From assembly GCA_000403415.2 (NCBI GenBank), contig KE159696.1, positions 231,893 to 272,083 of the forward strand: a DNA stretch of 40,191 nucleotides. Reading direction: 5' to 3'. A program made the translations under genes and the position numbers. Positions 1-40,191 of this stretch are shown piece after piece. This stretch comes from Firmicutes bacterium M10-2. GTDB lineage: Bacteria; Bacillota_I; Bacilli_A; Erysipelotrichales; Erysipelotrichaceae. Under the pieces are notes generated by a model. It was not told the origin of the DNA and made no database searches. It saw only the letters and a list, made by a program, of their open reading frames with translations. How positions within the stretch are numbered: position 1 is the stretch's first letter; every line of letters starts with the position of its first letter.

Positions 1-379
1 ACGAACAAGCAAATGTAGGTATGTACCGAAGGCTGATTCGGGAAATTACGACTGTGGAGTGTACAAGAACTTGTGAGTAGTGTTGCTGCTTACGGAACAC
101 AAAAGCATACACGAAGAAGCAGTAAGAAATATCCGTGAGGATTTCAATTCTCGATGTGTTTGAGTGTGTTTAGACACATTTTGAGTAGCAGAACGTTCAA
201 CGACTATTCCTCTTGAGGGAAGTAGGATTCAAGAGAATCCGAAGTGGACAGCCCCTAATACGTTATGGTAAGGGAGAAGATATAGTCTGTGCTTACATGA
301 AAGTGTAAGAAGTTCATAAGAGAACTGCATAGAAGTAGCGATTCTATGTGAACGATACCTCAAAAATGGTTAAAGAATC
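1..379 (+). ncRNA. Group I intron catalytic core
   Basis: The two conserved halves of the P7 helix are readable: CAACGACTA at about 199-207 and AAGATATAGTCT at about 279-290. Between them lie two small hairpins (TTCCTC/GAGGGAA and GGATTC/GAATCC), which fit the extra P7.1/P7.2 stems of subgroup IA introns, and a CCCCT/AGGG stem fitting P8. About 200 nt upstream would hold P1 to P6. The intron is expected to use guanosine to splice itself from the host transcript. The 5' splice site is not in the window. I did not fold the full RNA; P3 to P6 are not assigned. Confidence 0.8.
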
Positions 380-384
380 GTTGT

Positions 385-779
385 GGCGGTTCTATATATG
401 TTAAATAAATCTTTATTATTTTAGTTTTAAAGATAATGACGTTATTGTTTTACTATAATATATAGGTTATAATTTTCATAGTGATAATCATAGAAGTTAA
501 ACATGACAGAGGTTATGTATAAATATTGGATGACGATATTGATGAGGATCGAATCAGCTATCCGAAAACACGGAAGAGGAGAAATGATGCCGGCTGCATA
601 TAAAACAGAGAAACGCACGATCGGTTATGCTGAATGTTCACGCATTTTGACAACTATAAAAAAAGATCTTTCTGTTTGTCCGCAATGTCAATCTGTTCAT
701 GATCGAGATGTGAATGCGGCAATCAATATCAGACAACAAGCATTACAAAATATTTCAATTTAACATATGTAGAACCGCC
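385..779 (+). repeat. 18-bp inverted repeat looping out the tnpB remnant
   Basis: The arm at 385-402 (GGCGGTTCTATATATGTT) pairs with 762-779 (AACATATGTAGAACCGCC). In RNA this gives 17 Watson-Crick pairs and one G-U wobble. The stem would loop out the 359 nt containing the tnpB remnant and bring the intron core next to the 3' structured region. The distal arm overlaps a local hairpin (CCGCCG/CGGCGG, about 775-790), so the two pairings cannot form together. Confidence 0.8.
503..763 (+). pseudogene. tnpB: tnpB remnant (RNA-guided nuclease, internally deleted)
   Basis: This is an 86-residue frame; intact TnpB is roughly 350 to 400 residues. The C-terminal part has CPQC followed by HDRDVNAAINIR, the end of the zinc finger plus the last RuvC motif with its aspartate. 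The first CxxC pair of the finger is gone. The middle residues (GEMMPAAYKTE) resemble the MMP-x-YK-x-E stretch near the N-terminal third of TnpB. A large internal deletion therefore joins N-terminal and C-terminal scraps. The nuclease is certainly dead: most of the RuvC fold and the other catalytic acids are missing. The frame is kept open, which may simply be chance. The family call is secure from the C-terminal motif. Confidence 0.85.
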
Positions 780-863
780 GGAACGGCGGGGATAGCCCTG
801 TGATACTTGGCTCGTTAGAGTCATTGACAGGGAACCTTGTGACTTTAGTCATGTGAGGTTCAG
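764..863 (+). ncRNA. omegaRNA-like right end of the IStron
   Basis: Directly after the tnpB remnant is a chain of stems: CCGCCG/CGGCGG (about 775-790), CCCTGT/ACAGGG (796-801 with 827-832), and a terminal hairpin GAACCT/AGGTTC (832-861) with an inner TGACT/AGTCA. In IS605/IS607 elements this position carries the omegaRNA scaffold that guides TnpB, ending at the right end of the element. The 3' splice site of the intron should also fall here. Assignment rests on position and structure, not on an alignment. Confidence 0.65.
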
Positions 864-1169
864 ATACATTACGATGAATGGAACAACAATTTAATTGTTT
901 CTCATGGTGAGAATGGTCCTAGTTCAAATCATATTTGGACGATTTATGATTTGGATACTTCTTCCGAAACAATAATTCCTATTGATTTTTCGAAATTTAA
1001 AGAAGGAATCCCTATTCGATCTGCTTTCTTTGCAAGCGGAGCTTCAGAATATTATCTCCTATTTCCTGATCGTTTATGTGTATATGACATCGAAACAGAA
1101 ATTTCAACAATATATGAATTGGATAAATATGGAATAGATGATGCAGTATTGATTGTATTAAATGAATAA
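864..1169 (+). CDS. 3' end of an unrecognised gene interrupted by the IStron
   Basis: The frame is open from 849 to the TAA at 1167-1169 and reads about 100 residues from the exon junction, starting near IHYDEWNNN. A TTG at 951 could serve as a start but has no ribosome site, and the coding-like sequence extends well upstream of it. This is therefore the 3' exon of a longer protein. Repeated short strands such as IWTIYDLDT and LCVYDIETE look like blades of a beta-propeller, but I do not recognise the family. Precise intron splicing would restore the mRNA. The 5' exon is outside the window, so whether the frame is kept cannot be judged. Confidence 0.6.
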   Translation: MHYDEWNNNLIVSHGENGPSSNHIWTIYDLDTSSETIIPIDFSKFKEGIPIRSAFFASGASEYYLLFPDRLCVYDIETEISTIYELDKYGIDDAVLIVLNE

Positions 1170-1199
1170 GTTTATCTATAACAAGAAATCTATGGAATT

Positions 1200-1382
1200 T
1201 TGAGTGACAAGACAATTGGAATCAAAAAATTCCAGGCTATAAGATGGTCTGAAATACGGAAAAAATTTTTACACATAAATATTGAAGCTACTTTACAAGA
1301 CGGAAAGGAGAAAGAAAAGTATGATTTTTTGATCTTGGTATGCAATTCAAATTTTTTGGCGCAAGCCATAGTGATCGGATAA
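1200..1382 (+). pseudogene. Unrecognised ORF fragment, possibly frameshifted
   Basis: A 60-residue frame opens with TTG at 1200 and lacks a ribosome site. It begins SDKTIGIKKF and runs through KEKEKYDF near 1316-1330. A one-base shift in the run of six T at about 1325 would continue the reading as FDLGMQFKFFGASHSD and join the frame that leads into the membrane protein at 1424. This suggests a broken gene next to the IStron target gene. No family was recognised. It may equally be non-coding. Confidence 0.25.
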
Positions 1383-1423
1383 ATCTCCGGGGTAGTTCAC
1401 AGAGTAGAAAAGAGGTTAATTTT

Positions 1424-1786
1424 ATGATCAACATTGTGTTTTTGGGTCTAGGTATTCTATCTGTTCCTTTTTTGAATCCCAATGCGGTTGCGGATGCCCA
1501 GTTAAGCAATACCATGAGTTTTGTATATCAGTTCATCAGTTTCTGCATTTATGTCGCTCCGGTGCGGATCTTTGTAAAATACAGAAAAATGCCGGACAAA
1601 AAGAATCAGGCATTGCTGATCCTTGCCGCGACATTCATTGCTTACGATCTGTTTTCCTTATTGTTTATTCAAATCGCACCTTTAACATATGCTGTTCAGT
1701 TGGTGGTGTTGGGACTCGCTTTTCTTTGTCAGAAAGTCATAGACAAACGAGGTATTCAAAAAAGAAAATCAAAAGAAGTATTATAA
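1424..1786 (+). CDS. Small multi-pass membrane protein
   Basis: The protein is 120 residues from the ATG at 1424, preceded by AAGAGGTT at suitable distance. An upstream in-frame ATG at 1340 has no ribosome site, so the shorter form is preferred. Hydrophobic stretches fall at about residues 1-18, 30-50, 65-85 and 88-105, with positive residues between them and a basic tail (KRGIQKRKSKEVL), predicting three or four membrane helices with the C-terminus inside. I do not recognise the family. It is the last rightward gene before the convergent EIIA gene; the MITE lies between them and could end transcription from both sides. Confidence 0.65.
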   Translation: MINIVFLGLGILSVPFLNPNAVADAQLSNTMSFVYQFISFCIYVAPVRIFVKYRKMPDKKNQALLILAATFIAYDLFSLLFIQIAPLTYAVQLVVLGLAFLCQKVIDKRGIQKRKSKEVL

Positions 1787-1796
1787 TATAAAAAAG

Positions 1797-1833
1797 GGGG
1801 CTGTAACGAATAGGTGATTTTTAGAAATCACTA
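1797..1833 (+). mobile_element. Solo 37-bp left end of the IS1182-family element
   Basis: This stretch is identical to the first 37 bp of the complete element at 18175-18211. It begins GGGGCTGTAACG and includes the sub-terminal hairpin GTGATTT/AAATCAC (1814-1831). MITE copy 1 starts at the next base, and no other part of the element remains here. Confidence 0.8.
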
Positions 1834-2024
1834 CAGAGTGTTGACAAACTACCTATTTTGAAAAAATTAAATTTCAATAAAATAAAAGTGGGTAAAAAGG
1901 TCTAAAAAAAGAGTAATATTAGGTACTTAAATACCTCAAATTGCTCTTTTTTTATTCATTTGTGGGAGAAAAATAAAAAGCTGTGACAAAGCCGATTTGA
2001 AAAATCGACTTTGTCAACAGCCTG
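1834..2024 (+). mobile_element. MITE copy 1 (191 bp)
   Basis: Ends are imperfect inverted repeats, CAGAGTGTTGACAAA on the left and TTTGTCAACAGCCTG on the right. There is a right sub-terminal hairpin (TGACAAAG..CGATTT with AAATCG..CTTTGTCA). A central hairpin is flanked by A7 and T8 runs and would act as a rho-independent terminator in both directions. It reads as identical to copy 3 and differs from copy 2 at three positions. It has no coding capacity. The right end resembles IS1182-family ends (GGCTGT, then GATTTTT, then AAATC), so mobilisation by an IS1182-type transposase is a reasonable inference. It lies between convergent genes. Confidence 0.85.
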
Positions 2025-2026
2025 AA

Positions 2027-2054
2027 AGAAGCACACCATTCCTAATGTGCTTCT
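2027..2054 (-). terminator. Terminator-like hairpin overlapping the end of the EIIA gene
   Basis: AGAAGCACA (2027-2035) pairs with TGTGCTTCT (2046-2054). The stem includes the last codons and stop of the EIIA gene. The MITE boundary is only two bases away, so any original T-run has been displaced. Confidence 0.55.
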
Positions 2055-2455
2055 TTTTGCTTGAACGGAAACCGAGTTATACTTTGACGCCCCATTTCAA
2101 TAGCGTATGAGGCAAGTTGTTCTAAATCTGTCATGCTCTTTCTTGCCATTTCCACTTCTAGGGTCATGCTCAGATTTGCTCCGGAAACCACTTGAATGTG
2201 CCCTCTTTTCATTCCGTATCGAACTGCACTTTTAAATGGTGTTCCGCCTAAAAGATCTGCAAGCACGAGCACTTCCTGTCCCATTTCGATCATTTCATCG
2301 AGAATAGAGTTGAGCTCTTGCTGATAATTCGCAACAGATCGATCTTTTTCAAAGTCGGCAAATCGAACATTTTCGCATTGTCCGGCAATGACTTCCAAAG
2401 CGCTGTAAATTCCGCTTCCGAAATTTCCATGTCCTGTAATAAGTAACCCGACCAT
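2042..2455 (-). CDS. PTS EIIA component, mannose/fructose family
   Basis: The protein is 137 residues, the usual length of a free mannose-family EIIA domain. It opens with GLLITGHGNFGSG; His9 in this motif is the phosphate-accepting histidine that receives phosphate from HPr. LADLLGGTPF (about 66-75) is the second conserved block. A GAGGGG ribosome site lies 6 bases before the ATG. No EIIB, EIIC or EIID gene is seen nearby, and the partner gene upstream is a SIS-domain protein, so this is an orphan EIIA that either serves a permease elsewhere or has a regulatory role. The two genes are 79 bp apart on the same strand and are probably cotranscribed. Confidence 0.9.
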   Translation of the reverse strand: MVGLLITGHGNFGSGIYSALEVIAGQCENVRFADFEKDRSVANYQQELNSILDEMIEMGQEVLVLADLLGGTPFKSAVRYGMKRGHIQVVSGANLSMTLEVEMARKSMTDLEQLASYAIEMGRQSITRFPFKQKEAH

Positions 2456-2534
2456 AATATTCCCCTCTCTATCGGGAATATTATATCTTGTTCAAATTGT
2501 TCCTATCAACAAATTCAACAGAATTTTTACGTTT

Positions 2535-3614
2535 CTATTCATATTCAACTTTTTTGATTGTCGGATATTCCAATTTGCATACATTGATCTTTTCGCTTAA
2601 TAAACTCATTTCCTGTTGGCTGTCAAGAACAATTGCTTTAAACAAGGCGAGTGTCTGTGCGACAATCAAATATGCAAATGGTAAAAATACATTATTTTTT
2701 GTATGTGCCAAACCAAGATCGACATAGTATTTTACGTTTTCCTTGATTCCTTCATCATGCTTTGCGCATACGGCAAGTACATGATGCCCCTTTAACTGCT
2801 TAACACACTCCAATAAAATTTTTTGATCTTTGGCATGATCATAGGTCATAAAGATCACGTATAACGTTTTCTTTTTATGTTGTTCGCTGATCGAAAGAGT
2901 ACCGGCCACTTCTTCCGAAATCTGATCGTCTTTTTCAGCACCAATTCCCCGAAACGTATCCATTCCGACATAAACGATGTGATCAAACGCATATGTACGA
3001 ACAAGGTCGATAATTTCCTGACTTGTATGATTCAGAAAATGCAGCGAGCGTCTTGCCACATCTTCGAGCTTCAGGCTTGCATCTATAAAATGATCAAGCG
3101 AAAAACAAAGCAGAGTGGCTACCATTTGATCTGTAAAATCCGCGGTCTTTTCCAAGACGACCACATAAGCGTTATCTCTTTTTATCGCTGCTTGATATAA
3201 CGCATTTTCACGATTCGAAACAATACATAAATAATGCACATTTCCTTTGCAAATTTCATCGGCTTCTTTCATTGCTTCTTCTATCCGATCGTTTTTTTCC
3301 GTATCAAAGCAAATGAGCAAAGTTGTCTTATTTGGATCGAGTTGAGTATTCGGGCTTACATTCATCAAAGCTTTCGGGCGAATATTGTGCAAATGGTCAA
3401 TATACGGAAACAATGCAGAAGCAATAAATCCTTGATCTTGTGTACCAATCAATAAAAGATCAAGATCTTCCTTTTTCAAAAGCGGATCCATGAATTCTTT
3501 AAGATCTTCTTTTTGTTCACGGATAATTTTTACAATATGTTTCCAGGCTGTTGGCTGTACCATAATTTCATTGGCGATTTTCAGTGCCTGGTCTTGTTCA
3601 AATGATGTTGTCAT
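2535..3614 (-). CDS. SIS-domain protein, AgaS/sugar isomerase-like, divergent
   Basis: The protein is 359 residues with two SIS-like halves of the kind found in AgaS-type ketose/aldose isomerases and deaminases. The first half carries DLLLIGTQDQGFIAS at about 53-67, where active relatives have a glycine/serine-rich phosphosugar loop. The second has VYVGMDTFRGIGAE at about 214-227. The serines normally used to bind the sugar phosphate are largely replaced, so activity is uncertain. The ATG at 3614 is chosen over the one at 3620: GGAG lies 8 bases before the former and only 2 before the latter. A TACAAT -10-like box lies just upstream. Pairing with an EIIA suggests handling of an imported amino sugar. 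Confidence 0.7.
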   Translation of the reverse strand: MTTSFEQDQALKIANEIMVQPTAWKHIVKIIREQKEDLKEFMDPLLKKEDLDLLLIGTQDQGFIASALFPYIDHLHNIRPKALMNVSPNTQLDPNKTTLLICFDTEKNDRIEEAMKEADEICKGNVHYLCIVSNRENALYQAAIKRDNAYVVVLEKTADFTDQMVATLLCFSLDHFIDASLKLEDVARRSLHFLNHTSQEIIDLVRTYAFDHIVYVGMDTFRGIGAEKDDQISEEVAGTLSISEQHKKKTLYVIFMTYDHAKDQKILLECVKQLKGHHVLAVCAKHDEGIKENVKYYVDLGLAHTKNNVFLPFAYLIVAQTLALFKAIVLDSQQEMSLLSEKINVCKLEYPTIKKVEYE

Positions 3615-3674
3615 GATCATTTCTCCTTTTGATCATTGTACATTTTTTAAGTTTCCGGTTCGATCCAAACGCAA

Positions 3675-3698
3675 CAAAAAAGCGCAATTATGCGCTTT
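3675..3698 (-). terminator. Terminator of the pyrophosphatase-epimerase operon
   Basis: On the minus strand AGCGCA-TAAT-TGCGCT is followed by a T6 run. It overlaps the stop codon region of the epimerase gene and separates it from the SIS/EIIA unit. Confidence 0.8.
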
Positions 3699-4560
3699 AC
3701 TCAAAAATTTTAATAGAATATCCGGTTTTAAATACTTCTTGCGGCTGCAGGATCAATGTTCCTTCTCGTGAATAAAAATCATCACAGGATGTGTCGAAAT
3801 CGGCATGTCCATACCATGGCTCGATGCAAATAAAGTGACTTGGCGAAGGATGGGTCCACAACGCTAAAAAAGGAAAGCCCGGAAATTTAACCTCGATTCG
3901 AGGTTTTCCTAAATGTTCCAAAGTCACATACGAAGAAGTATAATCTTTATAAACAATCGTCGCATACTTTGCAATTTCTTTACGATCTAAAGGCCAGCGA
4001 TCTAAAAAAACTTTTTGTGTGCTTGCCGGGATATTGAGATCTTCATGAAATACGATCTGATTGGCTTCTTCTTTTTTTTCAAAAGAAATTTCATAGTCTT
4101 CAAATTTTTCTCCTTCATATTGGGGAACCCGAAAAGCCGGGTGAAGGCCAAACGAAAACGGCATATCCTCAACGCCTGTGTTCTCAATCGTATAATCAAT
4201 CTTTACTTTGTCTTTTTCCAGACGATATTGAATTTCATACGAAAAATCGAACGGATATTGTTTTTTTGTTTCCTCATCGCTCTTATATGTAAACGTGATT
4301 CGATCTTCTTCTTGATGTCCTTCTAAAGTTGCATAACGAATCAGACCATGATTTTTCATCATATATTGCTTTCCGGCAATTTCATATGTCTTTTTATAGG
4401 TTGATCCGATAATCGGAAAGAGAGATGGATTGGAACCGCTCCATCCTTCGTTTCCTTGATAAAGTATTTCCAGATCGTGTTGCTTATCGATCAAATGCAG
4501 CATTTCCCCACCTTTTGGGGTACATTCCAATTTTAATCTTTCGTTTTCTAAACAATACAT
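3697..4560 (-). CDS. Aldose 1-epimerase family protein, LacX-like
   Basis: The 287 residues fit the LacX-like branch of the galactose mutarotase superfamily, which interconverts anomers of sugars or sugar phosphates. Conserved blocks in order are NPSLFPIIG (about 44-52), KNHGLIR with the first catalytic-type histidine (about 69-75), FGLHPAF with the second histidine (about 136-142), and ICIEPWYGHAD with the likely catalytic glutamate (about 244-254). No signal peptide is seen, so it is cytoplasmic. A purine-rich AAGAAGGAGAAGAGG precedes the ATG. It is the last gene of the minus-strand operon. Substrate is unknown. Confidence 0.9.
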   Translation of the reverse strand: MYCLENERLKLECTPKGGEMLHLIDKQHDLEILYQGNEGWSGSNPSLFPIIGSTYKKTYEIAGKQYMMKNHGLIRYATLEGHQEEDRITFTYKSDEETKKQYPFDFSYEIQYRLEKDKVKIDYTIENTGVEDMPFSFGLHPAFRVPQYEGEKFEDYEISFEKKEEANQIVFHEDLNIPASTQKVFLDRWPLDRKEIAKYATIVYKDYTSSYVTLEHLGKPRIEVKFPGFPFLALWTHPSPSHFICIEPWYGHADFDTSCDDFYSREGTLILQPQEVFKTGYSIKIFE

Positions 4561-4715
4561 TCTTTTTTCCTCTTCTCCTTCTTACGTATCGTTTCCAATC
4601 GATTCAATAACCTCATCACCAAAAAAGCAAAACCAACCTTGCTCTTATGGATCGTATGAAACCAGTATGTATACAAGCTTTTTTCACTCAATTCCACAAA
4701 AGGATTTGATTTCAT
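4548..4715 (-). CDS. Possible small basic protein between patatin and epimerase genes
   Basis: A 55-residue frame fills the 123-bp gap between the patatin-like and epimerase genes and overlaps both ends slightly. It contains a short hydrophobic stretch (VGFAFLVMRLL) and ends in a strongly basic tail (RKKEKRKKE). The tail codons are the purine-rich ribosome site of the next gene, which by itself would generate such residues. No ribosome site is visible before the ATG at 4715. It may be a chance frame. Confidence 0.22.
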   Translation of the reverse strand: MKSNPFVELSEKSLYTYWFHTIHKSKVGFAFLVMRLLNRLETIRKKEKRKKECIV

Positions 4716-5535
4716 CAATACGTGCTTTTGTTTCATCGTATCCTAATTGGAACCAAGGTTTTAACTTTTTCGGATCTTTCGTATAGCGAGTTACTCCAAG
4801 ATCCTTATGCGGCCGCAAAACGAGCACCTTTCCTTCTTTTTCCAATTCGGCAATGCGATCCCATTGCTGGGCATACCGCTCATGGCGATATCGAAGATCT
4901 TCGGCAATTTTTTTGTCTTTATACACCAGTTGTGTCAACCATCGCTGATAGGCTGGTGCCGGTTTTCTGACATACCCTTCTTCTTTGGTCGAAATGATGA
5001 TGTGTTTTTCGCAGCCATGTTTTTCTGCTTGCTTGATACTGATCATATCGACCAGACCTGCGTCAAAGTATTTTTTTCCTTGAAACTCATAAGGCTTTGT
5101 CAATAAAAGCAGAGCGCAGCTTGCTTTGATCAAAGTCATAGATTGATCTACATAGCTCTTATCAAAGTACTCGATCGTATGCTCTTTTATATTATAGAGT
5201 CCCGTATCCATTTGGGTGGAACTATTATAAAACGTTTCAAAATCTAATGGAGTCTTACTTTGGATAAAATTATTGGTGCTTTCAATACCAAACACACTTC
5301 CTTCTTTCATCAGTGCAGAAAGGCCTACCGCGCCTTTTTGGCTCGGTGCATCGATTCCTGTCACTTCAAGACGTCGGATCTGACGGGACACATAAGGCAA
5401 GAGGATTTCCGCTCCCGCAGAGATTCCCACACAATAGGGCACATAAATTTCCTCTTCTAAAAGGCATTTAAGGACTCCTGCAGTATAAGCGATTTTGGTC
5501 CCTCCACCTTCTGCAACGATCGAAACATTCTTCAT
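4684..5535 (-). CDS. Patatin-like phospholipase family protein
   Basis: The protein is 283 residues with the complete patatin signature. The oxyanion loop AEGGGTK is at about 8-14. The nucleophile elbow GISAG has Ser39, and DAGLVD supplies Asp158 of the Ser-Asp dyad. These enzymes are lipid acyl hydrolases. There is no signal peptide, so it probably acts inside the cell, as with bacterial YjjU/RssA-type relatives. The ATG at 5535 overlaps the stop of the malic enzyme gene as TAATG, with GGAAGGA upstream, so translation is coupled. An in-frame ATG at 5556 inside the malic enzyme gene is possible but less likely. Natural substrate is unknown. Confidence 0.9.
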   Translation of the reverse strand: MKNVSIVAEGGGTKIAYTAGVLKCLLEEEIYVPYCVGISAGAEILLPYVSRQIRRLEVTGIDAPSQKGAVGLSALMKEGSVFGIESTNNFIQSKTPLDFETFYNSSTQMDTGLYNIKEHTIEYFDKSYVDQSMTLIKASCALLLLTKPYEFQGKKYFDAGLVDMISIKQAEKHGCEKHIIISTKEEGYVRKPAPAYQRWLTQLVYKDKKIAEDLRYRHERYAQQWDRIAELEKEGKVLVLRPHKDLGVTRYTKDPKKLKPWFQLGYDETKARIDEIKSFCGIE

Positions 5536-6716
5536 TAATTTTTTACTTCCTTCCATTCACGAACAACATGGCTTTCACGTGCGGCCTGCGCAACGGCACG
5601 GCTGACTGCCTCTACGACTCGCGGGTCAAGTGCTGAAACAATAATATATTCCGGGGAAAGCTCTTCTTCACTTACAAGAGATGCGATTGCTTTTACGGCC
5701 GCAATCTTCATCGCATCATTGATTTCCGTTGCCTGCGCCTGCAAAGCCCCTTTGAAAATTCCCGGAAATGCCAACACGTTGTTGATCTGGTTCGGATAAT
5801 CGCTTCGACCTGTTCCTATTATTTTGGCTCCTGCTTTCAAAGCATCTTCTCTTTCGATTTCCGGAACCGGATTGGCCATTGCGAATACGATTGGATCGGT
5901 ATTCATAGAACGAATCATATCTTGGGTTACGATATGTGGTGCGCTGACGCCGATAAATACATCTGCATCTTTGAGAGCATCAGCAAGCGTTCCTCGCTTT
6001 CCCTGCCTATTGACACGATCGATCAATTTACGTTGTCCGCTTGTAAGCTCCATCTCGGTTTGAAGAATTCCTTGCCGATCGACTAGGATCACATTGCCAA
6101 GTTTCATATCGAGAATTAATGTTGCGATTGCAATGCCTGCGCTTCCAGCTCCGTTTACAACAATTGTCGGATTTTCTTTTTTCGTTAAGCGCAAAGCATT
6201 CAGCAAAGCCGAGCACACAACGATTGCTGTTCCATGCTGATCATCATGAAAGACCGGAATATTCATTTTTTTCTTTAATCTTTCTTCTACTTCAAAGCAT
6301 CGCGGAGCCGCAATATCTTCTAAATTGATGCCTCCAAAGCTCGGTTCCAAAGCCGAAATAATCTGTACAAGTTCATCTACATTTTGAGTATTCAAACATA
6401 ATGGGATCGCATCAATGTCGGCAAGCGCCTTGAACAAAACACATTTTCCTTCCATGACCGGTATACCGGCTTCCGGTCCTATATTTCCCAGTCCTAACAC
6501 GGCTGAGCCGTCACTGATCACTGCTACCGTATTCCCTTTTCCTGTGTACGTATAGACTTGCTTAGGGTCTTTTTGGATTTCCAGACAAGGAGCGGCAACC
6601 CCGGGTGTGTATGCAATGGAAAGATCATCATGACTTTTGATATCCATCTTGTTAACGACATGAAGTTTCCCTTTCCATTCTTTATGTTTTTTTAAGGCTT
6701 CTTTTGCGTAATCCAT
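5535..6716 (-). CDS. NAD(P)-dependent malic enzyme
   Basis: The 393 residues match the short bacterial malic enzymes that decarboxylate malate to pyruvate. Visible features are SIAYTPGVA with the catalytic Tyr36, GKCVLFKALADIDAIP with the catalytic lysine, the metal-binding NLEDIAAPRCFE, FHDDQHGTA, and a Rossmann motif NGAGSAGIA at about 190-198. FAMANPVPEI follows near the C-terminus. The ribosome site AAAGGAGAGG overlaps the end of pepT, giving a two-base gap. It could supply pyruvate and reducing power during growth on amino acids or organic acids. Coenzyme preference cannot be read reliably. It is equivalent to MaeA/MleA-type genes. Confidence 0.93.
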   Translation of the reverse strand: MDYAKEALKKHKEWKGKLHVVNKMDIKSHDDLSIAYTPGVAAPCLEIQKDPKQVYTYTGKGNTVAVISDGSAVLGLGNIGPEAGIPVMEGKCVLFKALADIDAIPLCLNTQNVDELVQIISALEPSFGGINLEDIAAPRCFEVEERLKKKMNIPVFHDDQHGTAIVVCSALLNALRLTKKENPTIVVNGAGSAGIAIATLILDMKLGNVILVDRQGILQTEMELTSGQRKLIDRVNRQGKRGTLADALKDADVFIGVSAPHIVTQDMIRSMNTDPIVFAMANPVPEIEREDALKAGAKIIGTGRSDYPNQINNVLAFPGIFKGALQAQATEINDAMKIAAVKAIASLVSEEELSPEYIIVSALDPRVVEAVSRAVAQAARESHVVREWKEVKN

Positions 6717-6718
6717 TT

Positions 6719-7921
6719 CTATTCCTCTCCTTTGACAATATCCAATACGATTTTCACCATACGATCCATCTGCTGTATGCTGGCGAACTCATACCGTCCG
6801 TGGTGATTATACGATCCGGTACCTAGATTCGGACAAATTAATCCTCGTTCAGTAAGCATCGCTCCGTCTGTTCCTCCCCGGACCGGGGTCGATACAGGAG
6901 ATAATCCGGCTTTTTCAATGGCTGCTTTTGCCCTTTCGACCGCTCTCATATCTCCGTTCATATATTGTTTCATATTGGCATATTGTTTGGTAATATCCAC
7001 ATGGATACAGTCCTTGTATCGTTCGTTCATGGATCGTTGAATGTCGATCATAGTTTGAATTTGCTTTTCAAATTTTTCATTGTCATGTTCTCGTAAAATG
7101 TATACAAGTTTTGCCTGATCGCATTCTCCCTCCATGGATACAAGATGATAAAACCCTTGTCGTCCTTCGGTCTTTGCGGGAATTTCATCTTCAGGAAGTT
7201 GTGATGCGAATTCTACCGCAAGAAGGGCGGCATTAACCATTCGATCTTTTGCATCTCCGGGATGAATCGCTACACCTTGAATGGTCACAACGGCCTGTGC
7301 CGCATTAAATGTTTCATAATCCACTGCGTCAATACGATCACCATCTACTGTATAAGCGTATTCTACCGGAAAGGCGGAAAGGTCAAAATGATCAACACCT
7401 CGACCGATTTCTTCATCGGGAGTAAATGCAATTACGATCTTTCCGTGCTCGATATTGTTTTTAACAATTTGTTCCATCGCTTCCATAATAATGGCAATAC
7501 CTGCTTTATCATCTCCACCTAATAAAGTCATTCCATCTGTTACGATCAAATCATCGCCGATGACTTTCGACAAAGACGGAAACCGATTCGGATCCATGCT
7601 GTATCGTTCATTAAGCTTGATCTCTGTTCCATCGTATTGTTCGATGATGCGTGGCTTTACATTTTTTCCGCTGATTTCAGAAGCGGTATCCATATGAGCG
7701 ATAAAACCAATCGGCGTTTTGTTTTTTTCTGTATTGGCGTTTAAGGTCGCATAAACGGTCCCTTTTTGTTCAAATACTTGATCCATTCCGATTTCTTTGC
7801 ATTGTTTAACAAGTTCATTAGCAAGGATCAATTGTTTTTGAGTGCTCGGCACGCTTTGACTGCTTTCATCGGATTGTGTATCAAATGTAACGTAATGTAA
7901 TAACTTTTCAGCTGCTGACAT
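6719..7921 (-). CDS. pepT: Peptidase T (tripeptide aminopeptidase)
   Basis: The protein is 400 residues, close to the family norm of about 410. Zinc ligands and catalytic residues are in place: GFIAHMDTA (His76), LLGGDDKAG with the bridging aspartate, FTPDEEIGRG with the catalytic and ligand glutamates, YTVDGD, and YNHHGRYE near the C-terminus. PepT removes the N-terminal residue of tripeptides in the cytoplasm. GGGAGG lies 6 bases before the ATG. It follows the pyrophosphatase gene by 18 bases in the same operon. Confidence 0.95.
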   Translation of the reverse strand: MSAAEKLLHYVTFDTQSDESSQSVPSTQKQLILANELVKQCKEIGMDQVFEQKGTVYATLNANTEKNKTPIGFIAHMDTASEISGKNVKPRIIEQYDGTEIKLNERYSMDPNRFPSLSKVIGDDLIVTDGMTLLGGDDKAGIAIIMEAMEQIVKNNIEHGKIVIAFTPDEEIGRGVDHFDLSAFPVEYAYTVDGDRIDAVDYETFNAAQAVVTIQGVAIHPGDAKDRMVNAALLAVEFASQLPEDEIPAKTEGRQGFYHLVSMEGECDQAKLVYILREHDNEKFEKQIQTMIDIQRSMNERYKDCIHVDITKQYANMKQYMNGDMRAVERAKAAIEKAGLSPVSTPVRGGTDGAMLTERGLICPNLGTGSYNHHGRYEFASIQQMDRMVKIVLDIVKGEE

Positions 7922-7939
7922 CTTTTTCCTCCCGTATTT

Positions 7940-9538
7940 TTAAATAAGTTCTTTGGATAATCCCGGAACGATTTGCTTCTTGCGGGAAACAAATCCTTGT
8001 TTTTCAAACTCGGATATGGTGGTGGCAAGAAGTCCGGAAAGTTTTCCGGTATATAGGAATCGCGATCCTTTTCCTTCCACATTCGTAAATACCATTAAAT
8101 AAAGATCCATATGTTTCACTTTATTTTGCTCTTCCATAAAATGAATAAACTCATCGCGTATTTCATCTACGACCGCAAAATCAAAAATAAAGACTTGCGA
8201 TACACATACATGATATCCGTTAAGGATATATTCTTTCGAATCATTATTTAATATGGAATCGAATTCTTTTCCTTTAATAGTTGCGGTATTTTCGAAAAGA
8301 TCTTTAGCCATCGCATCCAGATCGAGATCATAATCTTTGGCAATGCGTTTTGCAATCATCTTATCGATTGGTGTGCATGTCGGAGAATTGAAATTCATCG
8401 TATCTGAGATCATGGCGTAAGCTACCAGTTTTGCAACCTTTTCGCTCATCTTGATTCGATATTCGTCATACATCATCGCAATAATCGTATTCGAGCTGCC
8501 GACGATCATATTCCTGAATACGATCGGACGATCAGTTTCGATATCTCCGATACGATGATGATCGACAATTTCGATAATTTCGCCTTGATCAATATCATTG
8601 ATCGTCTGTTTCTTTTCATTATGATCCACAAGGATAAACTGCTTTTTGCTGGACTTGAGCAAGTGATACCTTGCCACTGATCCGATCAAGCGTCCTTGTT
8701 GAACAACAGGGTAGGAAGAATGCCTTGTTTTGAGCATTTCCCGTTCCACATCTTCCAAATATTCATTTTTATTGAATTGGATCATTTGTTTTGCAGGGGT
8801 CATGATTCTCGATACCGGAATGGCCCGATAAACCATTTGAATGATCTTCATGATATTATATGGTGTATTAATAAGGGTCACACCCATTTGTCGTGCCATT
8901 TCGACAATATAGTCATTTGGTATGAAGTTTTCGGCAATTAAGATCATCGCACATCCCTTGGCCATACTTTTGATCATAGAATCTTCGTGATCATTTAGTA
9001 CCATAATTGCGCCTTTCAGATCTCGATCCATCAGTTTTTTATCAGCAATACGCACATCTCCGCTCAACGGAATATTTCCTTCCAAAATCGTCTTTCCTTT
9101 CAGAACCTTTCGGAAATTATCGATTGGTGTTACCTTTAACAATTCTTTTGTAATATTGAGATCCTGCATTTGAATCTTTGAAATATCCCCCAAAGTTACG
9201 AGGCCTTTATAATTGTCGTCCTTGTCTTGAATATAAAGTGTTTTTGCATTGTTTTCGATCAATACATCCCATCCGGTACGCAAGGTGTCATTTTCATCGA
9301 CTGTATAAGCTTCATCAATTTCAATTTCGGATAATGTGGATTTTGCGGTCGAAATATGAATCGGCGGCGTCACTCCGACTTTTTTTAAAATATATTCCGT
9401 TTCAGGATTCAAATGTCCGATACGGGCAGGAATTGCATTGATTCCTTGTGCTTGTTTGAGTGATGCTAGCGCGATTGCTCCGCAAATCGAATCGGTATCC
9501 GGATTCTTATGTCCAATGACATAAATCGGCTGTTGCAT
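7940..9538 (-). CDS. ppaC: Manganese-dependent inorganic pyrophosphatase with CBS and DRTGG domains
   Basis: At 532 residues this is the long regulated form of family II pyrophosphatase; the plain form is about 310. DHH-family metal ligands appear in GHKNPDTDS (His10, Asp14, Asp16) and in VDHHRIGD. Between the two halves of the DHH domain sit CBS segments and a DRTGG-like segment, about residues 70-305. In characterised CBS-PPases AMP/ADP inhibit and ATP or diadenosine polyphosphates activate. The DHHA2 domain is at about 410-530, with SRKKQIVPGLSKE near the end. The enzyme hydrolyses pyrophosphate and so pulls biosynthesis forward. GGAGG lies 9 bases before the ATG. It is the first gene of the operon. 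Confidence 0.95.
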   Translation of the reverse strand: MQQPIYVIGHKNPDTDSICGAIALASLKQAQGINAIPARIGHLNPETEYILKKVGVTPPIHISTAKSTLSEIEIDEAYTVDENDTLRTGWDVLIENNAKTLYIQDKDDNYKGLVTLGDISKIQMQDLNITKELLKVTPIDNFRKVLKGKTILEGNIPLSGDVRIADKKLMDRDLKGAIMVLNDHEDSMIKSMAKGCAMILIAENFIPNDYIVEMARQMGVTLINTPYNIMKIIQMVYRAIPVSRIMTPAKQMIQFNKNEYLEDVEREMLKTRHSSYPVVQQGRLIGSVARYHLLKSSKKQFILVDHNEKKQTINDIDQGEIIEIVDHHRIGDIETDRPIVFRNMIVGSSNTIIAMMYDEYRIKMSEKVAKLVAYAMISDTMNFNSPTCTPIDKMIAKRIAKDYDLDLDAMAKDLFENTATIKGKEFDSILNNDSKEYILNGYHVCVSQVFIFDFAVVDEIRDEFIHFMEEQNKVKHMDLYLMVFTNVEGKGSRFLYTGKLSGLLATTISEFEKQGFVSRKKQIVPGLSKELI

Positions 9539-9574
9539 GTATAATTTCCTCCGTTATATTATTCTTTCCTAGGT

Positions 9575-9580
9575 ATTATA
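9575..9580 (-). promoter_or_regulatory. -10 box of the pyrophosphatase operon
   Basis: TATAAT reads on the minus strand 36 bases before the ppaC start. The -35 position falls inside the HU terminator hairpin (GTTCAA or TTCAAG, weak). The promoter is therefore overlapped by the preceding terminator. Confidence 0.55.
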
Positions 9581-9582
9581 TC

Positions 9583-9609
9583 ACGAAAAAAAAGAGCTTG
9601 AACGCTCTT
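9583..9609 (-). terminator. HU gene terminator
   Basis: AGAGC-GTTCA-AGCTCT followed by T8 on the minus strand, beginning right at the stop codon of the HU gene. Confidence 0.85.
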
Positions 9610-9895
9610 ATTTGTTTACTGAATCCTTTAAACCTTTGCTGGCTTTGAATTTGATCGATTTCGATGCGGCAATATCGATTTGTTCTTTAGTCGCCGGATT
9701 GATTCCTTTGCGTGCCGCACGTTCGCTAATTGTGAATTTGCCAAATCCTTTAATATCCACTGTTCCTTCTTCAGCTAATGTTTCAGCCATTTGATCGAAT
9801 ACATTTTGGACATATCGCGTTGCGTCTTTTTTCGACACATTCAATTCTTGAGCCATCTTATCGACTAAATCCTTTTTTGTTAGCATTAAAGCCAT
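9608..9895 (-). CDS. hup: DNA-binding protein HU
   Basis: The protein is 95 residues, the normal HU size. It shows LTKKDLVDKMA at the N-terminus, GFGKFTISERAARKGINP at about 56-73 with the conserved GFG turn and the proline at the tip of the DNA-binding arm, and FKASKGLKDSVN at the end. HU forms dimers that bend and wrap DNA non-specifically. GGAGGAAGG precedes the ATG. It is a single-gene unit with its own promoter and terminator. Confidence 0.97.
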   Translation of the reverse strand: MALMLTKKDLVDKMAQELNVSKKDATRYVQNVFDQMAETLAEEGTVDIKGFGKFTISERAARKGINPATKEQIDIAASKSIKFKASKGLKDSVNK

Positions 9896-9928
9896 TGTTC
9901 CTTCCTCCTTAAATTAAAGATCGTCCTT

Positions 9929-9957
9929 ATCATAGCATTATTTATTTTGCGATTCAA
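9929..9957 (-). promoter_or_regulatory. HU promoter
   Basis: On the minus strand TTGAAT (9957-9952), 17-base spacer, TATGAT (9934-9929), with a TGC extended -10. The 5' leader is short and leads directly to the AGGAGG site. Confidence 0.75.
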
Positions 9958-9983
9958 TCAAAGGGAAAATTGTTTTTAATGTA

Positions 9984-10012
9984 TTGTGTATTCTTTTATT
10001 AGCTGATATAAT
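9984..10012 (+). promoter_or_regulatory. tRNA-Thr promoter
   Basis: TTGTGT (9984-9989), 17-base spacer, TATAAT (10007-10012), 16 bases before the tRNA 5' end. Confidence 0.75.
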
Positions 10013-10028
10013 AAACAAGATTTCAAGC

Positions 10029-10102
10029 GCCGGTATAGTATAATGGCAATACACGTCCATGGTAAGGATGAACTCGTGGTTCAATTCCGCGTACCGGCAC
10101 CA
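10029..10102 (+). tRNA. tRNA-Thr (anticodon GGT)
   Basis: A complete cloverleaf can be folded by hand. The acceptor is GCCGGTA/TACCGGC with discriminator A and encoded CCA. The D stem is GTAT/ATAC with loop AATGGCA. The anticodon stem is CGTCC/GGATG with loop ATGGTAA, and the T arm is CGTGG/CCGCG with loop TTCAATT. Bases 34-36 read GGT, which decodes ACC and ACT. The small D loop and four-base variable region make it a compact 74-nt molecule. Confidence 0.9.
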
Positions 10103-10112
10103 GTTGAAAATC

Positions 10113-10137
10113 ACCCTTTATTTAAAGGGTTTTTTTA
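10113..10137 (+). terminator. tRNA-Thr terminator
   Basis: ACCCTTTA-TT-TAAAGGGT followed by T7, 11 bases after the CCA end. Confidence 0.85.
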
Positions 10138-10197
10138 TGCCAATTTTTAATTGGTGTGCTTTTTTCTATCTTAACAACAACGAACTTGTATAATAAA

Positions 10198-10232
10198 ACA
10201 AAAAAGACTGCCGACTTATTTGTCAACAGTCC
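10198..10232 (-). terminator. maf terminator
   Basis: On the minus strand GACTG..GAC pairs with GTC..CAGTC across a short loop and is followed by a T-rich run, eight bases after the maf stop. Confidence 0.65.
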
Positions 10233-10239
10233 GAAACGA

Positions 10240-10809
10240 CTATACAGCTGTTTTTTGCATACGAAGCATTTCTTCCAAAACTCCATTCGTCTTTTCTTTC
10301 GGTAATCCAACCACATTAGAATAGGATCCTTCGATGTGGTCCACAAAACCACATTCCTGAATACCGTATGAACCTGCTTTGTCCATACAACGTCCTGAAT
10401 TCACATAATCAAGAATCTCTTGTTTATTTAGATCACGGAAATATACTTGTGTAGTTTCGCAAAAAGAAATATCCATATTTTTTATTGAAACACAAACACC
10501 TGTTTTTACTTCATGTTTTCGGCCACTCAAATCAACCAGCACATCAATGGCTTCATTTTGAGATACTGGTTTTCCTAAAACCTTGTCATCCAACACAACG
10601 ATTGTATCTGCGGCGACGATACAATCGTTCGGAAATTGTTTTTGAACTTCTTTCGCTTTCTCGATCGCAAGAATTTCGACAGCGCGATCGATTCCCATTT
10701 CCAAATCAAGTTTTTCTTCTCCATGACTTGGAACTACATCGAAATCGTACCCAAGATCTGCCAAGATTTCCTTCCTTCTTGGAGATTGGCTTGCTAAAAC
10801 GATTTTCAT
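10240..10809 (-). CDS. maf: Maf family nucleoside triphosphate pyrophosphatase
   Basis: The protein is 189 residues, the family norm. The N-terminal signature ASQSPRRKEIL (6-16) is the Maf phosphate-binding loop, and ADTIVVLDDKVLGKP (about 67-81) carries the catalytic aspartate. The family removes pyrophosphate from non-canonical or pyrimidine nucleoside triphosphates; dTTP/UTP pyrophosphatase is the usual call for this subtype. It is cytoplasmic. AGAAGGAG lies 6 bases before the ATG. It is flanked by terminators on both sides and looks like a single-gene unit. Confidence 0.93.
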   Translation of the reverse strand: MKIVLASQSPRRKEILADLGYDFDVVPSHGEEKLDLEMGIDRAVEILAIEKAKEVQKQFPNDCIVAADTIVVLDDKVLGKPVSQNEAIDVLVDLSGRKHEVKTGVCVSIKNMDISFCETTQVYFRDLNKQEILDYVNSGRCMDKAGSYGIQECGFVDHIEGSYSNVVGLPKEKTNGVLEEMLRMQKTAV

Positions 10810-10856
10810 ATTGACTCCTTCTAATACTGTCTTTTATTTTAACACGAAGCCCTATC

Positions 10857-10890
10857 AAAAAAAACCAATCCAATTATGTGAATTGGTCTT
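10857..10890 (-). terminator. Terminator of the thrC-thrB-ACT-DUF1461 operon
   Basis: On the minus strand ACCAATT-CACAT-AATTGG is followed by ATTGGT and a T-rich run, just after the DUF1461 stop codon. Confidence 0.75.
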
Positions 10891-10893
10891 TCT

Positions 10894-11589
10894 TTATCCG
10901 TCACTTCCGATTGGTAATTTCTTTTTTAATAAAATATAGGCAACCGCTTCCAAAGGAAGAAGACCCAACATAAAATGGATCAATATTTTTACCACTAACG
11001 TAAAAAACATTTTCTCAGGACAAATGACGATCATAAAATCGGTTGCAGGATCCAAAAGCCATAAATCATTTGTAAAAAACACACCATGAAAGTGGGTCCA
11101 AAAATCGGTAAAATCAGTTAAGATCCAAATACCTAGCCATACTATCACTAATAAAAAACATAAAGTTGCCGATAACAATCCTGCACACAATTGTCCAAGT
11201 ATCTTTTTCAAATCACGATATCGATATGTGATCCATAATACGCAGCCGATCCCGATTCCTATCGCCCCTATTAGCACTCGCATCGCAACATCATACAAAT
11301 GCTTCACATCCATCATATGAGTTTTTTCTTTTTCATTGTATACTTCCACTTCTTTTCCGTAACGAATGATCGTGTCGTCCAAATTTTCCCGTTTGCCTAG
11401 GACATAATCAAGCATCATATCCATGCTTTTGTTTAAATCCCCTTCACTGACTCCAATTTGACTTGCAAGGTTGCTTTCCTTGTAAAACTGCTCATAAAAC
11501 GAAGTGGAAAACGCATCAATACGTACGCAGCCTAGAAGAAGAGCAAGAATCACACACCATCCAAATACAAAACGAATTAACTTAGTCAT
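10894..11589 (-). CDS. DUF1461 / TIGR01906-type integral membrane protein
   Basis: The protein is 231 residues with the layout of this uncharacterised Firmicutes family. A first membrane helix at about 5-24 is followed by an outside segment of about 75 residues with LDYVLGKREN. Three further helices lie at about 103-122, 133-158 and 193-220. The HFHGVFFTND..WLLDP..D stretch in the outside loop is typical of the family. The start overlaps the ACT gene stop as ATGA, so it is the last gene of the threonine operon. The role is unknown; it may only be carried along, though the tight coupling hints at a link. Confidence 0.8.
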   Translation of the reverse strand: MTKLIRFVFGWCVILALLLGCVRIDAFSTSFYEQFYKESNLASQIGVSEGDLNKSMDMMLDYVLGKRENLDDTIIRYGKEVEVYNEKEKTHMMDVKHLYDVAMRVLIGAIGIGIGCVLWITYRYRDLKKILGQLCAGLLSATLCFLLVIVWLGIWILTDFTDFWTHFHGVFFTNDLWLLDPATDFMIVICPEKMFFTLVVKILIHFMLGLLPLEAVAYILLKKKLPIGSDG

Positions 11590-12029
11590 TCGACAGCAAC
11601 AAGTTCTACTTTTTCCACGACATCCAACGTCTGCATCAATCGTTGGAGATCGTCCATGCTGACTACAATTTCGGTAATATCGATTGTTAGCGTAACCGAA
11701 GCGATCCCGTTGATAGGAATGGATTGATTCAGCGCGACAATATTGACTTTTTGAGCAGAAAGAACACTCAGCACACTAGACAGCGATCCGGGTTCATTTT
11801 TCAAAATAATCGTAAAAATCGCTTTTCTTTTGGAAGAATCTTGATTAAATGCAAATACCGCATCTTTATATTTATAAAACGTTCCGCGACTGATTCCCAC
11901 CCGCTTCACCGCTTCGGAAATTCGACGAGCCTGCCCGCTTTGCAGCAAAGTCTGGGCCTCCATAACCTTGTCAAGCACTTTGGGAAGAATATCACTTGAA
12001 ACAACATAATATTTATTCATATAAAACAT
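11586..12029 (-). CDS. ACT domain protein with N-terminal HTH, PheB-like (UPF0735)
   Basis: The protein is 147 residues in the PheB-type arrangement. The N-terminal part has a helix-turn-helix-like segment, ISEAVKRVGISRGTFYKYKDAVF, around residues 37-60. A C-terminal ACT domain begins near AIFTIILKNEPGSLS (about 69-83), and ACT domains bind amino acids. It overlaps thrB by 17 bases and is cotranscribed with thrC and thrB. A role as a threonine- or homoserine-sensing regulator is plausible but unproven. The first ATG is only 3 bases from AAGGAG. A second in-frame ATG at 12020 has a 13-base spacer and matches the usual MNKYYVVSS start, so the true start is uncertain between the two. Confidence 0.85.
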   Translation of the reverse strand: MFYMNKYYVVSSDILPKVLDKVMEAQTLLQSGQARRISEAVKRVGISRGTFYKYKDAVFAFNQDSSKRKAIFTIILKNEPGSLSSVLSVLSAQKVNIVALNQSIPINGIASVTLTIDITEIVVSMDDLQRLMQTLDVVEKVELVAVE

Positions 12030-12873
12030 ACGCTCCTTTCTTTGCTACATGGAATCTTCTTGTTTCCAGATCACCTAATAAAGAAACACATTGATCTATC
12101 TTTTCGCTTTCATTGGATAAAACGATCATAGTCGATCCGCTTCCGGAAATCCAAAGCGGAAGTTCAAGATCCCGACAACAGGTCCTGATTCGATCATAGG
12201 AATCAATAAGCGAGCTCCGATACGGTTCATGCAAATGATCAACACTACATTCCCGAAGCAAAAACTCATCTCCTTGGCAAAGTGCCACTTCCATTAAAAG
12301 AGCATTCGCCACTTGATCTTTCGCGTCTTGAAAAGATACTTCTTTCGGAAGCACAGTTCTGGCTTTTTTAGTCGATACTTCTATATCGGGCACAATCACA
12401 ACACCGCCCCATTCTTTGATCGGCAGTTGTCGGGAAACCACTTTCTTTCCGAATTGCTTACTAACGCAGGCTCCGCCAAATAGTGCCGGAGCCACATTAT
12501 CAGGATGCCCTTCCATCTTTGTAGCAAGAATAAGCAGATCTTCCTTGCTCAAAGGGTCATTGAACCATGCATTGGCCCCCATCAATCCGGCAACGATGCA
12601 TGTTGCCGAGCTACCAAGACCTCGAGCAAAAGGAATTGTCGAATCAATCTTTAAATGAAAAGTTGGCAACTCTTTTCCGAGTGCATCACACACTTCCCGA
12701 AACGCCTGCACCACCAAATTCTCCTCAGTCCGATATTCTTCTGGACATCCTTCGATTTGAAGCTTTTCGCTATGCAGAAACGTAAAGGTTCCGACCCAGT
12801 CAATCGCAAGACCCATGCAATCAAAGCCTATGCAGCAATTTGCGCTCGTCGCCGGAACAACCACTTTGATCAT
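12013..12873 (-). CDS. thrB: Homoserine kinase
   Basis: The protein is 286 residues of the GHMP kinase family. VVPATSANCCIGFDCMG starts the fold, ARGLGSSATC (about 89-98) is the ATP-binding glycine/serine loop, and LWISGSGSTM near the C-terminus is the third GHMP motif. It phosphorylates homoserine to O-phosphohomoserine, the substrate of threonine synthase encoded just upstream. Its ATG overlaps the thrC stop by four bases (ATGA). Threonine feedback inhibition is common in the family but cannot be judged here. Confidence 0.95.
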   Translation of the reverse strand: MIKVVVPATSANCCIGFDCMGLAIDWVGTFTFLHSEKLQIEGCPEEYRTEENLVVQAFREVCDALGKELPTFHLKIDSTIPFARGLGSSATCIVAGLMGANAWFNDPLSKEDLLILATKMEGHPDNVAPALFGGACVSKQFGKKVVSRQLPIKEWGGVVIVPDIEVSTKKARTVLPKEVSFQDAKDQVANALLMEVALCQGDEFLLRECSVDHLHEPYRSSLIDSYDRIRTCCRDLELPLWISGSGSTMIVLSNESEKIDQCVSLLGDLETRRFHVAKKGAYVLYE

Positions 12874-14339
12874 AACAACTCCTCCAAACCTTGCTCGACC
12901 ACTTGCTTCATCTGATCTACAGCGATGACTTCTTTATGAAGAATTTCTTTTGTTTCAAGCTGTGCCAGTGGTGCGGGAACTTCATCTTGGCAAATAGAGC
13001 TTAATTTTCTTAAAGCATCCCACTCATCATTGCTTTGTTGTCCCAATGCGTCCAAAACATCAATACTAAACTTGTACGGAGATGCAGTCGCAAGCGCGAC
13101 AACCGGTCGGTCTGCCCTCTCTTTTGCAACTTTGTATCCGATTGCCGTATGGGGATCAAGCACCACATCGGTTTTTTCATACACTTGCCGGATAATTTGT
13201 TTTGTTTGCTCATCCGTTACGAAATCACCAACAAATAAAGCTTGAATTTTCCCTAAAACTTCCGATCCTACATCATAACGACCTGTCGTATTGAGATCAT
13301 TCATCCATTTTGCGACCAATTCGGTATCTTTACCGCTCATATAATACAGCAGCCTTTCCAAATTGGACGAAACCAGGATATCCATACTTGGCGAGATCGT
13401 CTGGATAAATTCACGGTTCTTATCATAGATTCCGGTTTTCAAAAAATCGGTCAGAACTTTATTGGAGTTGCTCGCAACATAAAATTTTTCTACAGGAAGT
13501 CCCATTAAATAGGCATAATATCCTGCAAGAACATCTCCGAAATTTCCGGTCGGTACACTGAAAGATACTTTATCTCCCAATTGGATCGCATTTTCTTTGA
13601 CTAAATCTTTATATGCCTCAAAATAATAGACAATCTGCGGAACAAGACGCCCTACATTAATAGAGTTTGCACTCGTCAACATAACACCTTGTTTGGCTGC
13701 CTTTTCATTGAGATCTTGATCCATAAATAATTGTTTGACTGTCGTTTGTGCATCATCAAAATTACCTTGAATCGCAAATACCTTTACATTTTTTCCTTCT
13801 TGGGTTGCCATTTGCCGATACTGGATCTGGCTGACCTTATTGTGGGGATAAAATACTTCAATCGCAATATGTTCTACATCTTGAAAGCCGGACATGGCCG
13901 CTTTCCCGGTATCACCACTCGTTGCGGTCATGATCATCGCTTTCTGGTTTGTGCTCTTTAGCGCTGTGCTCATCAATTGCGGAAGCAAAGTTAAGGCCAC
14001 ATCCTTAAATGCGCTTGTCGGTCCGTGAAATAATTCCAACACATACACATCATCTACTTTTCTTAGCGGAGTGATTTCCGATCTTGAAAAAGAATGTCCG
14101 TAAGCATTTTGGATACATGATTCCAATTCATCTTCTGTATAATCGGGAAGCAGGTTTTTTAAAATATATGCTGCATTTTGCAAATAATTTTGATCCACAA
14201 TCTTTTTTAAATCAACCTTGATCGAATCAAGATCCGGACGCACAAACAAACCGCCATCCGGTGCGATTCCTTTTAATATGGTTTGCTTGGCAGTTGCTTT
14301 AATTTCTTCATTTCTTGTTGATACATATAAGTTTTCCAT
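12870..14339 (-). CDS. thrC: Threonine synthase
   Basis: The protein is 489 residues from the ATG at 14339. It starts MENLYVSTRNEE, as is normal for the longer ThrC class with the N-terminal domain. An in-frame ATG at 14372 would add 11 unrelated residues. LFHGPTSAFKDVAL holds the PLP-binding Lys112, and MTATSGDTGKAAM (about 137-149) is the phosphate-binding loop region. It converts O-phosphohomoserine to threonine. It is the first gene of the leftward unit thrC-thrB-ACT-DUF1461, divergent from hom-lysC-asd. Only a weak ribosome site (AGCAGGG) precedes it. Confidence 0.95.
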   Translation of the reverse strand: MENLYVSTRNEEIKATAKQTILKGIAPDGGLFVRPDLDSIKVDLKKIVDQNYLQNAAYILKNLLPDYTEDELESCIQNAYGHSFSRSEITPLRKVDDVYVLELFHGPTSAFKDVALTLLPQLMSTALKSTNQKAMIMTATSGDTGKAAMSGFQDVEHIAIEVFYPHNKVSQIQYRQMATQEGKNVKVFAIQGNFDDAQTTVKQLFMDQDLNEKAAKQGVMLTSANSINVGRLVPQIVYYFEAYKDLVKENAIQLGDKVSFSVPTGNFGDVLAGYYAYLMGLPVEKFYVASNSNKVLTDFLKTGIYDKNREFIQTISPSMDILVSSNLERLLYYMSGKDTELVAKWMNDLNTTGRYDVGSEVLGKIQALFVGDFVTDEQTKQIIRQVYEKTDVVLDPHTAIGYKVAKERADRPVVALATASPYKFSIDVLDALGQQSNDEWDALRKLSSICQDEVPAPLAQLETKEILHKEVIAVDQMKQVVEQGLEELL

Positions 14340-14401
14340 TTCAAACCCTGCTATGCTCTTCCCCCTCGCCATTTCACGAACATAGCTTTTCCTTTCCTTT
14401 A

Positions 14402-14424
14402 GAAATTTCTTGCGAGGAATTTCC
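14402..14424. promoter_or_regulatory. Palindromic element in the thrC/hom divergent region
   Basis: GAAATT-TCTTGCGAGG-AATTTC forms a dyad in the 195-bp divergent intergenic region, in the thrC 5' leader. It could be an operator for the cotranscribed HTH/ACT protein or an RNA hairpin. No T-box, riboswitch or leader peptide was recognised in this region. Confidence 0.35.
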
Positions 14425-14454
14425 CATATTCTTCATTTTCATTCACATTGTTTC

Positions 14455-14483
14455 TTGAAAAAGAACAACTCCTATGATACAAT
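14455..14483 (+). promoter_or_regulatory. hom-lysC-asd promoter
   Basis: TTGAAA (14455-14460), 17-base spacer, TACAAT (14478-14483). The start of transcription would be near 14490, leaving a leader of about 45 bases that ends in AAGGAGG. Confidence 0.85.
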
Positions 14484-14534
14484 GTTCGCGTTTTAAATAC
14501 AAGTGTTTTCTAAAAAGAAACAAGGAGGGTTTGT

Positions 14535-15647
14535 ATGAAAGCAGTCTTATTAGGATACGGTACGATTGGAAAAGGTGTCGAGATCCTTTGCCAAAAGGTG
14601 GAAGGCCTAGATCTAAAGGAAGTATTCGTTCTTCCTCAATTTGTTGATCTTCCTTACTTTTCCAATGACGGCGAAGGGATGGTCACAAGCGACGATGTGG
14701 ATATCGTGTTCGAATGTTTAAGTGGTACAGAGCCTGCAAATACGCTGATCACCAAAGCACTCGAACATGGTAAGCACGTCATCACATCGAACAAAGCAGT
14801 CGTTTCTCCCAATCTCGAGCGTTATGTTTCTCTGGCCAAGCAATACGGCGGTTCGATCCAGATCGAGGCCAGTGTTGCCGGAGGGATCCCATTTCTGGAT
14901 GCGATCTTAAAGCTTCAAAAACTCGAACCGATCAAAGGATACGCTGGAATTTTCAATGGAACAAGCAACTACATTCTCGATCAAATGCAGACAAACAATC
15001 TCGATCTGGATACGGCTTTAAAACAAGCGCAGGCGCTTGGATATGCAGAAGCGGATCCTACAAATGATGTCGAAGGAAAAGATGTGTTCTATAAAGCAAA
15101 TATTACCAATATGCTGGCTTATCAAACCGGAAACGATACAATCTTGGATCCCCTTGGCATTTCAAAAATCAATAAAAACGACATCGAGTTGGCAAAGAAA
15201 AAGAACAAAGTGATTCGCCACATTGCACTTTCCGTTCAAGACGGCAACGAATTTGCGACTGTAATTGCTCCTGCCTTCTTATCCAAGGATAATTATCTAG
15301 CAAACGTTCCATCCAACTATAATGCTCAATTGATTTATGCAGATTCATTTGATCAAATCGGCTACTTCGGACAAGGGGCCGGACAATTGGCAACTGCTCA
15401 GGCAATGTTAGCCAATGCGATCGATACGATGGAAAATACAGAGCGAAAGATTGATTTGAAAAATCACAAAAAAGTAAATAATTCTTTGTTAAAGGAAAAC
15501 TGGATCGTCAGAAGTTCGAAAGATTTGAACAGCCTAGCACCTAACTTGATCGAAGAAGGATATGTATATTTTAATGATCGCGATCCCCAATTGATTGCCC
15601 GGATTCACTCAATTGATCCAGATGCGATGATTGCACTCTATAAATAA
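14535..15647 (+). CDS. hom: Homoserine dehydrogenase, short form without ACT domain
   Basis: The protein is 370 residues. The nucleotide-binding loop GYGTIGKGV is at 8-16. ITSNKAVVS contains the conserved lysine, SVAGGIPFLDAI and GIFNGTSNYILDQM are substrate-site blocks, and GYAEADPTNDVEGKD is the family signature at about 172-186. It reduces aspartate semialdehyde to homoserine. The typical Firmicutes enzyme has about 430 residues with a C-terminal ACT domain. Here the ACT domain is absent, so direct threonine feedback is unlikely and control may lie in lysC or the separate ACT protein. AAGGAGG is 7 bases before the ATG. First gene of the rightward unit. Confidence 0.95.
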   Translation: MKAVLLGYGTIGKGVEILCQKVEGLDLKEVFVLPQFVDLPYFSNDGEGMVTSDDVDIVFECLSGTEPANTLITKALEHGKHVITSNKAVVSPNLERYVSLAKQYGGSIQIEASVAGGIPFLDAILKLQKLEPIKGYAGIFNGTSNYILDQMQTNNLDLDTALKQAQALGYAEADPTNDVEGKDVFYKANITNMLAYQTGNDTILDPLGISKINKNDIELAKKKNKVIRHIALSVQDGNEFATVIAPAFLSKDNYLANVPSNYNAQLIYADSFDQIGYFGQGAGQLATAQAMLANAIDTMENTERKIDLKNHKKVNNSLLKENWIVRSSKDLNSLAPNLIEEGYVYFNDRDPQLIARIHSIDPDAMIALYK

Positions 15648-15674
15648 GAAAGAAAGGAATTAAAAAGTGAGCCT

Positions 15675-16997
15675 ATGTTGAAAATTACGAAATTCGGCGG
15701 TTCATCCGTTGCCAATGCCCGCCAATTTGAAAAAGTCCGATCAATCATCTTATCGGACCCTGATCGAAAATATGTTGTGGTGAGTGCACCTGGAAGGAGG
15801 TTCCACTCTGACTCAAAACTAACGGACTTGTTGTACTTGCTTGATGCCCATCGCCAATATCATGTGGATGCGAGCAATGTATTTACGATGATTCGCGAAC
15901 GATTGATCGAAATCAAAGTGGAACTCGGTTTAAAACAGCCAATTGAAAAAGAACTCGATCTTTTCTATGCGAATCTGAATACGATGACCCAAGCAGAAAT
16001 CGTATCACGCGGAGAATATTTTTGTGCCAAATTAATGGCAGAGTTTTTAGGCTTCCCTTTCGTAGACGCAAAAGATGTCATTCGTTTCCGTTTAGATCGT
16101 ACAATTGATTGGGAGGCGACCAAATCCAAATTGATTACGAAAACCGCACAATATGAACATTTCGTCATGCCGGGGTTTTACGGAGCCACAAGCAATGATC
16201 AGATTCAAGTTTTCAGTCGAGGCGGCGGAGATATTTCAGGAGCGATCCTAGCTCGCTGTATTGAAGCCGATGTATATGAAAACTGGACTGATGTTTCAGG
16301 TTTTCTGATGGCCGATCCGACCGTTGTTCCCGATCCGGAACCGATCACTCACATTTCCTATTCGGAACTTCGCGAACTTTCTTATATGGGTGCCAGTGTT
16401 CTTCATGAAGAAGCAATTTTTCCTGTTAAGGAAAAAAATATTCCAATCCATATTTTAAATACAAACCGCCCATTTGACGCAGGAACGATTATTCAAGAAC
16501 GTACTGCGAAAGCATGTCCTTATGCGATTACAGGCATTGCCGGAAAAGCCGGTTTCATGTCGGTATATATATATAAAAAACATATGTCCAATGAAGTCGG
16601 ATATATGCGAAAAGTGTTATCAATCTTAGAAGATTATAATGTAAGCATCGAGCACATTCCTTCGGGAATCGATTCGTTTACGATTGTCATTCAGGAAAAA
16701 GATATCGAAGATCGCCTCTATGAGATGCTTGCCCGAATCAAAAAAGAATTAAAACCGGATGAAATCCGTACCCAAAACAAAATTGCGTTGATTTCGACCG
16801 TAGGAAAAAATATGTCTGCCCGCCCGGGAACAAGCGGGAAATTATTCGGAGCCTTGGGAATGAATAATATCAACATTGTGATGATTGCTCAAGGAAGCGA
16901 TGAAATCAATATTACTGTCGGTGTTAATGAAAGTGACTTTAAGAAAACGGTTCGCGTTATTTACGATACATTTGTGACCGAGGAGGAAAAACAATGA
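15675..16997 (+). CDS. lysC: Aspartate kinase
   Basis: The protein is 440 residues with the kinase domain first. KFGGSSVAN (6-14) binds ATP and substrate, VSRGEYFCAK and FSRGGGDISGA are conserved active-site blocks, and two ACT domains follow from about residue 300 (GKAGFMSVYIYK.. and ALISTVGKNMSARPG). The ACT pair normally binds lysine or threonine for feedback control. It phosphorylates aspartate, the first step to threonine, lysine and methionine. AAAGGAATT lies upstream of the ATG. A nearby GTG at 15667 runs into a stop at once, confirming the ATG. Confidence 0.95.
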   Translation: MLKITKFGGSSVANARQFEKVRSIILSDPDRKYVVVSAPGRRFHSDSKLTDLLYLLDAHRQYHVDASNVFTMIRERLIEIKVELGLKQPIEKELDLFYANLNTMTQAEIVSRGEYFCAKLMAEFLGFPFVDAKDVIRFRLDRTIDWEATKSKLITKTAQYEHFVMPGFYGATSNDQIQVFSRGGGDISGAILARCIEADVYENWTDVSGFLMADPTVVPDPEPITHISYSELRELSYMGASVLHEEAIFPVKEKNIPIHILNTNRPFDAGTIIQERTAKACPYAITGIAGKAGFMSVYIYKKHMSNEVGYMRKVLSILEDYNVSIEHIPSGIDSFTIVIQEKDIEDRLYEMLARIKKELKPDEIRTQNKIALISTVGKNMSARPGTSGKLFGALGMNNINIVMIAQGSDEINITVGVNESDFKKTVRVIYDTFVTEEEKQ

Positions 16998-17974
16998 AAA
17001 CAATTGCGATTGCAGGAGCTACCGGAGCCGTGGGAATGCAAATGCTCGAATGTCTGAAAGAAAGAAATATTAACGTTCATATCAAGTTATTGGCCAGCGC
17101 ACGCTCAAAAGGAAAAGTAATTGACGGGCATATAGTCGAAGAATTGACAGAAGAGTCTTTTAAAGATGTTGATTATGTTTTAGGGGCTTGCGAAAACGAT
17201 GTTACGAAACGCTGGATGCCTTGGGCAAAAAAAGCCGGTTGTATCGTAGTAGATAATTCAAGTGCATTTCGTTTAGATGAGGATACCCCTTTGGTTGTTC
17301 CGGAAATAAATGCAGAGGATATTTCTAAAAATAACGGTGTTATCGCCAATCCGAACTGTTCGACAATTATTGCTCTGGTTGCATGCGATGCATTGAAAAA
17401 AGAATTCGGGATCAAACGGATGATCGTTACGACTATGCAGGCAGTTTCAGGAGCCGGCGTTAAAGGGATTCATGATCTTGAAACGCAAATCATTGATCCG
17501 AACGCACCAAAAGAAGCCTTTCCTTATCAGATCGCATACAATCTGATTCCTCAAATTGGAGATTTCGATGATCTCGGAATCACAAAAGAGGAATGGAAAA
17601 TGCAAAACGAAGGACGCAAAATCTGGCATGATCAAGATTTGCTGGTGAATTGTACATGCGTACGAGTTCCTGTCCTTCGCAGCCATTCGGAAAGCATTAC
17701 TTTAGAATGCGAAAAAGAGGTGGATGTTCAGCGTGCACGCGAAGTGTTAAAAGATGCTCTCGGGGTACAGCTCAAAGATGATCCTGAACATTTGATCTAT
17801 CCTATGCCGCTCTCGACAACAAATCAGGATGATGTATTTGTCGGACGAATTCGTAAAGACGTCAGTGATCCTACAGGAAAAACGTTATCTCTGTTTTGTT
17901 GCGGAGATCAAATTCGTAAAGGAGCCGCAACAAATGCAGTTCAAATTTTGGAAAAATTGCTAGAGAGAAATTAA
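16994..17974 (+). CDS. asd: Aspartate-semialdehyde dehydrogenase
   Basis: The protein is 326 residues, the usual length. GATGAVGMQML (8-18) binds NADPH, ANPNCSTI carries the catalytic Cys122, and VPVLRSHSES holds the conserved active-site histidine near residue 229. It reduces aspartyl phosphate to the semialdehyde that hom then reduces. The ATG overlaps the lysC stop as ATGA, with GAGGAGG upstream. Together hom, lysC and asd complete the aspartate-to-homoserine part of the pathway. Confidence 0.96.
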   Translation: MKTIAIAGATGAVGMQMLECLKERNINVHIKLLASARSKGKVIDGHIVEELTEESFKDVDYVLGACENDVTKRWMPWAKKAGCIVVDNSSAFRLDEDTPLVVPEINAEDISKNNGVIANPNCSTIIALVACDALKKEFGIKRMIVTTMQAVSGAGVKGIHDLETQIIDPNAPKEAFPYQIAYNLIPQIGDFDDLGITKEEWKMQNEGRKIWHDQDLLVNCTCVRVPVLRSHSESITLECEKEVDVQRAREVLKDALGVQLKDDPEHLIYPMPLSTTNQDDVFVGRIRKDVSDPTGKTLSLFCCGDQIRKGAATNAVQILEKLLERN

Positions 17975-17982
17975 TTCTCTCT
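17962..17982 (+). terminator. asd hairpin, T-run displaced by the MITE
   Basis: AGAGAGAA-ATTAA-TTCTCTCT spans the asd stop codon. The MITE begins one base later, so the expected T-run is missing and the terminator inside the MITE may now do the work. Confidence 0.6.
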
Positions 17983-17983
17983 T

Positions 17984-18172
17984 CAGAGTGTTGACAAACT
18001 ACCTATTTTGAAAAAATTAAATTTCAATAAAATAAAAGTGGGTAAAAGGTCTAAAAAAGAGTAATATTAGGTACTTAAATACCTCAAATTGCTCTTTTTT
18101 TATTCATTTGTGGGAGAAAAATAAAAAGCTGTGACAAAACCGATTTGAAAAATCGACTTTGTCAACAGCCTG
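17984..18172 (+). mobile_element. MITE copy 2 (189 bp)
   Basis: Same element and orientation as copy 1. It has one A fewer in each of two A-runs and one G-to-A change near the right hairpin. The ends CAGAGTG and CAGCCTG are intact, and the central bidirectional terminator is kept. It lies directly after the asd hairpin and two bases before the complete IS1182-family element. Confidence 0.88.
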
Positions 18173-18210
18173 TAGGGGCTGTAACGAATAGGTGATTTTT
18201 AGAAATCACT

Positions 18211-18235
18211 AGAGCGTTGCAGCTCTTTTTTTCTT
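18211..18235 (+). terminator. Left-end hairpin of the IS
   Basis: AGAGC-GTTGC-AGCTCT followed by a T-rich run on the plus strand. It would stop transcripts entering from the asd side. Confidence 0.65.
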
Positions 18236-18272
18236 TGCTTCTTTCGAAAATGACAGGATCTATGGCAAAAAG

Positions 18273-18302
18273 AAAAGCGCGCCCCGATTTTTGGCGCACT
18301 TA
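18273..18302 (-). terminator. Transposase terminator
   Basis: On the minus strand GTGCGCC pairs with GGCGCGC across a nine-base loop, followed by TTTTCTTTTT. Confidence 0.65.
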
Positions 18303-18350
18303 AAAAGAAATATCACTTTTTTCTGCTTTTTTCCGATTGATTTTATGGCT

Positions 18351-19934
18351 TCAGGCTTCGCACTGTTTCTTCTTTGGAAACTTGTTCGTGTGATATCGCC
18401 GCAGATTATGGCCGATTGATACGAGTAGAAGCTCCAATTTGACGCCGGTTTCTCCTCGACGGCGGAATCGGTCGTATTGATAATCCTGCTTGATCTCTCC
18501 GAAGATCCCTTCCGCCTGGACACTTCGTTGCGTCATCAGCTCTTTTCCTTCGTCTGTAGCCAGATTCGTTTTGACTTCTTCCTGATACTCGATCAGTTTT
18601 TCAGTGATTTTCAAAGTACGCCCTTTTTTGGCTTTCGTACATTTCGCTTTTAACGGGCAATCCTGACAATGCTCATTTTGATAGTGTTTGGTCTTCCGTT
18701 CATATCGTCCTTTTTTATCCGTGGTTTCCTTGATGAACGTGAAGGTATGGCCGGCTGGGCAGATGATTTCTCCTCGTTCATTCGGTTTCATCTGATAGCT
18801 TTTGAACCGGTTTTTATCTGTGGCCTTTTCCTGCTCTTTCCGATATGTGTTGTATTTCATAAAAAGCTCGATATGGTGTTCTTTACAATACGAATAATTG
18901 TCGTAGCTTCCATATCCGGCATCGGCCGGTGTTTTCGTTGGATAGTCGCCATAGGCCATATTGTAGCCTTCCATGAACGGGATATAGGTGTTCAGGTCAT
19001 TGGCGTCGCTGGACACATAGATATGACGGATATAGCGGTCGCTGCTTCCCATCTGGACATTATACCCGGGCTTGAATACATTGGTGTGATTGTAGTAATC
19101 GTATTTCATGTGCATGAACGTGGCGCTCGGATCCGTTTTGGAAAAACTGTTTCTTCCATCGGCCAGCCGATAGTAGATCGAGTATTTCAGAATCTTATCC
19201 GCGTCTTCTTCAAAACCTTCCTTAAAACGCTGGAGAGGATGTTTTCTTTGTCCTTTGCCATGTTTTGACTCGATTTTCCTCTGATTCATGAGTCCCTTGA
19301 TCGTGTCGACGATCTCGACAAGATATTCGAAAGAAAATTCCTTCAATGCCGAAAGTTTGACGGGAACCTCTTCTTTCTGGCAGTATGCATTGAAAGCATT
19401 GATGCGTTCCATGATCTTCACCCAGCGCTTTTGACGGTACTTCTTCGTCGATCGCATCCATACGAAAGTCATCTTGTTGGCGTTGGCCTCAAATTTGGTG
19501 CCGTCGATATAGAGGATATCGGTATGGATGTCGTCATGCGCTTCAAAATAGCGATTGAACTCGACAAAAAGATCTTCCAGAGGCATCCGAAGATTGTTGG
19601 CGATGAAGCGTTGAAAAGCCATGAAAGAAGGGGTGAGGCCATCCATGATGAATTGAAAACGAATATCGAATTTACACAGATCTTCAAGATCGCGCAGAGA
19701 AGCGTAGCCTTTGAGAGTGTAAGCGAGAAGGATACATTGGAGCAATTTCAAGCCATCGTATCCGCAGTCATGACGGGAAGAGAAGTCGATATATTTGAAC
19801 ACGTTGACTCCCTCTACGACTTCCTTCACGGTTCTGGAGATATCATCCGAAGGGATGGAATCATCATAAACAAATGACAAAGGGAATTGAAAAGATGGCT
19901 GAAGTGCGTTACTATGGACTAGGTATTTTGTCAC
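18351..19934 (-). CDS. IS1182 family transposase
   Basis: The protein is 527 residues, intact. The N-terminal region has the alpha-helical DUF772-like domain (LKLLQCILLAYTLKGYASLRDLE, about 63-85). The DDE catalytic residues can be placed as ILYIDGTKFEAN (first Asp, about 143), PADAGYGSYDNY (second Asp, about 341) and AEGIFGEIKQD (Glu, about 484). A cysteine cluster HCQDCPLKAKC lies at about 425-435. Translation seems to start at a GTG at 19934 with no clear ribosome site, consistent with low expression. It is the only gene of the element. Confidence 0.93.
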   Translation of the reverse strand: MTKYLVHSNALQPSFQFPLSFVYDDSIPSDDISRTVKEVVEGVNVFKYIDFSSRHDCGYDGLKLLQCILLAYTLKGYASLRDLEDLCKFDIRFQFIMDGLTPSFMAFQRFIANNLRMPLEDLFVEFNRYFEAHDDIHTDILYIDGTKFEANANKMTFVWMRSTKKYRQKRWVKIMERINAFNAYCQKEEVPVKLSALKEFSFEYLVEIVDTIKGLMNQRKIESKHGKGQRKHPLQRFKEGFEEDADKILKYSIYYRLADGRNSFSKTDPSATFMHMKYDYYNHTNVFKPGYNVQMGSSDRYIRHIYVSSDANDLNTYIPFMEGYNMAYGDYPTKTPADAGYGSYDNYSYCKEHHIELFMKYNTYRKEQEKATDKNRFKSYQMKPNERGEIICPAGHTFTFIKETTDKKGRYERKTKHYQNEHCQDCPLKAKCTKAKKGRTLKITEKLIEYQEEVKTNLATDEGKELMTQRSVQAEGIFGEIKQDYQYDRFRRRGETGVKLELLLVSIGHNLRRYHTNKFPKKKQCEA

Positions 19935-19952
19935 AACTAAATAATACCAAAA

Positions 19953-19998
19953 AAGGCCGGGTTGATGATCATTTTGATATCAACTCGGTCCTTTTTTT
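19953..19998. terminator. Bidirectional hairpin at the IS right end
   Basis: A long stem built on GGGTTGAT/ATCAACTC is flanked by an A-run on the left and a T-run on the right. It would stop read-through from the leftward ABC exporter operon into the transposase gene. Confidence 0.75.
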
Positions 19999-20055
19999 AT
20001 TTCGGGAGCCAGATATTTTTTTACTTACCCGTTACAGCCCCTTGTTTTTATCGTT

Positions 20056-21861
20056 TTATGAAAGCTCAAACATACCTTCATACAATTGATAATACACTCC
20101 TTTTTGTTTAAGAAGCTGTTCATGATTTCCGTTTTCGATAATCTTCCCATGGTCCAATACAATGATTTCATCTGCATTACGAATTGTCGAAAGTCTGTGA
20201 GCGATCACAAACACTGTTCGACCCTCCATAAGCGCATCCATTCCCTTTTCGATGAGTTTCTCGGTTCTTGTGTCAATGGAGCTTGTCGCTTCATCCAAGA
20301 TCAGCACAGGAGGATCTGCAATCGCAGTTCGCGCAATCGCAATGAGCTGTCTTTGACCTTGCGATAAAGAAGCTCCATCATTTGTGATCAGCGTGTCATA
20401 TCCTTGTGGCAAACGTTCAATAAAAGAATGCGCACTTGCAAGTTTTGCGGCATTGACAACTTCCTCATCGCTTGCATCAAGTTTTCCGAACCGAATATTG
20501 TCTGCAATCGTTCCGGTAAATAAATGAGTATCTTGCAAAACAATCCCCAGACTTCTTCTGAGGTCATCTTTTTTTATCAATCGAATATCGATTCCGTCAA
20601 ATGTGATCGAACCGCTTTGTATTTCATAAAATCGATTGATCAAGTTTGTGATGGTGGTCTTTCCTGCTCCTGTAGCCCCTACAAACGCAAATTTCTGCCC
20701 TTGGTTCGCCTGCAAGCTCAAATCTTTCAAGATCTTATGTTTCGCATTGTATCCAAAATCAACATGATTGAAAGCAACATCGCCTTTCACCGGAACAATC
20801 TCATCTTTTCCTTCCTTTCTAGGATGAATCCATATTGGTGTTTTTCCTTCATATCCCAAACTGACAATTCCCTCATCGACTTCATCTTTTTGTTCCATAA
20901 ATTGAAAGATTCGTTCAGTTCCCGAAAAAGCGACTAAAACCAAATTCGATTGCTGAGTGAACTGATTGATGGGCATCGCAGCCTGACGCACAAAAATCAA
21001 ATACGAAGCCAGAGATCCCAGGTCAGACATTCCGGCAAGCACCATCCAGCCTCCGACCAATGTCACGATAGCGTAATTGACATAAGATAAAGAAACAACC
21101 ATCGGTACCATAGTCTGCGCAAAGGCTTGTGCTTTTTCCGATACATTTTGCAAAGCCGCACTTTTTTCTTTAAAATGTGCTAAATTGGTTGATTCATGAT
21201 TGAATACTTTAACTACTTTTTGCCCTGTTATCATTTCCTCGACAAATCCATTCAGTATTCCTAATTCTTTTTGCTGAGAGGAAAAATAACGTTTGCTGCG
21301 ATTTCCCGCAATTTGAATATAAATCATCATCAATATATAAAAGATCGATACGATCAAAGAAAGCTGCCAATTAAGAACGAACAGCAAAACAAGCGTTCCT
21401 GCAGCTTGAATAAATGCCTGTATCATCATAGCAAACGAATTGTTCAACGCATCGCTGATTGTGTCCACATCATTCGTAAACCTTGACATAAGATCTCCAT
21501 GCGAAGTCGTATCAAAAACTTTAATTGGCAAATTCTGGACTTTCACAAAGAGATCATGCCGAATGTCTTTGATTACTTCTTGTGCGGCCACTGCCATTAT
21601 TTGCGTATAACCAAGTGCTGAAAGGACCCCGATAAGAAAGATAACGGCCATAACCAAGATTCCTTGCATCGCATGATCAAGCTGTCCTTGCCCGACCGCA
21701 TTGACAATTGGCCGAATCATGAAAATCCCGAATAAATTGGCAAGTCCTGCAACAGATACCAGAATACCGACAACAAGAAACATAAAGGCATGGCGTCCCA
21801 TATATGAAAGCAAGATCTTAAGCGTTTTTTTAAAGTTTTTCGGTCTACCATATTTAGCCAT
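20056..21861 (-). CDS. ABC exporter subunit (catalytic half), pair A
   Basis: The protein is 601 residues, one membrane domain (six helices, about 20-320) fused to one ATPase domain. Walker A is GATGAGKTT, the signature is LSQGQ instead of LSGGQ, Walker B is VLILDEATSS with the catalytic glutamate, and the switch histidine is kept (IAHRLST). The partner subunit lacks the glutamate and histidine, so the two form an asymmetric heterodimer like BmrCD/LmrCD. The ATG at 21861 overlaps the partner gene (stop TAA) with AAAGGAG 9 bases upstream. An in-frame upstream ATG is less likely. Substrate unknown; a drug or lipid exporter is probable. Confidence 0.93.
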   Translation of the reverse strand: MAKYGRPKNFKKTLKILLSYMGRHAFMFLVVGILVSVAGLANLFGIFMIRPIVNAVGQGQLDHAMQGILVMAVIFLIGVLSALGYTQIMAVAAQEVIKDIRHDLFVKVQNLPIKVFDTTSHGDLMSRFTNDVDTISDALNNSFAMMIQAFIQAAGTLVLLFVLNWQLSLIVSIFYILMMIYIQIAGNRSKRYFSSQQKELGILNGFVEEMITGQKVVKVFNHESTNLAHFKEKSAALQNVSEKAQAFAQTMVPMVVSLSYVNYAIVTLVGGWMVLAGMSDLGSLASYLIFVRQAAMPINQFTQQSNLVLVAFSGTERIFQFMEQKDEVDEGIVSLGYEGKTPIWIHPRKEGKDEIVPVKGDVAFNHVDFGYNAKHKILKDLSLQANQGQKFAFVGATGAGKTTITNLINRFYEIQSGSITFDGIDIRLIKKDDLRRSLGIVLQDTHLFTGTIADNIRFGKLDASDEEVVNAAKLASAHSFIERLPQGYDTLITNDGASLSQGQRQLIAIARTAIADPPVLILDEATSSIDTRTEKLIEKGMDALMEGRTVFVIAHRLSTIRNADEIIVLDHGKIIENGNHEQLLKQKGVYYQLYEGMFELS

Positions 21862-23587
21862 TGTGATCTTCTCCTTTCTTTTGGGTTTCAAAAATTTCTT
21901 TATATACTTTGCTGTGGGCCATCAGTTCGGAATGGGTTCCAATCGATTCGATCTTTCCGTCATCTAATACAACAATTTGATCGCAGTGTTCGACACTTTG
22001 AATACGCTGAGCAATAATGATTTGGGTCAATCCTTTGACGGATGCAAGACCTTCACGGATCTTTGCATCTGTTTTTGTATCCACGGCACTTGTCGAATCA
22101 TCAAAAATCAGGATTTTCGGATTTTTCAATAAAGCTCTCGCAATGCATAACCGTTGTTTTTGTCCTCCCGATACATTGACTCCCCCTTGCCCAAGTTCGG
22201 TATAAAGTCCTTGTGGCAATCGATCCATGAACTCGTTCACACAGGCAATCTCACACACATGATTAATTTTTTCCAAGCCGGCATTTGGATCTCCCCAACG
22301 CAAGTTATCAAGAATCGTTCCGGAAAAGAGCACGTTGTTTTGTAAAACCATGGCAACCTTATCACGCAAAAAATTAAGATCATAATCATTTACATTGATA
22401 TTTCCGATCATCAGCTCGCCTGAAGTAACATCGTACAAACGTGGGATCAAAGAAACCAAAGTCGATTTTCCGCTTCCTGTTTGACCAAGTATGCCGACTT
22501 TTGTTCCGGGAGCAATTGTCAAATTAATATCGGAAAGCACATTCTTTTTTGCGTCACTTGCATATTTAAAATTCACTTGATTGAATACGATTGTCGAATC
22601 GTCCATATTTTTAACAGGATCTTTTGCTTCAGAATGCAAAGGCTCCATTAAAATTTGTTCGACACGCTCAATGCTTGCCATAGATCTTGTCATAAGCAAG
22701 AACACATTGGACAGCATCACAAACGAATTTAATATTTGAAGCACATAGCTTAAAATTCCTGTTAATTGACCGACTTCTAGCTGATTACTTAAAATAAGCT
22801 GACTGCCAACGAGCATAAGGACTACAATCGTGGCATACATACACAATTGGAACGCCGGAGTATTGAACAATGCGTAATGGAAAGTTTTTTGAGTAATACT
22901 TGCCACTTCCTTGTTGATTTGATCAAACTGTTCGATCTCATGATCTTTTCTTACAAACGCTTTAACGGTTCGTATCGCAATCAAATTTTCCTGAACAATC
23001 GAATTAATATGATCAAGAGCTTGCTGCATGAGCGGATATTGAGGTGCAACCTTCTTTACGATCCAAAGCATGATCAATGCAAGAATAGGGCAAATGATAA
23101 AAAAGATAAGCGATAGTTTGGCATTCATCAAAAAAGACATGAATAATCCCAAAATCAACATAATGGGTGCGCGCGCCAAGGGTCTAAGCCCACTGGTAAG
23201 CGCATTCTGAACGACAGTGACATCACTTGTTAAACGAGTAATTACCCCACTGGTTTCAAAATGATCCAAATTCGTAAAGGTAAATTTTTGAATTCGTTCA
23301 AATTGTTTATCCCTTAAAATTTGTCCGAGTTTTGTGCTGGCTTTTGCTGCATAACGCGCATACATCATTCCTGTCAGTAAGGAAAGGCCCGCACAGACAA
23401 TCATTCCGATTCCTCGTGTAATAAAAACATGCATGTCTTTGTTCATGATACCATCATCGATAATTCCCGACATCAATACGGGAATAATGACTTCAAATAA
23501 AGTTTCGATCCCTACAAAAAGAATAGCAAGCACAAAATACTTGTGCATCGTCTTGGATTCTTTTACGAGCTGTTTTAGCGGATCCAT
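21854..23587 (-). CDS. ABC exporter subunit (degenerate-site half), pair A
   Basis: The protein is 577 residues with the same membrane-ATPase layout. Walker A GQTGSGKST and the signature VSGGQ are canonical, but Walker B reads ILIFDDSTSA with Asp in place of the catalytic Glu, and the switch histidine is Gln (IIAQRIQS). This is the usual degeneracy of one site in heterodimeric exporters. The ribosome site AGGAAG lies upstream of the ATG. It is first in a two-gene operon. The -10 box (TATAAT, 23610-23615) sits inside the T-run of the preceding terminator. Confidence 0.93.
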   Translation of the reverse strand: MDPLKQLVKESKTMHKYFVLAILFVGIETLFEVIIPVLMSGIIDDGIMNKDMHVFITRGIGMIVCAGLSLLTGMMYARYAAKASTKLGQILRDKQFERIQKFTFTNLDHFETSGVITRLTSDVTVVQNALTSGLRPLARAPIMLILGLFMSFLMNAKLSLIFFIICPILALIMLWIVKKVAPQYPLMQQALDHINSIVQENLIAIRTVKAFVRKDHEIEQFDQINKEVASITQKTFHYALFNTPAFQLCMYATIVVLMLVGSQLILSNQLEVGQLTGILSYVLQILNSFVMLSNVFLLMTRSMASIERVEQILMEPLHSEAKDPVKNMDDSTIVFNQVNFKYASDAKKNVLSDINLTIAPGTKVGILGQTGSGKSTLVSLIPRLYDVTSGELMIGNINVNDYDLNFLRDKVAMVLQNNVLFSGTILDNLRWGDPNAGLEKINHVCEIACVNEFMDRLPQGLYTELGQGGVNVSGGQKQRLCIARALLKNPKILIFDDSTSAVDTKTDAKIREGLASVKGLTQIIIAQRIQSVEHCDQIVVLDDGKIESIGTHSELMAHSKVYKEIFETQKKGEDHNG

Positions 23588-23609
23588 GTCACACTTCCTT
23601 TCTTTTTTT

Positions 23610-23642
23610 ATTATATAAAAAAGATGACCATTCGATCATCTT
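23610..23642 (-). terminator. Terminator of the 208-residue membrane protein gene, overlapping the ABC pair A -10 box
   Basis: On the minus strand AGATGATC pairs with GGTCATCT, followed by T6 and then TATAAT. Termination and the next promoter share bases. Confidence 0.7.
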
Positions 23643-23648
23643 AATCCC

Positions 23649-24275
23649 TTATTTTTTCGCATTCTTTTTGACTTGTTTTGCTGTTTCTTTTACAAGATCT
23701 TCTGCTTCTTTCGCATCTTTGATTGCTTCTTTTTTTGTTTCATCAATTTCTTTATCTTTGATGCGCTTATCTTCCGCAGCGAACTTCTTTTCATCTTCGG
23801 CTATTTTATTCAGCTCTGCTCTGTTTTCTTTTGCCAATTCTTTTGCTGCTTCTTTTTGAGATCGAGCCATTTCATCAATGGACTCTTTTTCTTCTTTTAC
23901 GACAGCCTTGTCAATTTTCGCAGCCCCTTTGGCAAGATCTTTATCATCCTTGTATTGTTCCTTAGCAGCTTTTTTAATTTCTTTTGTTGGATCTTCATTG
24001 GCTTCTACGTGAAGGACTCCGCCGGCTACTTCTTTTTCGAGATAATCACACCAGATGTCTAAAGCCACAATCATGACATAGAAGAGAATCGTGAAGCAAA
24101 GCGGTGCATAGCAAGAACTGATCACATAAGCAAATACATCAAGGAATTGATATGCGATGCCTTGATAATACGATGTAAATGTTCCATAAGCTTGGAATAC
24201 TGTATAGCACGTATAAATCAAGGATAAAATAGTTACTACGTATAAGAAAATGCGAAGGTTTTTTTCTTTTTTCAT
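23649..24275 (-). CDS. Membrane protein with long charged helical tail
   Basis: The protein is 208 residues of no family I recognise. Two membrane helices lie at about 8-28 and 45-75, with little outside. The remaining 120 or so residues are almost entirely Lys, Glu, Asp and Ala with regular spacing (for example EEKESIDEMARSQKEAAKELA), predicting a long cytoplasmic helix or coiled coil ending in KKNAKK. AGGAGG precedes the ATG. It is a single-gene unit with its own terminator upstream of ABC pair A. A scaffold or membrane-anchoring role is only a guess. Confidence 0.75.
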   Translation of the reverse strand: MKKEKNLRIFLYVVTILSLIYTCYTVFQAYGTFTSYYQGIAYQFLDVFAYVISSCYAPLCFTILFYVMIVALDIWCDYLEKEVAGGVLHVEANEDPTKEIKKAAKEQYKDDKDLAKGAAKIDKAVVKEEKESIDEMARSQKEAAKELAKENRAELNKIAEDEKKFAAEDKRIKDKEIDETKKEAIKDAKEAEDLVKETAKQVKKNAKK

Positions 24276-24329
24276 TTTTCGCTCCTCCTAATATTGTTAT
24301 TGTAAGAGGATTCCCGTCAATACGCAATA

Positions 24330-24356
24330 AAAAAGCTCCTCTCTAAGAGCGGAGCC
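24330..24356 (-). terminator. Terminator after the DUF2500-like pseudogene
   Basis: On the minus strand GCTCCGCTC..GAGAGGAGC forms a stem with a bulge and is followed by a T6 run. It overlaps the distal stop of the original reading frame. Confidence 0.7.
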
Positions 24357-24630
24357 ATGAAAGCATTGGAGCTGAATACACCGGATATAATGTTTCATCA
24401 ATCCAGTTTCCAAACGCCATAATCGTTTGTTCCTGATATTATAATTGACCTTGATATCCTACATCTACACAGTCATATCGTTCTTCATCAACTATAAAAC
24501 TTAAAATCCCATATTTGGTTTGGAATACTAATTTAAAGATGTGTTTGCCAGTCACTGGCGATGTTCCTTTTTTCTTATTGATCAAAAGAGCATGTACTGA
24601 ACAATTATTTTGAAACATTGGTACTTCATT
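24343..24630 (-). pseudogene. DUF2500-like small protein gene with in-frame stop
   Basis: From the ATG at 24630 (AAGGA five bases upstream) a 63-residue frame runs to a TAA at 24441-24439. Beyond this stop the same frame stays open for 31 more codons to a TAG at 24345-24343. The sequence across the stop reads VGYQGQL, stop, YQEQTIMAFGNWID. In DUF2500-type proteins a hydroxyl residue joins these parts as GxLTYQGxxFxxFG, so the stop looks like a mutation. The N-terminal side (KHIFKLVFQTKYG..FIVDEERYD) fits the beta-rich core. Family assignment is tentative. This fills most of the 463-bp gap between the flanking genes. Confidence 0.5.
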
Positions 24631-24702
24631 CCTTTCCTTGAGTAAATATATTGTACACTTTTTTTCTGTAAATTTTTACATTTTTCCAAAATTTCCCATA
24701 AA

Positions 24703-24733
24703 TTGTTTAATTATTCCACTTTAGTTCTATAAT
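24703..24733 (+). promoter_or_regulatory. MATE gene promoter
   Basis: TTGTTT (24703-24708), 19-base spacer, TATAAT (24728-24733). Transcription would begin near 24740, after the in-frame ATG at 24739, which supports the downstream TTG start. Confidence 0.65.
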
Positions 24734-24762
24734 GTAAGATGGTTAGAAGGAAGGGATTTCAT

Positions 24763-26136
24763 TTGAATAAATCACAAATTATTATGACTGAAGGGTCAAT
24801 TTGGAAAAAGATGCTCTTATTTGCTTTCCCCATCTTTTTAGGGCAGCTCTTTCAACAGCTTTACAATACCGCAGATTCTTTGATTGTCGGAAATTTTTTA
24901 GGTTCTCAAGCGTTGGCGGCCGTTTCTAGTTCCGGAAATCTTATTTTTTTAATGATTGGTTTTTTTAACGGTATGTCTATGGGAGCCAGTGTCGTCATTT
25001 CCCGTCTGTTTGGAGCGCAAATTTATGAAAAGATGCAAGAAACAATTTATACAACTGTTGCTCTCGCCTTTTTGATTGGCGCAATTCTTACAGCACTTGG
25101 ACCTATGCTCTCACCGATTTTGCTGGCATGGATGCAGACTCCCTCCGAAGTCATGGCACAATCCAATCTATATTTCAGCATTTATTTTTTAGGCTCGCTG
25201 GGCTTAATCTTATATAACTTTCTGGCCGGGATCATGCGTGCAGTCGGAGATTCAACTACCCCTCTTTACTTTTTGATCCTGTCTTCTTTACTTAATGTTG
25301 CTCTGGATATCGTATTCATTACTCAATTTCATATGGGTGTGGAAGGAGCGGCTTATGCAACAATCATAGCTCAATTCATTTCGGCTTTTTTATCCTTGCT
25401 TGTCATGTTTCGCAAAAATGCCAGTTATCATATCGATCTTTTGCGAATTCGCTTTTATAAAGGGTGTATGATCGAAATCCTGCGTTACGGTTTTCCGACA
25501 GGAATTCAAAATTCGATCATTTCAATCGCGAATGTTGTTGTTCAATCCAATATCAACGCTTTTGGAGCGATGGCGATGGCCGGATGCGGCGCATATTCTA
25601 AGATTGAAGGATTCGCATTCCTGCCGATCATGTCATTCAATATGGCCATATCTACATTTGTTTCTCAAAATATTGGAGCAAATCATATCCAAAGAACATA
25701 TGATGGAGCTAAATTCGGTATTCTTTGTTCTGTGCTTTGCGCCCAAATAATCGGAATTATGATGATTTTCAGTGCAAGATGGGTAATTTCCTTATTCGAT
25801 CCAAACCCGGAAGTCATCACATTTGGAGCAGAACGTATTTACTGCAATTGCTGGTTCTACTTTTTACTGGCGTATTCTCATGCTGTTGCTTCTGTTCTTC
25901 GTGGTGGCGGAAAACCGACCATTCCGATGTATATTATGTTAATTTGCTGGTGTGCGCTTCGTATTGGATTTTTAATGATTACCGGCGCATTCTTTCAAAA
26001 TATCTGGTTCGTATATTGGGTATATCCGCTCACTTGGAGCGCTTCTTCCATTTGTTTTTGGTATTATTTTCGATCAAAATCGTGGCTTATCGAAAACAAT
26101 ACATTTATGGAACTGCAATGCGAAGAAACAAATTAA
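24763..26136 (+). CDS. MATE family efflux transporter
   Basis: The protein is 457 residues with about twelve membrane helices in two similar halves. It shows the family's opening pattern (IWKKMLLFAFPIFLGQLFQQLYNTADSLIVG begins near residue 14) and the repeat of this pattern in the second half (ILRYGFPTGIQNSIIS). These pumps export cationic drugs or metabolites using sodium or proton gradients. The TTG at 24763 is chosen as start: AGAAGGAAGG lies 8 bases upstream, while the ATG at 24739 would lie at or before the transcription start. A monocistronic unit is likely. Confidence 0.93.
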   Translation: MNKSQIIMTEGSIWKKMLLFAFPIFLGQLFQQLYNTADSLIVGNFLGSQALAAVSSSGNLIFLMIGFFNGMSMGASVVISRLFGAQIYEKMQETIYTTVALAFLIGAILTALGPMLSPILLAWMQTPSEVMAQSNLYFSIYFLGSLGLILYNFLAGIMRAVGDSTTPLYFLILSSLLNVALDIVFITQFHMGVEGAAYATIIAQFISAFLSLLVMFRKNASYHIDLLRIRFYKGCMIEILRYGFPTGIQNSIISIANVVVQSNINAFGAMAMAGCGAYSKIEGFAFLPIMSFNMAISTFVSQNIGANHIQRTYDGAKFGILCSVLCAQIIGIMMIFSARWVISLFDPNPEVITFGAERIYCNCWFYFLLAYSHAVASVLRGGGKPTIPMYIMLICWCALRIGFLMITGAFFQNIWFVYWVYPLTWSASSICFWYYFRSKSWLIENNTFMELQCEETN

Positions 26137-26149
26137 TAAATTTTTTTTA

Positions 26150-26181
26150 AGGTTCGATTCAATGTCATCGATCCTTTTTTA
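26150..26181 (+). terminator. MATE gene terminator
   Basis: GGTTCGAT pairs imperfectly with ATCGATCC and is followed by T6. Confidence 0.6.
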
Positions 26182-26185
26182 TTTA

Positions 26186-26220
26186 TAAAAAAAACGAGAA
26201 GAATTTCCTTCTCGTTTAAA
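26186..26220. terminator. Bidirectional terminator between MATE and tRNA-Leu
   Basis: ACGAGAAG (26194-26201) pairs with CTTCTCGT (26208-26215). An A-run on the left serves the leftward tRNA gene and a short T-run lies on the right. Confidence 0.75.
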
Positions 26221-26226
26221 TTCAAA

Positions 26227-26311
26227 TGGTGAGGCCGATGCGACTTGAACGCACACGACCGAAGTCACTACCCCCTCAAAGTAGCGTGTCTGCCGATTCC
26301 ACCACGGCCTC
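26227..26311 (-). tRNA. tRNA-Leu (anticodon GAG)
   Basis: The 85-nt class II tRNA reads on the minus strand. The acceptor is GAGGCCG/CGGCCTC with discriminator A and encoded CCA. The anticodon stem is CTACT/GGTAG with loop TTGAGGG, giving anticodon GAG, which decodes CTC and CTT. The long variable arm (TGACTTCGGTC) and the T loop TTCAAGT agree with leucine. Confidence 0.94.
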
Positions 26312-26323
26312 ATTACCCTTAAG

Positions 26324-26352
26324 AGTATACCTGTTCTTTATAAATCCGTCAA
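26324..26352 (-). promoter_or_regulatory. tRNA-Leu promoter
   Basis: On the minus strand TTGACG (26352-26347), 17-base spacer, TATACT (26329-26324), 12 bases before the tRNA 5' end. Confidence 0.85.
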
Positions 26353-26374
26353 TACTAAATTTGTGATTTGAAAG

Positions 26375-26393
26375 TCATCATAAAATATGATGA
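26375..26393. promoter_or_regulatory. Perfect 8-bp dyad upstream of the PAP2 gene
   Basis: TCATCATA-AAA-TATGATGA is a perfect inverted repeat 27 bases before the PAP2 start. It may be a small operator or a leader hairpin. No T-run follows, so it is not a terminator. Confidence 0.35.
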
Positions 26394-26419
26394 AATAGGA
26401 CATGTAAAAGGAGAATTTT

Positions 26420-27073
26420 ATGAATACACATACAAAAAAAGATTTATGTTGGTGTTTGCTTTGGTTTGTACTTTTTTTCGTACTCACCTTGACTTTATGT
26501 ACTTTGGACGTGCAGCCTCTTGGTCCGCTTGAAAGTATGATTGGCTGGTCTTGGCTCAATACATCGTTTCATACATTGACCGGACAATCTGCCTTATTGG
26601 ATAAATTGACTGATATTTCTCTTTATATCGCATTTTTGGAAGTAGCCGGCTTTGCGGTTCTCGGATTGATTCAGCTCGTCAAACAAAAAAGCTTTCTTAA
26701 AGTAGATCGTCAGCTTTATGCACTTGCGATAGTCTATATTGTAATGGCCTGTTTTTATATTTGTTTTGAACATATTGTGATCAATATGCGTCCGGTCCTT
26801 GTCGACGGCTTGCTTGAGCCTTCGTACCCTTCTTCACATACCATGATGTGTGTGACAATATACGGCACCGGAATCGTTGCTGTTTATTCTTTATTTTCCA
26901 AACATACCACTTTTGATCACTGGTTCACCGTGATCAGCATTGCTTTATTGACTTTTGGAGTTGTAGGTCGTTTGCTTTGCGGCATGCATTGGTTTACGGA
27001 TATTGCCGGAGGACTTTTGATTGGGGCAGCTCTGATTGCTTTATACAAATTATTGATCGATGTATTTCAGTGA
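26420..27073 (+). CDS. PAP2 family phosphatase, membrane-bound
   Basis: The protein is 217 residues with about five or six membrane helices. The phosphatase triad is visible: a reduced first motif (NMRPVLVDG), PSSHTM with the second-motif histidine at about 137-142, and GRLLCGMHWFTDIAGG with the nucleophile-type histidine. In motif 1 the usual lysine is not obvious (KxxxxxxRP reads as HIVINMRP). Family members remove phosphate from lipid phosphates such as undecaprenyl pyrophosphate or phosphatidic acid at the outer face of the membrane. AAAAGGAG precedes the ATG. Substrate uncertain. Confidence 0.85.
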   Translation: MNTHTKKDLCWCLLWFVLFFVLTLTLCTLDVQPLGPLESMIGWSWLNTSFHTLTGQSALLDKLTDISLYIAFLEVAGFAVLGLIQLVKQKSFLKVDRQLYALAIVYIVMACFYICFEHIVINMRPVLVDGLLEPSYPSSHTMMCVTIYGTGIVAVYSLFSKHTTFDHWFTVISIALLTFGVVGRLLCGMHWFTDIAGGLLIGAALIALYKLLIDVFQ

Positions 27074-27112
27074 ACTTTCTTTTATTTAAATGTTATGATG
27101 CATTTAAATAAA
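27071..27112 (+). promoter_or_regulatory. Lipoprotein gene promoter with a 12-bp perfect dyad
   Basis: TTTATTTAAATG (27081-27092) and CATTTAAATAAA (27101-27112) are perfect inverted repeats. The eight-base centre contains the extended -10 box TGTTATGAT (TATGAT at 27094-27099); a weak -35 (TGAACT, 27071-27076) is 17 bases before it. The right arm runs into the ribosome site AAAGGAGAG. A repressor bound to the dyad would cover the promoter, or the hairpin could hide the ribosome site if transcription starts upstream. Confidence 0.5.
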
Positions 27113-27124
27113 GGAGAGAGCAAT

Positions 27125-27724
27125 ATGAATAAAAAATCAATGACATTTGCTGCGATTGCGGCAATGATGCTGGTTGGATGCAGCTCTTCAACAAACACAC
27201 CGACCACAGGAAAAACAGAAGAAGCATCCGAAAAACAAGAAATTGTCAGTAAGAAACAAGAAGATACATCAAACAGCAAACAAGACATCAAAAGCGATGT
27301 AATCGACGGAATCATTTCTGATTTAAAAAACGATGGATATCAAATTGAAAATGAGTATGAAGAAAACAATATTACCAATGCTTCGATCACCACGGCAGAA
27401 AAAGGAAACATTGATTATGAGTTCTTCGTATTTGCCGATGATGCAGATGCAAAAAACGCAATGGATACGATCTATCAAGATGAATCATCGGATAAAGATT
27501 CCGATACTACATTGACTCTTTCGGATGACAAAACACAAATAGAAAAAATCGATCATGAAGACAATGAAACAACTCTTTATGTTTTGAACGATAACGTTAT
27601 TGTCAAAGGAAATGTTCCATCCTCACAATACGATGATCTCAAAGAACAGTTTATTACATGGGGATTTTTGTATGGTGAACAAGTAACAAACCAAGATATC
27701 GAAGCGACTGAAAAGAACAATTAA
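27125..27724 (+). CDS. Putative lipoprotein, unrecognised
   Basis: The protein is 199 residues from the ATG at 27125, which follows AAAGGAGAG. It starts with a lipoprotein signal, MNKKSMTFAAIAAMMLVGC, where LVGC is the lipobox and the cysteine is the lipid-modified residue. A Ser/Thr/Glu/Lys-rich linker of about 40 residues follows, then an acidic domain of mixed strands and helices (IIDGIISDLKNDGYQIE-like opening near residue 57). No family was recognised. It would be anchored on the outer face of the cell membrane. It overlaps nothing and is followed four bases later by the flavodoxin-like gene, so the two were probably cotranscribed. Confidence 0.75.
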   Translation: MNKKSMTFAAIAAMMLVGCSSSTNTPTTGKTEEASEKQEIVSKKQEDTSNSKQDIKSDVIDGIISDLKNDGYQIENEYEENNITNASITTAEKGNIDYEFFVFADDADAKNAMDTIYQDESSDKDSDTTLTLSDDKTQIEKIDHEDNETTLYVLNDNVIVKGNVPSSQYDDLKEQFITWGFLYGEQVTNQDIEATEKNN

Positions 27725-27923
27725 ATTTATGGAAACACTACAAAAAACATTAGTGGCCTATTTTGGAGGCCAAGATCCGCAAAATTCCACAGTTGCAAAA
27801 GTTGCAAAAGAACTTGCTGAATTAACCGGTGCCGATCTTTATTCGATTCTTCCTGTTGAATCCTATAGTAAAAACGAACAGCAATGTATAGAACAGGCAT
27901 TAAAAGAAATCAAAGAAAATGCA

Positions 27924-28156
27924 AGACCGACAATTGTCGGACCTCAGGCTGTTGACAAAGTCGATTTTTCAAATCGGCTTTGTCACAGCTTTTTATTTTT
28001 CTCCCACAAATGAATAAAAAAAGAGCAATTTGAGGTATTTAAGTACCTAATATTACTCTTTTTTTAGACCTTTTTACCCACTTTTATTTTATTGAAATTT
28101 AATTTTTTCAAAATAGGTAGTTTGTCAACACTCTGAGACCGACAATTGTCGGACCT
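27924..28156. repeat. 21-bp target site duplication flanking MITE copy 3
   Basis: The same 21 bases, AGACCGACAATTG.. to ..TCGGACCT, occur at 27924-27944 and 28136-28156, immediately outside the MITE. They contain the perfect 14-bp palindrome CCGACAATTGTCGG. The reconstructed gene needs only one copy, so this is a true target duplication. Confidence 0.9.
27945..28135 (-). mobile_element. MITE copy 3 (191 bp), inverted
   Basis: This is the reverse complement of copy 1, identical as far as I can read. The identity and clean target duplication indicate recent movement. It brings a bidirectional terminator into the coding region of a flavodoxin-like gene. Confidence 0.9.
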
Positions 28157-28462
28157 TTGCCGGTTCTTGATCAATATTCAACGATCATTTTGGGATTTCC
28201 GAATTGGTGCGGTACAACCCCAAAAATCCTTTTTAGTTTTTTAGATCATTATTATAATCAAGGCCTTTTAAAAAATAAGCGTGTCTTACCTTTTATCATC
28301 AACGATGGGTCGGGAATCAATCGTTGTATCACAGACTTGATCGGTACTTATCCGAATACATCGATTCTCGAAGGTTCCGCGTTTATCGCGAATAAATTCG
28401 ATACCGCAGTTCCTTTGGCTTTGGAATGGATCCAGAAAATAATGTAATTCGCAAATACAGAA

Positions 28463-28488
28463 ACCACCGGCGAACCGGTGGTTTTTTA
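28463..28488 (+). terminator. Terminator of the lipoprotein-flavodoxin unit
   Basis: ACCACCGG-CGAA-CCGGTGGT followed by T6, 15 bases after the flavodoxin stop. Confidence 0.9.
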
Positions 28489-28507
28489 TTGATTGGCTGC
28501 TATTTAA

Positions 28508-28536
28508 TGAAAAAGGAAGAATTATTATTTCTTCCT
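28508..28536 (-). terminator. rlmD terminator
   Basis: On the minus strand GGAAGAA pairs with TTCTTCC across a short loop and is followed by T5, next to the stop codon. Confidence 0.75.
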
Positions 28537-29820
28537 TCACGATTTTGTTTCTTTTTCAATCAATGTCACGCATTCGATACCGGTCGTATATGGAAACATA
28601 TCAACCGGCTGAATTTTTTTTGCGATATAATTTTTCTCTTTCAATCGATCGATATCTCGTTTTAAGGTTTTCGGGTTGCATGAAATATAAATTACTTTTT
28701 TCGGATCAATCCGTTCAATGTGAACGATGCCTTCCTCGCTTAGTCCTTTTCTTGGCGGATCGACAATAAGTACATCGCATTTTCCTTCAAATTCTTTTGC
28801 GAATTGAGTAGCATCCTGACATATATAACGACAATTTTTAATTCCATTTAATTTTACATTTTCATTGGCATTTTCAACGGCTTCTTGGACAATCTCAACG
28901 CCGATCACTTCTTTTACATATTTTGAAATGGCCATTCCAATCGTTCCGGTGCCGGCATATAATTCTACGCATCGTTCATTTCCCTGAAAATCGGCAAGGT
29001 TGATTGCCGTTTGATAAAGCACTTCCATTTGGTTTTGATTAACTTGAAAAAACGATTTGAAATGAAGTTTCACTTTATTTCCCAAACATTCGCTCATCAT
29101 CCAGTCTTGACCAAACAATACTTTATACTTTTCTCCTAAGATCACATTGTCTTTTCTTAAATTTTCGTTAAATACGACACTTTCCAGATCCGGAAAGGTT
29201 TTGATCAACTTTTTCGTCAATTGATCAAGATCAATATTTTTTCTTCCGATAAAAACGACTTGTTCGTTGCGAATCATGACATGGCGCAGTTCTTTTGCCT
29301 GCAGAACGGAACAATTCTCTTTAATCCATAAAAATATCTTATTGATTCTCGAAGATTCGATCATACAGGACTTTGTATCTATAACTTCATTGGAATGAAG
29401 TTTATAAAATCCCATTTCAATTTTTCCGTCTTTAGCACGAATTGGAAATTGTGCTTTATTTCGATAATATAAAGGTTCTTTGGCCGGGATGATCTTGTCG
29501 ACATTCAATTCGTGAAAAAGTTCTTTCATCCATTGATTTTTGAATGCACATTGTCCTTCGTAAGTCACATGTTGAAGCTGACAACCTCCACACCATTTTG
29601 CGACAGGACATGGAGGATGCTGACGAAAAGGACTCTTTGTTTTTCGTTCGATAACTTTTCCTATCGCATATTTTGAATAAACTTTGATAATCTTGATTAA
29701 AGCTTCTTCGGTTGGAAGCAAATCATAAACAAACACCACTTCATCCTTTACTTTTGCGATTCCTGCTCCCATATCGGTAAGATCAGTGCAAACCACTTCA
29801 TACATTTCATTTTTTTTCAT
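28537..29820 (-). CDS. rlmD: 23S rRNA (uracil-5-)-methyltransferase, RlmD/RlmCD type
   Basis: The protein is 427 residues of the RumA/TrmA family. A TRAM domain lies at about 1-58, followed by an iron-sulfur cysteine cluster (CPVAKWCGGCQ near 71-81). The Rossmann methyltransferase part has ELYAGTGTIGMA (SAM binding, about 288-299), LIVDPPRKGL, and YISCNPKTL with the catalytic cysteine. It makes 5-methyluridine in 23S rRNA; Firmicutes often have one enzyme for two sites. AGGATT is a modest ribosome site before the ATG. It is divergent from the marR-ABC operon. Target site on rRNA is inferred from family only. Confidence 0.92.
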   Translation of the reverse strand: MKKNEMYEVVCTDLTDMGAGIAKVKDEVVFVYDLLPTEEALIKIIKVYSKYAIGKVIERKTKSPFRQHPPCPVAKWCGGCQLQHVTYEGQCAFKNQWMKELFHELNVDKIIPAKEPLYYRNKAQFPIRAKDGKIEMGFYKLHSNEVIDTKSCMIESSRINKIFLWIKENCSVLQAKELRHVMIRNEQVVFIGRKNIDLDQLTKKLIKTFPDLESVVFNENLRKDNVILGEKYKVLFGQDWMMSECLGNKVKLHFKSFFQVNQNQMEVLYQTAINLADFQGNERCVELYAGTGTIGMAISKYVKEVIGVEIVQEAVENANENVKLNGIKNCRYICQDATQFAKEFEGKCDVLIVDPPRKGLSEEGIVHIERIDPKKVIYISCNPKTLKRDIDRLKEKNYIAKKIQPVDMFPYTTGIECVTLIEKETKS

Positions 29821-29891
29821 GATTTAATCCTAACATTTTTTGTATGAATATGCGATGAAAACAAATCCTCCTATAATTTAAGGAGATAGGA

Positions 29892-29940
29892 TTGACACGA
29901 TTTATATAGCATACTATAATTGTTTCTAGCACGCTATATA
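29892..29940 (+). promoter_or_regulatory. marR-ABC pair B promoter with dyad operator
   Basis: TTGACA (29892-29897), 17-base spacer, TATAAT (29915-29920), a consensus promoter. Inverted repeats TATATAGC (29903-29910) and GCTATATA (29933-29940) flank the -10 box and start site, a position suited to repression by the MarR protein encoded next. Confidence 0.8.
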
Positions 29941-29959
29941 TCTGCTGAAAGGAGATCTC

Positions 29960-30445
29960 ATGCCACAACATTACTGTCCGATTGGATTTTATTTTCGAAG
30001 CATTTCCAACTCGATCGATAAACGCTTCAATCAACAATTAAAGTCTTTAGGGCTGACCAAATCGCAACTGGATGTTTTATTTATTCTTTCCAAAAACAAG
30101 GATAAAGAAATTATTCAGCGCGACATTGAAAACTATTTTCATATATCTAACCCTACTGTTACGGGGATCTTGAACCGCCTCGAGCAAAAGGGATATATCG
30201 TTCGCGAACAAAGTAAAAAAGATAAGCGTATCCATCATATCAAATGTATGTTTGATGAAACGGAATTGCGAAAGCTCTTTACAGAAACTGCGGATGATAT
30301 GGAAACTCTTTTGACCAAAGGCTTTTCAGAAGAAGAAAAGATTGAGCTTGCTGCATTGCTTGAAAGAGTAATGAACAATGTCGTTATGGATGAAAAGGAG
30401 GATAAAAATGATAAAAACCTTACTTGCACATTTGAAAGAGTATAA
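29960..30445 (+). CDS. MarR family transcriptional regulator
   Basis: The protein is 161 residues, the usual size. The winged helix is at about 38-105: LTKSQLDVLFILSK, then IENYFHISNPTVTGILNRLEQKGYI (recognition helix) and the wing VREQSKKDKRIHHIK. MarR proteins are dimeric repressors released by small ligands. AAAGGAG lies 6 bases before the ATG. The gene overlaps the first ABC gene by 38 bases, so it is part of the same operon and most likely represses itself and the exporter. Confidence 0.92.
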   Translation: MPQHYCPIGFYFRSISNSIDKRFNQQLKSLGLTKSQLDVLFILSKNKDKEIIQRDIENYFHISNPTVTGILNRLEQKGYIVREQSKKDKRIHHIKCMFDETELRKLFTETADDMETLLTKGFSEEEKIELAALLERVMNNVVMDEKEDKNDKNLTCTFERV

Positions 30446-32144
30446 ATCTGCGGCAATTAAAACACCGATTTATGTATCTTTTGAAGTCATTTTCGATGTA
30501 TTGATCCCATTTCTGATGTCTTTGCTTGTTGACGAAGGTGTTAACGGGCACAATATGAATAAAGTATGGCTTTATGGCGGACTAATGCTTTTATGTGCAT
30601 TCCTGGCCTTATGGGCCGGTGCGAAATCCGGAAAATACGCAGCAATTGCTTCGGCCGGTTTCGCAAAAAATTTGCGTGAAGCAGAATTTAAAAATATTCA
30701 AAATTTTGCCTTTTTAAATATCGATGAATATTCAACAGGTGGTCTGATCACCCGAATGATGACAGATGTGACTAACGTACAAAATTCATTTCAGATGATT
30801 ATTCGCGCTTGTGTTCGCTCCCCATTAATGTTTCTTTTCTCTATGGGAATGGTTTTCTACCTTTCTCCTTCTGTTGGCCTGATTTTTCTGGTGATTGTTG
30901 CACTTTTAATTGTTGTCTTATTCGGCATCATCTTCTTAGTAAGACCGATTTTCGAAAAAATGTTTAAAAAGTACGATAAGCTCAACGAAGATATTCAAGA
31001 AAATATCACCGGAATTCGTGCTGTAAAATCTTTTGTTCGAGAAGACTATGAAATCAATCGTTTTGATAAAGCCAGTCAGGATATTTATACAATAAATAAA
31101 AAAGCAGAAAAACTTCTTGTTCTCAACTCGCCGATCATGCAATTTTCTATGTATTCTCTCACTTTGGGAATTTCTTGGATCGGGGCGAAACAAATTGTCG
31201 CAGGGAACATGGAAGTTGGTTCTTTGATGTCCTTGTTTACGTATTCAAGTACGGTTTTGATGTCATTAATGATGCTTTCCATGGTATTTGTTATGGTATC
31301 CATGTCAATCGCTAGTGCTAAACGTATCACTGAAGTTATTACGCAGGTGAGCTATTTGGAATCACCGAAAAACGGTTTAAAAGAAATCAAAAACGGTGAG
31401 GTACAATTTGATCATGTTTATTTTAACTACACGGAAAACGATGACAAAAATGAATTTGTTCTTAATGATATCAATTTGAATATTCCTTCCGGGTCAACCT
31501 TAGGAATCTTAGGTGCGACAGGATCAGCAAAAAGCTCGCTAGTTCAGCTCATTCCAAGACTTTATGATGTCACGAAGGGCTCGGTCAAAGTGGCAGGCAT
31601 AGATGTCCGTGAATACGATTTAAAAGCGCTTCGTGATAAAGTTGGTGTTGTTCTTCAAAAAAATGTACTTTTTTCGGGAACGATCATCGACAATATGCGT
31701 TGGGGAGATCCAAATGCGACCGAAGAAGAAATTAAAGAAGCCTGTCAGCTTGCTCAAGCTTCTGAATTTATCGAACGGATGCCGGATAAATACAACACAT
31801 ATATTACGCAAGGAGGAACAAATGTTTCCGGAGGACAAAGGCAACGTCTTTGTATTGCCCGTGCTCTGTTGAAAAAGCCGAAAATTCTGATTCTGGACGA
31901 TTCGACAAGTGCGGTAGATACAAAAACCGATTCTTTGATCCGTCAGGCATTCTTAGAGAAAATTCCGGATACGACAAGAATCATTATTTCACAACGTGTC
32001 AGTTCGATCCAAGATGCCGATCAAATTCTTGTACTGGATAACAGCAAGATTTCTGCGATCGGTTCACACTCTGAATTATTAAAAACGAATGACATTTATC
32101 GGCAAACTTTTGAAGCACAACAGAAAGGAGAGGATAACGAATGA
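30408..32144 (+). CDS. ABC exporter subunit (degenerate-site half), pair B
   Basis: The protein is 578 residues from the ATG at 30408, which follows AGGAGG. Six membrane helices lie at about 12-310 and the ATPase domain is at about 330-575. Walker A reads GATGSAKSS, with Ala for the last conserved glycine. The signature VSGGQ is canonical, Walker B is ILILDDSTSA with Asp for Glu, and the switch histidine is Gln (IISQRVSS). It is paralogous to the first subunit of pair A (21854-23587). Partnered with the next gene as a heterodimer; MarR control suggests an inducible drug or toxic-metabolite exporter. Confidence 0.93.
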   Translation: MIKTLLAHLKEYKSAAIKTPIYVSFEVIFDVLIPFLMSLLVDEGVNGHNMNKVWLYGGLMLLCAFLALWAGAKSGKYAAIASAGFAKNLREAEFKNIQNFAFLNIDEYSTGGLITRMMTDVTNVQNSFQMIIRACVRSPLMFLFSMGMVFYLSPSVGLIFLVIVALLIVVLFGIIFLVRPIFEKMFKKYDKLNEDIQENITGIRAVKSFVREDYEINRFDKASQDIYTINKKAEKLLVLNSPIMQFSMYSLTLGISWIGAKQIVAGNMEVGSLMSLFTYSSTVLMSLMMLSMVFVMVSMSIASAKRITEVITQVSYLESPKNGLKEIKNGEVQFDHVYFNYTENDDKNEFVLNDINLNIPSGSTLGILGATGSAKSSLVQLIPRLYDVTKGSVKVAGIDVREYDLKALRDKVGVVLQKNVLFSGTIIDNMRWGDPNATEEEIKEACQLAQASEFIERMPDKYNTYITQGGTNVSGGQRQRLCIARALLKKPKILILDDSTSAVDTKTDSLIRQAFLEKIPDTTRIIISQRVSSIQDADQILVLDNSKISAIGSHSELLKTNDIYRQTFEAQQKGEDNE

Positions 32145-34000
32145 TGGGAAATAATTTAAACGGTTTGAAACGCGTTATGAAAGAAACCGTTAAGCATTAT
32201 AAATTACAAAGCTGTATCGTACTCGTCTTAATTCTTATTTCAGCTATTGCGAATGTATACGGAAGTGTATTCCTTCAAACATTAATTGATGACTATATTA
32301 CTCCATTAACTTTGATGTCAACTCCTGATTATGGTCCTTTGCTTGGCGCAATCGGCTTTCTTGCTTGTATTTACGGAATTGGGATTCTTTCCACTTATAC
32401 TTGGAATCGTTTAATGATCAACATTTCATTAGGAACTTTGAACGATACACGCGAATCCTTGTTTAAGCATATGGAAACTTTGCCAATCGCCTATTTTGAT
32501 ACTCATGCTCATGGGGATATCATGTCTGTTTATACGAACGATACAGATACACTAAGACAGCTGATTTCCCAAAGTTTGCCACAAATGATTTCGTCATTTT
32601 CTATGATGGTCTTTGTATTGATTTCAATGTTGATTTTAAATGCTCCACTGACAATGATTACAATCATTATGGGAATCGCAATGATTTTGGTAAGCCGGTT
32701 TATTACGAGTCGTTCAGGTCGTTATTTCCGTGAACAGCAAGCGACCTTAGGTGAAGTCAACGGCTTCATTGAAGAGATGATGGAAGGAAGCAAAGTCATT
32801 AAAGTTTTTACTCATGAAGAACAATCCATCGAAGATTTCAAAAAAGTAAACGAACGTCTTTGCAAGGCAAGTACAGAAGCGAATAAATTTGCGAATATCT
32901 TGATGCCGATCGTAATGAATCTGGGATATGTTTCTTATGTATTAACAGCTTTTGTAGGAGCATGGTTCGCTCTTCATGGTATGTTTGGCATGACTATTGG
33001 TACAATTGCTTCTTTCCTTCTGTTAAATCGTCAATTTACCAATCCGATTGGGCAAATTTCCCAACAGATTAACGCTGTCATCATGGCAGGTGCAGGTGCA
33101 TCTCGGATTTATGCTATTTTGGATGAACCAAGTGAAACCGATCAAGGTGTGGTCACATTAGTTAATGTACGTAAAGAAAACGGGCATTGGGTAGAATGCA
33201 GCGAAAATACCGGACATTGGTGTTGGAAACATCCTCGTCCTAACAATGAAGTCGAACTTGTTGAATTAAAAGGAGATGTTCGCTTCGAGAATGTAACTTT
33301 CGGATATACAAAGAAAAAAGTTATTTTACATGATATTTCGCTTTTCGCAAAACCAGGACAAAAAATTGCGTTTGTTGGTGCTACCGGTGCCGGTAAAACA
33401 ACAATCACCAATTTAATCAATCGTTTCTATGATATCCAAAAGGGTTCTATTACTTATGATGGAATCGATATCAAATTAATCAAAAAGCCGGACCTTCGTC
33501 ATTCCTTAGGTATCGTATTACAGGATACAAACTTATTCTCCGGTACGATCATGGAAAACATTCGATTCGGAAAGCTTGATGCAACAGATGAAGAATGTAT
33601 TGCAGCCGCAAAATTGGCAAATGCAGACGAGTTTATTCGTCACTTAGAGCATGGATACAATACTGAGATTTCCGGTTCGGGCGAATCGCTTTCTCAGGGG
33701 CAGCGTCAATTGATTGCCATCGCAAGAGCCGCTGTTGCCAACCCTCCTGTGCTGATTTTAGATGAGGCGACTTCTTCGATTGATACGCGAACCGAACGAA
33801 TTGTCCAAGAGGGTATGGATAAATTAATGGCCGGACGAACAGTATTTGTGATTGCGCACCGTTTGTCGACGATCCAAAACTCAAATGCCATTATGGTTCT
33901 TGATCAGGGACATATCATCGAACGTGGAGATCACGATGATTTAATTAAAGAAAAAGGTACATATTATCAATTGTATACTGGTGCATTTGAATTAGATTAA
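32141..34000 (+). CDS. ABC exporter subunit (catalytic half), pair B
   Basis: The protein is 619 residues. Membrane domain at about 15-330. An inserted segment between the membrane and ATPase domains is rich in Trp, Cys and His (GHWVECSENTGHWCWKHP, about 347-364). In the ATPase domain Walker A is GATGAGKTT, the signature LSQGQ, Walker B VLILDEATSS with the catalytic Glu, and IAHRLST the switch His. The start overlaps the previous stop as ATGA; a second ATG follows directly. AAAGGAGAGG is the ribosome site. It is the counterpart of the 20056-21861 subunit. Confidence 0.93.
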   Translation: MMGNNLNGLKRVMKETVKHYKLQSCIVLVLILISAIANVYGSVFLQTLIDDYITPLTLMSTPDYGPLLGAIGFLACIYGIGILSTYTWNRLMINISLGTLNDTRESLFKHMETLPIAYFDTHAHGDIMSVYTNDTDTLRQLISQSLPQMISSFSMMVFVLISMLILNAPLTMITIIMGIAMILVSRFITSRSGRYFREQQATLGEVNGFIEEMMEGSKVIKVFTHEEQSIEDFKKVNERLCKASTEANKFANILMPIVMNLGYVSYVLTAFVGAWFALHGMFGMTIGTIASFLLLNRQFTNPIGQISQQINAVIMAGAGASRIYAILDEPSETDQGVVTLVNVRKENGHWVECSENTGHWCWKHPRPNNEVELVELKGDVRFENVTFGYTKKKVILHDISLFAKPGQKIAFVGATGAGKTTITNLINRFYDIQKGSITYDGIDIKLIKKPDLRHSLGIVLQDTNLFSGTIMENIRFGKLDATDEECIAAAKLANADEFIRHLEHGYNTEISGSGESLSQGQRQLIAIARAAVANPPVLILDEATSSIDTRTERIVQEGMDKLMAGRTVFVIAHRLSTIQNSNAIMVLDQGHIIERGDHDDLIKEKGTYYQLYTGAFELD

Positions 34001-34008
34001 TATAAATT

Positions 34009-34036
34009 GCTTTGGAATTTTCCAAAGCTTTTTTTT
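34009..34036 (+). terminator. Terminator of the marR-ABC pair B operon
   Basis: GCTTTGGAA-TT-TTCCAAAGC followed by T8. Confidence 0.92.
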
Positions 34037-34061
34037 ATGTTTAGAATTCGTTTATATTTGT

Positions 34062-34082
34062 CTTGTATTGTATTTGTACAAG
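34062..34082. promoter_or_regulatory. Possible operator before the two-component operon
   Basis: CTTGTA and TACAAG are inverted repeats separated by nine bases, about 20 bases before the small membrane protein gene. No convincing -35/-10 pair was found. It is a candidate site for the response regulator. Confidence 0.3.
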
Positions 34083-34102
34083 CAATTATTGAGGTGAAAA
34101 TT

Positions 34103-34219
34103 ATGGAAATGCTAAAATGGTTAGGTATTGGATTGGCATTGATCTGGGTTTGTATCGGATTTTTGATCCATCCAATCGATAATGAGGAGGAAGATGAATT
34201 ATGGAACATACAATACTAG
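34103..34219 (+). CDS. Small single-pass membrane protein, 38 residues
   Basis: The ATG at 34103 follows GAGGTG at 6 bases. The product is MEMLKWLG, then a membrane helix of about 18 residues (IGLALIWVCIGFLI), then HPIDNEEEDELWNIQY with an acidic end. Its final 19 bases overlap the start of the response regulator gene, and the purine-rich GAGGAGGAAGATGA encoding EEEDE doubles as the ribosome site of that gene. A longer frame from 34007 begins inside the preceding terminator and is not credible. Translational coupling and position suggest a small regulator or partner of the sensor kinase; this is inference. Confidence 0.55.
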   Translation: MEMLKWLGIGLALIWVCIGFLIHPIDNEEEDELWNIQY

Positions 34220-34920
34220 TCGTAGAAGATGATGAGGGAATCCGCGAAGCAATCGGAATTTATATGGCAAACCAAGGATATCGTGTCCTTATGGCTGAAA
34301 ACGGCGCTGTCGGACTCGAAAAAATGGCACAGGAACCCATTCATTTGGCAATTGTCGATATTATGATGCCGATCATGGATGGGGTCGAGATGGTTATAAA
34401 AGCACGAAAATTATATGATTTTCCGATTATTTTCTTAAGTGCGAAAAGCGAAGAATTGGATAAGATCAACGGATTGATGATTGGTGGAGATGATTACATC
34501 ACCAAACCGTTTGCAAGCATGGAATTGATTGCCAGAGCAAGGGCACAACTTCGCCGTTATGAACAAATTCTTACTTTAAAGGAGGGGAAAACTTCAGAAT
34601 CTGGTTCTTCATTGATAATCGGAGATCTCGAATTGGATCCGCTAACAAAAGAAGTATTTGCTCATGGACAGCAAGTTCATTTAACTCCTAAAGAATTTTC
34701 TATTCTTGAGTTATTAATGCGTAGCCCCAATCAAGTATTTTCCGCTCAACAAATCTATGAATTGATTTGGCACGAGGAGGCAATCACGACGGATACAATT
34801 ACGGTTCATATTCGAAAACTTCGTGAAAAAATCGAATTAGATCCTCGTAATCCCATGTATATTCAAGTTGTTTGGGGGCTTGGATATAAATTAAGAAAGG
34901 ATACTTATGAAAAAGAATAA
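34201..34920 (+). CDS. OmpR-family response regulator
   Basis: The protein is 239 residues. The receiver domain is at 1-120 with the acidic pair Asp10/Asp11, the phosphorylation site Asp53 in LAIVDIMMPIMDG, and the conserved Lys in DDYITKPF. A winged-helix DNA-binding domain at about 135-236 shows LTPKEFSILELLM and TVHIRKLREKIE. The ending VVWGLGYKL is typical of VanR/PhoB-type regulators. The start overlaps the small membrane protein gene, and the stop overlaps the kinase start by 14 bases. Confidence 0.95.
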   Translation: MEHTILVVEDDEGIREAIGIYMANQGYRVLMAENGAVGLEKMAQEPIHLAIVDIMMPIMDGVEMVIKARKLYDFPIIFLSAKSEELDKINGLMIGGDDYITKPFASMELIARARAQLRRYEQILTLKEGKTSESGSSLIIGDLELDPLTKEVFAHGQQVHLTPKEFSILELLMRSPNQVFSAQQIYELIWHEEAITTDTITVHIRKLREKIELDPRNPMYIQVVWGLGYKLRKDTYEKE

Positions 34921-36868
34921 AGTTTTTTTTATTGTTGCATGCATACTGACAATCGTATTTTCAAGTGTTGCAACGTTTGCAATCTCGCAAGGAAAAAATC
35001 TCCCTTATGATATTAACAATTACGCAAGAAGCCAGTTAGAAGAAGACACAATCCTTCTGGCATACTCCCTTGCACAGGAAATGGATCCAAATTATGAAAT
35101 CATTTCATTTGATAAAAATGTAATTAGCAGCGAGGATGAAGAAATAGTTCGAAGTGCTTTGAATTCTTTGTTGAATAGTTCCCAACGATTAATTGATGAT
35201 TCGAATTTCCATTATAAGGCAACTTTCAAAAAAACAGTTGACGAAAACAAAGGATCGGCAAAGCTTCATTCTTTATATGATACGAATCTTGAATTATTGA
35301 TCAAGAACTATTTAGGCTGGAATTACGGATCGGAAATCGGTTATTCAATTAATCCATTACCAAAAGATTTTAAATTTGAATACGGAATTAATGATCCTGT
35401 CATCAACGATGGCGGATATATCGCTCATTATATTGATTATGAATCCTTTATAATCCCATACATACTGATCGGATATTTTGTGCCTCTCGCAATTATTTGT
35501 TTATTTGTAGTGCTCTTCCCTTATAAAGAAGAAAAAGATGCTCCGCTGTTTCGTAAAGTTCTTATGTGGAAATTCGAGCCATTCGTTGCTTTTAATGTTG
35601 TATTAATTTCTTTACTCATTATGGGTATCGGTCTAAGCTCTTTATATTCTTTGCAAAGTAATCCCAATATCCTCAATATAGGAATTAAAGCGAATGTTGT
35701 TTATTCAATGATTTACACAATTATTTTTACATTGTGGTGCATGGTTTTTGGATCTTACTTTCTAATTCTAACATATATTAAGCATATCTTTTGTGATGGA
35801 TTTAGACACTTCATCCATGAAGATACATGGCTATTTCAAATTTTAAATTGGATTCGATCTCATGTTAATGGGTTGGCACAATTAGATCTTGGAAATCACA
35901 ACAAGAAAAAATATGTCTTTGCTTTTGTGATGTTTTTATTTGTACTTATGCTCCTATTTGCATTAGGTGGGCTGGGCTTTATCATTGCGGTACCATTGTT
36001 TGTTTATCTATTTATAAAATTTCTTCATTTTTATAATGAGATCCAAAGAGATTATAAAAAGACATTGGATGCCACCCAACAAATCGCTATTGGTAATTTT
36101 GATGATGTTCTTCCCTTTCCGGTAGGACCTTTTCAATCCATTTACAACGAATTATTAAAGGTAAAATCAGGATTTGAAATTGCTCTCAAAAAGGAAATTC
36201 AATCTCAGAATATGAAAACAGAATTGATTTCAAATGTTTCTCATGACTTGAAAACTCCTTTAACAGGAATTAAAACTTATGTAGAACTATTAGAAGATTG
36301 CGAAGATATAGATGATATAAAGAAATATTCTAAAAAAATTGAAGGCTATACGAACAGACTTGACCAATTAGTAATTGATCTATTTGACGTATCGAAAGCG
36401 AATTCAGGAAATATCGAGCTCAATAAGCAATCAATCGATCTTGTATCACTGATTCAACAAGTTCAAGCAGAACATATAGAAGAATGGGAGAAAAAAGGAT
36501 TAAAAGTAGTCTATAAGATTCCCGAAAAAGCAACAATTGATCTTGATCCAAATAAAACTGTCCGAATTTTTGAAAACTTGATAGGGAATATCACAAAATA
36601 TGCCTTAAATGGTACTCGGGTATTTATAGATATTAAAGAAGATAATAAAAAAATATCGATTATTTATCGCAACGTTTCGCAACAACAACTCGATTTTGAT
36701 CCGGAAGAAATTACCGAAAGGTTTGTACGCGGAGATAAATCGCGACACGAAATCGGCAGCGGGCTCGGTCTTGCGATTGTAAAAAGTTTTACCGAAATTC
36801 AAGGAGGTAATTTTAAAATAGAAATTGATGGGGATCTTTTTAAAGCGATTGTTGAGTTTTACAAATAA
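34907..36868 (+). CDS. Sensor histidine kinase with polytopic membrane region
   Basis: The protein is 653 residues, long for the VanS-like group. Helix 1 is at about 5-25. An extracellular segment of about 150 residues follows. Five or so further helices come at about 180-205, 224-248, 263-290 and 335-372. The dimerisation domain has VSHDLKTPLTG with the phospho-accepting His446. The ATPase part shows FENLIGNITKYA (N box) and GSGLGLAIVKS (G2 box), while the G1 box is degenerate (IIYRNVS), which is common in this clade. GAAAGGATACTT upstream is a weak ribosome site; translation is coupled to the regulator gene. The signal sensed is unknown. Confidence 0.93.
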   Translation: MKKNKVFFIVACILTIVFSSVATFAISQGKNLPYDINNYARSQLEEDTILLAYSLAQEMDPNYEIISFDKNVISSEDEEIVRSALNSLLNSSQRLIDDSNFHYKATFKKTVDENKGSAKLHSLYDTNLELLIKNYLGWNYGSEIGYSINPLPKDFKFEYGINDPVINDGGYIAHYIDYESFIIPYILIGYFVPLAIICLFVVLFPYKEEKDAPLFRKVLMWKFEPFVAFNVVLISLLIMGIGLSSLYSLQSNPNILNIGIKANVVYSMIYTIIFTLWCMVFGSYFLILTYIKHIFCDGFRHFIHEDTWLFQILNWIRSHVNGLAQLDLGNHNKKKYVFAFVMFLFVLMLLFALGGLGFIIAVPLFVYLFIKFLHFYNEIQRDYKKTLDATQQIAIGNFDDVLPFPVGPFQSIYNELLKVKSGFEIALKKEIQSQNMKTELISNVSHDLKTPLTGIKTYVELLEDCEDIDDIKKYSKKIEGYTNRLDQLVIDLFDVSKANSGNIELNKQSIDLVSLIQQVQAEHIEEWEKKGLKVVYKIPEKATIDLDPNKTVRIFENLIGNITKYALNGTRVFIDIKEDNKKISIIYRNVSQQQLDFDPEEITERFVRGDKSRHEIGSGLGLAIVKSFTEIQGGNFKIEIDGDLFKAIVEFYK

Positions 36869-36905
36869 GATCTCCAACAAAAAGATACAATAAGCTTGCA
36901 ATAAA

Positions 36906-36950
36906 AACCGTGTAAGTTGAGAGCATATAGCTGATCACACACGGTTTTTT
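36906..36950. terminator. Terminator of the two-component operon
   Basis: AACCGTGT (36906-36913) pairs with ACACGGTT (36939-36946) across a 25-base loop. A T6 run follows on the right and an A-run precedes on the left, so it may also stop the leftward rRNA transcript. Confidence 0.75.
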
Positions 36951-37015
36951 ATAATTAGATGGTAATAAGGGCGGGCTCTGTGGGCACTCCTTTATCATCT
37001 TTCCATAAAAAAAAA

Positions 37016-37130
37016 GACCCGGCAACGTGCTATTTTCGCAGGCGCAAGGCCAACTATCGTCGCCGCTGGGGTGCTTAACTGCTGAGTTCGGAATGTATTC
37101 AGGTGTCTCCATCCCGCCTTCGTCACCGGA
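37016..37130 (-). rRNA. rrf: 5S ribosomal RNA
   Basis: On the minus strand the gene reads TCCGGTGACGAAGGC at the 5' end, the conserved CCGAACTCAGCAGTTAAGC loop region in the middle, and GTTGCCGGGTC at the 3' end, which pairs with the start. Length is about 115 nt. A T9 run (37007-37015) follows directly and may form the end of the rRNA transcript. Confidence 0.95.
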
Positions 37131-37213
37131 TCTTCTTTTGCTCGATCCCTCAAAACCGACATCCACTCTTCTCTCTTACACTTCTTTCGTCTCTTTGGCA
37201 AGTCGCGGGCTCT

Positions 37214-40131
<2,918 letters not shown>

Positions 40132-40191
40132 AGTTGGTTCTCTTGTTTCTTGTGCTTTCTTCAAGATCTTTCTAAACTGTTCACTGTTTTT
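40132..40191 (-). other. Start of the 16S-23S spacer (truncated by window end)
   Basis: These 60 bases lie upstream of 23S on the minus strand. No tRNA is visible in the part present. Confidence 0.6.

Follow-up and report, generated by a model that had tools for sequence, protein, structure and literature searches.

Features of the locus

The window, that is, the whole stretch of 40,191 nucleotides of Firmicutes bacterium M10-2 that was analysed, starts where a run of N in the scaffold ends. Its first part contains the right end of one mobile element, the remnant of a second one whose 5' end is lost, and the host gene interrupted by the latter.

1-191, forward strand: right end of an unrelated IS607-type TnpB element, which cuts the IStron and lies outside its intron; RAGATH-18 match, and copies at 11 other places of the genome
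51-125, forward strand: guide RNA core of this IS607-type element, identified as RAGATH-18 (Rfam RF03064, 70.0 bits, E 3.7e-12)
192-354, forward strand: surviving 3' part of a group IA2 intron (J6/7, P7, P3', P8, P9, P9.1, P9.2 and the GAAC motif), from homology and a partial Rfam match
357-375, forward strand: ACCTC ... ATGGTTAAAG, a second strand with a distant complement, namely the 3' half of the terminal right-end hairpin; supported by the pairing test in the family
384-406, forward strand: 5' arm of the long-range (IR) stem; 384-389 duplicate the 3' strand of hairpin 1
503-763, forward strand: degenerate tnpA/tnpB remnant ORF ending in a TnpB zinc-ribbon (Pfam PF07282, E 1.4e-7)
745-863, forward strand: omegaRNA scaffold and right end, with the IStron 3' end TTCAG at 859-863 (group A end motif, PMC4227781; copies in the same genome end at 863-864)
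758-780, forward strand: 3' arm of the long-range stem; 775-780 are in common with hairpin 1
775-789, forward strand: first omegaRNA hairpin (hairpin 1), CCGCCG GAA CGGCGG; 99.3% paired in the family, with double changes
832-861, forward strand: GAACC...TTTA...GGTTC, the terminal hairpin of the right end; 357-375 compete for its 3' half
864-1169, forward strand: 3' exon of the host gene that was interrupted; its frame is open from the base that follows the IStron; no Pfam match

Positions 192-863 hold the remnant of an IStron of group A. In the part of Tourasse 2014 (PMC4227781) dealing with group A (CdISt1, EfISt1, CcISt1 and FnISt1; see also Braun 2000), the 5' end of these elements follows a T-rich pentanucleotide, and they share with the window element an IA2 intron, an IS200/IS605 part after the P9.2 GAAC motif, an IR stem around the ORFs and a 3' end in TCAG. 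In the window, 192-354 is 87% identical to L023, a plain intron of this family, 78-82% identical to plasmid introns and 76.6% identical to a Clostridioides phage copy; GAACGA at 350-355 is followed by the arms and the tnpB remnant, the IR stem (384-406/758-780) surrounds the ORF region, and TTCAG at 859-863 is accompanied by the IS200/IS605 subterminal hairpin at 832-861. Together with the zinc-ribbon remnant, these features bear out the identification of an IStron in the earlier note, which had been made from the sequence letters. Homology to introns starts at 192, near P7, and the intron core is retained only from about P7 on. Rfam Intron_gpI, the kind of covariance model with which the earlier note had proposed to check the intron, does match the window, but with 26.3 bits, below the gathering score of 50, in comparison with 73.0 and 65.9 bits for intact relatives. 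The TnpB part is likewise incomplete, being an 86-aa ORF with the TNB zinc-ribbon alone.

The earlier note had set the left frame wrongly by proposing to fold 1-870 as one intron. The right end at 1-191 recurs at 11 other genome places, each diverging at about 191, and it breaks the intron in the 3' strand of P6; this repeated right end and its RAGATH-18 core rule out 1-191 as the 5' part of the intron. The element carries the same guide RNA as the IS607-type TnpB with RAGATH-18 reRNA described previously (PMC11061315), and it is a separate element that merely adjoins the IStron remnant. A weak RAGATH-18 match of 32.9 bits, below the gathering score, was also obtained in a CdISt1-like omegaRNA (L021, 2148-2202), a hint at a relationship between the guide RNAs of IS605 and IS607.

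Because the window begins right after a run of N, a split intron continuing beyond the IS607-type element is possible, and the assembly gap upstream may hide the 5' half of the intron; in the assembled genome, a search with the 5' half of an intron of the same family gave a 25-base match and no more. One and the same terminator-like palindrome, and likewise one IS-end-like repeat (GTGTTGACAAACTACC...), are present on both sides of the gap (4862-4990 of L017; 1838-1936 and 2022-2056 of the window), as if a further IS had been inserted there.

The long-range stem and hairpin 1 in the window

The earlier note had described an 18-base pairing with one G-U between arms 385-402 (GGCGGTTCTATATATGTT) and 762-779 (AACATATGTAGAACCGCC), and exactly this was seen, with 17 Watson-Crick pairs and one G-U. 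The stem can be extended to 384-406/758-780 (23 bp, two G-U pairs), and it is the top inverted repeat within 192-863, scoring 56.5 when none of 60 shuffles exceeded 30.5. The complete 5' strand of hairpin 1 (775-780/784-789) lies within the distal arm. The overlap between stem and hairpin noted earlier was thus present, but its extent had to be corrected from five bases (775-779) to six (775-780), because U384 can also pair with G780. That the two folds are mutually exclusive, as had been claimed, was reproduced in the thermodynamic ensemble of 192-863, in which P is 0.999 for the stem and 0.0 for the hairpin; once the 5' arm is removed, the hairpin reaches P=0.976. In the minimum-energy fold, this stem, called hereafter the inner helix, appears nested with a second, outer helix formed by 357-375 and the terminal hairpin.

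The window copy cannot splice in cis because everything 5' of about P7 is missing. The 5' half of its intron was not found in its own assembled genome, and its tnpB also is a remnant; the view of the earlier note that this very copy switches between splicing and guide RNA is therefore not supported. It is a broken relic of a two-fold element without a working switch. We regard its stem as very probably a fossil that is functionless now, a reading compatible with the main explanation for intact relatives, on the basis of the missing 5' half, the remnant state of both tnpA and tnpB, and a genome in which no cognate TnpB with this guide scaffold was seen; both long-range helices are nevertheless intact in the window sequence, suggesting that the decay was recent. 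A cognate TnpB acting in trans was also considered and rejected. The one intact IS200/IS605 TnpB (L383, C12:571370-572461) has 367 aa and adjoins a transposase-like region, and a copy of the IStron right-end scaffold was not found at it.

Two other IStron relics are present in the same genome. One of them (L018, C1:292318-292726) has kept the 5' arm without the GCGG extension and has lost hairpin 1 by deletion, and the other (L019, C17:60299-60402) consists of the right end alone.

Position and covariation of the two helices among relatives

Relatives were collected by pattern scans combining the P7 motif with the right-end hairpin, which gave about 28 IStrons with both arms, and intron-less IS605 elements with the same hairpin (n=19) were used as controls; a viral scan with a tight arm pattern gave no match. 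About 28 other group A IStrons have the same long-range stem just 3' of P9.2. When 1.7 kb was scanned for the best complement of the hairpin-1 region, it was located just past the P9.2 GAAC motif in 21 of the 27 IStrons, and in the 19 controls it was weaker and at scattered places. The median energies were -22.1 kcal/mol for IStrons versus -19.1 kcal/mol for controls (P=0.0009), a comparison that under-scores L091, whose arm lies outside the scanned range and gives -43 kcal/mol when measured directly. The stem has 11-28 bp here, as against the 6-10 bp found for group A in the IR-stem part of Tourasse 2014 (PMC4227781).

An arm pairing that lacks covariation among homologues, the outcome that the earlier note had set against its own proposal, is the opposite of what was obtained. 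Outside the hairpin, 96.7% of the cells are paired in 20 sequences and 11 of 15 pairs have changed on both sides, in a count made without four sequences whose stem has lost one base pair through deletions in both of its strands. With the register of the 5' arm fitted to the pairing, covariation of this part is 0.526 versus 0.165 in shuffles (0 of 500 as high), and slid controls reached at most 0.143. Compensatory changes, which the earlier note had expected to look for in both stems, are found also in hairpin 1, where double changes occur at three pairs.

This strongest covariation belongs to the part of the stem outside the hairpin, which is also present in the non-overlapping Enterococcus-type IStrons, and as early as 2014 an IR stem was reported for every IStron (PMC4227781). 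All three points favour a stem whose one task is to close the intron and keep the 3' splice site in place, and which reaches over hairpin 1 incidentally and without a regulatory role. We consider this rather unlikely, in view of overlap bases that follow the changes of the hairpin in two hairpin types (that of the window and that of L131, L167 and L178) and of overlap pairs that exceed chance. In the window, the hairpin strand is CCGCCG versus the common CCGTAG, a TA to CC change at hairpin positions 3-4, and both the 5' arm and the 3' strand of the hairpin have changed to GG, matching it; in L131, L167 and L178, a C to G change at hairpin position 1 is matched by both partners. In the window and in L131 and L167, the shared bases covary with both partners, as a shared-base element in the sense of the earlier note implies, with the reservation that the informative three-way cases are few, that related sequences are not independent, and that the overlap evidence rests on few independent hairpin variants.

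Over 24 sequences, the Enterococcus-type ones included, the overlap helix is 70.1% paired with double changes at three pairs, and its covariation is 0.192 versus 0.125, with 0 of 500 shuffles as high. When the register was fixed by bases outside the hairpin, at least five of the six overlap pairs were formed in 13 of 20 CdISt1-like elements, and the mean number was 4.75 versus 2.08 for neighbouring hexamers, which represent chance. In L087, L183, L203 and L211, the overlap requires bulges or a shifted register; L087 was left out of this strict test and the other three were scored low in it. In Enterococcus-type IStrons (hairpin CCGAAG), the stem is present with an overlap of just 0-3 bases, and the coding part of tnpB seems to continue into the arm. 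The stem extends over the hairpin strand in the CdISt1-like majority and does so weakly or not at all in Enterococcus-type IStrons. The earlier note had taken the shared-base switch to be particular to the window copy, and this had to be given up in view of the widespread overlap among CdISt1-like IStrons.

Several IStrons are ORF-less (L045, L116, L090 and L202). In two of these, L045 and L116 of Clostridium sp. DSM 8431, there is a join at a direct repeat, AACTACGG, whose copy in the 5' arm runs directly into its copy in hairpin 1, apparently through loss of the ORFs between the two copies. The joins support a 5' arm carrying a copy of the hairpin strand. The same apparent deletion derivatives are predicted if the copies act at the DNA level, either as inverted and direct copies around the ORFs that promote slippage or recombination and ORF loss or as a scar of the joining of intron and IS, and the loss of the BcISt1 ORF between direct repeats, described in the part of PMC4227781 on that element, points in this direction too. 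Slippage, however, needs no covariation of base pairs, G-U pairs included, yet such covariation is seen, and the position next to P9.2 in the RNA is fixed; an origin or action at the DNA level appears to us very improbable.

The outer helix is also found across the family. Its strand just past P9.2 is typically AACCTC...ACGATTAAAG, and its partner is the 3' half of the terminal hairpin (CTTTAGTCGT...GAGGTT); 215 of 264 cells are paired (81%), with 0 of 5000 permutations as high, and its energy is -12 to -30 kcal/mol versus -8 to -17 kcal/mol for the local terminal hairpin. This helix would bring the 3' splice site to the intron core.

In ensemble folding, which is at equilibrium and ignores tnpB translation, co-transcriptional folding, pseudoknots and TnpB binding, 11 elements (the window, L051, L073, L110, L131, L149, L167, L211, L236, L206 and L222) had a hairpin-1 probability of about 0 in the presence of the arm and of 0.85-0.99 in its absence, and the effect of the arm was similar in L203 and L094. 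Such suppression and restoration of the hairpin was not followed by L178, L140 and L052, and in L021 and L202 hairpin 1 was weak or not predicted even without the arm. Because L178 and L140 keep some hairpin and Enterococcus-type IStrons have the aforementioned short overlap, exclusivity at hairpin 1 is not universal.

The proposed two-fold mechanism and its meaning

The comparison of relatives supports, without proving, the view that in many group A IStrons a strand near the intron core captures guide hairpin 1, so that the RNA would fold as intron or as guide and never as both. On the basis of conserved position, covariation of both helices and exclusivity in the ensemble, all of which come from comparison and computation, we lean towards regarding the shared strand in group A IStrons as an element with two states, by which RNA in the intron fold is kept apart from RNA in the guide fold. 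A strap of about 60 bases directly 3' of P9.2 would complement two parts of its own guide RNA, namely the terminal right-end hairpin in the outer helix, and hairpin 1 with the bases preceding it in the inner helix. When both helices are formed, the IS part would be looped out with the 3' splice site at the intron core, and both hairpin 1 and the terminal hairpin would be excluded; without the 5' arm, or with the arm displaced, the local hairpins would form and the omegaRNA scaffold would become available to TnpB. RNA with the strap would then tend to the intron fold and RNA without it to the guide fold. The intron fold may promote splicing and may protect the precursor by hiding the scaffold from TnpB, and the guide may come from transcripts whose start lies within the element, past the 5' arm.

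This last point can be extended to sorting by start site, in which RNA from the host promoter has the 5' arm, folds as intron and hides two guide hairpins, while a promoter just downstream of the arm would give arm-free guide RNA for TnpB, one shared strand having two co-evolving partners. Near-consensus sigma-A promoters are located between the 5' arm and tnpB in L047, L131, L104, L152, L167, L183 and L211, and the signal across elements is modest, 3 of 28 being individually below 0.05 (Fisher P=0.004). The promoter idea is weakly supported, and we put forward start-site sorting as a doubtful extension. Near-consensus promoters just 3' of the arm in L047, L167 and L211, from which arm-free transcripts would start, are expected also if the 5' arm, in which the 3' strand of hairpin 1 is duplicated, serves as an internal antisense regulator of the omegaRNA in cis, or in trans from excised intron RNA, and does not close the intron. 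Besides the modest promoter signal, the fixed position past P9.2 and the outer helix favour an intron-closing role, and we find such an antisense quite unlikely.

The conflict of splicing with guide RNA production in IStrons is known, and in the C. botulinum IStron studied by Zedaveinyte in 2024 the two are reportedly mutually exclusive. That IStron is an IS607-type element, resembling the case proposed for group A in this exclusion. Group B IStrons (BcISt1 and CbISt1-4) also have a long IR stem, as in group A, but they belong to the IS607 family and their stem is formed with the AU-rich 3' end and does not involve hairpin 1; in the part of Tourasse 2014 on group B (PMC4227781), the 3' direct repeat is described as able to pair with the 3' IR instead, which is an analogous competition. 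This competition between direct repeat and 3' IR is shown by L160 and L170, two IStrons in viral contigs whose TnpB relatives are IS607-like and whose IR stems, AU-rich and very long, are of the group B type. As to group A, the IR-stem account in Tourasse 2014 (PMC4227781), which dates from a time when the guide RNA was unknown, draws no link to a guide RNA, whereas the stem extends over omegaRNA hairpin 1 in the CdISt1-like set studied here.

The shared-strand overlap may be new, and what is added here is the overlap of the group A stem with omegaRNA hairpin 1 and of the outer helix with the terminal hairpin, together with covariation and intron-less controls. A defined shared strand would give the conflict between splicing and guide RNA a physical basis that is open to point-mutation tests. 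It would also mean that two unrelated structured RNAs are packed in one transcript, and would represent a natural design for a guide RNA that is kept off until the upstream arm is absent.
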